DNA from: Mycobacterium sp. 050128
GTDB lineage: Bacteria > Actinomycetota > Actinomycetes > Mycobacteriales > Mycobacteriaceae
DNA length: 64,000 bases
NCBI RefSeq assembly: GCF_036409155.1
Contig: NZ_JAZGLW010000003.1
Coordinates: 248,001 to 312,000 of the forward strand
Direction: 5' to 3'
Each line of letters starts with the position of its first letter. Position 1 is the stretch's first letter. Shown here piece after piece: positions 1 through 64,000 of this stretch. A model generated the notes under the pieces. The model was not told the DNA's origin and did no database searches. It saw only the letters and a list, made by a program, of their open reading frames with translations. Made by a program: the position numbers and the translations under genes.

Positions 1-603
1 CAGGCTGCGCTGGTAGGTGAACGCCGGCCGAATCCGCTTGAAGATACGCGGCACCGTTTCGACGTTGTGCGCCAACACTTCTGGACGCGACTCGAACACC
101 TCCGCCAGGCGGGCGGGCTCGCCGTTGAAGTCGGGAACCAACAGCTCGACGCCGGTCGACGGGTTGAGCTCCTTGATGGCGCGCACCGTTTCGGCGTACA
201 GCCACGCCCCGCCGTCGGGCAGGTCGTCGCGGGCGACGCCGGTGACGGTGGCATACCGCAATCCCATCGTCTGCACGCTTTCGGCGACGCGCCTGGGCTC
301 GTCCCGGTCCAGCTCGGCGGGCTTCCCGGTGTCGATCTGGCAGAAGTCGCAGCGGCGGGTGCACTGGTCGCCGCCGATCAGGAAGGTGGCTTCCCGGTCC
401 TCCCAGCATTCGAAGATGTTGGGGCAGCCGGCCTCTTCGCAGACGGTGTGCAGCCCCTCGCGTTTGACCAGGCTTTTGAGCTCGGTGTACTCCGGCCCCA
501 TCCGGACCCGCGTCTTGATCCACGGCGGCTTGCGCTCGATCGGGGTCTGCGCGTTGCGCACTTCCAGCCGCAGCAGTTTGCGGCCTTCCGGAGCGACAGT
601 CAC
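1..603 (-). CDS. lipA: Lipoyl synthase LipA, N-terminal part (cut by window edge)
   Basis: Radical SAM enzyme that inserts two sulfur atoms into protein-bound octanoyl groups to make lipoate. The visible 201 residues carry both cluster-binding sets: Cys55, Cys60 and Cys66 for the auxiliary 4Fe-4S cluster, and Cys81-x3-Cys85-x2-Cys88 (CTRRCDFC) for the SAM cluster. The GTG start overlaps the lipB stop in a GTGA junction, so the two genes are almost certainly translationally coupled. The frame is open to the left edge and roughly the last third of a normal ~310-residue protein lies outside the window. With lipB next door and the lipoyl protein DlaT nearby, this is the lipoate supply operon. Confidence 0.97.
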
Positions 604-1289
604 ATGGCAGATGTTACGCGGGCGGCGTCGTGTGCCCCCACCGGTAAGACCCCGTCCAGGGCGTCGCACACGGCCGCGGCGACGGCCGCGCGGACCTCGT
701 CAACGGTCACAGTGCGCCCGAGTTCGGCGGACAACGACGTCACCCCGGCATCGGTGATGCCGCAGGGCACGATGGCCCCGAAGGCGTCCAGATCGCAGTT
801 GCAGTTGAGCGCGAACCCGTGCAGGGCCGTCGCCCGGGATACCCGCACGCCGATCGCGGCGATCTTGCGCGCGGGCCGGCCGGGCAGCCAGACGCCGGAA
901 CGGCCGTCGACCCGGCCCGCATCCAGGCCCAGATCGCGGCACACTTTGATCAGCGATTCCTCAAGGCGCCGAACGTAATTCACCACATCCAAGGGTTCGG
1001 CCAGCCCGATCACCGGATACCCGACCAACTGTCCCGGCCCGTGCCAGGTGATCTTGCCGCCGCGGTCGGTGTCGACGACGGGAGTTCCGTCCACCGGTCG
1101 CTCGTGCGGCTCGGTGCGCCGCCCGGCGGTGTAGACCGCGGGGTGTTCCAACAGCAACAGGGTGTCGCCGCCGCCGCCGACCCTGGTGTCGGCCAGGTCG
1201 CGCTGCAGCTGCCAGGCGGTGCGGTATTCGACCGTCCCCAGTTGACGGACGTCGATCGCGGTGGTCTGCGACCGGATGGAACTTGTCAC
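600..1289 (-). CDS. lipB: Octanoyl-[ACP]:protein octanoyltransferase LipB
   Basis: Transfers octanoate from acyl carrier protein to lipoyl-domain lysines, the first step of lipoate synthesis. The 229-residue product has the full-length family fold, with the catalytic Lys142 (in RKIAAIG) and Cys176 (in PCGITD) at the same numbers as in the M. tuberculosis enzyme. The [10 protein letters not shown] substrate-binding stretch is at 83-92. It lies directly upstream of lipA and shares a 4-base overlap with it. The ATG at 1289 is the only sensible start; the 178 bp upstream are shared with the divergent HNH gene. Confidence 0.97.
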
Positions 1290-1455
1290 GTTGGCGAGGT
1301 TACTCGGGTGGGCGTCGCGCCGGACACCGGATGGGCGGCGTGGTGATTTTGCCTGCCTTCGAGCGACAAACGATGACCACCGTGAATACTGAAATACCTT
1401 GCGCCACTTTGGTTCCAGTGGTCACAAGGTGGCATTTTCTGTCGGTGCCTGCGGA

Positions 1456-1461
1456 TAGTTT
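1456..1461 (+). promoter_or_regulatory. -10 box for leaderless HNH gene
   Basis: TAGTTT sits exactly 6 bases before the ATG at 1468 and there is no ribosome binding site, which is the layout of a leaderless mycobacterial transcript. No clear -35 element is visible. Confidence 0.45.
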
Positions 1462-1467
1462 CACGGT

Positions 1468-2847
1468 ATGTGTTCCGCGGCTGTCATGGATCGTGAGGAG
1501 GTCACGGCGGCCTTCGATGCGTTGGACGCCGCGGTCGACGGTGTGCTCGGGCTGGATCTTGACGCCTTGACCACGCCGGAATGGTTGGCGCTGTTGGAGC
1601 GCACCGAGCGAGTGCGGCGGCGATTGCCGGCCATCGACCATCGGCTGATCAACCAGATTGCCCGTCAAGCCACTCCAGCGGAGTTAGGCGGCAAACTCTC
1701 CCACGCGATCGCCGAGTCGGCGTTGATCAGCCGTGCCGAGGCCGCCCGCCGGATCCGGGAAGCGGCCGATCTGGGTGAGCGATGCGGACTGACCGGTGAG
1801 CCGTTGGCACCGGTGTTGGCTGCTGCTGCCGCCGCGCAACGGGACGGCATGTTGGGTTCGGGGCAGATCGCGGTGATCCGGCGGTTCTATCACCAGTTGC
1901 CCGGCTGGATCGACGCCGTGACGCGCGAGCAGGTCGAGGCGAAGTTGGCCAAGGAGGGCACCCAATATCGTCCCGAGCAGTTGGCCGGGCTGGCCGACAC
2001 GCTGGCCGACTGCCTCAACCCCGACGGCAACTACACCGACGAGGACCGGGCGCGGCGGCGGGGACTGACCCTGGGCCACCAGCAACCCGATGGCATGTCG
2101 GCGCTGAGTGGCTGGTTGACGCCAGAGCTGCGGGCAAGTTTGGAGGCAGTGCTGGCCAAACTGGCCGCCCCCGGCATGTGCAATCCCACCGACGACGCCC
2201 CGTGTATCGACGGCGCACCCAGCCAGGACGCCATCGAGCACGATTCCCGCTCGCCGGGGCAACGCAATCACGACGGACTCAACGCCGCCCTGCGCGCGGT
2301 CCTGGCCTCCGGCGACCTCGGTCAGCACAATGGGCTGCCGGCCTCGATCATCGTCTCCACCACCCTGCAAGAGCTCGACGCCGCCGCCGGCCACGGGATC
2401 ACCGGCGGAGGCACCCGGCTGCCGATCTCCGACGTGATCCGCCTGGCCCGCCATGCCCATCACTACCTGGCGATCTTCGACAAGGGCAAAGCTGCTTCCC
2501 TGCATCACACCAAACGCATCGCCTCACCCGGACAGCGAATTGTGTTGTACGCCAAAGACCGTGGTTGCAGCGCACCCGGCTGCGACGTCGGCGGCTACTA
2601 CTGCGAAGTCCACCACATCAGCGACTACGCGATATGCCACAGCACCGACATCGACAACCTCACCCTGGCCTGCGGACCGCATCACCGACTGTTGCAACCC
2701 CGCGGCTGGACGACCCGCAAACACCCCAACGGCCACACCGAATGGATCCCCCCACCACATTTGGATCGCGGCCAACCCCGCACCAACACCTACCACCACC
2801 CCAACAAACTGCTACTCGACGAGGATGGCGACCCGGACGCCGCGTAG
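1468..2847 (+). CDS. 13E12-type DUF222/HNH endonuclease-domain protein
   Basis: 459-residue member of the repeated 13E12 family of mycobacteria. The N-terminal and middle part is the DUF222 domain; near the C terminus is an HNH-type motif beginning CSAPGCD, continuing through EVHHISDY and ending [12 protein letters not shown], with the Cys, His and Asn residues expected for zinc and metal binding. Function is unproven; in M. tuberculosis REP13E12 copies serve as attachment sites for prophage phiRv1. From memory, H37Rv has no gene between lipB and the epimerase, so this looks like an inserted family copy. It ends 4 bp from the convergent epimerase gene. ATG 1486 is a possible shorter start. 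Confidence 0.88.
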
Positions 2848-2851
2848 GGCG

Positions 2852-3772
2852 CTAGTCCTGGTCGCGTCGGGCGGTAGCGTAGGCCAGCGCCTCCCCAATG
2901 GTGTTGTGGTGGAACTGAAATCCGGCGCGCTCCAGCGCCGACGGGATGGCACGCTGCCCGGTCAGCAGGCCCTCGTCGGCGAATTCCCCGAGCGCGGTCC
3001 GCACCGCGAAGGCCGGCAGCATCATCGGGGTCGGACGGTTGACCGCGCTGCCGTACGCGGTGGTGAACTCGGCGTTGGTGACGGGCGCGGGCCCGGTCAT
3101 GTTCACCGGGCCGGACAGCGACGGGTGCCCGATCGCGAACAGCAACGCCCGCACTTCGTCTTCGAGGCTGATCCACGACATGTACTGACGGCCGCTGCCC
3201 AGCCGGGCGCCCAGGCCCACCGAGAACAGCGGGCGCATCCGGCGCAACGCTCCGCCCGCCGCGGCCATCACCAGGCCGGTGCGGGCCAGCACCACACGGG
3301 CACCGCCATATTGGGCCGGCAGCGTCGCGGCCTCCCAGTCCTCGCAGAGCCGGGCCAGGAAACCCGTTCCCGCGCGGTCGTTTTCGTCGACCACGCGGTC
3401 TTTGGTGTTGCCGTAGTAGCCTACGGCGCTGGCGTTGATCAGGGTCTCGACGCCGGCGTCGGCGACCGCGGTGGCCAACACCTCGGTGGGAGTGATGCGG
3501 CTGTCCCGCAGGCTCTGCTTGAACGCGCCCGACCACCGGCGCTTGCCGACGTTGACACCACACAGATTGACGACGACGTCGACCTCGGTGAGCGTGTCCG
3601 GATCGAACTCGCCGCTCTCCGGATTCCAGTGCAGCTCATCGGGATTCGTCGGTGTCCGGCGCACGATTCGCAACACCCGATGGTCGGCGGCGCGCAGGGC
3701 CGCAGCCAAGGCTGAGCCAATCAGGCCGGAGGAACCCGCAATTGCGACGACGGGCTTGGCCAACGTGCTCAA
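2852..3772 (-). CDS. TIGR01777-family NAD(P)-binding epimerase (Rv2216-like)
   Basis: Short-chain dehydrogenase-like protein of 306 residues. The N terminus has the Rossmann signature [10 protein letters not shown] at about 13-22, followed by NASAVGYYG and the DUF1731-type C-terminal domain ([18 protein letters not shown]). The family is related to nucleoside-diphosphate-sugar epimerases and to the cell-division inhibitor annotation SulA-like/YfcH, but the substrate is unknown. The start is TTG; an AGAGAGG ribosome site lies only 2 bases before it, so the second TTG at 3763 (10-base spacing) may be the real start. It follows dlaT in the same direction after 6 bp, suggesting co-transcription. 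Confidence 0.9.
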
Positions 3773-3778
3773 GCCTCT

Positions 3779-5593
3779 CTAAAGCCCCAGGTCGGCCTCG
3801 AACGCTCCCTCTTCAAGCCGGTGCTTGATGGTGGTGAGGAATCGTCCGGCATCGGCCCCGTCGATCAGCCGATGGTCGTAGGTCAGCGGCAGGTAGCAGA
3901 TCGAGCGCACGCCGATCGATTCGTTACCGCTCTCGTCGACCACCACCCGCGGGCGCTTGACGATCGCCCCGGTGCCCAGCATGGCGGCCTGCGGCGGAAC
4001 CAGGATCGGGGTGTCGAACAACGCGCCCTGGCTGCCGATATTGGTAATGGTGAAGGTGCCGCCGGACAACTCGTCCGGTTTCAGGTTGCCCGTGCGGGCG
4101 CGCTCGGCGATGTCCGCGATCGCGCGGGCCAGCCCGGCCAGCGACAGGTCGCCGGCGTTGTGGACCACGGGGGAGAGCAGGCCCTGCTCGGTGTCGACGG
4201 CGAAACCGAGGTGCTCGGCGTCGTAGTAGGTGATCTCCTTGGAATCCTCGTCGTAGCTGGCGTTGATGTTGGGGTGAATCTTCAGCGCGTCGATCACCGC
4301 CTTGGCGATGAACGGCAGGTAGGTCAGATTCACGCCCTCACGCTCGGCGAACGACGTCTTGGCCTTCGCGCGCAGCCCCACGATCTTGGTCATGTCGACC
4401 TCGTGGGTCTGGGTGAGCTGCGCGGTGGCCTGCAGGGATTCGCGGGTCTTCTTGGCGGTGATCTGCCGAATCCGGTTGGCCTTCTGCGTGGTGCCGCGCA
4501 GGTGTGCGAGCGCCGGTGCCGGAGTCGGCGCCGCGGCAGCCTTGGCCGCCGGTGCGGCGGGAGCCTGAGCGGCCGGCGCGGGGGCCTTCGCGGCCTCTTG
4601 CTTGCGCTGCGCCGCGGCCATCACGTCCTGCTTGCGGATGCGGCCACCGACGCCGGTGCCCTTCACCGCGGCAAGGTCGATGTTGTTTTCGCTGGCCAGT
4701 TTCCGCACCAGCGGGGTCACGTACGGGCTGCCGTCACCCTGGGGCTCGGCAACCAGCTCGGACGGTGCGGCCTTGGCGGCTGGGGTCGGCTCGGGCTTGG
4801 GCGCAGGCGTGGGCTCCGAAGCGGGCTTCGGGGCCGGCGGGGTCTCGGCCTTGGGCGCCGGTGCCGGCTCGGGCTTGGGCTCCGGCTTGGGCGCGGGCGG
4901 CGGCGTGGGCGGCGGTGTGGCGGCCGCAGCGGATCCGCTGCCGATCCGGGCCAGCTCGCCGCCGACCGCCACGGTGTCGTCCTCGTCGGCGGTGATGCTG
5001 ATCAGTACTCCGGCCACCGGTGACGGAATCTCGGTGTCCACCTTGTCGGTGGAGACCTCTACCAGTGCCTCGTCGACCTGGACCGAATCGCCCACCTTCT
5101 TGAGCCAGCGAGTCACGGTGCCCTCGGTGACCGACTCGCCGAGCTCGGGCATCAGGACCGGCGTCGCACTGCCGTTGCTTGAACTCGCGGCCTGCCGGGC
5201 GGGTTCGGGCTGACGCTCGGGTTCCGGCTGGGCGTCGGCCTCCGGCTGGGCCTCCGGCTCCGGCTGGGCCTCGGGTTCCGGTTCAGGCGCGGGCGCGGAT
5301 TCGGCTGCCGGTTGGCTTGGCGCCTCGGCGGGCGCGGCGGAGGCCCCGTTCTCCGAGGCGTCGCCGATGACGGCGAGCTCGCCGCCGACCTCGACGGTGT
5401 CGTCCTCCTGGGCGACGATCTTGGTCAGCACACCCGCGGCGGGCGAGGGGATTTCGGTATCGACCTTGTCCGTCGACACCTCGACAAGCGGTTCGTCGAG
5501 CTCGACCGTGTCGCCTTCCTGCTTGAGCCAGCGGGTGACCGTCCCCTCGGTGACGCTCTCACCGAGTGCCGGCATTTGGACGGAGAAGGCCAT
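3779..5593 (-). CDS. dlaT: Dihydrolipoamide acyltransferase (E2), peptidoglycan-era DlaT/SucB
   Basis: E2 core of the pyruvate dehydrogenase complex; in M. tuberculosis DlaT also serves the peroxynitrite reductase/peroxidase system with AhpC/AhpD. The 604-residue protein has two lipoyl domains, each with the lipoylated lysine in [12 protein letters not shown], joined by long Ala/Pro/Glu linkers. Next come the E3-binding domain ([16 protein letters not shown]) and the catalytic domain ending with the active-site [15 protein letters not shown]. The ATG at 5593 is preceded by GAGGAG at 9 bases. The first linker contains near-perfect PEPEAQ-type repeats. Lipoylation would rely on the neighbouring lipB and lipA products. 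Confidence 0.95.
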
Positions 5594-5791
5594 GTCTTTT
5601 GACTCCTCGATCGCTCGTGGGTCTGCGCAGGTCAACATCTGACTTACCACACCGCGGTGTACTGCAAGTTGACGTCGAAACTATCCTGTCATTGCCTCTG
5701 CGTCGGCACACAACCAGGGCTGACCCGCTCGCTGCGGTGTGCCGAACCGTCGGGGTCGGTCATTGCTAGATCGCGGGGAGGCGGAAGTTCA

Positions 5792-7558
5792 ATGCCGGCA
5801 ATACAGCGGTTCGTCGACAGCGCCGACGGTGTCCGCATCGCGGCCTACGAGGAAGGCAACCCCGACGGTCCCACCGTCGTACTGGTGCACGGGTGGCCCG
5901 ATTCGCATGTGCTGTGGGACGGCGTCGTACCGATGCTGGCGCAGCGGTTCCGGGTGGTCCGCTACGACAACCGCGGCGTCGGGCTGTCGGGGTCGCCCAA
6001 GAAAGTCTCGTCGTACACGATGGCGCACTTCGCCGACGACTTCGCGGCGGTGACCAGCCAACTGAGCCCCGGGGCGCCGGTGCACGTGCTGGCCCACGAC
6101 TGGGGTTCGGTGGGTATCTGGGAGTACCTCAAACGCCCGGGCGCCGGCGACCGGGTGGCCTCGTTCACGTCGGTGTCGGGCCCAAGCCACGAGCAGCTCG
6201 TGGAATACATCTTCAGCGGCCTGCGCCAACCGTGGCGCCCGCGTCGGTTCGCCCGCTCGATCAGCCAGGCGCTGCGGCTGACCTACATGCTCTTCTTCTC
6301 GATCCCGGTGCTGGCGCCGCTGTTGATTCGGGCGGCCTTCTCGGTGCGTGCGCTGCGGCGCATGGTCGTCGATAACATTCCCGCTGAGCAGATCCATCAC
6401 TCCCCGAACATGGCCGCGGATGCGGCCAGCTCGGTTAAAACCTATCCCGCCAACTACTTTCGTTCGTTCTCCGTGCGCGGCCAACCCATCCACGTCGTCG
6501 ACGTGCCGGTGCAGCTGATCGTCAACACCCGCGACCAATACGTCCGGCCGTACGGCTACGACGAGACCGGGCGGTGGGTGCCGCGGCTGTGGCGGCGCGA
6601 CATCAGGGCCGGGCACTTTTCGCCGATGTCACACCCGCAAGTGATGGCGGCCGCCGTGCACGACCTCGCGGACCTGACCGACGGCATGGCGCCCAGCCGC
6701 GCGCTGCTGCGTGCGCAGGTGGGCCGTCCCCGCGGGGCCTTCGGCGACACGCTGGTGTCGGTCACCGGCGCCGGCAGCGGTATCGGGCGCGCGACCGCAT
6801 ACGCCTTCGCCGCCGAGGGAGCGGAGCTGGTCGTCAGCGACATCGACGAAGCCGCCGTCAAGGAGACCGCGGCCGCGATCGCCGCGCGCGGCGGGGTCGC
6901 GCACGCCTACGTGGTCGACGTGTCCGACACCGACGCGGTCGAGGCGTTCGCCGAGCGGGTCTGCGCCGCACATGGTGTGCCCGACGTCGTGGTCAACAAC
7001 GCGGGTATCGGGCAGGCCGGCCAGTTCCTGGACACACCCGCCGAACAGTTCGACCGGGTGCTCGATGTCAACCTCGGCGGCGTGGTGAACGGCAGCCGGG
7101 CGTTCGGGCGGCGCCTGGTCGAGCGCGGCACCGGCGGGCACATCGTCAACGTGTCGTCGATGGCCGCCTACGCCCCGCTGCAGTCGCTGAACGCCTACTG
7201 CACGTCCAAGGCGGCGACGTACATGTTCTCCGATTGCCTGCGCGCCGAACTCGACGCCGCCAACGTGGGGCTGACCACGATCTGCCCGGGTCTGATCGAC
7301 ACGAACATCATCAACACCACCCGGTTCGACGCGGCCGCCGGCAAGCACGACGAGCACGTCGACGGCCGACGGGGTCAGCTGAGCAAAATGTTCGCGATGC
7401 GCCGCTACGGGCCCGAGAAGGTCGCCGACGCGATCTTGTCGTCGGTCCGCAAGAACAAACCGATTCGCCCGGTGGCACCGGAAGCCTATGCGCTGTACGG
7501 GGTTTCGCGACTGCTGCCGCAAGCGCTGCGCAGCACGGCGCGCTTCCGGGTGATCTGA
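5792..7558 (+). CDS. ephD: EphD: alpha/beta-hydrolase fused to short-chain dehydrogenase
   Basis: Two-domain protein of 588 residues. Residues ~1-300 form an epoxide-hydrolase-like alpha/beta hydrolase with oxyanion motif HGWPDSH at 33-39, nucleophile Asp103 (HDWGS) and probable catalytic His275. Residues ~318-588 form an SDR with GAGSGIG at 326-332, NNAG at 402-405, SS at 455-456 and Tyr469-x3-Lys473. M. tuberculosis EphD has been linked to epoxide chemistry on mycolic acids. ATG 5792 has GGGGAGG in front; an upstream in-frame start at 5657 would add 45 low-quality residues and is not preferred. It is divergent from dlaT. Confidence 0.93.
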   Translation: MPAIQRFVDSADGVRIAAYEEGNPDGPTVVLVHGWPDSHVLWDGVVPMLAQRFRVVRYDNRGVGLSGSPKKVSSYTMAHFADDFAAVTSQLSPGAPVHVLAHDWGSVGIWEYLKRPGAGDRVASFTSVSGPSHEQLVEYIFSGLRQPWRPRRFARSISQALRLTYMLFFSIPVLAPLLIRAAFSVRALRRMVVDNIPAEQIHHSPNMAADAASSVKTYPANYFRSFSVRGQPIHVVDVPVQLIVNTRDQYVRPYGYDETGRWVPRLWRRDIRAGHFSPMSHPQVMAAAVHDLADLTDGMAPSRALLRAQVGRPRGAFGDTLVSVTGAGSGIGRATAYAFAAEGAELVVSDIDEAAVKETAAAIAARGGVAHAYVVDVSDTDAVEAFAERVCAAHGVPDVVVNNAGIGQAGQFLDTPAEQFDRVLDVNLGGVVNGSRAFGRRLVERGTGGHIVNVSSMAAYAPLQSLNAYCTSKAATYMFSDCLRAELDAANVGLTTICPGLIDTNIINTTRFDAAAGKHDEHVDGRRGQLSKMFAMRRYGPEKVADAILSSVRKNKPIRPVAPEAYALYGVSRLLPQALRSTARFRVI

Positions 7559-7598
7559 CCCGGCGTCAGCCCACGCGGCCCGGCGCCAGCCCGCTCAG

Positions 7599-7612
7599 GC
7601 GCCAAATGGCGC
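7599..7612. terminator. Short palindrome between convergent genes
   Basis: GCGCCA-AA-TGGCGC is a perfect inverted repeat with 6-base arms and a 2-base centre between the ephD stop and the stop of the convergent small membrane gene. No T-run follows. It could aid termination on both strands; evidence is weak. Confidence 0.25.
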
Positions 7613-7640
7613 GACTCAGGCAGCGTGCTTGGCCGCCGGC

Positions 7641-7979
7641 TTAGGCAGCCGGTGCTCCCTCGCGGCGCACGAGCAACGTGCCCGCTATCGCGACGAGCCC
7701 GATGACCGTCAACGGGATCGTCCAGGTGCGCCGGCTGCCCAGCTCCGACTCGCAGCGCGCCACGTAATCGGTGTGCGGCACCACCTGGTTGACGATCGGG
7801 ATGTTTGCCACGCTTTTGTCGTTGGCGTTACGCGCCGCGGTGAGATCCGCGACGACAGCGTTCCCGCACCCCAAGGAACCGCCATTGCCGTCGGATACCG
7901 ACACCGGCACCAAGAGCCCGATCACACCGGCCAGTAGCAGCACGGCTGCCACAGCAAGGATCAACCGACGCACCGTCAT
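7641..7979 (-). CDS. Small two-helix membrane protein, unknown function
   Basis: 112 residues. A hydrophobic segment at about 5-27 (LILAVAAVLLLAGVIGLL) and another at about 83-103 (WTIPLTVIGLVAIAGTLLV) flank an exported loop of ~55 residues holding two cysteines that could pair. The basic RREGAPAA tail would then be cytoplasmic. I do not recognise a family. ATG 7979 is chosen because GGGAGG precedes it; a further in-frame ATG at 8024 lacks one. I recall no equivalent between ephD and pepB in H37Rv, so this stretch (7.6-8.8 kb) is variable between species. Confidence 0.72.
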   Translation of the reverse strand: MTVRRLILAVAAVLLLAGVIGLLVPVSVSDGNGGSLGCGNAVVADLTAARNANDKSVANIPIVNQVVPHTDYVARCESELGSRRTWTIPLTVIGLVAIAGTLLVRREGAPAA

Positions 7980-8140
7980 GATTCGCCTCCCGTTCGAGTA
8001 CTGATCGGTGGGGAGGTTATCCACCGAAACAGGTGGCTAAACGGTGATCTGTGCGCCAGTCGGACCGCAGACGTGGTTGCTGCGCTTGGGCCGTACTTCC
8101 CGGGGTACCCGGGCCAAGACCCCGATGCGAAGGACTTCAC

Positions 8141-8605
8141 ATGACGTCGACGGAACAAATGGCCACCAGCCGGGAGGTGCGGGCTTCCCGCCAGCAGGTC
8201 TGGGACGCGATGGCCAACGGATGGACCTACACCCAGTGGGTGGTGGGCAATAGCCGCACCCGTGCCGTCGATTCAGACTGGCCGCAGCCCGGCTCGGCGA
8301 TCCGGCACTCGGTGGGCGTGTGGCCATTGGTGATCAATGACAAGACCGTCGTCGAATGCTGCACTCCGGGCGAGGAACTCGTGCTCCGCGCTCACCTGGG
8401 CGCGCTCGGTGCTGCCCGGATTACGCTGCGGCTCACCGATATCGGCGATGGCTGCCGGATCGACATGATCGAGGTGCCCGCGGCGGGTCCGATGAAGATC
8501 ATCCCCGATCGGCTGGCGTTGGCCGCCGTCTACCCACGCAACCGCGAGTGCCTGTTGCGGCTGGCGGCGCTGGCCGAGCGCCTTGAGCCGAGCCAGGTCA
8601 AGTAG
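8141..8605 (+). CDS. SRPBCC (polyketide cyclase/START-like) family protein
   Basis: 154 residues with the helix-grip pattern of SRPBCC proteins: an N-terminal strand (ATSREVRASRQQVWDAM), then WVVGNSRTRAVD, and a C-terminal helix rich in Leu and Arg. Such proteins bind hydrophobic ligands in a central cavity; the ligand is unknown. GAAGGAC precedes ATG 8141; ATG 8159 is possible. In many mycobacteria genes of this type precede an FAD/NAD(P) oxidoreductase of the phytoene-dehydrogenase class, and here only a remnant of that partner is left directly downstream. Confidence 0.85.
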   Translation: MTSTEQMATSREVRASRQQVWDAMANGWTYTQWVVGNSRTRAVDSDWPQPGSAIRHSVGVWPLVINDKTVVECCTPGEELVLRAHLGALGAARITLRLTDIGDGCRIDMIEVPAAGPMKIIPDRLALAAVYPRNRECLLRLAALAERLEPSQVK

Positions 8606-8608
8606 CCC

Positions 8609-8814
8609 GTGGCCGACGCTACGGCCGACGCCGTCGTCATCGGAGCCGGACACCACGGCCTAGTCGCCGCCTCGATGCTGGCCGACGCCGGGCGGCTCGG
8701 TGCACGGTGCCTGCGGACGCAACGCGGCCCGCGCCGCGCTCGCGGGCGATGGGGTGACCGGCTGGCCGCGCCGTCGGCTCGGCAAAGGCCTTCCTCGGCC
8801 GGCTGACCCGCTAG
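8609..8814 (+). pseudogene. Remnant of FAD/NAD(P)-dependent oxidoreductase
   Basis: Begins with GTG 8609 and encodes a clean dinucleotide-binding N terminus (DAVVIGAGHHGLVAASMLADAG). At about base 8691 the reading jumps to another frame that reads GGSVHGACGRNAARAAL, the typical C-terminal FAD-contacting end of the same family. A further single-base shift near 8786 gives KAFLGRLTR and a TAG stop at 8812-8814. Both ends of a ~500-residue enzyme are thus present with the middle (roughly 1.3 kb) missing, so I call a deletion-collapsed pseudogene. Its stop overlaps the convergent pepB stop. Confidence 0.75.
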
Positions 8815-10364
8815 CCGTTTTCGCAGATGTCCTCGAGCACCGCGAACATCGTGCGGGTCGGCACCCCCGTGGAACCCTTCGGGGAGTAGCCCCACGGGCT
8901 GCCGGTGTTGAAGGCCGGCCCCGCCACATCGATGTGCGCCCAACTCACCCCGTCGGCGACGAACTCGCGCAGGAACACCCCGGCCACCAGCATGCCGGCG
9001 AAGCGCTGCCCACTGATGTTGGACAGGTCGGCGACCTGCGACTTCAGGTCGTCCTTGAGCTCGTCGGGCAGCGGCATCGGCCAGCCGTTCTCGCCCACCT
9101 GCTGCGAGATCGCGGCGACCCGGTCGCGGAACTCATCGCTGCCCATCACCCCGGGGATGCGGGCGCCCAGCGCCACCGTCTGCGCACCGGTCAGCGTGGA
9201 CGTCTCGATCAGATAGTCCGGCTTGTCCTCACACGCCCGCACGATGGCGTCGGCGAGGATGAGCCGGCCCTCGGCGTCGGTGTTTTGCACCTCGACGGTG
9301 ATCCCGCCGTACTGCGTCAGCACGTCGCCGGGCCGCTGCGCGGTCGCCGACGGCATGTTCTCGGCCATCGGCACGGTCGCGATCACGTCGATCGGCAGCT
9401 CGAGCTGTGTGGCCAGCGTGACGGTCGCGATCACCGCGGCGGCACCGCCCATGTCCGAGGTCATGTGATGCATTGAGGCGGCGGGCTTGATCGAGATGCC
9501 GCCGGTGTCGAACGTGACGCCCTTGCCGACCAGGGCCACTCGCTTGGCAGCCTTGCCCTTCTTCGCTTTGGCCAGCTTCGAGCCGCGGTGGATCAGCCGC
9601 ACCAGCCGCGGCGGACGCGACGAGCCCTGCCCGACACCGACAATGCCGCCGTAGCCACCCTTTTGCAGCGCCTTGTCGTCGAGCACCTCTACTTCGAGGC
9701 CGACGGACTCGCCCAAAGCCCTTGCGCGCTTGGCGAATTCGGCGGGAAAGAGGTGGCTTGGCGGGGTGTTGACGAAGTCGCGGGCGGTGGCCACCGCGGT
9801 CGCTACGGCCGCGCCGTGCGCGACCTGCTTCTTCGCGTCCTTGGCGGTCGCAAGCATCGTGATCTTGCTCAGCCCTTTGTCTTTGGGCGCGGTCTTGTCG
9901 CTGCGGAAGGCGGTGAACCGGTAGCTGCCCAGGATCAGTCCCTCGACCGCGGCGGCGGCGACGCCCGCGCCGGGCAGCTCGGCCAGCGTGGTGATCACCG
10001 ACTCGGCCTTGCCCAGCGAGCGCGCGGCCACCCCGGCGGCGCGCCGGACGGTCTCGGCGGGCCATTCGGATTGCGGCTTCCCGAGGCCGACGGTGAGCAC
10101 GCTGGCGACCGGAAGCGACGACACCACCAGCCGATGCACCTGCTCGCTGGCGCCGGTGGCGTCCAGTGCCTGCAGGCCGGCCAGGATCTCGGCGACGGCT
10201 TCCTCGGACAGGAAGGGTTCGGCTGCGGCGACGGTCGCGCCCGGCCGGTCTTCGTCACCGGTCGAGACGACCGGCAAGACCAATACCGACGAACCCGCAC
10301 CGCGTTTGGACAGCGACGTGGCGACAGTGACAGAAGGAGCCTGGTAACCCGGTTCGGTACTCAC
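8811..10364 (-). CDS. pepB: Leucyl aminopeptidase, M17 family
   Basis: Cytosolic di-metal aminopeptidase of 517 residues, full length for M17. The C-terminal catalytic domain shows [14 protein letters not shown] (metal-binding Lys and Asp), the DMGGAAAV stretch and the family signature NTDAEGRL. The N-terminal domain is the poorly conserved macro-like regulatory part. The start is GTG 10364; a TAGGGT box lies 8 bases upstream. It lies 31 bp downstream of the adenylyl cyclase gene in the same direction, so a joint transcript is possible. The stop overlaps the convergent oxidoreductase remnant. Confidence 0.95.
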
Positions 10365-10395
10365 GCGTAAACACCCTAGTCACCGGGGGTGGGGT

Positions 10396-11499
10396 TTAGC
10401 TCGGCAGCGTCCCCGAACTCAGGTCGAAAGCCGGCACCGGGTCGTCGAATCCCTTGAGCGCCAACGGGCCACACGCGACCGCGGGCACATCGGGCAACTC
10501 GTCGCGCAGCTCGGAGGTGGCCAGGATCTGGTCGGGGGCCGCTGCGGCCACCAGTCGGGCGGCCAGGTTGACCGGGTTGCCGAAGTAGTCGCCGTTGATG
10601 GCAACGACGGTGCCGTACGCGAGGCCGGCGCGGACCTGCAATCCTTCGTCGCGGGCTTTGGGGTGCTCCACCAGATGAACCGCCGCCCGCAGCAACTGCT
10701 CGGGCGCCGAACTCACCCACATGACCTCGTCGCCGATGAACTTCACCACCCGGCCGCCGTCGGCGTGCACCACATCCGAGACGGTGCCGGCGAACTCGTT
10801 GAGCAAATGTGACAGCTCCGCCGGCGTCAGCGCCTGAGTCAGCGCGGTGAAGCCGGACAGATCCGCAAAACCGACACCACACACCACCGAGGCCGACGTG
10901 TCGCGCAGAACGCCTTCGAAATGCGTTCGAGCGCTGATCAGATGGTGACGGTGAACGATGTCGATCAGGGCGCCGAGCCGGGGGACGAACTCGGCGACGG
11001 AGCGGTACGCCTGCGCAGTGGCAAGCTCGTCACGGGTGTGGGTCATCTGAATATCCGGCGTGCCGGCGCGAATCATCGTCGACTCGGCTTCAGCCAACCG
11101 GGCCATGGCAGCACCCAACACCCGCAACAGACCGAAGGCGCCCTCGCGGCCGACTACCGCCCGGATCGCCAGCCAGGTCGCCAGGGCGTCGACGTCCGCC
11201 TGGCTGAGCACCGGAATATCGGGACCGGCGACGGTCAGGCCGAGTAAAGCCCAGGCGCGTGCGACCTCTTCGGCTGCTATCCCGAGTTTCTCGGCCGCGG
11301 TCTGCACCGTGTAAATCGGTCGCCCCGACCACGACAAAACGTCACCGGCCAGGCCGAACAATCGGCCGCGCAGTTCGGCTTCCGCCATCTCGTCGACCGT
11401 GAAGCCAAGGTCGTCCAGATATTTGATCAGGTCGGCCCGCTCGCGCGCGTTCGCCACCCCAGCGGCCTCCAGCGCCTCGAAATCCAGGGAATCGGACAC
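10396..11499 (-). CDS. Class III adenylyl cyclase (Rv2212-like)
   Basis: Makes cAMP from ATP. The 367-residue protein has a helical N-terminal regulatory part (~1-190) and a C-terminal cyclase homology domain starting at [15 protein letters not shown]. The first metal-binding Asp lies in FADLSGF, the second in KFIGDEVMW, and [10 protein letters not shown] supplies the transition-state Asn/Arg. No membrane segment is seen, so it is probably soluble. Mycobacteria carry many such cyclases; the M. tuberculosis homologue Rv2212 is biochemically active. Start GTG 11499. It is divergent from gcvT with only 44 bp between, so the two promoters must be packed together. Confidence 0.92.
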
Positions 11500-11543
11500 C
11501 TACAGAAGTCTGCCAGGTGCAGGCACGATTAGGGTGGATCGTC

Positions 11544-12683
11544 GTGAGCGATGCGACGGAGCCATCCCCGGCAAGCGGGCGGGACCCCTACCACGGACCG
11601 CTGGAAGATCGTCATCGCGAGTTGGGCGCCAGTTTTGCCGAATTCGGCGGCTGGCTGATGCCGGTGTCGTACGCGGGCACCGTCAGCGAGCACCACGCGA
11701 CGCGAAATGCAGTGGGCCTGTTCGACGTCAGCCATCTCGGCAAGGCGTTGGTCCGCGGTCCGGGTGCCGCGCTGTTCGTCAACTCCGCGCTGACCAACGA
11801 CCTCGGCCGCATCGAACCGGGCAAGGCGCAATACACGTTGTGCTGCACCCATTCTGGTGGCGTCATCGACGACCTGATCGCGTACTACGTCGACGATGAC
11901 GAGATCTTTCTGGTGCCCAATGCCGCCAACACGGCCGCGGTGGTCGAGGCGCTGCAGGCCTTCCAAACCAGCAACGGGCCCGACGGGCTGACCATCACCG
12001 ACGAGCATCGCTCCTACGCAGTGCTGGCGGTGCAGGGCCCGCGCTCGGCCGACGTGCTCGCCGAGTTGGGGCTGCCGACGGACATGGACTACATGGCCTA
12101 CGCCGACGCCGTCTTCTCGGGTGTGCCGGTGCGGGTCTGCCGCACCGGGTACACCGGCGAACACGGCTACGAACTGCTGCCGCCCTGGGATACCGCGGGC
12201 GTGGTGTTCGACGCGCTGGTGACGGCGGTGTCGAACGCGGGCGGCGAACCGGCCGGTCTCGGCGCCCGCGACACCCTGCGCACCGAGATGGGCTATCCGT
12301 TGCACGGCCACGAGTTGTCGCTCGACATTTCGCCGCTGCAGGCCCGCTGCGGCTGGGCGATCGGCTGGAAGAAGGACGCGTTCTTCGGCCGCGAAGCGCT
12401 GCTGGCGGAGAAGTCGGCGGGGCCGAGGCGGCTGCTGCGGGGTCTGAAGATGCTGGGCCGCGGTGTGTTGCGGCCCGGGCTGACGGTGCAGGTCGGGGAA
12501 AACCCGGTCGGGGTCACCACATCCGGGACGTTTTCGCCGACGCTGCAGGCCGGCATCGCGCTGGCGCTGATCGACACCGACGCCGGGGTCGACGACGGCC
12601 AGCGGGTCACGGTCGACGTGCGCGGCCGCGCGGCGGAGTGTGAAGTGGTGCGCCCGCCGTTCGTCGAGCTGAAAACGCGCTAG
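11544..12683 (+). CDS. gcvT: Aminomethyltransferase GcvT (glycine cleavage T protein)
   Basis: Releases ammonia and transfers the aminomethyl carbon to tetrahydrofolate in the glycine cleavage system. The 379-residue product begins VSDATEPS and reaches family homology at [22 protein letters not shown] near residue 65 and the C-terminal [13 protein letters not shown] are family hallmarks. GTG 11544 is chosen; GTG/ATG further upstream would add residues outside the family. Only a weak AGGGTGG precedes it. I looked for a glycine riboswitch in the short upstream region and saw none. ilvE follows on the same strand after 55 bp but has its own promoter. Confidence 0.92.
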
Positions 12684-12726
12684 CCACCGCCGCTTCACGC
12701 GGGAAAAACCTGTTGGTACGCGCATA

Positions 12727-12732
12727 TACAAT
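12727..12732 (+). promoter_or_regulatory. -10 box, leaderless ilvE promoter
   Basis: TACAAT (5 of 6 to TATAAT) ends 6 bases before the ilvE ATG at 12739 and no ribosome site is present. Transcription would start at or next to the A of the start codon. An extended TATACAAT stretch is seen; no convincing -35. Confidence 0.6.
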
Positions 12733-12738
12733 CGGCGC

Positions 12739-13845
12739 ATGACGAGTGGCCTTCTAGAGTTCACCGTTCAACACGCGTCTAATCCCGCAAGTGGCGCAGA
12801 ACGTGACTCCATCCTGGCCGACCCCGGATTCGGCAAGTTCTTCACCGACCACATGGTTTCGGTCGATTACGACGAGGGCCAGGGCTGGCACAACGCGCGG
12901 GTGATCCCGTACGGCCCAATCCAGCTGGACCCGTCCGCGATCGTGCTGCACTACGCGCAGGAAGTGTTCGAGGGGCTCAAGGTATACCGCTGGGCCGACG
13001 GCTCGGTGGTGTCATTTCGCCCGGACGCCAACGCCGCCCGGATGTGCGCGTCGGCGCGGCGCATCGCGATTCCCGAGCTGCCCGACGAGCTCTTCCTCGA
13101 ATCCCTGCGCCAGCTCGTCGCTGTCGACAACGCCTGGGTGCCCAAGGCGGGCGGCGAAGAGGCGCTGTATCTGCGGCCGTTCATCTTCGCGACCGAGCCG
13201 GGGCTGGGGGTGCGGCCGGCCAAGCACTACCGGTACCTGCTGATCGGTTCGCCCGCCGGCGCATACTTCAAAAACGGCATCAACCCCGTCGACGTTTGGG
13301 TGTCAACGGATTACGTGCGGGCCTGCCCGGGCGGTACCGGTGCGGCGAAGTTCGGGGGTAACTACGCCGCGTCGCTGGTGGCCCAGGCCGAAGCCGCGGA
13401 AAACGGTTGCGACCAAGTGGTTTGGCTCGATGCGGTCGAGCGTCGCTTCGTCGAAGAGATGGGCGGCATGAACCTGTTCTTCGTGCTGGGCAGCGGCGGC
13501 ACCTCGCGGCTGGTCACCCCGGAGCTGTCCGGCTCGTTGCTGCCGGGCATCACGCGGGATTCGTTGCTGCAGTTGGCACTTGACGCGGGCTTCACGGTCG
13601 AAGAGCGCAAGATCGATATCGACGAGTGGCAGAAGAAGGCCGCCGCGGGGGAGATCACCGAGGTATTTGCTTGCGGCACTGCGGCGGTCATCACGCCGGT
13701 CGGGCGGGTGAAGTACGCCGACAGCGAGTTCACCATCGGCGACGGCCAGCCGGGCGAGGTGACGATGGCGCTGCGCAACACGCTGACCCGCATTCAGCGG
13801 GGGACCTTCGCCGACACGCACGGCTGGATGACACGGCTGGGCTAG
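12739..13845 (+). CDS. ilvE: Branched-chain amino acid aminotransferase IlvE
   Basis: PLP-dependent class IV transaminase of 368 residues, last step in Leu, Ile and Val synthesis. The PLP lysine is in [12 protein letters not shown] (Lys204 by count); [11 protein letters not shown] and the downstream [13 protein letters not shown] phosphate-binding motif are present. Likely leaderless (see the -10 box). The stop overlaps that of convergent cobS by 4 bases. Confidence 0.97.
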
Positions 13846-14594
13846 CAGCGGACCAACGCGGCAAGCGCCACGGCGCCGACCGTCGTGGTCAGTTCGATTG
13901 CGGCGCCCAGCACATCGCCGCTGATGCCGCCGAAGCGGCGCACGCAGTGCGCGACCAGCACCGCGCCGCAGCACAACGCCAGCACCACCGCGGCCGGCCC
14001 CTGCCAGGGCCGCGGACCCGCCAGCAGCGAAACCCCCAGCAGCGCCACGATCCAGCCGGCGACGACCGGCAGCCGCTGAGTACCGGCGACGTGGACGCCC
14101 AGGGCGCTACCGTCGGCCGCCGCCACCGAGCGGCGACAGGCCAGCACGGCGCTGACCCGGCCGGCGGCAACCGCCACGACGATCGCGGGAAGCCCGTGTC
14201 GAAATGTCGCGTCGAGCGCCGAAAATGCCAAGCCCTGCAACAGGATCACCAGTGCCACGGCCGCGACACCGAAGGGTCCCGTCGACCCGTCGCGCATTAC
14301 CGCCAGGGCGCGCGACGGCGGCCCGTAGCAGCCCAGTCCGTCGGCGGTATCGGCGACGCCGTCGATGTGCAGTCCGCGGGTCGCGAGCAGAAGTGCCGCC
14401 ACCGCAAGCAGTCCCGGCAGCGGGCTGGAAGCACCGAAGGCCAGCGAGCCGCCCCAGGTGATGCCCGCGGCCAGTGTTCCCAGGGCCGCACCGACCACCG
14501 GCAGCGCGGTCATGGCGCCGCGGCCCATCGGGGCGCCGCCGCGCCCGGGTAGTACCGTTCCGAATGCGAAAGCCGTTGCCAGCGAACGAATCAC
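13842..14594 (-). CDS. cobS: Cobalamin synthase CobS
   Basis: Integral membrane enzyme joining GDP-cobinamide and alpha-ribazole(-phosphate) to make cobalamin. 250 residues, almost entirely hydrophobic segments; the metal-binding signature [13 protein letters not shown] is present near residue 80, followed by [10 protein letters not shown]. The GTG start at 14594 overlaps the cobT stop in GTGA, so the gene is translationally coupled to cobT. Last gene of the cobU-cobT-cobS group. Confidence 0.94.
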
Positions 14595-15652
14595 GGGGAT
14601 GGTGCAGCGTCGTCGGGCCGGTTCGAAACACCGGCTTCGGAGAATGTCGCCATCGACGACAGCGTGGCCACGGCGGCACGCAGCACCGGCAGGGCCAGCG
14701 TCGCGCCGCTGCCCTCGCCCAGCCGCATCCGCAGGTCCAGGATCGGGTCCAGGTCCAACGCGGTCAGCGCCAGCGCATGACCGGGCTCGGTGGATCGATG
14801 GCCGGCCTGCCACCACTGCCGCGCGCCCGGTGCCAGGCGCTCGGCGACCAGCGCGGCGGCCGTCACCGCCATGCCGTCGAGCAGCAGCGGGGTGCGCCGC
14901 ACCGCGGCTTGTGCGCAAAAGCCGGCCATCGCGGCCAGATCCGCGCCGCCGCAGCAGCGCAGCAAGGCGACCGGGTCGGGCAGCACCGGCCGGGTCCGGT
15001 ACAACGCGTCGCGGACCGCGGCCGTCTTGCGGGCCCAGCCCGCGTCGTCGATGCCGGAGCCGAAGCCGACCACCGCGACCGGCTCGGCGTTCGTCAGCGC
15101 CGCCACCAGAACGGCTGCCGCGGTAGTGTTTCCGATGCCCATGTCGCCGGCGATCAGCAGATCGGCGCCGGCGTCGACCTCTTCGTCGGCGATGCGCTGG
15201 CCCGCCGCGATCGCGCTGGCGGTCTCCTCGTCGGTTAGCGCGTCCTGCACGGCGATGTCGCCGCTGGCGCGCCGCACCTTGTGCGCTCCGATCCGCTCCG
15301 AGAGCGGCTCGGCGTCCACCGCCAGATCGGCGACGCGCACCGTCGCGTCCGCGATCGCGGCCAGCGTGTTGATCGCCGCGCCGCCGGCGTCGATGTTGGC
15401 GACCATCTGTGCGGTCACCTCCGGCGGGTACGCCGACACCCCGGATTTAGCGATGCCGTGATCGCCGGCGAACACCACCACCCGGGCTCGCGCGAATTGC
15501 GTTGGCGGGCAATGCCCCTGGCACGATGCGATCCACACGGACAGGTCCTCGAGACGGCCCAGCGCGCCGTGCGGCTTGGTCAGGGTGTCCTGCCGGGCGC
15601 GGGCAGCCGCGGCAGCGGCCGCGTCGGGTGACGAGATCGGCGCGAATTCCAT
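14591..15652 (-). CDS. cobT: Nicotinate-nucleotide:dimethylbenzimidazole phosphoribosyltransferase CobT
   Basis: Makes alpha-ribazole phosphate, the lower-ligand nucleotide of B12. 353 residues; [16 protein letters not shown] and [12 protein letters not shown] are the family motifs, and the C-terminal part contains [11 protein letters not shown] with the catalytic Glu. ATG 15652 overlaps the cobU stop by one base (TAATG), and its own stop overlaps the cobS start, so the three form one coupled unit. Confidence 0.95.
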
Positions 15653-16212
15653 TATTTCCTTGACGGTTTGATCGATAACGGCTGACCGGCCACCACCAAC
15701 ACCACCTGATCGCACAGTGCCGCGACGCGCTGGTTGAGGCAGCCCAGCTCGTCGGCGAAACGGCGGCCGGATGCGGTGGCGGGCACCACGGTCAACCCGA
15801 CCTCGGGACTGACCAGCACCAGCGTGGATTCGAACGCACCGACCGCGTCGAGCATCTCGTCCACCGCTTCGGCCGCCGATCCGTGCGCCCAGGCCTGGTG
15901 GCGATCCAGGGTCCCGGTCAGCCAGGTGCCGAGGTCGTCGATCAGGGTCGGGGTGTGCGGGGACTGCCGCAATTCGGTGGTGATGTCTTGGGTTTCGACC
16001 GTCGACCAGTGCGCGGGCCGACGCCCGCGGTGTTTCGCGATCCGATCGACCCAGTCCGCATCGGTGTCGTCGCTTCGTCCGGCGGCCAGGTAACGGACCG
16101 GTTGCCCGGGCGGCACCGACGCGGCGATTTCTTCCTCGGCCCACTCGGATTTGCCCGACCTGATCCCGCCGAGCACCAGGGTGCGCACTGCGGTCAGGAG
16201 GCTTTCCGGCAA
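15652..16212 (-). CDS. cobU: Adenosylcobinamide kinase/guanylyltransferase CobU
   Basis: Phosphorylates adenosylcobinamide and then attaches GMP. The 186-residue protein starts with the P-loop [12 protein letters not shown] at about 15-26 and contains [11 protein letters not shown] and [12 protein letters not shown], both CobU hallmarks. It lies 3 bp downstream of the Rv2206-like gene and overlaps cobT. As I remember H37Rv, its cobU is elsewhere (Rv0254c) and cobT directly follows Rv2206, so the arrangement here differs. No cobalamin riboswitch was seen in front of the group. Confidence 0.92.
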
Positions 16213-16215
16213 CGG

Positions 16216-16902
16216 CTAGCCGACACTGCTGCCGCGCTTGACCTGAGGCCGCGGCGCCCGCATGCGGCGCATCTGGGAAGCCCGGCCGGCAGCGTAAATA
16301 CCGAGCTTCCAACGGCTTTCGGTGTTGCTCGGGAACTTCTCGTCGACCAGCCTGCTGACCTTGCGGCCCAGGATCAGGCCGTCGATGGCCATGATCGCGG
16401 TGATCACCAGCATCGCGGGGGAGATGTAGAGCTGCAGCTGCGGAGCACCGAACATGACGAACAGCAGACCCAGCGTCGCCGGCATGAACAGGCCGAGCAC
16501 GTTGCGCCGGGCATCGACCACGTCGCGCACATAGCGGCGGATTGGACCCTGGTCGCGTGGCAACAGGTATGCCTCGTCGCCGGCCATCATGCGTTCCCGG
16601 CGGTCGGTCATCCGGGCCCGACCGGCGGTGCGCTCGGCCTTGCGCTCCTCACGGCTGAGCTTCGGGCCGGCCAGCGATTTGCGGCGAGCCCGCGCTTCGG
16701 CGGCGGTCTTGGGCGCCGGGGCGACGGGGCCCTTCTTCGCGCTGCGCCGGCCGGCTTCGCGCTTGGGTGTGGGCCGGCCCTTGGGGTCGGTTCTGCGTGA
16801 CCGGCGCGACGCCGCTTCCAGGGCGGCATCGGACACGACCGGTGTCACGAGATCGCCTTCGCCGACCTCTTCATGGGTTTTCTTACGGCCCAACAACTTC
16901 AC
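16216..16902 (-). CDS. DUF3043-type membrane protein (Rv2206-like)
   Basis: 228 residues. The first ~100 are highly charged and Lys/Arg-rich (several RRKS and KKGP runs), then [27 protein letters not shown] introduces two adjacent transmembrane segments at about 133-170. Widely conserved in Actinobacteria; function unknown. It is the likely first gene of the unit continuing into cobU (3-bp gap), though nothing ties it to B12 synthesis except position. Confidence 0.88.
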
Positions 16903-17094
16903 AACCGCCAGGTTACTTCGCGACTCGCCCGGTTCGGTGAATGGGCCCGTCAGGCATCGCGATAGCTCTGCGGCCGCACGTTAGTTGGACCTACCCTTAA
17001 CAGTGATGAACGGCTACGGGTGATGGACAACGGCTCGATGGCCTCGGACGATGTTGCCACTGGTCTTTCTCCGGGTCGTTTGCAATTGCCGGCT

Positions 17095-18171
17095 ATGCGG
17101 GTGTTGGTGGCCCCGGATTGCTACGGCGACAGTCTTTCGGCGCTAGAAGCTGCCGCCGCTATCGCGACCGGCTGGGGACGGTCCCGCCCGGGTGACCAGT
17201 TCATCGTCGCCCCGCAGTCCGACGGCGGCCCCGGTTTCATCGAGGTGCTGGCCAACCGGCTGGGCCAGAAGCGGCGCGTCGAGGTCGTCGGGCCGCTGGA
17301 CACGACCGTCGAAGCCGAGTGGGTCTGGCATCCGGAGACGGCGACCGCCTACCTGGAAATCGCGCAGGCCTGCGGTCTGGCATTGCTTGGCCGTCCCGCC
17401 GACCCCGAGACGGCGCTGGCTGCGCACAGCAGGGGAGTCGGGCAGCTGATCGCCGAGGCGCTGCGCGCCGGGGCGAGGCGCATCGTGGTGGGACTGGGCG
17501 GCAGCGCGTGCAGCGACGGCGGGCAGGGCATGATCGCCGAGCTGGGCGGCCTGGAGGTCGCCCGGCACCAACTGGCCGACGTCGAGCTGATCGCCGCCTC
17601 GGACACGGAATATCCGCTGGTGGGGCCGTGGGGTGCGGCAAGGGTGTTCGGCCCGCAGAAGGGCGCCGACACGGTGACCGTCGCGGCGCTGGAAGTCCGC
17701 CTCGAGGCGTGGGCGCTGCAGCTGGAAGCGGTGGCCGGACGCGACGTGAGTTCGGAGCCCGGGGCCGCCGCCGCCGGGGGTATCGGCGCGGGTTTGCTTG
17801 CGCTTGGGGGCCGCTGCGAGTCCGGCGCGGCGATCATCGCCGAGCACACCCATCTGGCCGACGACCTCGACATTGCCGAGCTGATCGTCACCGGCGAAGG
17901 CAAGTTCGACGAGCAGTCGCTGCACGGAAAGGTGGTCGGATCGCTCGCCGCGGCGGCCGGCCCGCTGGGAATTCCGGTGATCGTGCTGGCCGGGCAGGTC
18001 GGCCTGGAGAAAACCGCGGTGCGCACGGCGGGCATCATGTCCGCGCTGTCCATGGCCGAGTACGCCGGTTCGGTGGGATTGGCGCTGGCCGACGCCGCAA
18101 ACCAGCTGATGGGATTAGCGTCACAGGTGGCGGCGCGACTCGGGAATAGCGGTCCTGCGAGGTACCGTTGA
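17095..18171 (+). CDS. Glycerate kinase family protein (Rv2205c-like)
   Basis: Phosphorylates D-glycerate (family assignment). 358 residues from ATG 17095, beginning [16 protein letters not shown]. Motifs: [24 protein letters not shown] (nucleotide-binding) and [17 protein letters not shown] near the C terminus. The frame is open back to GTG 17020, which would add 25 residues outside the family. A TACCCT box at 16992-16997 lies 6 bases before a 6-codon leader (GTG 17003) whose stop overlaps GTG 17020, so initiation at 17020 cannot be excluded. It precedes the Fe-S carrier gene by 70 bp. Confidence 0.87.
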
Positions 18172-18241
18172 GGCATTGGGTTCTACCCGAGCGGTTCGGG
18201 TGCCCGGGCACCTAACCAACAACAGGCATGTAGGAGAAGTA

Positions 18242-18598
18242 ATGACGGTGCAAAACGAGTCGACCGCCAAGACCCATGGCGTAATCCTGACCGAGGCCGC
18301 CGCCACCAAGGCGAAGTCTCTGCTGGACCAAGAGGGACGCGACGACCTGGCGCTGCGTATCGCCGTTCAGCCCGGCGGATGCGCTGGCCTGCGCTACAAC
18401 CTGTTCTTCGACGACCGTGCGCTGGACGGCGACCTGACCGCCGACTTCGGTGGCGTGAAGCTGACGGTGGACCGGATGAGCGCTCCGTATGTGGAAGGCG
18501 CCTCGATCGACTTCGTGGACACCATCGAGAAGCAGGGCTTCACCATCGACAACCCGAACGCCACGGGTTCTTGCGCCTGCGGGGATTCCTTCAACTGA
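18242..18598 (+). CDS. A-type iron-sulfur carrier (HesB/ErpA-like, Rv2204c)
   Basis: 118 residues that carry and insert Fe-S clusters into apoproteins. The three conserved cysteines are present: Cys47 (GGCAGLRY), Cys111 and Cys113 (SCACG). GGAGAA precedes ATG 18242 at the proper distance; an upstream in-frame start at 18176 is unlikely. The likely clients include the cluster enzymes encoded nearby (lipA, qcrA), an inference from family role only. Confidence 0.94.
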   Translation: MTVQNESTAKTHGVILTEAAATKAKSLLDQEGRDDLALRIAVQPGGCAGLRYNLFFDDRALDGDLTADFGGVKLTVDRMSAPYVEGASIDFVDTIEKQGFTIDNPNATGSCACGDSFN

Positions 18599-18629
18599 CG
18601 CCGGCGTCCTGGGGGTCCAGGACGCGGGG

Positions 18630-19298
18630 TTAGTACGAGCCCCCGGTACGCAACACGTACGAGCACACCAGGATCTCGCCGCGCTGGAACAACAGCTGCG
18701 CGACTCCCTGAACCTGTCCACGCAGCGGGCCGCCGACGGCGGGCGATACCTGCATCGTGAACAGTGTCTGAGCCTGGTACTGCGACAGGTACACGATCTT
18801 GTCGATCGACGTCAGCTGGACCTGGGAGAACTGCTTGCGGAACGCGTCGCTGCTCAGCTTGGCCAGCGCTTGGTCGGACCGGCGGTCGCGGACGCCGTCG
18901 TAGAGGCCGCACAGCGCGTTGCGGGCGATCTCGTCGGTGTTGCGGTTCTCCAGCGCGTCCAGGTAGCCCTGGATCGCGGTCTTGGCCGAGGCTTCGGAGA
19001 ACGCGGCGCCGGTGTTGGCCCCGTTGGTGCGGACGCCGTACACGATCGCTGCCGTCATCGCCGCGACCAGCGCGATCGCCGCCAGCACTCCGATGACCAA
19101 CCGTCGCGTTGAGCGCCGTTTCGGGTAGCCCGGCGGCGGCGTCGGGCCGGGGTAGGCGCCCGGGGGAGGCTCGTTGCCCGGCCGCGGTGCGAAGGCAGTT
19201 TCGCCACCCGCAGCGTCGTGCGGGAAGTCGACCGGCTCGGTGTAGGGCACCGGTCGGTCGCCGCCGAGAGCGTGGTTAGGCGAATGCGGACCGCCCAT
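18630..19298 (-). CDS. Single-pass membrane protein with exported domain (Rv2203-like)
   Basis: 222 residues: a Pro/Gly-rich cytoplasmic stretch (~1-60, with PPPGAYPGPTPPPGYP), one transmembrane helix at about 66-87 (LVIGVLAAIALVAAMTAAIVYG) and an extracytoplasmic alpha+beta domain of ~130 residues resembling DUF4878/NTF2-like lumazine-type folds (AIQGYLDALENRNTDEIARNALCGLYDG). Two cysteines lie in the exported part. Function unknown. ATG 19298 follows TAGGAGAA. It is divergent from adoK. Confidence 0.85.
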   Translation of the reverse strand: MGGPHSPNHALGGDRPVPYTEPVDFPHDAAGGETAFAPRPGNEPPPGAYPGPTPPPGYPKRRSTRRLVIGVLAAIALVAAMTAAIVYGVRTNGANTGAAFSEASAKTAIQGYLDALENRNTDEIARNALCGLYDGVRDRRSDQALAKLSSDAFRKQFSQVQLTSIDKIVYLSQYQAQTLFTMQVSPAVGGPLRGQVQGVAQLLFQRGEILVCSYVLRTGGSY

Positions 19299-19453
19299 TG
19301 TGGTTCTCCTACGTTGGTAGACACCGACCACGAGCGGGTACCGCCCGAGTATTCGGCCCCGGCGACTTCAGTGAGTTCCCTAGGGAGGCTAGCGCACCCC
19401 CTCGCGCCCACTGCGGACGCTGGCGCTGTCTGGTTGGCCGGCGAAACGCGTAG

Positions 19454-20467
<1,014 letters not shown>

Positions 20468-20491
20468 TGCCGGCCTGAGTTCACGCAGCTG

Positions 20492-22456
20492 CTAGAGCTG
20501 TACGGGGTAGACCGGCTCGCTGATCTGGGGCACCACGGTGTGCTCGACGAAGATCGCGTGCCAGAGCATGAAGATCAGCACCGTCCACAGCCGTCGGCTG
20601 TGATCGCTGACGCCGCTGCGGTGTTCGTCGAGCATCCGGCGCACGGCGGCGGTGTCGACCAGGTGACCGGCCTGCGACGCGTCCACCGTCGCGTAGGCCC
20701 ACTCCAGCAGTTCGCCGGCGCGCAGCCAATGCCGGATGGGCACCGGAAAGCCCAGCTTGGGCCGGTTTAGCACGTGGGCGGGGACGATGGGTTCCAGCGC
20801 GCGCCGCAGCGCGTACTTGGTGGTGGTTCGGGTGATCTTCGCCTCGACGGGTAGCCGCGACGCGACCGCGAACACCTCCGGATCCAGGAACGGCACCCGC
20901 AGCTCCAGCGAGTTGGCCATCGTCATCTTGTCGGCCTTGACCAGGATGTCGCCGCGCAGCCAGGTGAACAGGTCGACGTGCTGCATGCGGGCCACCGGGT
21001 CCCAGCCCGCCGATTCGGCGTACACCGAGGCCGTCACGTCGGTATGCGTCCACTGCTCGCGGAACCCGGTCAACACGTCGCGCAGCTGCGCGTCCGAGAA
21101 GCTGCGGGCGTTGCCGTAGTAGCGCTCCTCGAGCGTCAGCGAACCGCGATGCAGCAGGCTCTTACCGCGCATACCGTCGGGCAGCGGCTTGCTCATTTTG
21201 CCCATCGATCGCCGCAGCGGCGGGGGAAGGTAGTCAAAGGGCTTCAGCGACAACGGTTCTCGATAGATCGTGTACCCGCCGAACAGCTCGTCGGCGCCCT
21301 CGCCGGAGAGCACCACCTTGACGTGCTTGCGGGCCTCACGCGCGACGAAGAACAGCGGCACCAGCGCCGGGTCGGCGACCGGTTCGTCGAGATACCAGAC
21401 GATCTCGGGCAGGGCGGCGACGAACTCGCCGGCGCTGACCACCTTGGCGATGTGGCGGGCCCCGATGGCCTCGGCCGAGGCCACCGCGATGTCGATCTCG
21501 GAGAAGCCCTCGCGCTCGAATCCGGTGGTGAACGTGATCAGCCGCGGGTTGTGCCGGATGGCCAGCGCCGCGATCGCGGTGGAATCGATGCCGCCGGACA
21601 GGAACGCCCCGACCGTGACGTCGGCGCGCATGTGCTTGGCCACCGAGTCCTCGAGCACCGCGGTGATCTCGTCGTAGCGGGCCTGCTCGGTGTCGCGGGT
21701 CAACGGCACCGCGGCGAACCGCGGCGCGAAGTAGCGGGTGACCTGCGGCGGCGATCCGGGCCGGATGCGCGCGTAGCAACCCGATTCGAGCCGGCGCACC
21801 CCGCGGTGCAGCGTCTCGGGCTCCGGCACGTACTGCAGGACGGTGTAGTGCTGCACCGCGCGCTCATCGATCGCGGTGTCGAACCCGACCAGGTCGACGA
21901 GATCCAGCAGGCATTTTTTCTCGCTGGCCACCGCCGTGCCGCCGGTGCCGGTCGCCATGAACAGTGGCTTGATGCCGAAAGGATCGCGGGCACAGAACAA
22001 TTCGCGGGTGACGGTGTCCCACAGCGCGAAGGCGAACATGCCGCGCAGCCGCGTCAGCACCTCGGTGCCCCAGTGGTGGTAGCCGGCGACGATGGCCTCA
22101 CCGTCACCGTCGGTGGCGAAGGCGGCGCCGTACCGGGCGGCCAGTTCGTCGCGCAGCTCGAGGTAGTTGTAGATCTCGCCGTTGAACACCAGCACGTAGC
22201 GGTCGGGTGCCTCGGGCGGTCCCCAGCGCAGCGGCTGATGCGAATGTGCGATGTCGATGAACGACAGCCGGTTGAAGCCGAACACGACGGCCCCGTCATG
22301 GTCTGGGTCAAACAAACCGCCGGGCTCGTCGGGCCCCCGGTGCCGCATCAGGCGTAGCGAGCGGATGATGGCGTCATCGGTCCCGGCAGCGCCGGGGCCG
22401 CCCGCCCGGTCGTTCAGGCCGGCCGGGGCCGCGACGAACGCCAGCAGTCCACACAC
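20492..22456 (-). CDS. asnB: Asparagine synthetase (glutamine-hydrolysing) AsnB
   Basis: 654 residues. The true start is GTG 22456 because Cys2 must be the N-terminal nucleophile of the glutaminase domain (VCGLLAFVA); longer starts would destroy it. [15 protein letters not shown] and [11 protein letters not shown] belong to that domain. The synthetase domain has the PP-loop SGGIDST and [14 protein letters not shown]. In M. tuberculosis the homologue also affects amidation-linked antibiotic resistance (reported for asnB in mycobacteria). Divergent from ctaC with 153 bp between. Confidence 0.96.
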
Positions 22457-22609
22457 GGCCACCAATATGCCGTACTTCGGCGACGCTTGTGGACGCCGCA
22501 CCGGGCCGGTCGCGACGACGCGGCGCCCGACCGGCCGGGGTTTAGTCGCCGGGCCGAGCGGCGTGGTCTACGCTGCGTAGTATTCGACGTTCGAGCAGGA
22601 GGCGCCAAC

Positions 22610-23665
22610 GTGACACCCGGCGGGCAGTTCCGTTCGCAGCGTTTGTCGCATCGCATATTTCGACCGCTGGCGCTGGCCGGAACGCTGGGAGTGCTGGCGG
22701 TCACCCTTAGTGGTTGCAGCTGGCAGACGGTGTTTGCCCTGGGCTGGCCCGAGGGCATCACGCCGCAGGCCCACCTCAACCGGGAGCTGTGGATCGGCGC
22801 GGTGATCGCTTCGCTCGTCGTCGGGGTCATCGTGTGGGGTCTGATCTTCTGGTCGGCGGCGTTCCACCGGAAGAAGGCCACCGACACCGAACTGCCGCGG
22901 CAGTTCGGCTACAACATGCCGCTGGAGCTGGTGCTCACGGTGACGCCGTTCCTGATCATCTCGGTGCTCTTCTACTTCACCGTCGTGGTGCAGGAGAAGA
23001 TGCTGCACCTGGACAAGAACCCCGAGGTTGTGATCGACGTCACGGCCTTCCAGTGGAACTGGAAGTTCGGTTATCAGAGCGTCAATTTCAAGGACGGCAC
23101 GCTGACCTACGACGGCGCCGACGAGGCCCGCAAGAAGGCGATGGTCTCCAAGCCCGAGGGCAAGGACGAGCGCGGCGAAGAGCGCGTCGGCCCGGTCCGC
23201 GGCATCAACACCGAAGACCGGTCCTACCTGAACTTCGACAAGATCGAGACGCTGGGAACGCCCACCGAGATTCCGGTATTGGTGCTACCGGCCGGCAAAC
23301 GCATCGAATTCGTGTTGAATTCAGCCGATGTCATCCACGCTTTCTGGGTGCCGGAATTCCTCTTCAAGCGCGACGTGATGGCCTACCCCAAGCAGAACAA
23401 CTCGGTCAACGTGTTCCAGGTCGAAGAGATCCAAAAGACCGGGGCATTCGTCGGCCACTGTGCGGAGATGTGCGGCACGTATCACTCGATGATGAACTTC
23501 GAGGTCCGTGTCGTTGAGCCCAACGACTTCAAGGCTTATTTGCAGCAACGCAGCGAGGGAAAGACGAACGCTCAAGCGCTGCAAGCGATCGCGCAGTCTC
23601 CGCTGGCGGTGACCACTCATCCGTTCGACACTCGCCGCGGCGAACAGACCCAACCAGTCGGTTAG
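22610..23665 (+). CDS. ctaC: Cytochrome c oxidase subunit II CtaC (lipoprotein)
   Basis: 351 residues from GTG 22610, preceded by AGGAGG. A signal peptide ends in the lipobox LSGC with Cys36, then two transmembrane helices (~63-85 and ~107-127). The periplasmic cupredoxin domain carries the CuA ligands: His in HAFWVPEF and Cys-x3-Cys-x3-His-x2-Met in [12 protein letters not shown]. It accepts electrons from QcrC in the bcc-aa3 supercomplex. ctaF follows after 8 bp. Confidence 0.97.
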
Positions 23666-23673
23666 GACACCCC

Positions 23674-24093
23674 ATGCATATCGAAGCGAGGCTGTTCGAA
23701 TTCGTCGCCGCGTTCTTCGTCTTCTGCGCGGTGCTCTACGGGGTACTGACCGCGCTGTACGCCACCGGTGGCGAGGAGTGGGCGGGTACCACCGCGCTGG
23801 CGCTGACGGGCGGTTTGGCGTTGATCACGGCCACCTTCTTCCGGTTCGTGGCCCGTCGCCTCGACACCCGGCCCGAGGACTACGAGGGCGCTGAAATCAG
23901 CGACGGTGCAGGCGAATTGGGGTTCTTCGCCCCGCACAGCTGGTGGCCGCTGATGCTCGCATTGTCGGGCTCGGTCGCCGCGGTCGGTATCGCGCTGTGG
24001 CTGCCGTGGCTGATCGTCGCCGGTGTGGTGTTCATCCTTGCTTCGGCCGCCGGATTGGTCTTCGAGTACTACGTGGGCCCCGAGAAGCACTGA
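23674..24093 (+). CDS. ctaF: Cytochrome c oxidase subunit IV CtaF
   Basis: 139-residue actinobacterial subunit IV with four predicted transmembrane helices: about 8-30, 39-59, 91-110 and 114-133. Starts with ATG 8 bp after ctaC, in one operon. [20 protein letters not shown] is the conserved loop between helices 2 and 3. Needed for assembly of the aa3 oxidase. Confidence 0.95.
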
Positions 24094-24276
24094 TTTGCGT
24101 CTCAAAGGTAACAATCTGGGCATCAGTTGAGCCGTCGCCCGTTTGCCAAGACTTCTTTGCGCTACCCGGTTCGGTAGGGTTTTGCGCAAGCACATGAGAA
24201 TCTCCCGAGCGCGTGCGACACGAGGTACCCCTGAAGCCGCGTGCGCAGGTGACGCAGTTGGACAGGGCAGGCAGAC

Positions 24277-25236
24277 ATGAGCGGGCCGAAACCCCCGGGA
24301 TGGGAACCCGACGAATCCGATTCGGCCAGTGAGCTCACCCACGAACCGAATTCCGACGGCGAGCCCGACGACGAATTAGACGAGCGCGACGAATTGCCTG
24401 GCCGTCACGAACTCGAGCCCTTCAGCGACAGCGGCGCAATACCGGCGGCGGGGCAGACCGGCCAGACGGACGCATATTCGCGTGCCTACTCCGCACCGGA
24501 GTCCGAGCATTTCATCAGCGGCCCGTATGTGCCGGCCGATCTGGGGCTGTACGACTACGAGGATTACGACGACGCAGCCGACGAGGATGACGAAGCCGGC
24601 GCCCCGCGCTGGCCGTGGGTGGTCGGCGTCGCCGCCATCGTGGCCGCGATCGCGCTCGTGATTTCGGTGTCGCTACTGTTTGCGCGCACCGACACCAGCC
24701 AACTCGCCAATCCGGGCACCACCGCGTCCTCCACCCCGCCGGTGCAGGACGAGATCACCACGACCAAGCCGCCGCCGCCGACCACCACCGAAGCGCCGCC
24801 GCCACCGCCCCCGACAGCTACGGAGACCCAGACCGTGACGGTGACCCCACCGCCCCCGCCTCCTCCGCCGCCGCCACCCGCGCCGTCCACCGCACCGCCG
24901 CCGGCCACGACGTCGGCCACCGCGGCCCCGCCTCCGGCGCCACCGCCATCGACGACGCCGGCCGGTCCACGGCAGGTCACCTATTCGGTGACCGGGACCA
25001 AGGCACCGGGTGACATCATCTCGGTGACCTACGTCGACGCCTCCGGCCGCTCACGCACCCAGCACAACGTCTACATCCCGTGGTCGATGACGGTCACACC
25101 GATCTCGCAATCCGACGTCGGCTCCGTGCAGGCGTCCAGCCTCTTCCGGGTTAGCCGGCTCAATTGCTCGATCACCACCAGTGACGGAACGGTGCTGTCG
25201 TCGAACAATGCTGACCAACCCCAGACGAGCTGCTGA
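24277..25236 (+). CDS. mmpS3: MmpS3-like membrane protein with proline-rich stalk
   Basis: 319 residues. Acidic cytoplasmic N terminus (~1-108), one transmembrane helix (~112-133), a long Pro/Thr stalk with an uninterrupted proline run, then the C-terminal MmpS beta domain (~230-319: [21 protein letters not shown] ... [11 protein letters not shown]) with two cysteines. MmpS proteins usually pair with MmpL transporters, but MmpS3 has no neighbouring mmpL. It has been reported as an essential envelope/elongation protein in mycobacteria. Its stop overlaps the start of the next gene (TGATG). Confidence 0.93.
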
Positions 25237-25868
25237 TGGTCAGCAGATACTCCGCGTATCGACGCGGATCCGACACCGTTCCGCCGGATGTCATCGATCG
25301 ACTCTTGCTGGGGTCGTGCGCCGCGATCTGGCTGCTGTTGCTGGGTGTCAGCGTGGCCGCCGCGGTCGCGCTGGCCGACCTCGGCGGTGGCCTGCACAGC
25401 GCGGCCCGCAATCCGCACAGCACGCCCTGGGTGTTGTACACCGTCATCATCGTGTCCGCGTTGATCATCGCCGGGGCCATCCCGGTGCTGCTGCGGGCCC
25501 GCCGGATGACCAAGGCCGAACCGCCGATCGTTCGGTCGACGGCACTGCAGGGACGGCCGCCGAGCCGGCCGGCCGGCACGCGCACCGTGGTGGAACGGGT
25601 GCGCCCGCAGCGCACACCGATCGCCGGCGCGAACGGGGAGTGGTCCGGGGAGGCCGTGGACCGGATCTGGTTGCGCGGCACCGTCGTGCTGACCGGCACG
25701 ATGGGCATCGCACTCATTGCCGTCGCCGCGGCGACGTACTCGATGGCCGTCGGGCAGGACGGCCCGTCCTGGGTCGGCTACGGGGTGGCCGCGGCCTTCA
25801 CCGCGGCGATGCCCGCAGTCGAATGGCTCTATGTTCGGCAGCTACGCCGCGAAGTCGCGGCAACCTAG
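25236..25868 (+). CDS. Four-helix membrane protein (Rv2197c-like, DUF2561)
   Basis: 210 residues with four hydrophobic segments: about 24-49, 66-88, 148-170 and 176-195, and a basic cytoplasmic loop between helices 2 and 3. ATG 25236 shares one base with the mmpS3 stop, so the two are translationally coupled and probably work together. Function unknown. Confidence 0.88.
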   Translation: MVSRYSAYRRGSDTVPPDVIDRLLLGSCAAIWLLLLGVSVAAAVALADLGGGLHSAARNPHSTPWVLYTVIIVSALIIAGAIPVLLRARRMTKAEPPIVRSTALQGRPPSRPAGTRTVVERVRPQRTPIAGANGEWSGEAVDRIWLRGTVVLTGTMGIALIAVAAATYSMAVGQDGPSWVGYGVAAAFTAAMPAVEWLYVRQLRREVAAT

Positions 25869-25878
25869 TCGTCGGGTG

Positions 25879-26112
25879 TCACGAAGCTTTGGCGTACCGG
25901 CGGACCAACTCGCCGTCCCGGAACGTGCTGGTGTGCTGCAGGCCCCCGTCGTCCCGGCAGAAAAACGTCCACTGCCGCGGACCGGTGTGCGGTGAGCCGA
26001 TCATCTTGACCGTGTAGCGCTGACCGGTGGGGCGAATCGTCCCGATGACGTCACCCACTCGAATCTGCGACGGATGAATCTCGGGTGCGTCGTTCCAGTC
26101 TTGAATTGCCAT
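25879..26112 (-). CDS. Small hypothetical protein, 77 residues
   Basis: Hydrophilic, with GDVIGTIRPTGQRYTVKMIG resembling a small SH3-like beta barrel. One cysteine (FFCRDD). No family recognised. ATG 26112 is chosen with GGGGATGG upstream; an in-frame GTG/ATG at 26145 would add 11 residues. It is convergent with the Rv2197c-like gene (10-bp gap). I do not recall an H37Rv counterpart here. Confidence 0.6.
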   Translation of the reverse strand: MAIQDWNDAPEIHPSQIRVGDVIGTIRPTGQRYTVKMIGSPHTGPRQWTFFCRDDGGLQHTSTFRDGELVRRYAKAS

Positions 26113-26287
26113 AAGACAGCCATCCCCACTTTCGGGCCGCGTCACGCAGTCATATTCGGGAATCGCCTACCTGTGGCGTAGCGTCAAGCGTGAGTTGGCC
26201 TCGTTGTCAGCGGTGGTACAACCGCATCGGCGCCCCGCTCCGCCGCCCCCGACTTTGAGGGCGATGTCGACGGTGAAGGGATCGCCC

Positions 26288-26332
26288 ATGAAGTGTATGA
26301 CACTCAGCAGCGCAAGCCGACATCCGCGATGA
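26288..26332 (+). CDS. Possible 14-codon leader peptide before DUF5994 gene
   Basis: ATG 26288 with GAAGGG 7 bases upstream opens a 14-codon frame whose TGA stop overlaps the next ATG at 26329 in ATGA. This would couple translation of the DUF5994 gene to the leader. It contains one Cys and a basic end. Coding status is an inference from the ribosome site and overlap alone. Confidence 0.35.
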   Translation: MKCMTLSSASRHPR

Positions 26333-26769
26333 GCCGTCCCCTCGCCACCCGAGGCCGAGCGAAACCCGTCCGGTTATCGGTGGCTCGTGAGCTCGGCCGC
26401 GTCATCGACGGCGCGTGGTGGCCGCGCGCTGACCGCATGAGCATTGAGTTGCCCGACCTGGTCGCCATGTTGACGCCGATGCTGGGCGACATCACGTCGA
26501 TCAACGTCAATTGGCAACCGCTGCAACGACCACCGGACTTCAATTGGCCGGGATGGGACCAGAAGCGCCACCACATCATCACCATCAGCGGCGGCGACCG
26601 TCAAGCCAACCTGCTGGTCATCCCGTATGGGACCTACAACGCGCTGGCGCTCATGGTGTTGCGCTGCGCAGCTGACCTCTCGGTTTGTCCCGCCGACCGG
26701 GAGAAGCCCGTCTTCGTGACCGCGGGATCGATCCTGCGCGCCGCCCAAGAGCAGCGCGCCGCCGACTGA
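26329..26769 (+). CDS. DUF5994 family protein
   Basis: 146 residues from ATG 26329. The family signature is present: RLSVARELGRVIDGAWWPRADRM followed by a stretch like LPDLVAMLTPMLGDI and INVNWQP. Function unknown; such genes are often in several copies in mycobacteria. An alternative GTG start at 26293 adds 12 residues without a ribosome site. Ends 15 bp before the stop of convergent qcrB. Confidence 0.82.
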   Translation: MSRPLATRGRAKPVRLSVARELGRVIDGAWWPRADRMSIELPDLVAMLTPMLGDITSINVNWQPLQRPPDFNWPGWDQKRHHIITISGGDRQANLLVIPYGTYNALALMVLRCAADLSVCPADREKPVFVTAGSILRAAQEQRAAD

Positions 26770-26784
26770 CGCTGGCCGCGGCGG

Positions 26785-28443
26785 CTAGTGTTCGCCGTTG
26801 GTGGAGCCGTTGGTGGAGCCGTTGGTTTCTTGGCGTTCCCGCAGCGCGGTCAGCGCGCGTTGCTCCGAGGCGTGGGCCGCCTCGCGCAACGCCGCATCCT
26901 CGGACACCGGGTCGGCGAACAAGAAGCTGCCGCTGCCCGGCGTACCGCCCGAGCCCAGCTTGTTCATCTTGTTGGGAATCGCCGCGCCCGCGTATTCCAG
27001 CGGAATCGGGTGGCCGTGGTCGTCGACCGGGCCGAGCGGCTGGTGCAGCTCGATGTAGGCACCGTGCGGCAGCCGCTTGATGATGCCGGTCTCGACGCCG
27101 TGCTCAAGTAGCGCCCGGTCGCTGCGCTGCAGCCCGATGCACCAGCGGTAGCTGATGAAGAAGACGAACGGCGGCAGGATCACCATGCCGATACGCCCGA
27201 TCCACGTCGTCGCGTTCAGCGAGATATGGAACGTGTAGGCGATGATGTCGTTCATCGCGCACAGCGTCAGGAGCATGTAGAAGGCGATCGCCATCGCGCC
27301 GATCGAGGTCCGCACCGGCACGTCGCGCGGCCGCTGCAGCAGGTTGTGGTGGGCCCTGTCGCCGCTGAACCGCTTCTCCAGGAACGGGTAGACGATCAAC
27401 AGGCCGAAAACGGCACCCATCAGCAGCGCGACCCAGACCACGGCCGGAATGGTGTGGTGCCAGAAGTAGAACTCCCACGGCGGCCAGATACGCGCCAGGC
27501 CTTCCGTCCACATCATGTAGAAGTCGGGCTGCGAGCCGGCCGACACCTGAGATGGCTTGTAGGGGCCCAGGTTCCAGATCGGGTTGATCTGCAGCAGGCC
27601 GCCCATCAGACCCAGCACACCGACGATGGCCGCGAAGAACGCGCCGGACTTGACCGCGAACACCGGCATGACGCGCACGCCGACGACGTTGTGCTCGGTG
27701 CGTCCGGGGCCGGGGAACTGGGTGTGCTTTTGGAACCACACCATGGCCAGGTGCAACCCGATCAGCGCCAGGATGATGCCCGGGATCAGCAGGATGTGCA
27801 GGGCGTACATCCGGGGGATCAGGATGGTGCCCGGGAAGTCACCGCCGAAAAGTGCCCAGTGCAGCCAGGTTCCGATCACCGGCATGCCCAGTGTGATCGA
27901 CGAGAGCGCGGCCCGCAGACCGATACCGGAGAGCAGGTCGTCGGGCAGTGAGTAGCCGAAGTAGCCCTCGAACATCGACAGGATCAGCAGCAGCGAGCCG
28001 ATCACCCAGTTGGCCTCGCGGGGCCGGCGGAACGCGCCGGTGAAGAAGATGCGCGCCAGGTGCACCATGATCGACGCCGAGAACATCAGCGCGGCCCAGT
28101 GGTGGATCTGGCGGACGAACAGGCCGCCGCGGACCTCGAAGGAGATGTCGAGGGCGGACTGGTAGGCCCGCGACATCTCGACGCCGCGCAGCGGCTGGTA
28201 CACGCCGTTGTAGGTGACGTCCACCATCGACGGGTCGAAGAACAGCGTCAGGTACACGCCGGTGATCAGCAGCACGAAGAAGCTGTACATCGCGATCTCA
28301 CCGAGCAGGAACGACCAGTGCGTCGGGAAGACCTTGTTGAGCTGCCGGCGGACCGCGGCCGACGGGTGATACCGGGTGTCGATGTCCTCGCCCTGGCGGG
28401 CCAGGACATCGCCGATCTTCGGGGGACTCAGTTTTGGACTCAT
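26785..28443 (-). CDS. qcrB: Cytochrome bc1 complex cytochrome b subunit QcrB
   Basis: 552 residues. Menaquinol-oxidising b subunit of the bcc-aa3 supercomplex, with haem-ligand His residues in [11 protein letters not shown] and in [17 protein letters not shown]. Thr313 (in [10 protein letters not shown]), the site whose T313A change confers telacebec (Q203) resistance in M. tuberculosis, is wild type. The C-terminal tail ends in [12 protein letters not shown], encoded by two and a half copies of a 12-bp tandem repeat at 26795-26826. ATG overlaps the qcrA stop (ATGA). Confidence 0.97.
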
Positions 28444-29618
28444 GTCGTCGTCCTCTCCCAGAATGCAGGACCGACGGGCTCGATGAAGTCACCGTTGGCA
28501 ACCAGATACCCGTTGGAGTCGATGGTGATCGGCAGTTGCGCCAACGCGCGGGCCGCCGGGCCGAAGATCGGCTTGGCGAAATGCAAAGCGTCGAACTGCG
28601 ATTGGTGGCAGGGGCACAGGATTCGGTAGGACTGCTGCTCGTACAGCGACGACGGGCAGCCCAGGTGCGAGCAGACCTTGGTGAACGCGAAGAACTCGCC
28701 GAAGTTGAAGCTTTCCTGGTTCTGACGCTTGACCACCCGCGGCATGTCGGTGGGCCGGATCCGGATGAGCATCACGGGATTACGGACACCCATCTTGATG
28801 CCGATCAGCTTTTCGTGCGATTCCACCGTGGTGCCGTCGCCGTCGGACTCGCGCCACGGGAACACGGTCTCCATGCCGCCGGCGGCCATGTCCTCGGGAC
28901 GCATCTTGACGAACGGAGCACCGTCGGTGGCGCCGGTGGCACGCGCCAGGAAGATCGTCTCGCCGTGGTAGCGCGGGGTCCAGCCCGACGTCCACAGCAC
29001 CGCTTTCATGCCGTCGGCGGTGGGCACGACCGGCTTCCACGGGTTCTTGATCAGACCGCCGGCAAACGCCACCAGGGTGCCAAGGCCGAACGCGCCCATG
29101 CCCAGGCCGAACGACGCTCCGATCAGCTTGCGGCGCCCGATCGTCGACGTCTCGTAGGCATCGGTCAGGTTCGCGACGACCGTCTTGCGGTCGATGTCGC
29201 GCGAGGCGCCGTCATGGCGGTCCTGGATCGAAATCTCTTCCGGGATAAAGCGTTTCTGGTACAGAATCGCGCCGATGGCGATCGACAGGACCGACATGCC
29301 GAAGGTGAAGCCGTACAGCGGCGTGGCCAGCGAGTAGAGGAAGTTGCCGGCCTGCCCGTCCGACTTGTACTCCCACGGCCAGAACAAGAAGATCAGCAGC
29401 AGGGCCAACCCGAACCCGCCGCCCAGCAAAAGCCACAGGGCCACGCCGCGCTCGGCACGTTTCTCGGCCTTGGTGCCCTCGACCGGCCAGCGCGGTTCCT
29501 TGAAGACGGTCTCGACGCCGTCGATCTTGCCGCCCAGCTCGAGCAGTTCCTGGTTGGACATCGAGGCCAGTGCGGCCTGGTCCGGCTCTTTACCGACGCC
29601 GGTGCTTTCCGAGCTCAT
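28440..29618 (-). CDS. qcrA: Rieske iron-sulfur protein QcrA
   Basis: 392 residues, three transmembrane helices (~57-80, ~98-120 and ~176-198), then the Rieske domain with CSHLGC and CPCHQSQFD binding the 2Fe-2S cluster. The actinobacterial insert [16 protein letters not shown] region is present. The ATG at 29618 overlaps the qcrC stop, and its stop overlaps the qcrB start; both are 4-base ATGA junctions. A longer start 57 bases upstream is not supported. Confidence 0.96.
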
Positions 29619-30505
29619 GCCCGTGCCCCAATCCACAATGCCAACGCGATGGCCGCGACCATCCCGATGATCCACGCCGCCATGCCCTCGGGTGCGGGTC
29701 CGAACCCGCCGAGGCCGTAGCCACCCGGCGACCGCTCCTCGGTGACGTTCTTGACGTAGCCGATGATGTCCTTCTTGGCCTCGAAGGAAAGCTGGCGGTC
29801 GTCGAACTTCGGCATGTTCTGCGGGCCGGTCAGCATCGCGGTCAGGATCTGCTGCTCGTTGGCCTCACCCAGGTCGGGCGCGAACTTGCCCGACGACAGC
29901 GCGCCGCCCTTACCGGTGAAGTTGTGGCACGAGGCGCAGTTGAGGCGGAACAGATCGCCACCGCGGCCCAGGTCGTCGCCGCGCAACGAGCGCATCGCGA
30001 TGCTGCCGTCGGGGTTGCGCACCACAGTAGGGCCGCCACCGTTGGCCTGGACGTAGGCCCCGATCGCGTCGATCTGGGCCTCGTCGAAGATCGGCGCTTT
30101 ACGCGGGGCCTGGGCCTCGCCGCGCATGGCCGGCATGCGGCCGCTGGACACCTGGAAGTACACCGCCGCTTCGCCGACGCCGATCAGGCTGGGTCCGTGG
30201 TCCGGCACGCCCTGCAGGTTGGCGCCGTGGCAGGACACACAGGACGTGTCGAACAGCTGCTTGCCGTTGCGCAGCAGCGCCGAGTTCGATTCGTCGGCGA
30301 CCGCGACCTGGGGGGTGGGGGTCAGCACCGCAGCCAGCCCGCCGGAGATGGTCAGCGCGATCATCAGCAGCAGCCCGCCGGACAGCCGACGGCGAAGGCG
30401 CCGCCTGCTCTGCTCTTGCAGCGCTTTTTTGCGAGGCTGACTCTGCGGCTTACGGCCGCGGGATCGGGTGAATCCCAGTTTCTTCAACCGAGCACTCCTG
30501 TTCAT
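29615..30505 (-). CDS. qcrC: Dihaem cytochrome c QcrC
   Basis: 296 residues. A basic N terminus, a signal-anchor helix (~43-62), two cytochrome c domains with haem motifs Cys89-x2-Cys92-His93 and Cys190-x2-Cys193-His194, and a C-terminal transmembrane helix (~275-293). Passes electrons from the Rieske protein to CtaC without a soluble cytochrome c. Lies 22 bp downstream of ctaE. Confidence 0.96.
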
Positions 30506-30527
30506 TCCTCTTTGAAAGCGCCGGCCT

Positions 30528-31139
30528 TCAGCGGATGAAATAGATCACGGTGAACAGCGCGATCCACACGATGTCGACGAAATGCCAGTAGTAGGAGACG
30601 ACGATGCTGGCCGTCGCCTGCGCGGGGGTGAACTTAGTCATCCCGGTTCGGGCCAGCAGGAATATGAAGGCGATGAGCCCGCCGGTCACGTGCAGGCCGT
30701 GGAAGCCGGTGGCCAGATAGAACACGCTGCCGTAGGCGCTGCCGTGGATGGTCGTCCCGTGGGTGGCCAGGTGGAAGTACTCGTAGGCCTGCCCGAGGAC
30801 GAAGAACAGTCCCATCAGGAAGGTGACCACGTACCACCGGCGCAGGCCGAAGACGTCGCCGCGCTCGGCGGCGAACACGCCCATCTGGCAGGTGAACGAC
30901 GACGCGATCAAGACCAAAGTCACCGGCACGGCTTGGTACAGATTCAGCTCGGTGGGCGGCGGCGGCCAGTTCCCGCCGGCCTGCGCCCGCGCCGTGAAAT
31001 AGAACGCGAACAGGCCGGCAAAGAACATCAGCTCGCTGGACAGCCACACGATGGTGCCGACACTGACCATGTTGGGCCGATTCAGCGAATGAACCCGCGA
31101 CGTGATCGCGGTCCCCGAGGTCCCTACAGCACTCGTCAC
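30528..31139 (-). CDS. ctaE: Cytochrome c oxidase subunit III CtaE
   Basis: 203 residues with five transmembrane helices; QAYEYFHL and [10 protein letters not shown] are the subunit III signatures. GTG 31139 start. First gene of ctaE-qcrC-qcrA-qcrB. The 138 bp between it and the divergent trpD gene hold both promoters. Confidence 0.96.
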
Positions 31140-31277
31140 ATCCGCAAGTATGACGCTTTGTAGTTGTTGAACTCTACCCGGGGCGGAAATTCGCCTCCGC
31201 GCGTCGCTTTTGTGGAACTTTTCCGGGACTGGAAACGACGGTTAGGTGTCGGTTGGTCCACGTGGGACCATCGGCGC

Positions 31278-32381
31278 GTGGCTCTCTCACCTGAGGCTCC
31301 CTCGCCCCGCGCGTTTTCCGCGTCGGCTCCCGGGGCCACACCGACCTGGCCGCAGCTGCTGGGCCGGTTGACCGACGGGCAGAACCTGGCCCGCGGTCAG
31401 GCCGCGTGGGCGATGGACCAGATCATGACCGGCAATGCGCGCCCGGCCCAGATCGCCGCCTTCGCGGTCGCGATGAAGATGAAGGTGCCCACCGCCGCCG
31501 AAGTCAGCGAGCTGGCCGAGGTGATGCTCAGCCACGCGCGCCGCATCCCGGCCGAAGCGATCCGCGGCGACGCCGTCGACATCGTCGGTACCGGCGGTGA
31601 CGGCGTCAACACCGTCAACCTGTCCACGATGGCCGCGATCGTGGTCGCCGCCGCCGGGGTACCGGTGGTCAAACACGGCAACCGCGCGGCGTCGTCGCTG
31701 TCCGGTGGCGCCGACACGCTCGAGGCCCTCGGCGTGCGCATCGATCTGGGGCCCGATCAGGTTGCGCGCAGTCTCGCCGAGGTCGGGATCGGGTTCTGCT
31801 TCGCGCCCACGTTCCATCCGTCTTACCGGCACGCGTCGGCGGTGCGCCGCGAGATCGGGATACCGACGGTCTTCAATCTCCTTGGGCCGCTTACCAACCC
31901 GGCGTTGCCGCGGGCCGGGCTGATCGGCTGCGCGTTCGCCAACCTCGCCGAGGTGATGGCCGGGGTGTTCGCCGCGCGCCGCGCCAGCGTGCTGGTCGTG
32001 CACGGCGACGACGGCCTGGACGAACTGACCACGACCACCACCAGCACGATCTGGCGCGTGCAGGCGGGCACGGTGGACAAGTTGACGTTCGATCCCGCGG
32101 GATTCGGGTTCGCTCGCGCGGATCTCGACCAGCTGCTGGGCGGTGACGCGAACGCCAACGCCGAGGAGGTGCGCGCCGTGCTGGGCGGTGCCACTGGCGC
32201 GGTCCGCGACGCCGTCGTGCTCAACGCCGCGGGCGCGATCGTCGCGCATGCGGGCCTATCCAGCCGCGCCGAATGGTTGCCGGCGTGGGAGGACGGGCTG
32301 CAGCGGGCCGGCGCGGCCATCGACTCCGGGGCCGCCGAACAGCTGCTGGCGCGTTGGGTGCGGTTCAGCCAGCAGGCCTGA
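31278..32381 (+). CDS. trpD: Anthranilate phosphoribosyltransferase TrpD
   Basis: Second committed step of tryptophan synthesis. 367 residues from GTG 31278; the frame is open further upstream but without family homology. Motifs: [14 protein letters not shown] (PRPP pyrophosphate), KHGNRAASS, and [10 protein letters not shown]. Its 3' 126 bases overlap the end of the convergent exonuclease gene. Confidence 0.95.
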
Positions 32382-34193
32382 GTCCGGCCCTCGCGCCGCT
32401 TGTTCGCCCGCCAGCCGCGCCGAGCGCGCCGCCGCGGCCCACCCCGCCCAGGCGCCGGCCGAGTGCAGCGGCGAGGCCCAGCCGATGTCGCCGGCGACCC
32501 GCACGACGCGCACTCCCGGGGTGACCAGCCAGCGCGCGATCAGCGCCGTCTCCTCGACCAGCGCACCGCCCAGCGGGGCCGCAGCCGTCAGAATCGCTTG
32601 TGCCCCAGCCACAATGGCGTCGATCACCGGCATCGGTGGCACGCCGCGGCGGGCGGTGCCGGCCGCGGCGAGCTGGCCGTAGCGGATGACGGCGAGGTGA
32701 TAGCCCCCACTGCCGTCCGGGGCGGCGGCGATCAGCTCGGGCAGCGCGGCCAGCGCCCGCAACCGCTGGCCCCGCCACAGCACCTCGACGGCGGTGGCCG
32801 TGCGGTCGCGCAGTCGCGCCGCGCTCTCGAAATGGCGATGCTCGGCCAGCGCGCCGACCTGGTCGACGGCCGCCCCGAAGGCGCAGTTGTCCGCGCCGTC
32901 GATCAGGGCCGCGGCGCGCTGCGTGGCCGCGGCGTACTGCGTGGCGCTCAGGTCGCGCGCGGCCGGACAGGGCGACACTTCGACCTCGGGGCAGGCCGGT
33001 CCGTGGCGAGCCGAACGGCCGAGTCGCGTTGTGCAGGTGCGGATTCCGGTGAACCGCGCCAGCAGCAGCGCGGTGTCGGCGGCGTCGGTGCGGGACCGAA
33101 ACGGCCCGATGGCGCGATCGTGTCGCGGGGCCCGCACCACCGACAGCCGCGGGAACGCCTCGTCGCTCAGGGCCACCCACCACCACCGCTGCGGGAACCG
33201 CGAGCGGCGGTTGTACGGCGGCGCGTGTGCGGCCAGCATCCGCAGCTCCCGAACCCCGGCCTCCAGGGCGTGTGCGCACTCGACGTGGTCGACGGAGCCG
33301 GCCAGCGTCACCATCTCCTTGATCCGGCCGCGGGGGTCGGCACCGGTGAAGTACTGGCCGACCCGGCGGCGCAGGTCGACGGCGGTGCCGACGTAGAGCA
33401 CCTCGCCCGACGGGCCGCGGAACAGGTACACCCCGGGCCGGTGCGGCAGGTGATCGGCGAGCACGCGCTTGCGGCGCTGGGTCGGTGTCACGTCGGGCAG
33501 ATACGCGCGCAGGTCGGCGTAGGTGTGCACGCCCTGGTTGCCGACCCGCTCGATCAGCGCGTGCAGCACGTCGACGGTGGCGCGGGCGTCGTCCAGCGCC
33601 CGGTGGGTGGGCTGGGTGGCCCCCCCGACCCGGTGGGCGAACAGCCGCGCCAGGGCGGCCAGTCGCACGCTGGGCGCCTCCTCGCGACTCAGCACGCGGC
33701 GCGCCAGCCGCACCGTGCACAGCACTTGCGGTCGGGGCCAACGGATTTCGCAGTGTTCGGCGGCTGCCCGCAGAAACCCGACGTCGAACCCCGCGTTGTG
33801 GGCGACCAGCACCGCCGCCTGGTCCAAGCCGGCGAACTCCAAAAACATCGGCAGCACGGCGTCGATGGTCGGGGCATCGCACACCATCGCCGTCGTGATG
33901 CCGGTGAGCGCGACGATCTGGGGCGGGATGCTGCGCTGCGGGTCCACCAGGGTGCCGAACTCGCCGAGCACGACGCCGCCGCGGACCTTGACCGCCCCGA
34001 TCTCGGTGATGGCGTCGGCAGCCGCCCCGTCTTTTGGGCGGCTGCGTCCGCCAGTCGTCTCCAGGTCGACGACGACGAAGGTGGTCTCGCGCAACGGGGT
34101 GTCGTCGGAAGGCGTCCAGCCCGGGTCCCCGCGCGATTTCCGGTCTGTTTCCAAGTCGGCAAAACTCAGTTGAGTCCCACCAGTCACACCCAT
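32256..34193 (-). CDS. DEDD exonuclease fused to GIY-YIG (UvrC-like) nuclease (Rv2191-like)
   Basis: 645 residues. N-terminal DnaQ-type 3'-5' exonuclease (~30-205) with [19 protein letters not shown] and [11 protein letters not shown] supplying the DEDDh residues. Then a GIY-YIG domain (~250-340: [19 protein letters not shown] ... RRRVGQYF) like UvrC/Cho. The C-terminal part resembles the UvrC middle region but has no RNase H nuclease. Likely in DNA repair or processing. ATG 34193 chosen, no ribosome site; ATG 34211 possible. The last 42 codons overlap trpD and may be poorly conserved. Confidence 0.88.
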
Positions 34194-34325
34194 GGGCGTG
34201 ACGTTAAGCATCGGGACCGACACCGGCGGCGTTCCCACGCCGGGGTCGCGGGCGCCAAAAGATGTCGGTGCCCGCGGTTAGCGTTCGGGTCGAGCACGAC
34301 AAGCCGGATGAGAGGACCGATTCCG

Positions 34326-34592
34326 ATGGCCCACAGCAGCCCAACCAGCAGCCCAACCGACAGCAAAGGTGTCGCCGCCTCAGGACCGGGTGCGCCGGTG
34401 GTGATCGACTGCGACGACTGCGCGGCGCGCGGCCCGGGATGCCGGGATTGCGTGGTCAGCGTGCTACTCGGGGTACCGGATACTTTGTTGGCGGACGAGC
34501 GGGCCGCGCTCGAGGTGCTCGCGGAGGTGGGGATGGCACCGCGGTTGCGTTTGGTGCCCATTCATCGAAACCGCGGGTCCGGTGTCGCGTAA
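34326..34592 (+). CDS. Small four-cysteine protein, possible metal-binding
   Basis: 88 residues with Cys29-x2-Cys32-x6-Cys39-x2-Cys42 in VIDCDDCAARGPGCRDCVV, a spacing fit for a zinc or Fe-S site. The rest is a predicted helix (ADERAALEVLAEVG) and a basic tail. GAGAGGA lies 9 bases before ATG 34326. I recognise the motif as conserved in Actinobacteria but know no function. It sits upstream of the NlpC/P60 gene and divergent from the exonuclease gene. Confidence 0.75.
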   Translation: MAHSSPTSSPTDSKGVAASGPGAPVVIDCDDCAARGPGCRDCVVSVLLGVPDTLLADERAALEVLAEVGMAPRLRLVPIHRNRGSGVA

Positions 34593-34684
34593 TGGCCCTG
34601 GGTGCCAAAACCCCTGGCCGCCCCACCCGCCCCGTCTCGTTCACATAGTTATGACAGAAATCTTTCCATTTTCTTAACGATCTT

Positions 34685-34696
34685 GTTTGGACAAAC
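34685..34696. promoter_or_regulatory. Palindrome in AT-rich promoter region of NlpC/P60 gene
   Basis: GTTTG-GA-CAAAC is a perfect 12-bp palindrome in an unusually AT-rich stretch (34,650-34,720) upstream of the NlpC/P60 gene. A TAACCT -10-like box follows about 20 bp later. Possible operator; no regulator is identified. Confidence 0.3.
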
Positions 34697-34777
34697 GCCT
34701 TTATCGTTTCGTAACCTGTCTGAGACCTAAACCCAGCTCGACCTCGAATGTCGATGGCAGTTTAAGGAAGCAATACT

Positions 34778-35947
34778 TTGAGTTTCGGCTCCGTGCATTT
34801 GATCTCGAGTGTCATCACGCGGTCAGTCATCGGGACGCTGGCAGGCCTGATGGTCTTATCGGGTGTCTGTGCCGCCAATGTTTCGGCCGATCCGGCCGAC
34901 GACGCCCTGGCAAAGCTGACCGAACTATCGCGGCAGGCGGAGCAGACCACCGAGGCCATGCACAGCGCGCAGCTCGACCTCAACGAGAAGGTCGCCGCCC
35001 AGCAGGCCGCGGACAAGAAGCACTCCGATGACCAGGCCGCGGTCGATGGGGCGCGGGCCCGGCTGGCCAGCTTCCAGAGCGCCGTCAACAAGCTGGCCGC
35101 CGCGACCTACATGGGTGGCCGCGTCGACGGCATGGAGGCGATGCTGACCGCCCAATCGCCGCAGGGGCTGATCGACAAGTTGGCCGTCCAGCGCGTGATG
35201 GCGACCCAAATGTCAACGCAGATGGCGAGTTTCCGCCTTGCGGGTGAGCAGGCCGCCAGGGCCGAGCAGGCTTCGGCCAAGTCCGCCGCCGACGCCAAGA
35301 GCGCGGCCGAGCAGGCCGCCGCGGTGCGAGCCAGCCTGCAGTCCAAGCAGAGCCAGCTGCAGGTACAGATCGCCGTCGTGAAGTCGCAGTACGTATCTCT
35401 GACACCACAGCAGCGCACCGCGCTGGCCGACCCCGGGCAGCTGCCCGCCGCGGCTCCGGCTCCCGGCGCACCCGAGCCGGACGCGTTGCCGCCCGGTGCC
35501 CCGCCGGCACCCGGCGCGTTCCCACCGGGTGACGCGCCGCCTCCGGGTGGAATGCTGCCCGGCATGCCGATGCCGGGAATGGCCCCGGGCGGCCCCGGCG
35601 GTGACCGCGCCAGCGTCGTTCAGGCCGCCCTGACCCAGGTCGGAACGCCGTACTCGTGGGGTGGTGCCGCACCCGGTGGATTCGACTGCTCCGGATTGGT
35701 GATGTGGGCCTTCCAGCAGGCCGGCGTCTCGTTGCCGCACTCCAGCCAGGCGCAGGCCAACGGCGGTCAGCCGGTGGCGCTGTCCGATCTGCAGCCCGGC
35801 GACGTGGTGACCTTCTATTCCGACGCGTCGCATAGCGGCATCTACGTCGGTGACGGCATGGTGATCCATTCCTCCACGTACGGCGTGCCGGTGCGGGTGG
35901 TGCCGATGAACTCCGCAGGCCCGATTCACGACGCCCGCCGTTACTGA
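34778..35947 (+). CDS. Secreted NlpC/P60 peptidoglycan endopeptidase (Rv2190c-like)
   Basis: 389 residues. Signal peptide (~14-37, cleavage near VSA-DP), then a long coiled-coil region (~40-210), a Pro/Gly linker (~222-275) and a C-terminal NlpC/P60 domain with catalytic Cys304 (FDCSGLV), His352 (SHSGIY) and His364. Cleaves D-Glu-mDAP type stem-peptide bonds by family. Start is TTG 34778 with AAGGAAG at 7 bases. The coiled coil probably holds the enzyme in check, as in RipA-type proteins. The metallopeptidase gene follows at once. Confidence 0.93.
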   Translation: MSFGSVHLISSVITRSVIGTLAGLMVLSGVCAANVSADPADDALAKLTELSRQAEQTTEAMHSAQLDLNEKVAAQQAADKKHSDDQAAVDGARARLASFQSAVNKLAAATYMGGRVDGMEAMLTAQSPQGLIDKLAVQRVMATQMSTQMASFRLAGEQAARAEQASAKSAADAKSAAEQAAAVRASLQSKQSQLQVQIAVVKSQYVSLTPQQRTALADPGQLPAAAPAPGAPEPDALPPGAPPAPGAFPPGDAPPPGGMLPGMPMPGMAPGGPGGDRASVVQAALTQVGTPYSWGGAAPGGFDCSGLVMWAFQQAGVSLPHSSQAQANGGQPVALSDLQPGDVVTFYSDASHSGIYVGDGMVIHSSTYGVPVRVVPMNSAGPIHDARRY

Positions 35948-36026
35948 TCGGCCCGCGCGGGGACAATCCCGTCGGCGGCGCCGATGGCTTCCGATCCTGC
36001 TGGCCTGGGTTTTTGTCGTCGAGATC

Positions 36027-36845
36027 GTGGTGGCGGCCGCCGTGCCGCTGGACGCCCGCGAGGCACGGATGAGACCCGCACAGCTGGTCGCGCCCGCACC
36101 CAGCCAACCGAGCGCCGGGCGGGCGCCCCTGATCGTCGGTGACCGCCAGGTCCGGTTGATCGGCCTGGGTGGCGCGGCCGCCGACCGCCTGCTGGTCCGT
36201 ATCGCAGCGCAGCTACGCACCGCGATCGACAAGGTCGAGGCATTCTGGGGGGTCGACTGGTCGCGCGACATCTCGGTGGTTGCCGCCGGCTCCGACGACC
36301 AATTCCGCGCCGCCGCCGGAGGCGGACCGCCGGAGCAGTGGGCGGACATCGCGGCGATCACCGTCGCCGATCGCATCGATCCCGCGCATCGGGTGGTCGT
36401 CGGCCAGCGGATCGTGTTCGCCCCGGGCGCGGCCACCATGAGCGACTCGGCGTTGCGAATCGTGTTGACCCACGAGCTTTTTCACTACGCGTCGCGCGCC
36501 GACACCGCGCTCGACGCGCCGCGATGGCTGGCCGAAGGCGTCGCCGATTTCATTGCCCGGCCCAGTGGCCCGGTCCCGGCCGAGGAGCGCTCGCGGCCCG
36601 TGTCGTTACCGTCGGACTTCGACCTGGACACCCCGGGGCCGCAGCGCTCGCTGGCCTACGACCGCGCCTGGTGGTTCGCTCGCTTCGTCGCCGATACCTT
36701 CGGGACGCCGATGCTGCGCGCCTACTATCTCGCCGTCTGCGGCGTCACACACGCCGACCCGTACAACGCCGGCCGCGACGTACTGGACATCGACCCGGCC
36801 GGCCTGCTCGCGCGCTGGCAGCAATGGATGGTCGGCGGGGCCTGA
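36027..36845 (+). CDS. Exported HExxH zinc metallopeptidase-like protein (Rv2189c-like)
   Basis: 272 residues from GTG 36027, the first canonical start. HELFHYAS followed by LAEGVADFIA gives a gluzincin pattern (HExxH plus downstream Glu). Probably membrane-anchored: the same frame upstream (35,970-36,050) encodes RRRRRWLPILLAWVFVVEIVV, an obvious signal anchor, but no ATG, GTG or TTG lies between the preceding in-frame stop at 35907 and 36027. The real start is therefore non-canonical or was lost. Follows the NlpC/P60 gene with overlap if extended, so the two probably form an operon. Confidence 0.8.
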   Translation: MVAAAVPLDAREARMRPAQLVAPAPSQPSAGRAPLIVGDRQVRLIGLGGAAADRLLVRIAAQLRTAIDKVEAFWGVDWSRDISVVAAGSDDQFRAAAGGGPPEQWADIAAITVADRIDPAHRVVVGQRIVFAPGAATMSDSALRIVLTHELFHYASRADTALDAPRWLAEGVADFIARPSGPVPAEERSRPVSLPSDFDLDTPGPQRSLAYDRAWWFARFVADTFGTPMLRAYYLAVCGVTHADPYNAGRDVLDIDPAGLLARWQQWMVGGA

Positions 36846-36869
36846 TTGCCCGACTCGCCCCCTTGCCGT

Positions 36870-36950
36870 CCCCCGCAAGCGGGAGGTGCCCCCAACGCGG
36901 CTGGGGGTTCCCCCACCTCAGACCGCCCCCGCAAGCGGGAGGTGCCCCCA
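36870..36950. repeat. Two 25-bp direct repeats with inner hairpin
   Basis: The 25-bp sequence starting CCCCCGCAAGCGGGAGGTGC occurs at 36870-36894 and 36926-36950, exactly 56 bp apart. Between them TGGGGG-TT-CCCCCA forms a hairpin, and GAGGTG/CACCTC extends it. Located between the metallopeptidase stop and pimB. GC-rich intergenic repeats of this kind are common in non-tuberculous mycobacteria; it may end transcription. Confidence 0.7.
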
Positions 36951-36966
36951 GCCCGGTCTGCATCGT

Positions 36967-36984
36967 CGTCAGGCTAGCCTGACG
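36967..36984 (+). promoter_or_regulatory. Perfect 18-bp palindrome covering the pimB -10 box
   Basis: CGTCAGGCTAGCCTGACG reads the same on both strands. Its centre contains TAGCCT (36975-36980), a TANNNT -10 box 7 bases before the pimB GTG, with no ribosome site, so a leaderless promoter lies inside a probable operator. Confidence 0.55.
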
Positions 36985-36987
36985 CAA

Positions 36988-38148
36988 GTGAGCCGGGTCC
37001 TGCTGGTAACCAACGACTTTCCGCCGCGGCGTGGCGGCATCCAGTCCTACCTGCGCGAATTCGTCGGCCGGCTGGTGAGCACCGGGTCGCATGCGGTGCT
37101 GGTGTACGCGCCGCAATGGAAGGGTGCCGACGCCTTCGACGCCGAAGCGGCCGGCTACCGGGTGGTGCGCCATCCGGGGACGCTGATGCTGCCGGGGCCG
37201 GCGGTCGATGCCCGGATGCGCCGGCTGATCCGCGACCACGGCATCGACACCGTGTGGTTCGGCGCCGCCGCACCGCTGGCGCTGCTCGCGGCCCGCGCCC
37301 GGCAGGCCGGGGCTACCCGGGTGCTGGCCAGCACGCACGGTCATGAGGTGGGCTGGTCGATGCTTCCGGTGGCGCGGTCGGTGCTGCGTCGCATCGGCAA
37401 CGACACCGACGTGGTGACGTTCGTCAGCCGCTACACACGGTCCCGGTTCGCGACGGCGTTCGGGCCCGCGGCGTCGCTGGAGTACCTGCCGTCGGGAGTC
37501 GACACCGACCGGTTCCGCCCAGACCCGGCCGGTCGCGCCGAGCTGCGCAACCGCTACGGGCTGGGGGAGCGGCCCACCGTCGTGTGCCTGTCGCGGCTGG
37601 TGCCGCGCAAGGGCCAGGACATGCTGATCAAGGCGTGGCCGTCGATCCGGCAACGCGTCGACGGCGCCGCCCTGGTGATCGTCGGCAGCGGCCCCTACCT
37701 CGACACGCTGCGCACGCTGGCCTCCGACTGCGGCGTGGCCGACCACGTGACATTCACCGGCGCGGTGCCGTCGGCCGAGCTGCCCGCCCACTACGCACTG
37801 GCCGACGTGTTCGCGATGCCGTGCCGCACTCGCGGCGCGGGCATGGACGTCGAGGGCCTCGGCATTGTTTTCCTGGAGGCCTCGGCGACCGGCGTCCCGG
37901 TGATCGCCGGCGATTCAGGAGGTGCTCCAGAAGCCGTGCAGCACAACAAGACTGGACTCGTCGTCGACGGGAACTCGGTGCGCAACATCGGCGACGCCGT
38001 CACCGAATTGCTGGCCGACCCGGACCGGGCCGCCACGATGGGCGCGGCCGGACGCGATTGGGTTACCTCGCACTGGCGCTGGGACACGCTGGCCGCCCGG
38101 CTGGCCGACCTGCTGCGCGGTCAGCCGTCTCCGGCCACGCTGGCCTGA
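36988..38148 (+). CDS. pimB: PimB' phosphatidylinositol monomannoside mannosyltransferase
   Basis: GT4 glycosyltransferase of 386 residues that adds the second mannose to PIM1, on the way to PIMs, LM and LAM. TNDFPPRRGGIQSYL at the N terminus and FLEASATGVPVIAGDSGGAPE near the C terminus (donor-binding EX7E region) mark the family; PSGVDTDRFRP is also present. GTG 36988 follows the palindromic promoter at 7 bases. Ends 6 bp from convergent fadD15. Confidence 0.94.
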   Translation: MSRVLLVTNDFPPRRGGIQSYLREFVGRLVSTGSHAVLVYAPQWKGADAFDAEAAGYRVVRHPGTLMLPGPAVDARMRRLIRDHGIDTVWFGAAAPLALLAARARQAGATRVLASTHGHEVGWSMLPVARSVLRRIGNDTDVVTFVSRYTRSRFATAFGPAASLEYLPSGVDTDRFRPDPAGRAELRNRYGLGERPTVVCLSRLVPRKGQDMLIKAWPSIRQRVDGAALVIVGSGPYLDTLRTLASDCGVADHVTFTGAVPSAELPAHYALADVFAMPCRTRGAGMDVEGLGIVFLEASATGVPVIAGDSGGAPEAVQHNKTGLVVDGNSVRNIGDAVTELLADPDRAATMGAAGRDWVTSHWRWDTLAARLADLLRGQPSPATLA

Positions 38149-38154
38149 GGGCCG

Positions 38155-39957
38155 CTAGTCCTTCTGGTAGAGCGCCTCGATATCGGAGGCGAACTTCTCG
38201 GCCACCACATTGCGCTTGAGCTTCAACGTGGGGGTCAGCTCGCCGGTGTCCTCGGTGAAGTCGACCGGCAGGATGCGGAACTTGCGGATCGACTCGGCAT
38301 GCGACACCGACAGGTTGGCGTGCTTGACCGCGGCGTCGATCTCGGCGACCAGGTCGGGATCGGTGGCCAGATCGCCGACCGAGGGTCCCTCACCCTTGCT
38401 GTTGCGCTGCTTCCAGCTGTCGAAGGCCTCCGGGTCGATCGTGATCAGTGCTCCGACAAAGGGTTTGGCGTCCCCGACCACCATCGCCTGGCTGATCAAC
38501 GGGTGTGCGCGCAGTTGGTCTTCCAGCACGGCGGGGGCGACGTTCTTGCCGCCGGCGGTGACGATGATCTCCTTCTTACGGCCGGTGATCTTCAGGAACC
38601 CGTCCTCGTCGAGCGCGCCGAGGTCGCCGGTCTTGAACCAGCCGTCGGCGAACGCCTCGGCGGTGGCCTGCTCGTTGCGCCAGTAGCCGCTGAACACCAC
38701 GCCGCCGCGCACCAACAGCTCGCCGTCGTCGGCGATGCGCATGCTGTTGCCCGGCAACAACGTTCCGACGGTCCCGATCTTGACCCTGCCGACCTGGTTC
38801 ACCGTGATCGCCGAGCTGGTCTCGGTCAGGCCGTAGCCCTCGTGGATGGTCAGGCCCACACCCCGGTAGAAGTGGCCCAGCCGGGCACCCAGCGGTGCGC
38901 CGCCGGACACCGACGCGTGGCAGTCGCCGCCCAGCGCAGCGCGCAGCTTGTGGTAGACCAGCCGATCGAACAGCGCGTGCTTGGCGCGCAGCAGCAGCCC
39001 GGGACCACCGTTGTCCTGCGCCTCGCTCCAGTCGACCGCGGTTTGTACGGCCCGCGCGAAGATCGGCCCCTTGCCGTCATTGGCGGCGTTTTGCTCGGCC
39101 GTGTTGTACACCTTCTCGAACACGCGCGGCACCGACACCACGACGGTCGGCTTGAACACCGCGAGCATCGGCAGCAGGTTCTTGATGTCGGCGGTGAACC
39201 CGCAAGTCACCTTGTTGGCGAACGCGGACAGCGTCAGCGACCGGGCCAGCACGTGGGCCAGGGGCAGGAAGATCAGCAGCCGCTGCCCCTCGTGCAGCAG
39301 GGTCGGCAGGCACTCCTTGGCACCCCGGGTCTCGTAGAGCAGGTTGGAATGCGTGAGCTGGCACCCTTTGGGACGTCCGGTGGTCCCCGACGTATAGATC
39401 AGCGTTGCGGGATTCTCCGGGCGCAACGCCGCCAGCCGGGCGGTCAGCTCCTCGGGGTCGACCGACGTGCCGGCCTCGACGAGCTGGTCGAGCGCCTTGG
39501 GGCCCGACCCGTCGATGTGCAGCACCCGGCGCAGGGCGGGAAGCTCGCCGGTGAGCTCGGTGACCGTCGCGGCGTGCGCGTCGGTTTCGGCGAACGCCAC
39601 CACGGCTTCGGAGTCCTTGAGCACCCAGCGCACCTGCTCGGCCGACGAGGTCTCGTAGATCGGGACGGTGACGGCGCCGATCGACAGGATGGCCAGGTCG
39701 AGGATCGTCCACTCGTAGCGGGTGGCCGAGAAGATCGACACCCGGTCGCCGGCTTCCACGCCCAGCGCGATCAGACCCAACGCCGCGGAACGGACCTGCT
39801 GGGCGGCCTCGGCGCACGTGACGTCGGTCCACACCCCATCGATCTGACGTTGATAGATGACGAAGCTGGGGTCGTCGCGCTCGTGCTCGAAGACCATGGC
39901 CGCGATGTTGTCGTGCTCGCCGACGGAGAAGCGGGCAGGGACGCTGTACTCACGCAC
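38155..39957 (-). CDS. fadD15: Long-chain fatty acyl-CoA synthetase FadD15
   Basis: 600-residue AMP-dependent ligase. The AMP-binding P-loop [11 protein letters not shown] is at about 187-197, [11 protein letters not shown] is motif 2, and GWFKTGDLG with [11 protein letters not shown] closes the active site. Activates fatty acids to CoA thioesters. Start at ATG/GTG 39957; 192 bp separate it from the divergent SRPBCC-like gene. No sign of damage. Confidence 0.95.
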
Positions 39958-40149
39958 TCTTTTGACTCCGATTGATCTGGTGACCGGTGGCCGGCTTGCT
40001 GTAACTCAGACTAATCGCGGTATTCGCACAGCAACCAAACAGTCGGTTGGGCGGCGTCGTCGAATGCCCAGCCGATTGCCCAGCCGGGTGCGCACCGCGG
40101 CGACGCCCTCGGCGACGTGCGGCGGATATCGATGTGTGAAGCTGACACC

Positions 40150-40548
40150 ATGCACAGCATCCAGATCGCGGACCAGACGTACGTCGCCGCCGACGGCGCA
40201 CTGGTCGGCGCCGCGATCGGCGACCGGGCGTGCTGGCGTCGGTGGTGGCCGGATCTGCGGCTGCAGGTCGTCGAGGACCGGGCCGAAAAGGGAATCCGCT
40301 GGGCGGTCACCGGGGCGCTGACCGGCACCATGGAGGTGTGGCTGGAGCCTCAGACGGGCGGACTGGACGGGGTGGTGTTGCACTACTTCATGCACGCCGA
40401 ACCCACCGGCGTGGCGGCCCACGAGCTGGCCAAACTGAACTTGGCGAAGATGACACACCGCCGTCGGGTAGCGGGCAAGAATATGGCTTTCGAGGTCAAG
40501 ACGACACTGGAACGGTCACGACCGGTCGGTGTTTCTCCGGTAGTTTAA
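40150..40548 (+). CDS. SRPBCC-like small protein (Rv2186c-like)
   Basis: 132 residues beginning MHSIQIADQTYVAADG; WRRWWPDLRLQVVEDRAEKGIRW and GTMEVWLEP fit a helix-grip cyclase/dehydrase fold. Function unknown. ATG 40150 is supported by alignment to the H37Rv protein as I remember it. First of five same-strand genes to 43638; gap to the next is 105 bp. Confidence 0.85.
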   Translation: MHSIQIADQTYVAADGALVGAAIGDRACWRRWWPDLRLQVVEDRAEKGIRWAVTGALTGTMEVWLEPQTGGLDGVVLHYFMHAEPTGVAAHELAKLNLAKMTHRRRVAGKNMAFEVKTTLERSRPVGVSPVV

Positions 40549-40653
40549 CTCCGGTCAAGGTTCGCCCGGAGAGTACCGTTTCGGTCCGACGGCGGGGTAC
40601 TACCGGAGATGACCGGGGGTGAACCCCCTTGCGGGAGAGAAGGTAGCGGCCAG

Positions 40654-41091
40654 GTGGCGGAAAAGACGACCCAGACGATTCACATCGACGCAGACCCCGG
40701 CACGGTGCTGCAGGTGATCGCCGACATCGATTCGTACCCGGACTGGATCTCGGAGTACAAGGAAGCCGAGGTGCAGGAGCGCGGGGCCGACGGCTACCCG
40801 AAGACCGTGCGCTTCGTGATGGACGCCGGCGTCATCAAGGACACCATGGTGATGTCCTACCAATGGCCGGCCGACCACAAGTCGCTGAGCTGGACGTTGG
40901 TCTCCAGTTCGCTGCTGCGCTCCCTCGAAGGGTCATATCGGTTGGCGGCCAAGGATTCTGGGACAGATGTCACCTACGAACTCTCGGTCGACCTGGCCAT
41001 CCCGATGATCGGGTTGCTCAAGCGCAAGGCCGAGCGCAGGCTGACCGACACCGCATTAAAGGATCTGAAGAAACGAGTCGAGGCTGAGTGA
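40654..41091 (+). CDS. SRPBCC (cyclase/dehydrase) family protein (Rv2185c-like)
   Basis: 145 residues from GTG 40654. TIHIDADPGTVLQVIADIDSYPDWISEY is the classic N-terminal pattern of the polyketide cyclase/dehydrase and lipid transport family. Binding of a hydrophobic ligand is inferred from family. A basic helix ends the protein. It overlaps or abuts the ArsA-like gene. Confidence 0.9.
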   Translation: MAEKTTQTIHIDADPGTVLQVIADIDSYPDWISEYKEAEVQERGADGYPKTVRFVMDAGVIKDTMVMSYQWPADHKSLSWTLVSSSLLRSLEGSYRLAAKDSGTDVTYELSVDLAIPMIGLLKRKAERRLTDTALKDLKKRVEAE

Positions 41092-42409
41092 GTCCGTTTC
41101 ACCCACCCCGCCCGCCTCTGAGCCCTTTTCGGAGCCCTCTGCCAAGTCCTTTTCCGAGGCCCGGATCAGTCTCTTCGTCGGGAAGGGCGGGGTAGGAAAA
41201 TCCACCCTCGCTGCTGCCACCGCGGTCTGCGACGCGATCGAGGGGCAGCGCGTGCTGGTGGTCTCAACCGACCAAGCGCACTCGCTGGGCGACGTGCTCG
41301 GCATCCCCGTCCCGCCGAGCGGACACGGCGAACCGGTTCGGGTGCTTGCCGACCTGGAAACCGGGGGAGCCGCCGAGACGGGCAGTGGATCCCTCGACGC
41401 GATGGCGCTCGACACTCTGGCCCTGCTCGAGGCCCGCTGGTACGAGGTGGTCACCGCCCTGGATATGCGGTTCCCCGACTCCGAACTGAGCAGCATTGCC
41501 CCCGAAGAACTCTCGGCGTTGCCGGGCATCCAGGAGGTGCTCGGCCTGCATGCGGTCGGCGAGCTCGCGGCGTCGGGAAAATGGGATCGCGTCGTCGTCG
41601 ACTGCGCCTCGACCGCGGACGCGCTGCGCATGCTGACCCTGCCCGCCACGTTCGGGCTCTACGTCGAGCGCGCCTGGCCGCGCCACCGCCGGCTGTCCAT
41701 CACCGCCGACGACGCCCGCTCGGCCGCGGTGGTGGAGCTGATCGAACGCATCAGCTCCAGCGTCGAGCGGCTCAGCGCGCTGCTCACCGACGGGGATCTG
41801 GTCAGCGCGCACCTGGTGCTGACTCCCGAGCGCGTGGTGGCCGCCGAGGCGGTCCGGACGCTGGGCTCGTTGTCGCTGATGGGGGTCCGTGTCGAGGAGC
41901 TGATCATCAACCAGGTTCTGGTCGAGGACGAGTCCTACGAGTACCGCAACCTGCCCGAGCACCCGGCGTTCTACTGGTACGGCGAGCGCATCTGTGAGCA
42001 GCGTGCGGTACTCGAGGAGCTCGATGCCACCATCGGTGATGTGGCGCTCGTGATGACCCCGCACTTAGCGGGTGAGCCGATTGGCCCCAAAGCGCTGGGC
42101 GGATTGCGCGACAGCGCCCGGCTGCGGCGTGGAGCCGCCCCACCAGGACCGTTGCGACCTATTGTGGATCTTGAATCGGGGTCGGGACTTGGGTCGATCT
42201 ACCGTATGCGGCTAACGTTGCCCCAGCTCGACCCCGGATCGCTCTCGCTGGGCCGGGTGGACGACGACCTGATCATCAGCGCCGGCGGCTTGCGGCGCAG
42301 GGTTCGGTTGGCGTCGGTGCTACGGCGGTGCACGGTGCTCGACGCGCATCTGCGAGGCGGTGAGCTGACAGTTCGTTTTCGACCAGATCCGGAGGTGTGG
42401 CCTAGGTGA
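41084..42409 (+). CDS. ArsA/GET3-like P-loop ATPase (Rv2184c-like)
   Basis: The Walker A deviant motif FVGKGGVGKSTLAAAT and VVSTDQAHSLGDVLG identify an ArsA/GET3-type ATPase. The P-loop is upstream of the first canonical start in the frame (GTG 41252), so translation must begin earlier. The only near-start codon after the in-frame stop is CTG 41084 (441 residues, LSESVSPTPPASEPF), overlapping the preceding stop by 8 bases, which would allow re-initiation. The GTG at 41090 is in another frame and stops after 25 codons. C-terminal stop overlaps the next GTG (GTGA). Confidence 0.82.
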   Translation: MSESVSPTPPASEPFSEPSAKSFSEARISLFVGKGGVGKSTLAAATAVCDAIEGQRVLVVSTDQAHSLGDVLGIPVPPSGHGEPVRVLADLETGGAAETGSGSLDAMALDTLALLEARWYEVVTALDMRFPDSELSSIAPEELSALPGIQEVLGLHAVGELAASGKWDRVVVDCASTADALRMLTLPATFGLYVERAWPRHRRLSITADDARSAAVVELIERISSSVERLSALLTDGDLVSAHLVLTPERVVAAEAVRTLGSLSLMGVRVEELIINQVLVEDESYEYRNLPEHPAFYWYGERICEQRAVLEELDATIGDVALVMTPHLAGEPIGPKALGGLRDSARLRRGAAPPGPLRPIVDLESGSGLGSIYRMRLTLPQLDPGSLSLGRVDDDLIISAGGLRRRVRLASVLRRCTVLDAHLRGGELTVRFRPDPEVWPR

Positions 42410-42813
42410 GCAAGCCGCACGCCGATATCGGCCCGGAACTCCGCAAACTCGCCGAGGCGATTCTGAACGGGATCGACCCCGCCGTACGCATGGCTGCCGC
42501 GATGACGGCGGGCAACGGCGTCGGCACGGGCAAGTGTCAGCAGATCTGGTGTCCGGTGTGCGCGCTGGCCGCGCTGGCGACCGGCGACCAGCACCCCTTG
42601 CTGACCGTGATCGCCGATCACAGCATCGCTCTGCTGGAAGTGATTCGCGCGATCGTCAGTGACGTCAATGACATCGACCGGTCTTCGCGACCGACACCGC
42701 AACCGCCGCCGGACGGCCCGTCCGGCGGGGGAGCGCCGGCCGAGGACCCCCGCGCGGGCGAGGCCGGCGTGCGGACTCGCTACCAGCCCATCGCGGTCAC
42801 AATCGAAGAGTGA
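42406..42813 (+). CDS. Small cysteine-containing protein (Rv2183c-like)
   Basis: 135 residues. CQQIWCPVCALAALATGD at about 44-61 could bind a metal; the rest is a helix (HPLLTVIADHSIALLEVIRAIV) and a Pro/Gly-rich C-terminal tail. GTG 42406 overlaps the ATPase stop, so the pair is coupled and probably functions together. Function unknown. Confidence 0.85.
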   Translation: MSKPHADIGPELRKLAEAILNGIDPAVRMAAAMTAGNGVGTGKCQQIWCPVCALAALATGDQHPLLTVIADHSIALLEVIRAIVSDVNDIDRSSRPTPQPPPDGPSGGGAPAEDPRAGEAGVRTRYQPIAVTIEE

Positions 42814-42900
42814 TCCTCAGGTTTTGAAAGTGGTCCCCTCCGTCGCGGATGGGTACAGTTGGCGCAGAACATCGGCGGGTTTCGGGCGAGAGGGAGGGCC

Positions 42901-43638
42901 ATGGCGTACTGGCTATTCAAGTACATCCTCCTGGGTCCGCTGCTGCAATTACTTGGCCGGCCGAAAGTCGAAGGCCTGCAATATGTTCCGAGCACGGGCC
43001 CGGCGATCCTGGCCAGTAACCACCTCGCGGTGATGGACAGCTTCTATCTGCCGCTGGTGGTGCGGCGGCGCATCACCTTCCTGGCGAAGTCCGAATATTT
43101 CACCGGCACCGGAATCAAGGGCTGGTTCAGCCGCTGGTTTTTCACCGCCGTCGGCCAGGTGCCGATCGACCGCACCAACGCCGACGCCGCCCAGGCCGCG
43201 CTGCACACCGCTCAGCGGCTGCTGGGTGAGGGCAAGTTGATGGGCATGTACCCGGAAGGCACCCGTTCGCCCGACGGCAGGCTCTACAAGGGCAAGACGG
43301 GCCTGGCCAGGCTGGCGCTGGAGACCGGGGTGCCGGTGATTCCGGTCGCGATGATCGGTACCGACGTCGTCAACCCGCCGGGCACCTCGATGCTGCGCTT
43401 CGGCAAGGTGACGGTCCGGTTCGGTAAGCCGATGGACTTCTCCCGATTCGAGGGCCTGGCCGGTAACCGGTTCATCGAGCGGGCCGTCGCCGACGAGGTC
43501 ATCTACGAGCTGATGGGTCTGTCCGGTCAAGAGTACGTCGACGTCTACGCCTCGACCGTCAAGAACCGCGGCAGCGGCTCGAACGGTCAGGGGCCGGACG
43601 ACGAGGCCACGCGTATCCCCGAGACCGCTGTCGGCTAG
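42901..43638 (+). CDS. 1-acylglycerol-3-phosphate acyltransferase family protein (Rv2182c-like)
   Basis: PlsC-type acyltransferase of 245 residues with [11 protein letters not shown] (HX4D catalytic motif) and [19 protein letters not shown] (acyl acceptor site). A hydrophobic N terminus ([16 protein letters not shown]) probably docks it to the membrane. AGGGAGGG precedes ATG 42901. Acts in phospholipid synthesis by family; the 3' end overlaps the convergent mannosyltransferase by 4 bp. Confidence 0.92.
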
Positions 43639-44948
43639 GTCGCGACGTTCACGTCGCGCAGCAGCTGACGGCCGGCGCCGGAATCGGTGCGCCCCTGCGC
43701 ATCCCGAGCCGTGACCCGGGTGGTGACCGTGAGTCCGGCGGTGACGAGCACGGCCAGCGCCCACCACACGTAACCCATCCCGAGCAGCTGGCGCCACCAG
43801 TTGGCGGTCTCCTCATGGTGCTTGGGCATCAGCTCGATCGGTGTCCAGTCGATGTACATCAGCGCCACTCCGGCCAGCGTCACGGCGGCCAGCGCGATGT
43901 TGCGGCGCCGCCAGCCCAGGATCGTGGTCACCAGCAGCGTCGGCAGCACCCATACCCAGTGATGTGACCACGACACGGGCGACACCATCAGTCCGAACAG
44001 GGCCACGCAGATCACCGCGAGCGCCGTCTCGCCGGCCTGCAACACCCGTCGCATCGCCCAGATGGTCAGGGCCAGCACGGCCAGGCACAGGCCCACCCAG
44101 AGCAGGAAACGCAGCTGCTCGGAAAGCCCGATGCGGGCCAGCGCGCCCGCGATGTTCTGGTCGGTGTTCAGCGCCGCGGAGCCGATCCGGTCGGTGTGGT
44201 GCACGGTGTGCGTCCAGTACTCCCACGAGTCGGCCCAGGCCAGGATGAACCCGACCAGCGTCCATATCGCGAAAGACGTCATGGCCGTCAGTGCGGCGCG
44301 GAAGTCGCGGCGCACCAGGAAATACAGCAGGAACACCGCGGGGGTGAGTTTGAGCGCCATGCCCAGCCCCAGCAGTAGCCCCCGTGGCCAGGGCGTGCGG
44401 CGCGGCACGCAGTCGGCGATCACCAGCGTCATCAGCACGACGTTGATCTGGCCGAACGCGAAGTTCGAGGCGATGGGCTCCAGCCAGATCGAGGCCGGCG
44501 CCACGACGACGACCGCCAGCCACCAGCGGCGCAGCCAGGCCGGCCCGGGCACCAGCGCCGAGGTGTTCCACACGTCGAGGCGGGTCAGCACGATGACCGT
44601 CGAGACGATCAGCAGCACCAGGGTCAGCACCGTGATCGCAACGCTGGCCGCCGGCATGTGCAGCCAGGCGAACGGGCAGAACACGATCGCGGCCAGCGGG
44701 GGGTAGGTGAACGGCAGATTCAGCCCGATCGGTGTGTGGAACAACACGTCACCGCGGTACAGCGGACGCCCGTCCAGCCAGGTCTGGCCGCCCATTTGAT
44801 AGATGTCGATGTCGATGCGGTACGGCGTGTGCGCGAACAAGCCCCAGGCCGCATAGCCCAGGGCCGCCGCGGCCAGCAGCCACAACAAGCCCCACACCAA
44901 CGCCCGCCCCGGTCGGCTGCCCACAACGGGCGCCTGCGAATTACTCAT
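43635..44948 (-). CDS. Alpha-(1->2) mannosyltransferase, GT-C/GT87 (Rv2181-like)
   Basis: 437-residue polytopic protein with ~10-11 membrane helices. [21 protein letters not shown] near the N terminus holds the acidic loop typical of polyprenyl-phosphomannose-dependent transferases. The M. tuberculosis homologue adds alpha-1,2-mannose branches to lipomannan and LAM. ATG 44948 is chosen; the reading frame is open far upstream but only as the antisense of other genes. Confidence 0.92.
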
Positions 44949-45038
44949 GTCGCACATCAGCGTAATCGGTGTCGATGGCCGCGATGTCTCGCAGCGCGGC
45001 TCCCGCGTCGCGGGGAGGTGCGGGCGTAGGTTGCAAAC

Positions 45039-45929
45039 GTGTTGGGATGGTTCACGCCCAGGGTGGCCCACTGGTTCTCGCACGACATCGTCCACGGCGG
45101 CCGGCTTCCCCTGCTCTGCTGCCTGGTCGCCTTCATCCTGACCTTTTTTGTCACCCGGACTTTCGTGCGCTTCATCCGGCACCGCGTCGCGTCCGGGCGC
45201 CCGGCCAGATGGTGGCAACCGCGCAACGTCCACGTCGGGGGAGTGCACGTCCACCACGTGACGTTCGGGGTGGTGCTGGTGATGATTTCCGGAGTGGCGC
45301 TGGTGACGTTGTCCGTCAACGGCCAAGAGCCCGAAAACACGGTATCCGCAATATTTTTCGGTATCGGTGCGGCGTTGGTGCTCGACGAGTACGCGCTGAT
45401 CCTGCACCTGTCCGATGTCTACTGGGAAGAGGACGGCCGCACCTCGGTGGACGCGGTGTTCGCCGCCGTGGCGGTGGCCGGATTGCTGATCATGGGGCTG
45501 CACCCATTGACGTTCTTCTTTCCGTTCTGGCACGGCACCGATTCGTTCGTCTGGCATGCCGCGGTGCTCACCACGATGGTGATGACGCTGCCGCTGGCCG
45601 TGGTGGTGGTGCTCAAGGGCAAGGTGTGGACCGGTCTGCTCGGCATGTTCATCGTCGTCTTGCTGGTCATCGGGGCGATCCGGCTGTCGCGTCCGCATGC
45701 GCCGTGGGCGCGCTGGCGATACACCACCCAGCCGGACAAGATGCGGCGCGCGCTGCAGCGGGAACGCAAATGGCGCCGGCCCGTCGTGCAGGCCAAGCTG
45801 TGGCTGCAATGCGCGATCGCGGGCACGCCGCGGTTGCCCGACGAACGCCTGGTCGACGCCCAGCTCGACCACGACGTCCATGCCGCAGCGCCGCCCGAGG
45901 GAACCGAGCCCATCCTGATCGGCAGATAG
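45039..45929 (+). CDS. Integral membrane protein (Rv2180c-like)
   Basis: 296 residues with about six transmembrane helices (~23-43, ~74-93, ~103-122, ~141-160, ~170-190 and ~195-215). A His-rich [15 protein letters not shown] stretch lies before helix 2 and could bind a metal. GTG 45039. Function unknown. The exoribonuclease gene follows after 9 bp. Confidence 0.88.
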
Positions 45930-45938
45930 CCTTTCGGA

Positions 45939-46454
45939 GTGCGGTACTTCTACGACACCGAATTCATCGAGGACGGCCGCACCATCGAGCTGGTCTCGAT
46001 CGGGGTAGTCGCCGAAGACGGCCGCGAGTACTACGCCGTGTCCACCGAATTCGATCCCGAGCGCGCCGGGGCCTGGGTGCGCGCCAACGTGCTGCCCAAG
46101 CTGCCGCCGCCGGCTTCGCAGCTGTGGCGCTCGCGCAAGCAGATTCGCCACGACCTGGAAGAGTTCTTCGGCATCTCGGGTGGCCAGGCCGCCGAGCCGA
46201 TCGAGCTGTGGGCCTGGGTGGCCGCCTACGACCACGTCGCGTTGTGCCAACTGTGGGGGACGATGCCGGGACTGCCGAAGGCGATCCCGCGCTTCACCCG
46301 GGAGCTGCGCCAGCTTTGGGAAGATCGGGGATCGCCGCCGCTGCCGCCACGACACCGCGACGTCCACGATGCGCTGGTGGATGCCCGCGATCAGATGCGC
46401 CGATTCCGACTGATAGTCTCCGGCGACGAAGCGGGTGCGGAAGCGACCCGTTAA
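45939..46454 (+). CDS. 3'-5' exoribonuclease (RNase T-like DEDDh, Rv2179c)
   Basis: 171 residues. [20 protein letters not shown] gives the first Asp and Glu, [13 protein letters not shown] the next Asp, and [13 protein letters not shown] the final His/Asp. Homologue Rv2179c has been crystallised as an RNase T-like exoribonuclease. GTG 45939 start; no ribosome site is obvious, so it is probably read through from the membrane gene. Confidence 0.92.
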
Positions 46455-46485
46455 TGAGCCCCAGCCCGAGCTGCTGCGCACCTGA

Positions 46486-47916
<1,431 letters not shown>

Positions 47917-47980
47917 GAGACATCAGTCCGGTCATTCGCCACAGCAGCACAGTCGGGGAGGCGGCGACCGATCCGCGAAT

Positions 47981-48006
47981 GCGATATCACCGGCGGTATC
48001 GCTTTT
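47981..48006 (+). terminator. Hairpin with T run after aroG
   Basis: GCGATA (47981-47986) pairs with TATCGC (47997-48002) over a 10-base loop, followed by TTTT. It lies between convergent aroG and the FAD monooxygenase gene. Confidence 0.45.
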
Positions 48007-48056
48007 GAATGCGTTCCCATGGTTGGGTTTCGGCGGCCCCGGCACTGCAGTCGCTG

Positions 48057-49514
48057 CTATCGCGTCGCCGCCGTTTTCTCCCGCTGACGTTCGGTGGCGG
48101 TGCCGGCCCGCGACGAAGGCTCGGGCGGTGACGGTGTCCGCGAAACCCGGGCCCGCAGGTTGCCCCAGAAGATGCGTGGCAGCAGGGCGGGATCTTGGAG
48201 CCGCGACGGCGGGTCGATGAAGTTGGAAACCCGAAAGAAGCGTTCGGTCAGCACAACGTCGTGGGCGGCGGCGTTTAGTGCCGCTCGAGTCACCCAGCCT
48301 TGCAGCCGCGCCCGCCTGGAACTCCGGTCGCGAACCGGGGAAGTGACCCGCGACCTGGCTCTGTTTGCCGCCCACATCTCGCCGATGTAGCGCGCCGTCG
48401 CACCGAAATAGCGATGTGCCAATGCATCATCGCCAGCCAGCAGACAATCGCGCAGAGTCAGCGCTTCCAGCGCGGCGATTGTCATGCCCTGGCCGTAGGT
48501 CGGGTCGGGGGCGCACAATGCGTCGCCGAGGACCACCAAACCCGATGGGAATCGCGATATTTGGTCGTAGCGGCGCCACACGGCGGCGGTGTGCTGATAT
48601 GTGACGGCTTCCCCGATGGGGTGCGCCTGGCGTAGTCCTTCCACCAAGTCCGCGGGTAGGAAGGGCGCGGCCAGCGCGAGCATCGCGTCGTAATCGGTTG
48701 GCGGTTCGCCGGTTTCGGCCGGCTGGCCGATCGCCAGCATCCAGGTGTCATGTTCGTTGGCCAGCAACAGGCCTCCTGGTCTGTCGTCGCCTGGGTTGAA
48801 CATCACGAGCCGCTGGGCGATCGATCCCGTGGGCATGCTCAGCTGTTGGCTCGCGTAGCTATATCTCGCGGCCATGCGGTGCTCGGTGGGCCGTTCGAAA
48901 CCCAGCCTCTCCAAGAACGCCGGGGTACGCGCCGCCCGCCCCATCGCATCGACCACCAGGTCGGCGTCCAGTGTTGTCAGTAAACCGTTGTAGCGCCGGA
49001 TGATGCGAACACCGTTGACGATATCGCCGGTGGTGAGCAGCTCGGACACGTCGTGCCCGTCGAGGAAGGTCACGTTCGGTAGGGCCTTGACGCGGCGGCG
49101 CAGCTGAAACTCCATAAACGGCCTGCTCGCCATGTGCAGCGTCAGCGCGGCCGGATCGGCGAATCTGCCCGCGCTTTTCAGCTGGTAACGCCCGAGGCGC
49201 ACGTAGAAGTGCGACAGGTCACCGTCATCGACCAGGACCGCCCCGGCCCGGGCCAGGTCGTCCAGCAGTCCGGGAAACAGCTCATCCAGTACCTGCAGGC
49301 CGCGGCTGTAGAAGTTGTGCGCATGCCGCCCTTGGGGGATGCCCCGGCGATGACACGGATAGTCGGGCAACCTGTCCCGTTCGACCACGCTGACCGAATC
49401 GTAGAACTCTGAAAGCACGCGGGCGGCAAGCAAACCCGCCATTCCGGCACCCAGTACGACTGCGTGCTCGCCGAGCCGGTTCGGCGAGTCGACGCGATGC
49501 GTTGTCGAACCCAT
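48057..49514 (-). CDS. FAD-dependent monooxygenase/oxidoreductase
   Basis: 485 residues. FAD-binding VLGAGMAGLLAARVL (GxGxxG at 22-27), then VVERDRLPDYPCHRRGIPQG and near the C terminus GDALCAPDPTYGQGMTIAALEAL, the GD motif of the PHBH/UbiH-type flavin hydroxylases. The substrate is unknown; geranylgeranyl-reductase-like relatives exist. ATG 49514; a predicted promoter (TTGAAT-16-TAGAAT) at 49631-49658 overlaps operator A and gives a ~110-base leader. Divergent from the PPE pair, and absent from this position in H37Rv as I remember it. Confidence 0.88.
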   Translation of the reverse strand: MGSTTHRVDSPNRLGEHAVVLGAGMAGLLAARVLSEFYDSVSVVERDRLPDYPCHRRGIPQGRHAHNFYSRGLQVLDELFPGLLDDLARAGAVLVDDGDLSHFYVRLGRYQLKSAGRFADPAALTLHMASRPFMEFQLRRRVKALPNVTFLDGHDVSELLTTGDIVNGVRIIRRYNGLLTTLDADLVVDAMGRAARTPAFLERLGFERPTEHRMAARYSYASQQLSMPTGSIAQRLVMFNPGDDRPGGLLLANEHDTWMLAIGQPAETGEPPTDYDAMLALAAPFLPADLVEGLRQAHPIGEAVTYQHTAAVWRRYDQISRFPSGLVVLGDALCAPDPTYGQGMTIAALEALTLRDCLLAGDDALAHRYFGATARYIGEMWAANRARSRVTSPVRDRSSRRARLQGWVTRAALNAAAHDVVLTERFFRVSNFIDPPSRLQDPALLPRIFWGNLRARVSRTPSPPEPSSRAGTATERQREKTAATR

Positions 49515-49630
49515 GAAGCAGCACGCTACCCGAAAATTAAGAAAAATAAGAGAAACTTGAGATTACTTTAAGATTCGTGTCGCGACCGTGATGTCCCGCC
49601 GATAGCTGGCGCCCGGCCGCGGTCGCAGCT

Positions 49631-49658
49631 ATTCTATGGCCGTTGAAAAAATATTCAA
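49631..49658 (-). promoter_or_regulatory. Predicted promoter of FAD monooxygenase gene
   Basis: On the minus strand TTGAAT (49658-49653), 16 bases, TAGAAT (49636-49631). The -35 lies in the operator-like palindromes, so a bound TetR protein would block it. The region 49530-49575 further down is unusually AT-rich. Confidence 0.45.
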
Positions 49659-49669
49659 TAGGCATTGAA
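49643..49669. promoter_or_regulatory. Operator A (TetR-type palindromes)
   Basis: TTCAAT-AGGC-ATTGAA at 49654-49669 matches the TTCAA-N6-TTGAA pattern of operators B and C. It overlaps a reversed copy, TTGAA-N6-TTCAA, at 49643-49658. Located between the divergent FAD gene and first PPE gene. Confidence 0.6.
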
Positions 49670-49704
49670 ATAGGCACGCACCGACCGCGGAAAGGACCGT
49701 TGAC

Positions 49705-50230
49705 ATGGACTTTGCGTTGTTGCCTCCGGAGGTGAATTCCGGGCTGATGTATGCCGGTCCGGGGGCGGGGCCTTTGCTGGAGGCGGCGGCGGGTTGGGAC
49801 GCGCTGGCCGCCCAGCTGGAGTCGACCGCCAGTGGTTATGCGGCGCAGCTGGCGGGATTGACCGGTCAGGCGTGGTCGGGCCCTTCGTCGCTGTTGATGA
49901 GCGCGGCGGCCACTCCTTATGTGGAGTGGTTGTCGGCTGCCGCGGCTCAGGCCGCGCAGACCGGGGCCCAGGCCTGCGCGGCGGCGGCGGCGTACGAGGC
50001 GGCGTTCGCGATGACGGTGCCGCCTCCGGTGATCGCGGTCAACCGGGCACAGCTGATCGCGCTGGTCGCCACCAATTTCTTCGGGCAGAACACCGCGGCG
50101 ATCGCGGCGACCGAAGCGGAGTACCTGCAGATGTGGGTTCAGGACGCCACCGCCATGTACGGCTATGCGGCCGACTCCGAAATCGCCAGCACCCTGACCT
50201 CGTTTGACGATCCGCCGCAGACCACCAACC
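49705..50230 (+). repeat. PPE-domain duplication, copy 1
   Basis: About 525 bp that match 50966-51491 with five differences I can find: two in the first 30 bases and three near the end. Identity starts at the ATG; the upstream bases differ. Confidence 0.85.
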
Positions 50231-50925
50231 CGGCCGGGCCGGATGCACAGGCGCAGGCCCAAGCGCAGACGATGGCGCAGACGACAGGCGACGCGACACG
50301 GCAGGTGGCCACGAGCAATGCCACGATGCACACGCTGAGCTCCGCCACCACCGACACCGTCGGGCCTGTTGCTCCGGACCAGACGGTGACGGCCCCGCCG
50401 GGCAGCACCATCACCCTCGGTACCAACACGGGCATGTTGATCAACAGTGGCGACATCACAGTCACCGGCCCTGGCACTAACCTCATCACTTACGGCTCGG
50501 TAATTATGAACCCCGGCAGCACAATTCACACGCTCATCGATTGCTCCGCGGACGGTGTCCTGATTCCGGGAGGCGTTGACTTCACTGCCGGGGCCAACCC
50601 CGTCGTGCTGACTCCCGGGTCCTTCCAGGAGGTCCTGGTCACCCTGGTCAACGGCTCCGCCACCCTGCCCGGTGTCGCCGGGGGGCAGGCCGCCATCCAG
50701 ACCCTCGCAAACACCGCCACCGCCATCGCCGGCCCCGCGGGTGCGTCCATCACCAACGCGTTCGGCACGGTCACCATCGCCTCCGTCACCCCGAGCTCGT
50801 CGAGCGCGGTGGGGGCCGCCCCGTTGGGCGGGCTGGCCGCGCCGGGCCTGGCGGGCACCGCGGCCATTGAGCCGCAGCTCAATGTGGATGGGCTGCTGGA
50901 GTGGGCTCAAACGGTTGCCGGCTGA
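49705..50925 (+). CDS. PPE family protein, copy 1
   Basis: 406 residues. The N-terminal PPE domain (1-~175) begins [13 protein letters not shown] (Pro7-Pro8-Glu9) and contains the WSGPSS WxG element and a helical hairpin, the fold exported by ESX type VII systems. Residues ~180-370 are Gly/Thr/Val-rich with beta-like repeats ([19 protein letters not shown]). The protein ends [19 protein letters not shown]. No PE gene is adjacent, so it needs a partner elsewhere. AAAGGA precedes ATG 49705. 40 bp before copy 2. Confidence 0.93.
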
Positions 50926-50965
50926 AGGTAGACAAATCGTGGTGCACCCGAAGGGTCTGGGCGAC

Positions 50966-51491
50966 ATGGATTTTGCGTTGTTGCCTCCGGAGGTCAATTC
51001 CGGGCTGATGTATGCCGGTCCGGGGGCGGGGCCTTTGCTGGAGGCGGCGGCGGGTTGGGACGCGCTGGCCGCCCAGCTGGAGTCGACCGCCAGTGGTTAT
51101 GCGGCGCAGCTGGCGGGATTGACCGGTCAGGCGTGGTCGGGCCCTTCGTCGCTGTTGATGAGCGCGGCGGCCACTCCTTATGTGGAGTGGTTGTCGGCTG
51201 CCGCGGCTCAGGCCGCGCAGACCGGGGCCCAGGCCTGCGCGGCGGCGGCGGCGTACGAGGCGGCGTTCGCGATGACGGTGCCGCCTCCGGTGATCGCGGT
51301 CAACCGGGCACAGCTGATCGCGCTGGTCGCCACCAATTTCTTCGGGCAGAACACCGCGGCGATCGCGGCGACCGAAGCGGAGTACCTGCAGATGTGGGTT
51401 CAGGACGCCACCGCCATGTACGGCTATGCGGCCGACTCCGAAATCGCCAGCACCCTGGCACCGTTTGACGATCCGCCGCAGACCACCAACG
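50966..51491 (+). repeat. PPE-domain duplication, copy 2
   Basis: Second copy of the ~525-bp segment at 49705-50230, offset 1261 bp. The near-identity in coding sequence alone points to recent duplication or gene conversion. Confidence 0.85.
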
Positions 51492-52171
51492 AGGCGGGAC
51501 GGGGTGACCAATCCAGCGCGGTGGCCCAGGCCGCCGCCAATACCACCAGCGCCCGCACCCAATCACTGGCGCAACTCAGCGCACAAACCAGCTCCCAGCA
51601 ACTCGCCACGACCGCCAGCGCCGGCGACCCCGTACTCCCTGCTGGTAGCACCGCCAACGTCGCGCCCGGCGGAGCCGTCCTGACCACCGGCGTCACCGCC
51701 ACCGCCAGCAACGGCTACCCGGTCACATTCGCCGCAAATTCCGAGTTCTTTGCCGTCACCCAGGTGACCGTCACGGTCAACATCAACGGCGGCGGACTTC
51801 CCTTTACCTTCGCCGCCGGCACCGATGTTTCCATTGGCGTCCCGGGCGTAGTCGACAGCGGAACCTTTACCGTCCTTTCTGGCTCCCCAGGCGTCGCTGG
51901 CACTTTCACCGTCCCGAGCGGGTCCATCACCGCCGTCGGCGCCGGCACCAACGTCACCCTCGCCAGCGGCTCCGTCATCGCCGTCAACACCGGCACCGTC
52001 ATCACCGGCCCCGCCGTGGCCCCGGTCGCCCCCACCTCGTCCGGCGCGGCGGGAGCGTTGCCCGTGTTAGCCGGGCTGAGCAGCACACCAGGTCTGGCGG
52101 GTACCGCAGGAATTCAGCCTCAGCTCAACGTGGATGGGCTGTTGGAGTGGGCTCAAATCGCGTCCGGCTGA
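50966..52171 (+). CDS. PPE family protein, copy 2
   Basis: 401 residues. The first ~165 residues are the same as copy 1, with the PPE motif and WSGPSS. The middle differs completely and is again Gly/Thr/Val-rich ([37 protein letters not shown]), resembling a beta-solenoid or beta-roll. It ends [19 protein letters not shown], so the C-terminal ~20 residues are shared with copy 1. ATG 50966 with AAGGGT upstream; GTG 50939 is a longer alternative. Likely co-transcribed with copy 1 and followed by a strong hairpin. Confidence 0.92.
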
Positions 52172-52230
52172 GAGCCGGCATGGTGGATCAAGTGACGGTC
52201 ACCTCCGACGCGAAGTGGTCAGCGGGTACA

Positions 52231-52269
52231 GGCGTTCACCTACCAGGTGGCACCCGGTAGGTGAACGCC
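52231..52269 (+). terminator. Perfect 14-bp inverted repeat after the PPE pair
   Basis: GGCGTTCACCTACC (52231-52244) and its exact reverse complement (52256-52269) flank an 11-base loop, 60 bp after the PPE stop. No T-run follows. The structure would also form at the end of the convergent small peptide transcript. Probably a factor-independent or bidirectional terminator; a binding site is possible. Confidence 0.55.
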
Positions 52270-52359
52270 CGATCGATATTGGGTCATGGCGGGGCAGCGC
52301 CAGAGGTTGGCTGTACTTGACTTGCGAAGTGCCGCTTAGGTATTCGGCGCTATGCGCCA

Positions 52360-52494
52360 TTACCCCGCGGCAACCCCGAGTGGTGGTTCCACACTGGCCG
52401 CTGGAACACATCCGGTCGCTGTTACGGCGGTAAACGCGAGGATCGTCGCAACGACGATCTTTGTGGCTAGACCTGACATGACGACTCCGTTCAT
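52360..52494 (-). CDS. Small secreted/lipoprotein-like peptide, 44 residues
   Basis: ATG 52494 is preceded by AGGGGG at 6 bases. The product has a short N terminus with Lys12, a hydrophobic core (IVVATILAFTAVTA) and TGC-Cys29, close to a lipobox, leaving a mature tail of ~15 residues (CVPAASVEPPLGVAAG). It is below the usual gene-finding size limit. A TTGAAA-17-TACAGT promoter at 52512-52540 overlaps operator B. If real it is a regulon member; not recognised in any family. Confidence 0.55.
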   Translation of the reverse strand: MNGVVMSGLATKIVVATILAFTAVTATGCVPAASVEPPLGVAAG

Positions 52495-52511
52495 TTGAAC
52501 CCCCTGTCAGA

Positions 52512-52540
52512 ACTGTAGATCGAAAAGAGCTTTTTTTCAA
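52512..52540 (-). promoter_or_regulatory. Promoter of the small peptide gene
   Basis: Minus strand TTGAAA (52540-52535), 17-base spacer, TACAGT (52517-52512): near-consensus spacing. The -35 is the left arm of operator B. Confidence 0.6.
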
Positions 52541-52552
52541 TACGCATTGAAA
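52535..52552. promoter_or_regulatory. Operator B (TTTCAAT-ACGC-ATTGAAA)
   Basis: Perfect inverted repeat with 7-base arms and 4-base centre. Matches operators A and C (TTCAA-N6-TTGAA). Each arm supplies a TTGAAA -35 for one of two divergent promoters. Confidence 0.65.
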
Positions 52553-52575
52553 TACAAGAAGCTTGCGGGCATAGT
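52547..52575 (+). promoter_or_regulatory. Predicted promoter toward the O-methyltransferase gene
   Basis: TTGAAA (52547-52552), 17 bases, CATAGT (52570-52575). The transcript would have a leader of about 170 bases before TTG 52750; nothing else is seen in that leader. Confidence 0.45.
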
Positions 52576-52749
52576 TGCTACGCGGACGGGTCGATCACCG
52601 CGCAGCAGGGGCGTTCAGGTGAACAAGTACCTTTGGGCGCGTTGGCGCTTGGTCTGCGGCGTGGATCACCTGCTGCTGTCCGAGCGGCCGAGAGAACTCG
52701 GCCACGAGATACGTCCATCGTGGCGAAGGTGAACGAGGAAGGTAGTCAC

Positions 52750-53835
52750 TTGACGTCTAAGGTTCCGCCGGTCAAGGTCGCGCGAGCCGTCGAGCGGTTC
52801 CGCGACCATCTGTCGCTGCTGCGCCGACGTTCGGCTCCGCCTGCGGCGGTGATGATGGAATTGATCTTGAACGCGTGGGTTGCTCAGGCGATCGCGAGCG
52901 CGGCGGATCTTGGCGTGGCGGACGCCTTGGCCAATGGCCCGCTGTCCGGCGAGCACCTGGCGGACCGGGTCGGCGCCGAGCCCGACGCATTGCGGCGACT
53001 CATGCGCGCGTTGATCGGCATCGGGATTTTCAGCCAGCGCAAGGACGGGCGTTACGTGCTCACCCCGCTCGCGCAAACACTGCGCACCGACGCGCCGGTG
53101 TCGATGGCCGGGATGGCGCGGTGGGTCGGATCGCCTCAGCATCGGGAGCATTGGAGCCACCTGACCGACGCGGTCCGGACCGGGAATCCGGTGCTTCCGG
53201 AGCTTCGCGGCAAACCGGCCTTCGAGTACCTGGCCGACGAAGCCGAGCTAGGCGCGATTTTCAACTCCGCCATGACCAACGTGTCCGAATTCGCGACCGT
53301 GCCCTTGACCGCGGCCTACGACTTCGGTGCGTTCGGCACGATCGTCGATGTCGGAGGCGGACACGGTCGGCTGCTGGCGGCGATCCTGCAGACCGCCCCG
53401 AATTCGCGCGGCGTGCTGTTCGATCTTCCGGAGGTCGTGGCGGGCGCCCCGGAGTTGTTTGGCAAGTACGGCGTCGACGGCCGCGTCCGGATCGAAGAGG
53501 GCTCCTTCTTCGATTCCGCGCCGGAGGGCGGCGACGCCTATGTGCTCAAGAACGTCATACACGACTGGCCCGAGCAAGACGCGGTCCGCATCCTGAAGAA
53601 CGTCCGTGCCGCGGCCCCTGCCGGTGCGCGACTGTTGCTCTGCGAGTTCGTCATTCCCGACCACGACCGCGATTTCCACGGCAAGTGGGTGGACATCGAG
53701 ATGCTGGTTGTCGCCGGCGCGCGCGAACGCACCGCGGACGAGTACGGCCGGCTGTTCGATCAAGCCGGCTTCCGGTTGAACCGGGTCGTCGACACCGTGT
53801 CGCCGCTCAGCATCATCGAGGCGACCGCGGTGTAG
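52750..53835 (+). CDS. SAM-dependent O-methyltransferase (Methyltransf_2 type)
   Basis: 361 residues. N-terminal winged-helix dimerisation domain (AQAIASAADLGVADALANGPLSGEHLADRVG), then the Rossmann SAM domain: VDVGGGHGRLLAAIL, FDLPEVV and the catalytic-type stretch LKNVIHDWPEQDAVRIL. Family members methylate hydroxyls of phenolics and polyketides; Rv0567-like relatives exist in mycobacteria. TTG 52750 has GAGGAAGG at 7 bases; longer starts upstream lack this. The 3' end overlaps the convergent TetR gene by 23 bp. Substrate unknown. Confidence 0.88.
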   Translation: MTSKVPPVKVARAVERFRDHLSLLRRRSAPPAAVMMELILNAWVAQAIASAADLGVADALANGPLSGEHLADRVGAEPDALRRLMRALIGIGIFSQRKDGRYVLTPLAQTLRTDAPVSMAGMARWVGSPQHREHWSHLTDAVRTGNPVLPELRGKPAFEYLADEAELGAIFNSAMTNVSEFATVPLTAAYDFGAFGTIVDVGGGHGRLLAAILQTAPNSRGVLFDLPEVVAGAPELFGKYGVDGRVRIEEGSFFDSAPEGGDAYVLKNVIHDWPEQDAVRILKNVRAAAPAGARLLLCEFVIPDHDRDFHGKWVDIEMLVVAGARERTADEYGRLFDQAGFRLNRVVDTVSPLSIIEATAV

Positions 53836-54511
53836 CTGCGCGCGGCTTCGCCTTCTTTCGCGGCGTCTTGGCAGGCGGTTGCGCGGGCGATTCCAGTCCG
53901 AGTTCGTCGGCGGGGGCGGTCAAGAAGCGGTGCACCGCAGGCCCCAACAACCTGACCACGTCGTCGACCCCGAGCGACGACAGCGGCGGCACACGCATGA
54001 TGTAGCGCAACATCGCGGTGCCGACGAGGTTGGTCGCGGCCAGCGTCGCGCGCAGTCGAGCTTCATCGCCGCCGCCCATGGCACCGGACACCGCGGTCAG
54101 CAGATAGTCATGCAGAAAGACGCGAAACGCTTCGTTGGCATCGCTGTTCGACGTTGCCGACTGCACCATCGAGGCCATGCTCGCGGCCGTCTCGGGCCGC
54201 TCCCAGATACTGAGGTAGGCCCGCACCACGCGGTAGCCCAAGTCGTCGTCCTTCTCGGCGACCACGGTCGTCAGCAGGTCGGCCGGCAGTACCAACTTCA
54301 TCGACTCGCGAAACAACTCCGCCTTCGAGCCGAACAGATAGAGGATCATCGACGGGTCGACTCGGGCATCGTCGGCAATCGCTCGCAACGGTGTCTTGTC
54401 ATAGCCGTTCATGGCGAACTGGCGCTTTGCCGCGCGCAGTACCGTGTCGCGCGATACCGGCTCGCCTTGACGTCTGCCTCGTCGCTTCGTCGTTTCCCCA
54501 GGTGAGGGCAC
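53813..54511 (-). CDS. TetR/AcrR family transcriptional regulator
   Basis: 232 residues. N-terminal HTH (~20-66) with TVLRAAKRQFAMNGYDKTPLRAIADDARVDPSMILYLFGSKAELF, then an all-helical ligand domain and a basic C-terminal tail (PPAKTPRKKAKPRAATPRSPR) that is unusual for TetR proteins. GTG 54511 has TATGGT 6 bases upstream and operator C overlaps the promoter, so it should repress itself. Its neighbours and the matching operators suggest it controls the FAD, PPE, peptide and methyltransferase genes. Confidence 0.9.
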   Translation of the reverse strand: MPSPGETTKRRGRRQGEPVSRDTVLRAAKRQFAMNGYDKTPLRAIADDARVDPSMILYLFGSKAELFRESMKLVLPADLLTTVVAEKDDDLGYRVVRAYLSIWERPETAASMASMVQSATSNSDANEAFRVFLHDYLLTAVSGAMGGGDEARLRATLAATNLVGTAMLRYIMRVPPLSSLGVDDVVRLLGPAVHRFLTAPADELGLESPAQPPAKTPRKKAKPRAATPRSPR

Positions 54512-54517
54512 GTGCGA

Positions 54518-54523
54518 ACCATA
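54518..54523 (-). promoter_or_regulatory. -10 box, leaderless tetR promoter
   Basis: TATGGT on the minus strand, 6 bases before the GTG at 54511. Operator C begins 4 bases further upstream. Confidence 0.5.
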
Positions 54524-54526
54524 TCA

Positions 54527-54544
54527 TTTCAACCGTTATTGAAA
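54527..54544. promoter_or_regulatory. Operator C (TTTCAA-CCGTTA-TTGAAA)
   Basis: Inverted repeat with perfect 6-base arms and the same 18-bp length as operator B, directly upstream of the TetR gene. Typical place for an autoregulatory site. Confidence 0.6.
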
Positions 54545-54579
54545 AGCTCATTCAGCAGCGGGAGGCCGCGCGTCACCAC

Positions 54580-55812
54580 TCACAGCAGGCCGCTCAGGTT
54601 GCTGCCCAGCGTCCATCCGGCCGTCGCTGCCAGGCCGGTCAACGCCAGTACCAGCGCCACCCAGATCAGCACCATGCGGCGGCCATTCTGGCGTGCCACC
54701 GCGAATTCGCTCAGCGCGATGCCGGCGAATTCGCCTGAGACGGGCTGATATTCGTAATCGTCTTCGGGTTCGGAGTCGGCCTCGGTGCGGGGCTCGGGTT
54801 GCGGCCAGTCGCCGGGTCCGCGGGTCAGCTGACGGGTGGGCTGCCGGACCGGAGCCTGCGGTGGCGGCGCCGGGGGTTGCTGCTCGCTGCGCCGGCCGTG
54901 GTGCAGTGCCGCCGAGCGGTGCTGGGCGGAATTGCGCGGTGCCGGCACCCGAAAGTCGGGCAGGTCCAGCTCCTCGGCGATCGCCTCCACGTCGGCGAGC
55001 ATCTCGATCGCGTCGGCGTAGCGCTGCGCGGGGTCGCGCGCGGTCGCGCACGCCACGAAGTCGTCGAATGGGGTCGGCACGCCCTCGATCACGCTGCCCG
55101 GACGCGGTACGTCGTGGTCCAGCCGCTGGTAGGCGACCGCCAGCGGGGAGTCGCCGGTGAACGGCGCAACGCCGGTCAGCAGCTCGTAGGTGAGGATTCC
55201 GACGGAGTAGACATCGCTGCGCGGGCCGGCATTACCGTCGCGCACCTGTTCGGGCGACAGGTAGGCCGCGGTGCCCAAGATGACGCTGGTTGAGGTGATT
55301 CCGGCGGCCGCGACCGCACGCACCAGCCCGAAATCGGCGATTTTGACGTCGCCGTCGTCGGAGATCAGCACGTTCTCGGGCTTGACGTCGCGATGCACCA
55401 GCCCGGCGCGATGCGCGGCGGCCAGCCCGCCCAGCACCGGCCGCAGCACCGCCACCACGGCATGGGGTGGCATCGGACCGCGTTCGGCCAGCAACTCGCG
55501 CAGGGTGCCGCCCTCGATCAGCTCCATCACCAGAAACGGGTGACGCGCGTCCAGGCCCTGGTCGTAGACGGCGACCAGCCCCGGGTCCTTCAGCCGGGCC
55601 ACCGTGCGCGCCTCGAGCTGAAACCGGTGCAGGAACTGGCTGTCCCCGGCATACCGCGAATCCATCACCTTCAGCGCGACCGGACGATCGAGCCGGACAT
55701 CGAGGCCACGGTAGACCGTCGAGGTGCCGCCGCTGGCGATCTTGCCCTGGACCAGGTAGCGGCCATCCAGCAATGTGCTGTCCAACGGGTCGCCCGTCCC
55801 GGGTCTGGTCAC
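54580..55812 (-). CDS. pknL: Ser/Thr protein kinase PknL
   Basis: 410 residues. Catalytic Lys48, HRDVKPEN with Asp142, DFG at 160-162 and activation-loop Thr173 and Thr175, the residues autophosphorylated in M. tuberculosis PknL. Then a Pro/Glu-rich juxtamembrane part and a C-terminal transmembrane helix (~385-405) with almost no exported domain, so it senses no large ligand outside. GTG 55812. Divergent from its known substrate gene Rv2175c, 91 bp apart. Confidence 0.96.
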   Translation of the reverse strand: MTRPGTGDPLDSTLLDGRYLVQGKIASGGTSTVYRGLDVRLDRPVALKVMDSRYAGDSQFLHRFQLEARTVARLKDPGLVAVYDQGLDARHPFLVMELIEGGTLRELLAERGPMPPHAVVAVLRPVLGGLAAAHRAGLVHRDVKPENVLISDDGDVKIADFGLVRAVAAAGITSTSVILGTAAYLSPEQVRDGNAGPRSDVYSVGILTYELLTGVAPFTGDSPLAVAYQRLDHDVPRPGSVIEGVPTPFDDFVACATARDPAQRYADAIEMLADVEAIAEELDLPDFRVPAPRNSAQHRSAALHHGRRSEQQPPAPPPQAPVRQPTRQLTRGPGDWPQPEPRTEADSEPEDDYEYQPVSGEFAGIALSEFAVARQNGRRMVLIWVALVLALTGLAATAGWTLGSNLSGLL

Positions 55813-55891
55813 CGGGCCATCGTAGGTGCGGGCCGGCGATTGGCGAGGAGAACATCCGCTCAAGGCGCCTCCGCACCCGGCGACCACGGCC

Positions 55892-55897
55892 TACACT
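55892..55897 (+). promoter_or_regulatory. -10 box, leaderless Rv2175c-like gene
   Basis: TACACT ends 6 bases before GTG 55904, with no ribosome site. Confidence 0.5.
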
Positions 55898-55903
55898 TGC
55901 GCC

Positions 55904-56308
55904 GTGGGCAGTATTCCGGCCGGCGACGATGTTCTGGATCCCGACGAGCCAACCTACGACCTGCCCCGGGTCGCCGAATTGCTCGGCGTGCCGGTGAGCA
56001 AGGTGCAGCAGCAGCTGCGAGAAGGTCACCTGCTTGCGGTGCGCCGCGCCGGGGGTGTGGTGATACCGCAGGTCTTCTTCACGAATTCCGGCGAGGTGGT
56101 CAAAAGCCTGCCCGGGTTGCTGACGATCCTGCACGACGGCGGCTATCACGAGACCGAGATCGTGCGCTGGCTGTTCACCCCCGATGCGTCGCTGACGGTG
56201 ACGCGCGACGGCAGCAGGGATGCACTCAGCAACGCTCGTCCCGTCGACGCGTTGCACGCCCATCAGGCCCGCGAGGTGGTGCGCCGGGCCCAGGCGATGG
56301 CCTATTAA
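55904..56308 (+). CDS. Winged-HTH DNA-binding protein (Rv2175c-like)
   Basis: 134 residues from GTG 55904. YDLPRVAELLGVPVSKVQQQLREGHLLAVRRAGGVVIP is the winged helix, followed by a helical C-terminal domain. The M. tuberculosis homologue binds DNA and is phosphorylated by PknL on Thr9, which abolishes binding. Starting at the leaderless GTG, this protein lacks that N-terminal Thr; a longer in-frame start at 55826 would restore Thr residues. The stop is inside a 10-bp tandem repeat. Confidence 0.9.
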   Translation: MGSIPAGDDVLDPDEPTYDLPRVAELLGVPVSKVQQQLREGHLLAVRRAGGVVIPQVFFTNSGEVVKSLPGLLTILHDGGYHETEIVRWLFTPDASLTVTRDGSRDALSNARPVDALHAHQAREVVRRAQAMAY

Positions 56309-56338
56309 GGCGTATTAAGGCGTATTAACAGGCGTACT
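56303..56338. repeat. 10-bp tandem repeat carrying stop codons
   Basis: TATTAAGGCG is repeated at 56303-56312 and 56313-56322, followed by imperfect TATTAACAGGCGTACTAAG. Each unit carries TAA. It spans the end of the Rv2175c-like gene up to the end of convergent mptA. Confidence 0.6.
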
Positions 56339-57869
56339 AAGCGGCCAGAGGTTCTTCGGCCTGCTCAGCGGGCGCTTCCGGCGCCCGGTACAGCGCCCGC
56401 CAGGCAATCAGCGCGGCCGCCGTGGCCATCCCGAAGTGCGTCCAGGAATACATGCCGTGCGATCCGTCGGGCTTGAAGATCACCATGGCCCAGGTCGAGA
56501 GCCCGCCGATGACGGCGATCCACCGTCGCGACTGCGCCAGCGGGGACGCCACCGCCAGCGGCCAGGAGTAGTACCACGGCAGGGCGGCCGGCACGAACAG
56601 CACCACGATCAGCATCGACCACGCCATCCCGGTCAGCGCGCCCCGGTCGTCGCGGCGGTACCGCCACCACAGCAGCGGCAGGGACACCGCGATGACCACG
56701 ATGCCGATGAAGCGGGTGACGCGCAGCGTGGCATAGAAGTCGACCGGGACGAAACCGTTGACGGCCCAATGGATCACATTCGCAGCGGCGGTGGGCACGG
56801 TCAGCCAGTTGATGATCTTCACCGAGCCGGCCAGCGCGGTCAGCCAGCCCAGGCCGACTCCGGCCACCGCGGACAGGATGCCGAAGACCGCGACGAAGAT
56901 CAGCAGGCCCATTGCGGTGGCCGCCGCGAACGCCCGCACCGGCCGGTAGCCGCGTTGGTCGCGCAGGTGCCGCATCCACACCCAGACCAGAAACGGCAAT
57001 GCCAGCGCGGCAGTGGCTTTGACCGCCACCGCGATCGTGACCAGGGTGATGCCCAGGGCGTGACGGCGTGCGAAGGTCAGCGCGATACCGGCCGTCATCA
57101 GACCCACCATCAGCATTTCGTTGTGCACCCCGCCCATCAGATGGATCAGCACCAGCGGGTTGAGCACACAGATCCACAACGCGGTCGCGCCGCTGGTGCC
57201 GATGTGGTGCGCCAGCCGGGGAGCGGCCCAGATCAACAGCGCCAGGCCGGGCAGCATGCACAACCGCAGCAGCATGGTGCCGAGGATCACGTGATTTCCG
57301 GCCACCACCGTGACGAGCTTGGCAATGAGAATGAACACCGGACCATAAGGCGCGGTGGTGATCGTCCAAATCGGGCTTACGTTGTCCAGCAACACATTCG
57401 GATTCGCCACCGGACCAACCGCGTAGGGGTCGAAACCGTCGCGCAGCAGCGCACCCTGGGCCAGATAGGAATAGGTGTCGCGGCTGAACACCGGCACCGA
57501 GAGCAGCAGTGGCGCCAACCAGAAGCCGGTGGTGGCGCGCATCATGAATTCGGTGGTTTCGCCGGCTACCACGCGGCGGCCCAGCGCCAGCCACGCGATC
57601 AGCATCAGTGTCACGCCCGTCCACAGCAAGATCGACGAGAGCACCAGCCCGTGGCCAAATCGCAGCCAGGACATGTCGATTGACTCCAGCACGGGGTCGT
57701 GTGGCTTGGTGCTTCCCGCCCCCAGCGCGCCGGCGGTGATCAGCAGCGAACCCAGGAAGCCCAGCTTCGCGCTGCGGGCCTGCGGCGCCGAAGCGAACTC
57801 TTTAAGCTCCGAAAGACGCTGCGCAACAGATCGTTTCACCGTCGGCGTGCCGGTGTCCGGTGTGGTCAT
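56337..57869 (-). CDS. mptA: Alpha-(1->6) mannosyltransferase MptA
   Basis: 510 residues with about 12-13 transmembrane helices; GT-C fold enzyme that extends the mannan core of lipomannan and LAM. SVPVFSRDTYSYLAQGALL contains the acidic motif in the first exported loop. ATG 57869 is preferred to a start 63 bases upstream. It lies 4 bp after idsA2, so lipid-carrier and mannan synthesis genes are together. Confidence 0.93.
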   Translation of the reverse strand: MTTPDTGTPTVKRSVAQRLSELKEFASAPQARSAKLGFLGSLLITAGALGAGSTKPHDPVLESIDMSWLRFGHGLVLSSILLWTGVTLMLIAWLALGRRVVAGETTEFMMRATTGFWLAPLLLSVPVFSRDTYSYLAQGALLRDGFDPYAVGPVANPNVLLDNVSPIWTITTAPYGPVFILIAKLVTVVAGNHVILGTMLLRLCMLPGLALLIWAAPRLAHHIGTSGATALWICVLNPLVLIHLMGGVHNEMLMVGLMTAGIALTFARRHALGITLVTIAVAVKATAALALPFLVWVWMRHLRDQRGYRPVRAFAAATAMGLLIFVAVFGILSAVAGVGLGWLTALAGSVKIINWLTVPTAAANVIHWAVNGFVPVDFYATLRVTRFIGIVVIAVSLPLLWWRYRRDDRGALTGMAWSMLIVVLFVPAALPWYYSWPLAVASPLAQSRRWIAVIGGLSTWAMVIFKPDGSHGMYSWTHFGMATAAALIAWRALYRAPEAPAEQAEEPLAA

Positions 57870-57873
57870 CGAC

Positions 57874-59001
<1,128 letters not shown>

Positions 59002-59141
59002 CTAGCCCGACCAGTGTATTCGGCGCCATAGTGATGCGCGTCTCCCCGTGACCGCCGGTCCCCGCCAAGCCGGGCGGTAACCCGACGCCCCTATGCTGGC
59101 GAGGTGCGATTCGTCCGATGGATCCGATGGAAAGGAGCCGC

Positions 59142-60038
59142 GTGACTCTCAACACCGTCGCGCTCGAGCTGGTGCCGCCTAACGTGGACGAGGGTCGGGA
59201 GCGGGCGCTGGACGAGGCGCGCAAGGTGCTGCAGTACTCCGCGGAGTCCGGCCTGGCCGGCCGCATCCGTCATGTGATGATTCCCGGCATCATCGCCGAG
59301 GACGACGACCGTCCCATCGCGATGAAGCCAAAGTTCGACGTCCTGGACTTCTGGTCGGTGATCAAGCCCGAACTGCCGGGGATCAGCGGCCTCTGCACGC
59401 AGGTGACCGCGTTCTCGGACGAATCGACGCTGCGCGGGCGGCTCACCTCGCTCACCGACTCCGGCATGGAAGGCGTCGTGTTCGTCGGCGTCCCGCGCAC
59501 GATGAACGACGGCGAGGGCTCCGGCGTCGCGCCGACCGACGCCCTGTCGATCTATCGCGACCTGGTGCCCAATCGCGGTGTGATCCTGATCCCGACCCGC
59601 GACGGTGAACACGGCCGGTTCAACTTCAAATGCGACCGGGGCGCCACCTACGGCATGACCCAGTTGCTGTATTCCGATGCGATCGTGGGCTTTTTGACTG
59701 AGTTCGCCAAGACCACCGATCACCGGCCCGAGATCCTGCTGTCGTTCGGCTTCGTGCCGAAGATGGAGAACAAGACCGGCCTGATCAACTGGCTGATTCA
59801 GGATCCGGGCAATGCCGCGGTGGCCGCCGAGCAGGAGTTCGTCAAGGAGCTGGCCGGCCGCGAACCGCCCCAGAAGCGCCAGATGATGCTCGACCTCTAC
59901 AAACGCGTGGTGGACGGCGTCGCCGAGCTCGGCTTTCCGCTGAGCGTCCACCTGGAGGCGACGTACGGGTTGTCCGGCCCGGCGTTTGCGACCTTCGCCG
60001 AGATGATCGACTACTGGGCGCCCGCCCAGCGCGTCTAG
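59142..60038 (+). CDS. Methylenetetrahydrofolate reductase-like protein (Rv2172c-like)
   Basis: 298 residues. TLNTVALELVPPNVDEGRERAL starts the barrel; GISGLCTQVTAF, VGVPRTMNDGEGSG and LLSFGFVPKMENKTGLINWL follow. The M. tuberculosis homologue has been reported to act as the missing MTHFR, making 5-methyl-THF for methionine synthesis, although it differs from MetF. GTG 59142 has AAGGAG at 5 bases. Its 3' end overlaps lppM by 4 bp. Confidence 0.9.
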   Translation: MTLNTVALELVPPNVDEGRERALDEARKVLQYSAESGLAGRIRHVMIPGIIAEDDDRPIAMKPKFDVLDFWSVIKPELPGISGLCTQVTAFSDESTLRGRLTSLTDSGMEGVVFVGVPRTMNDGEGSGVAPTDALSIYRDLVPNRGVILIPTRDGEHGRFNFKCDRGATYGMTQLLYSDAIVGFLTEFAKTTDHRPEILLSFGFVPKMENKTGLINWLIQDPGNAAVAAEQEFVKELAGREPPQKRQMMLDLYKRVVDGVAELGFPLSVHLEATYGLSGPAFATFAEMIDYWAPAQRV

Positions 60039-60742
60039 CTCGGCGGCTGATTGCCCGGCGTGGTGAACCGCTCGGAGCGGTCCCGGCTCATCCAGGCCAG
60101 CAGCGCCACCACGCCCGCGGCCGCGAACGACGCGATGCCCAGCCATACCCCGGCGCCGGTGAAGGAACGGGTGTTCGGGTCGGTGTAGCGCGCCTGAGCG
60201 GTCATCGTGCTGACCACGCCCGGCTTGAGCTTCCACGACACGGCATCGGGATCGACGCGGTCGCCGTTGGTCGACGTCACGACGCCGGGAAAGGCGACGG
60301 TCAGCTCGACGTCGGCATCCGGATCGGTCAGCGATGTCAGATCCGCGCGGCCTTCCAGGATCACCACGTTGCCGTTGCGGCGCAGGGACACATTCACGCC
60401 GGCCGCGTCGGAGTTCATGTTGGCCAGCTGCGGCAACTCGCCGAACGTCAGGTCGGAGAACACCGCCTGCGACCCGACGTAGCCATCGCTGTCGTAGTTC
60501 GACACCGCGATCTTCTGGTTGAACGGCAGGTTGTTGGTGTCGAGCTGCGGGCCGGTGTCCTTCGGCGTCTTCGGTTTGGCCGCCGCGATGATCTCCCCGG
60601 ACACCAGGTCGTCGGGCGAGATCGTCAGCGAGGCTCTGGCCCGCAGGCATCCGGTCGCCAGGGGAACCAGCAGCATCAGCATCGCGATGGCCAGCACGCG
60701 AGTGGTTGCTCGGGTTCGACGTGGGGGAGAGCTGGCGCGCAC
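60035..60742 (-). CDS. lppM: Lipoprotein LppM
   Basis: 235 residues from GTG 60742. Signal peptide with lipobox LATGC, a LppM domain (RASLTISPDDLVSGEIIAAA ... SNYDSDGYVGSQAVFSDLTF) and a C-terminal transmembrane helix (~205-222), so it is anchored at both ends. In M. tuberculosis it affects phagosome manipulation. The start has no ribosome site and was chosen by similarity to the H37Rv protein from memory. Confidence 0.9.
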   Translation of the reverse strand: MRASSPPRRTRATTRVLAIAMLMLLVPLATGCLRARASLTISPDDLVSGEIIAAAKPKTPKDTGPQLDTNNLPFNQKIAVSNYDSDGYVGSQAVFSDLTFGELPQLANMNSDAAGVNVSLRRNGNVVILEGRADLTSLTDPDADVELTVAFPGVVTSTNGDRVDPDAVSWKLKPGVVSTMTAQARYTDPNTRSFTGAGVWLGIASFAAAGVVALLAWMSRDRSERFTTPGNQPPS

Positions 60743-60812
60743 CAGGTTATCGTGCCAGATCTGGTGTGACGCGTGCCCATGTCGTCGGCTTGCGAGTCCG
60801 CCGGCGAGGCCC

Positions 60813-61415
60813 TCAGAGCGGCAGCGGGCGGCCCAGGATCGCGAACGCCCGTGGGTCACCGGCGAAGTGGTAGCGGCGGATGATGTCGTTGAAGCCCAAC
60901 CGCCGATACAACCGCCAGGCGCGATTGGCCTCGCCGTTGGTTTCCGGCGTCGAGAGCAGGACGTTGCGCTCGCAGCGGGCGGCAAGCAGCCGGCGGGCCA
61001 GCGCCTCGCCGATGCCGCGGCCTTGGGCGCGCGGATGGATGTGCAGTTCGGTCAGCTCGAAATAGCTGTCCATCAGCTGCGTGATCTGCTGCGCTGGCAG
61101 GCCGCCGCGTTGCATGCCCAAGACAACCTGCTGCTGCCACCACTGGCCCGGCGCCCCCGGGTAGCCGTAGGCCACCCCGAGCAACGGCGCATCGCTGAGT
61201 TCGGACGCCGACGGCACGGCGCCACCCTCGTCCGTGTCCGCCTCGACCGCGGCGGCCGCCTGCCACCCGCGCCGGCGGATGTGTTCGAGCCACATCGCCG
61301 CCCGCTGGTTTTCGGTACCCCGCGGGTAGCGCATCGCGTCGACGTAGACGCCGAGGGCGTCACTGAGACGGCGCTCCATATCGTTCGGCGGCAGATCGAT
61401 GAGGAATATCGCCAA
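60813..61415 (-). CDS. GNAT acetyltransferase (Rv2170-like)
   Basis: 200 residues; acetyl-CoA binding motif HPRAQGRGIGEALARRLLA and the downstream NRAWRLYRRLGF mark the GNAT fold. The M. tuberculosis homologue has been reported to acetylate isocitrate dehydrogenase and isoniazid. Start TTG 61415 with GAGGAGG at 10 bases. Confidence 0.9.
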   Translation of the reverse strand: MAIFLIDLPPNDMERRLSDALGVYVDAMRYPRGTENQRAAMWLEHIRRRGWQAAAAVEADTDEGGAVPSASELSDAPLLGVAYGYPGAPGQWWQQQVVLGMQRGGLPAQQITQLMDSYFELTELHIHPRAQGRGIGEALARRLLAARCERNVLLSTPETNGEANRAWRLYRRLGFNDIIRRYHFAGDPRAFAILGRPLPL

Positions 61416-61676
61416 CTCGCGGTGTCCTCCTCGTCACAGTGAACGGGCCTCATGCACGTGATCGCCGTCGGTCGCGGGCACGTATCGCCATTATCGGGTC
61501 CGGGGCCGAACGGCGGACGGGCGGTGGCGGCAACCAGCGGACCGCTCGGTCGGTTTCGGCAAGGCTGTTGTAACGCATCGGCGTTGCCGCCCGATGATTG
61601 TCGGGAAGCAACGGAGATAGAATCGCGGACGAACCAGTGGTACGGGTCAGATCGACCTCGTATCATTTGACTTAGT

Positions 61677-61693
61677 TGCCCATACAATGGGCA
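61677..61693. promoter_or_regulatory. Palindrome with -10-like core before DUF3040 gene
   Basis: TGCCCAT-ACA-ATGGGCA has 7-base arms; its middle holds TACAAT (61683-61688), a good -10. The rest of the 328-bp region 61416-61743 holds nothing else I can name except a CTATCGATAG palindrome at 61702-61711. Confidence 0.4.
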
Positions 61694-61743
61694 TCCGCGT
61701 GCTATCGATAGTTACGTGTCAGACTGTCGGCAAGGAGGGACGA

Positions 61744-62145
61744 ATGCCACTCTCCGATCATGAGCAGCGGATGCTCGATCAGATCGAGAGCGCTCTCTAC
61801 GCCGAGGATCCCAAGTTCGCTTCGAGCGTACGGGGTGGGGGGTTCCGCGCGCCGACCGCGCGGCGCCGCCTGCAGGGTGCGGCGCTCTTCGTTATCGGTC
61901 TGGCGATGCTGGTTTCCGGCGTGGCGTTCAAGGCCACGATGATTGGCAGCTTCCCGATTCTCAGCGTCGTTGGCTTCGTAGTGATGTTCGGTGGTGTCGT
62001 GTTCGCCATCACCGGTCCGCGGATGTCCGGGCGCCCCAACCAGTCCGGGCCGGTGCCGGGCTCGCGCCAACGCCGCAACAAGGGCGGCGGAGGCTCGTTC
62101 ACTAGCCGCATGGAAGATCGCTTCCGCCGCCGCTTCGACGAGTAA
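61744..62145 (+). CDS. DUF3040 membrane protein (Rv2169c-like)
   Basis: 133 residues. MPLSDHEQRMLDQIESALYAEDPKFASSVR is the DUF3040 signature, followed by two transmembrane helices (~43-63 and ~70-92) and a basic tail (SRMEDRFRRRFDE). AAGGAGGG precedes ATG 61744. Function unknown; conserved next to the mraZ cluster in mycobacteria. Confidence 0.93.
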   Translation: MPLSDHEQRMLDQIESALYAEDPKFASSVRGGGFRAPTARRRLQGAALFVIGLAMLVSGVAFKATMIGSFPILSVVGFVVMFGGVVFAITGPRMSGRPNQSGPVPGSRQRRNKGGGGSFTSRMEDRFRRRFDE

Positions 62146-62170
62146 CCAAACCACCCAACACGCAGACCTT

Positions 62171-62202
62171 AAGGGGTAGCCCAAGCGGCTACCCCTTCTT
62201 TT
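62171..62202 (+). terminator. Intrinsic terminator after DUF3040 gene
   Basis: AAGGGGTAGC (62171-62180) pairs perfectly with GCTACCCCTT (62188-62197) over a 7-base loop, followed by CTTTT. Among the clearest rho-independent-type terminators in the window. Confidence 0.8.
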
Positions 62203-62244
62203 GTGCCTGGAGCCCGATTCGAGTCCTAATCGAGGCCAATCCGA

Positions 62245-62284
62245 GCCCCACTTCGCCCCACCGAGGCGCCCCACTTCGCCCCAC
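62245..62284 (-). repeat. Minus-strand TGGGG array / 17-bp direct repeat
   Basis: A 17-bp sequence (GCCCCACTTCGCCCCAC) occurs at 62245-62261 and 62268-62284. On the minus strand it gives four TGGGG units at spacings 10, 13 and 10, mirroring the plus-strand MraZ boxes 130 bp downstream. Confidence 0.55.
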
Positions 62285-62412
62285 TGCCCGACTTGGGGGT
62301 CTGAAATGCGGTTTCCCGGCGCCGTATGCGACGTTCGAGATGGCGGTCGACGGCCCCCGGCCGGTGTGTGGTGGCAAATGAGCAGCGAAACACTCCGATG
62401 ACACCCCTTTTA

Positions 62413-62446
62413 TGGGGCAAAGTGGGGGGCTGTGGGGTATGGTGGC
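62413..62446 (+). promoter_or_regulatory. MraZ boxes upstream of mraZ
   Basis: TGGGG begins at 62413, 62423 and 62433, and TGGC at 62443: four direct repeats at exact 10-bp spacing, as known for MraZ (TGGGN units separated by 5 bases). A TATGGT -10 box (62438-62443) lies inside, so bound MraZ would block its own promoter. Confidence 0.75.
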
Positions 62447-62494
62447 TGAAGTGTTTGGGCGAGCCGAGACCCGGTCTCGACAGGAGGTGAGCTG

Positions 62495-62926
62495 GTGTTT
62501 CTCGGCACCTACACGCCCAAGCTCGACGACAAAGGGCGACTGACGTTGCCCGCCAAGTTCCGCGACGCGCTGGCAGGGGGGTTGATGGTCACCAAGAGCC
62601 AAGATCACAGCCTCGCCGTCTACCCGCGGGCGGAATTCGAGCAGCTGGCCCGCCGGGCGAGCAAGACGTCTCGAAGCAACCCGGAAGCCAGGGCGTTCCT
62701 GCGCAATCTGGCCGCCGGCACCGATGAGCAACATCCCGACGCCCAGGGCCGCATCACCCTGTCGTCCGACCACCGTCGCTACGCGAACCTCTCCAAGGAC
62801 TGCGTGGTGATCGGTGCGGTCGACTACCTGGAAATCTGGGATGCCCAGGCCTGGCAGGACTACCAGCAAACGCACGAAGAGAACTTCTCCGCGGCCAGCG
62901 ATGAAGCACTCGGCGACATCATCTGA
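62495..62926 (+). CDS. mraZ: Transcriptional regulator MraZ
   Basis: 143 residues with two MraZ/AbrB-like repeats: [24 protein letters not shown] and [14 protein letters not shown], each with the DxKGR-type DNA-contact turn. Represses the division and cell-wall cluster, here including itself. GTG 62495 has AGGAGGTGA directly upstream. Overlaps the predicted rsmH start. Confidence 0.97.
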
Positions 62927-64000
62927 GGCGCATGCCCGTGCATCGTGGCCTCTGCCCGAACCGACCCTGGCGTACTTCCCCAACGCCTGGTTCGTAACTT
63001 CGGACAGGGACCTCGGTGCAGGGGCGCGTCTTTGTAAGGCCGTCCCTCCTTCTGACGAGTTTCTCCAGACCCGGGGAGGTGTTGCGTTGGCTGACAAGGA
63101 CTTCGGGCATGTGCCCGTGCTGCTGGAGCGCTGTGTTGAACTGCTGACCCCGGCGTTGACCCGCCAGCACTCCGACGGATCCGGCGCGGTGCTCGTCGAC
63201 GCCACCCTTGGCGCGGGCGGGCACGCGCAACGATTCCTGACCGACCTGCCGGGTCTGAAGTTGATCGGCCTCGACCGCGATCCCAGCGCGCTGGACATCG
63301 CCGGCGAGCGGCTGGCGCCGTTCGCCGACCGAATCACCCTGGTGCACACGCGGTATGACGGCATCGCCGAGGCGCTGGCCGAAGCCGGTTATGCCGCAAA
63401 CGAATCGATCGACGGGGTGTTGTTCGATCTGGGCGTCTCCTCGATGCAACTCGACCGCGCCGAGCGGGGTTTCGCCTACGCCCAGGACGCGCCGCTGGAC
63501 ATGCGGATGGATCCGTCGTCGCCGCTGACCGCGGCCGAGATCGTCAACACCTACGACGAGGCCGAGCTGGCGAACATCTTGCACCGCTACGGCGAGGAGC
63601 GGTTCGCGCGCCGGATCGCCACCCATATCGTGCGTCGGCGGGCCCGCACCCCGTTCACAACGACCGCCGAGCTGGTCGAGTTGCTGTATGAGGCCATTCC
63701 GGCCGCGACCCGGCGCACCGGCGGACATCCGGCCAAGCGCACCTTCCAGGCGCTGCGGATCGCGGTCAACGACGAGCTGGACACGCTGCGCCGGGCCATT
63801 CCGGCCGCGCTGGACGCGCTCACCGTCGCCGGGCGCATCGTGGTGATGGCTTACCAGTCACTGGAAGACCGGATCGTCAAGCGCGAGTTCGCCGATGCGG
63901 TCGCCTCGCGCACGCCGTTGGATCTCCCGTTCGAGCTGCCCGGCCGCGGCCCGCGATTCCAATCGCTGACCCGCGGTGCCGAGCGTGCCGGCGCCGACGA
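62901..64000 (+). CDS. rsmH: 16S rRNA m4C1402 methyltransferase RsmH (cut by window edge)
   Basis: N-terminal ~366 residues; the gene runs off the right edge. [29 protein letters not shown] (SAM) and [29 protein letters not shown] are the family motifs. ATG 62901 gives an N-terminal extension with [25 protein letters not shown] that I recall as conserved in the H37Rv protein. The alternative TTG 63087 with GGGGAGG upstream starts at the core domain. If 62901 is right it overlaps mraZ by 26 bases. Confidence 0.93.

Follow-up and report, generated by a model that had tools for sequence, protein, structure and literature searches.

A predicted TetR-type regulon with a conserved palindromic operator, linking PPE genes, a short peptide and two modifying enzymes in Mycobacterium sp. 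050128

Does a single repressor hold the mixed set of genes that surrounds a TetR-family regulator in Mycobacterium sp. 050128, and what might release it? The window analysed here is a stretch of 64,000 nucleotides of contig NZ_JAZGLW010000003.1, for which a preliminary description had proposed a TetR regulon marked by matching inverted repeats. Comparative data support this interpretation and extend it. We propose, with a probability of roughly 0.87, a TetR-type regulon in which the repressor is predicted to act on four copies of an operator with the consensus TTTCAAYNNNNRTTGAAA. By doing so it would hold off the genes for the regulator itself, a FAD monooxygenase of the MonCI kind, an O-methyltransferase, a 39-aa exported-type peptide and a pair of PPE proteins until a small ligand frees it. 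Our literature search found nothing on the TetR regulator or the operator of this block.

Genes and candidate operators of the block

The gene content is as first described (Table 1). PF00823 is present at the N-terminus of both PPE proteins (E about 1e-65), and the regulator carries PF00440 (TetR_N) and PF17920 above cut-off; its model is all-helical with a mean pLDDT of 69, and its nearest relative is the TetR protein of M. ahvazicum (89-90% identity), which suggests a species related to the M. simiae complex. Many TetR proteins fall within 1 Z unit in the fold comparison, which therefore names no ligand. The closest solved relative by sequence is SCO0857 from Streptomyces coelicolor (PDB 2np3; 132.7 bits with the profile), which shares 35% with the window TetR in the structural alignment. 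We know of no operator or target for SCO0857, and a literature search for this name together with TetR found no paper naming it.

The FAD enzyme is homologous to the polyether epoxidases MonCI (residues 16-354) and Lsd18/LasC (residues 16-467 of 485); unlike the setting of MonCI and Lsd18, no polyketide synthase is among the block genes described. The methyltransferase belongs to the Methyltransf_2 family and shows near whole-length homology to LaPhzM, MmcR and the O-methyltransferase-like AlpH. AlpH is a SAM-independent enzyme with an altered SAM motif, DFCGGQG (PMC10477347), whereas the window enzyme has DVGGGHG, which fits the SAM motif DxGxGxG. With this motif intact, AlpH-like chemistry without SAM is ruled out for the window methyltransferase.

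Table 1. Genes, predicted operators and predicted promoter elements of the block (window coordinates)
Feature	Position	Strand	Remark
FAD-dependent monooxygenase (homologue of MonCI and Lsd18)	48057..49514	-	
Fourth operator, weaker, tandem, FAD/PPE gap, ATTCTATGGCCGTTGAAA	49631..49648	.	PPE-type site retained in relatives
FAD/PPE-gap operator, ATTCAATAGGCATTGAAA	49653..49670	.	
PPE gene 1	49705..50925	+	
PPE gene 2	50966..52171	+	40 nt behind PPE gene 1; without own operator
39-aa exported-type peptide, ends VEPPLGVAAG	52360..52479	-	
Predicted -10 of peptide promoter, TACAGT	52512..52517	-	17 nt from TTGAAA
Peptide/methyltransferase operator, TTTCAATACGCATTGAAA	52535..52552	.	each arm readable as -35 hexamer, divergent promoters
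Predicted -10 of methyltransferase promoter, CATAGT	52570..52575	+	17 nt from TTGAAA
O-methyltransferase (Methyltransf_2, dimerisation domain)	about 52750..53835	+	TTG start predicted
TetR-family regulator, 232 aa, GTG start	53813..54511	-	3' end overlaps methyltransferase
Predicted -10 of TetR, TATGGT, leaderless-type start	54518..54523	-	from sequence; TANNNT in 82/82 relatives with site
TetR-gene operator, TTTCAACCGTTATTGAAA	54527..54544	.	32 nt before start codon

Three palindromes had been reported in the intergenic gaps of the block, and they lie at 49654-49669, 52536-52551 and 54528-54543. The rarity claimed for TTCAA-N6-TTGAA also holds, the window containing 3 matches against a shuffle mean of 0.01, with none of 100 shuffles reaching 3. 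In the whole 6.7 Mb genome this loose pattern occurs at 5 places, 3 of which are the block sites (reversed-pattern control, 1). The remaining two exact copies are C7 and C20. The longer form TTTCAAYN4RTTGAAA, which presumably differs from motifs of the KstR, KstR2 and BkaR type, is found at 13 places when up to 2 mismatches are allowed (control, 4); at 0-1 mismatch it is confined to the three block palindromes, so that the scattered copies which the preliminary description had named as counter-evidence are not seen in this genome. The fourth block site, 22 bp from its neighbour in the FAD/PPE gap, is one of the 10 genomic places with 2 mismatches. Promoter-like hexamers are predicted at the block operators, in agreement with the earlier suggestion that the repeats lie over or beside promoters. 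By-eye counts over 16 loci give TACAGT as the peptide -10 in 8 and TANNNT in 15, and CATAGT as the methyltransferase -10 in 12.

The regulator and its site across the genus

Orthologues of the regulator were sought in a sample of 198 genomes of the genus at a threshold of at least 210 bits, the next score being 134, and 83 genomes possess one. A site stands just before the TetR start codon in 82 of these 83, a candidate palindromic operator at the regulator's own promoter as in the TetR family; it is perfect (12/12) in 65, has one mismatch in 16 and two in 1, and is missing in 1. The distance from the start of the site to the start codon is 31-33 nt in 79 of the 83, and a TANNNT -10 follows the site in all 82 relatives, as against 11% in shuffles. 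Of the 70 loci that fall outside the window's group, 67 have a second operator 51-57 bp away on the side of the divergent gene, an arrangement found in 0 of 280 control windows. Genome scans covered 80 of the 83 TetR-positive genomes, and with 0-1 mismatch allowed every one contains the site (summed, 134 places; reversed control, 10). Among the one-mismatch sites of these genomes, L215-L219, L222 and L223 have no common gene among the matches listed.

The gene next to the regulator is not constant. Sorting the loci by TetR identity and gene order into groups A, B and C shows that the neighbour is, according to group, an ABC-2-like membrane protein, a cadherin-like protein fused to an ABC-2-like one, or a PPE protein. 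The commonest arrangement among relatives has TetR, two operators and a divergently oriented ABC-2-like gene, behind which there is usually a flavohaemoglobin gene with globin, FAD- and NAD-binding domains, whose product we take to be of the Rv0385 kind. The window genome has a flavohaemoglobin homologue (71%) on another contig, unlike the relatives, where it is placed behind the ABC-2-like gene. We use the name ABC-2-like only, since only one of two members exceeds the cut-off for Pfam ABC2_membrane_3 and the model (mean pLDDT 69) has a single Foldseek match below 0.001, an ABCH transporter with TM 0.34. A search of the window genome for a homologue of this protein gave no match at 1e-10, an empty result that is by itself not proof of absence. 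It looks as though the repressor is older than its present cargo, with the PPE genes and the peptide/methyltransferase pair as later additions. Mycobacterial TetR regulators with palindromic operators include KstR, KstR2, BkaR and others (PMC4482099), and KstR governs a large lipid-degradation regulon (PMC1995591); the window TetR differs from KstR in the exchange of its neighbour between groups.

The peptide and the cadherin-like protein share a C-terminal tail, PPxGVAAG, which is almost confined to this regulon; to our knowledge, no such tail common to a short peptide of 39 aa and a large protein of exported type has been described. In the peptide a Cys is conserved in 20 of 20 sequences, preceded by G or A, with A at -3, a position at which a lipobox usually has L, V or I. 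The idea that the peptide arose by deletion from the cadherin-like fusion protein was rejected, since 1123 of 2000 shuffles align as well as its N-terminal part does with the first membrane helix. A bolder and rather doubtful idea is that the constant product of the regulon is the short exported tail itself, carried by a 39-aa lipopeptide in one species group and by the C-terminus of a membrane protein of cadherin-like type in another, under one repressor; the tail might serve mycobacteria as a peptide signal, secreted or displayed at the surface, or as a sorting tag, and the oxygenase and methyltransferase might produce or remove the small molecule to which the repressor responds.

Targets apart from the regulator and competing readings

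The block genes also occur together in other species, the absence of which had been named as a point against the regulon. A perfect site precedes the methyltransferase in 16 of 16 listed genomes whose enzyme has at least 74% identity, 4 of which (G124, G086, G104 and G001) have TetR and the methyltransferase on separate contigs; their methyltransferases are 84-90% identical to the window's, with a divergent peptide. For G124, G086 and G104 the genome scan gives exactly two site places, that of TetR and that of the peptide/methyltransferase pair. G001 still has the ABC-2-like gene adjoining TetR, indicating that the methyltransferase site there is an addition and not a replacement. A 12/12 site lies 69-73 nt upstream of all 27 peptide matches, some of which represent one genome twice. 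The operator is found at several promoters, non-neighbouring targets included, as a regulon with one regulator should have it. Variants exist as well: G142 (L049) keeps the peptide and operator and has no close methyltransferase, the peptide was not found in G158 (L045), G197 (L047) has lost PPE together with the TetR operator, and in the M. rhodesiae group the methyltransferase homologues (64-72%) follow TetR and have no separate operator.

An unlikely alternative is that TetR represses only itself and the peptide/methyltransferase promoter, the FAD/PPE sites being weak relics of the rearrangement by which PPE arrived. The FAD gene stands beside the block in only 6 loci of the G-numbered genomes, and FAD and PPE occur together in only 5; the fourth site has two mismatches to the 18-bp form, the sites of the FAD/PPE locus L046 score just 10 and 11 of 12, and L052 has just one site scoring at least 10. 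Against this alternative, 8 loci, which show two different arrangements, have a PPE-type operator of constant form at a constant place, 49-56 nt ahead of PPE.

Far less probable is that the sites are read by a different regulator, for instance a TetR paralogue encoded elsewhere in the genome, the TetR gene being merely a target. In other genomes a paralogue group does adjoin sites that look very much alike (L213, L225 and L226), so cross-talk is possible in some of them, but the site accompanies the orthologue almost without exception and is rare in the 40 genomes scanned of the 115 without one (17 places, spread over 14 genomes, of which 2 are perfect places). Hardly credible is a palindrome that consists solely of the -35 hexamers (TTGAAA) of two divergent promoters placed back to back, with no repressor bound. 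Both arms do stand at -35 spacing from -10 hexamers in the peptide/methyltransferase gap; however, the arm spacing is fixed while the centre varies, the positions relative to the promoter are different before TetR and at the second site 51-57 bp away, and almost no other promoter in the genome contains the palindrome.

Proposed mechanism and significance

Repression of the whole group by TetR is predicted because the same switch sequence precedes the regulator in nearly all orthologue-bearing genomes and precedes the peptide/methyltransferase pair even on other contigs. The operator in front of TetR adjoins the predicted -10 on its upstream side, so that the repressor, bound there, would restrain its own production from a leaderless-type mRNA. 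Between the peptide and methyltransferase genes the promoters would read TTGAAA-N17-TACAGT leftwards and TTGAAA-N17-CATAGT rightwards, and since both operator arms can be read as -35 hexamers, a single bound dimer would shut two divergent promoters. The FAD/PPE gap would offer two tandem operators. The repressor is probably released by a small molecule, which may be a lipophilic aromatic or quinone-like compound; the FAD enzyme and the methyltransferase would then modify the releasing compound, and the exported or surface products (PPE, peptide) would change. That the modified compound is a small aromatic or lipid, as first suggested, is a guess that the closest solved relatives, all natural-product enzymes (MonCI and Lsd18; AlpH, LaPhzM and MmcR), fit and do not show. 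Since TetR has other neighbours in most relatives, little about the original ligand can be deduced from the window enzymes.

The analysis supplies a predicted operator and target list for a repressor that about two in five of the sampled genus genomes possess. Retention of the two-operator promoter through exchanges of the adjoining gene among ABC-2-like, cadherin-like and PPE genes would represent a route by which PPE genes come under ligand control, and the PPxGVAAG tail on the 39-aa peptide and on a large exported-type protein is a testable element of this predicted regulon.

Predicted operator sites around TetR and in the genomic background

The three TTCAA-N6-TTGAA palindromes on which the preliminary description built a TetR regulon are present where it placed them (shuffle mean 0.01 for the window), and the whole-genome scan found only these three as matches to the refined pattern TTTCAAYNNNNRTTGAAA at 0-1 mismatch. 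Across the 6.73 Mb genome the loose pattern occurs at five places and TTTCAAYNNNNRTTGAAA, allowing two mismatches, at 13 (reversed control 4); among the ten places with two mismatches is a fourth site within the block. In this genome the operator site is a property of the TetR block.

Features of the TetR block in the window
Feature	Position	Strand	Description
TetR gene	53813-54511	minus	domains TetR_N and TetR_C_16
Fourth predicted operator	49631-49648		tandem with 49653-49670; two mismatches to TTTCAAYNNNNRTTGAAA
PPE gene	49705-50925		
PPE gene	50966-52171		

Among 198 genus genomes drawn evenly, 83 have a TetR orthologue at or above 210 bits (next score 134), and 11-20 kb were fetched round each. 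Directly upstream of TetR, all 12 positions of TTCAAYN4RTTGAA are matched in 65 of the 83 loci, 11 in 16, ten in one and six in one (L047); random 150-nt windows from the same loci scored at least 10 in 21 of 1660 cases, some of them probably real operator sites. In 80 named loci that partly overlap with these, the TetR site scores at least 10 in 77 and lower in L135, L203 and L204. In 79/83 loci an in-frame start codon comes 31-33 nt after the first base of the site, TANNNT follows the site in 82/82 (shuffles 11%), and the arms persist, with four variable central bases, down to 49% TetR identity. This predicts an autoregulated gene whose start is of the leaderless type.

At 0-1 mismatch the site is found in all 80 TetR-bearing genomes scanned (of 83), at no fewer than 134 places when summed by hand (reversed control 10; complete place lists for 17 genomes), and a scan of 40 of the 115 genomes without the orthologue yielded 17 places in 14 genomes, two of the places perfect. 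Several of these 17 places have the TTCAACAACTGTTGAA form, which elsewhere adjoins TetR paralogues and FAD hydroxylases (loci L213, L226). The paralogue is probably a sister regulator whose operator closely resembles this one. Paired TTCAACAACTGTTGAA-like sites 43-45 bp apart lie near 7400-7830 in L213, L224, L225, L226 and L227; three of these loci (L213, L225, L226) have a called TetR paralogue alongside, 32-38% identical, whose next gene encodes an FAD_binding_3 hydroxylase (L213, L226) or a PEMT-like protein (L225).

The second predicted operator and its exchanged neighbour

Outside group A, the window's own group by TetR identity and gene order, a second site lies 51-57 bp from the TetR operator on the divergent-gene side in 67 of 70 loci, a score reached in 0/280 control windows. 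In group C the divergent gene encodes an ABC-2-like membrane protein, a neighbour found by gene calling in 42 of 83 loci, including one in group A (L045), and by tblastn in 59 of 80 named loci. A flavohaemoglobin-like gene was called behind it on the same strand in 37/42, at most 28 nt away or overlapping in 32 of the 37. The surroundings of the group C TetR look like dnaK-hspR and clpB; the MerR-type gene is the one tested, and the other names are presumed from size and order. Group B, which comprises M. rhodesiae and its relatives, has a divergent open frame with Big_9/cadherin-like domains; in L057 these are fused behind the ABC-2-like part. Four group-A loci (L044, L051, L053, L055) have a PPE gene as divergent neighbour, preceded by the second operator.

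The block in relatives, its peptide and predicted targets on other contigs

The grouping proposed for the window recurs in other species. Between aroG and pknL, the FAD monooxygenase (minus), an operator, PPE (plus), the peptide (minus), an operator, the O-methyltransferase (plus), and TetR (minus) with its operator follow in this order in L043, L046, L048, L050 and L052, and likewise in the loci named as M. ahvazicum and M. genavense, the latter probably being L052. The FAD/PPE gap has two sites scoring at least 10 in the first four of these loci and one in L052; a PPE-type operator stands 49-56 nt 5' of PPE in eight loci, by a pattern that did not match L052. The peptide/methyltransferase gap reads as a symmetrical promoter with the operator arms as predicted -35 hexamers, and by eye has a rightward CATAGT in 12 and a leftward TANNNT in 15 of the 16 loci listed. 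The block looks reduced in L047 and L052 (genomes G197 and G100, probably M. sherrisii and M. genavense); the methyltransferase is incomplete in both, and L047 lacks the TetR operator and PPE. The window's two PPE genes are almost identical over the first ~500 nt (two mismatches in the first 50 nt, none in 51-450, three in 451-500) and divergent thereafter, a pattern of recent PPE-domain duplication or conversion with a different tail on each copy; in M. ahvazicum (L126) PPE matches fall at three places of the block.

The 39-aa peptide contains a hydrophobic stretch and a cysteine that never varies, and it ends in VEPPLGVAAG. It is very likely translated, since nonsynonymous difference is below synonymous in 190/190 pairs from 20 loci (means 0.124 vs 0.394), and a perfect operator lies 69-73 nt upstream in 27/27 matches among the fetched loci searched. 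The tail (D)EPP(T/S)GVAAG, or a near form, also ends the group-B cadherin-like frames (475-842 aa, stop to stop) in 7/7 loci from sampled genomes; outside this tail, sequence comparison found no relation between peptide and cadherin-like fusion protein. A DNA pattern for PPxGVAAG plus a stop-like codon matched 26 places in 25 of 80 genomes, against five for the reversed control. The matches comprise 11 group-A peptides, all seven group-B genomes, four off-contig peptides and four others, of which two have TGG at the end and so no stop codon. Within group A it missed G062, whose peptide ends SPLGVAAG, and G158, where a search for the peptide also found none.

Four genomes, G124 (probably M. parascrofulaceum), G086, G104 and G001, have a dnaK-hspR-type TetR (56-60% identity) and, on a contig other than TetR's, a perfect site before a methyltransferase that shares 84-90% identity with that of the window, the peptide being divergent. 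At 0-1 mismatch the first three have only two places, TetR and peptide/methyltransferase, and have lost the second operator beside TetR (L121, L118, L110); G001 retains a weaker one with the ABC-2-like gene (L114; L185) and has one extra place, of a form also present in G158 and in G088, a genome without the orthologue. The TTTCATCTTGCGTTGAAA site recurs in genomes with and without the orthologue (G158:C4:3457899, G001:C3:45844, G088:C1:5340604). Methyltransferases of at least 74% identity occur in at least 16 genomes (two incomplete), with a perfect site before all 16 among the genomes listed; more distant homologues among the matches listed have 53-72%. In G067, off TetR's contig, two perfect sites 51 bp apart (L220:7859-7925) accompany a gene for a 477-aa Big_9/cadherin-like protein, 55% identical to that of L057 and ending EPPSGEEV, possibly a further regulon target.

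Enzymes, possible inducer and standing of the predicted regulon

Homologues of the methyltransferase include AlpH (338 bits) and 6C5B (268 bits), the latter appearing in PMC10477347 as LaPhzM. The window's enzyme retains the SAM motif, and the FAD protein is homologous to MonCI and Lsd18/LasC. The substrates of MonCI/Lsd18- and AlpH/LaPhzM-like enzymes are hydrophobic or aromatic natural products, so our guess, by analogy, is that the inducer may be a lipophilic aromatic or quinone-like compound.

Comparison across relatives supports the interpretation of the block as a TetR regulon, and the finding is real. The regulon is of a known kind; new are the predicted operator, the way cargo is exchanged, the conserved putative targets that lie apart from the regulator, and a tail common to a mini-peptide and a large protein.
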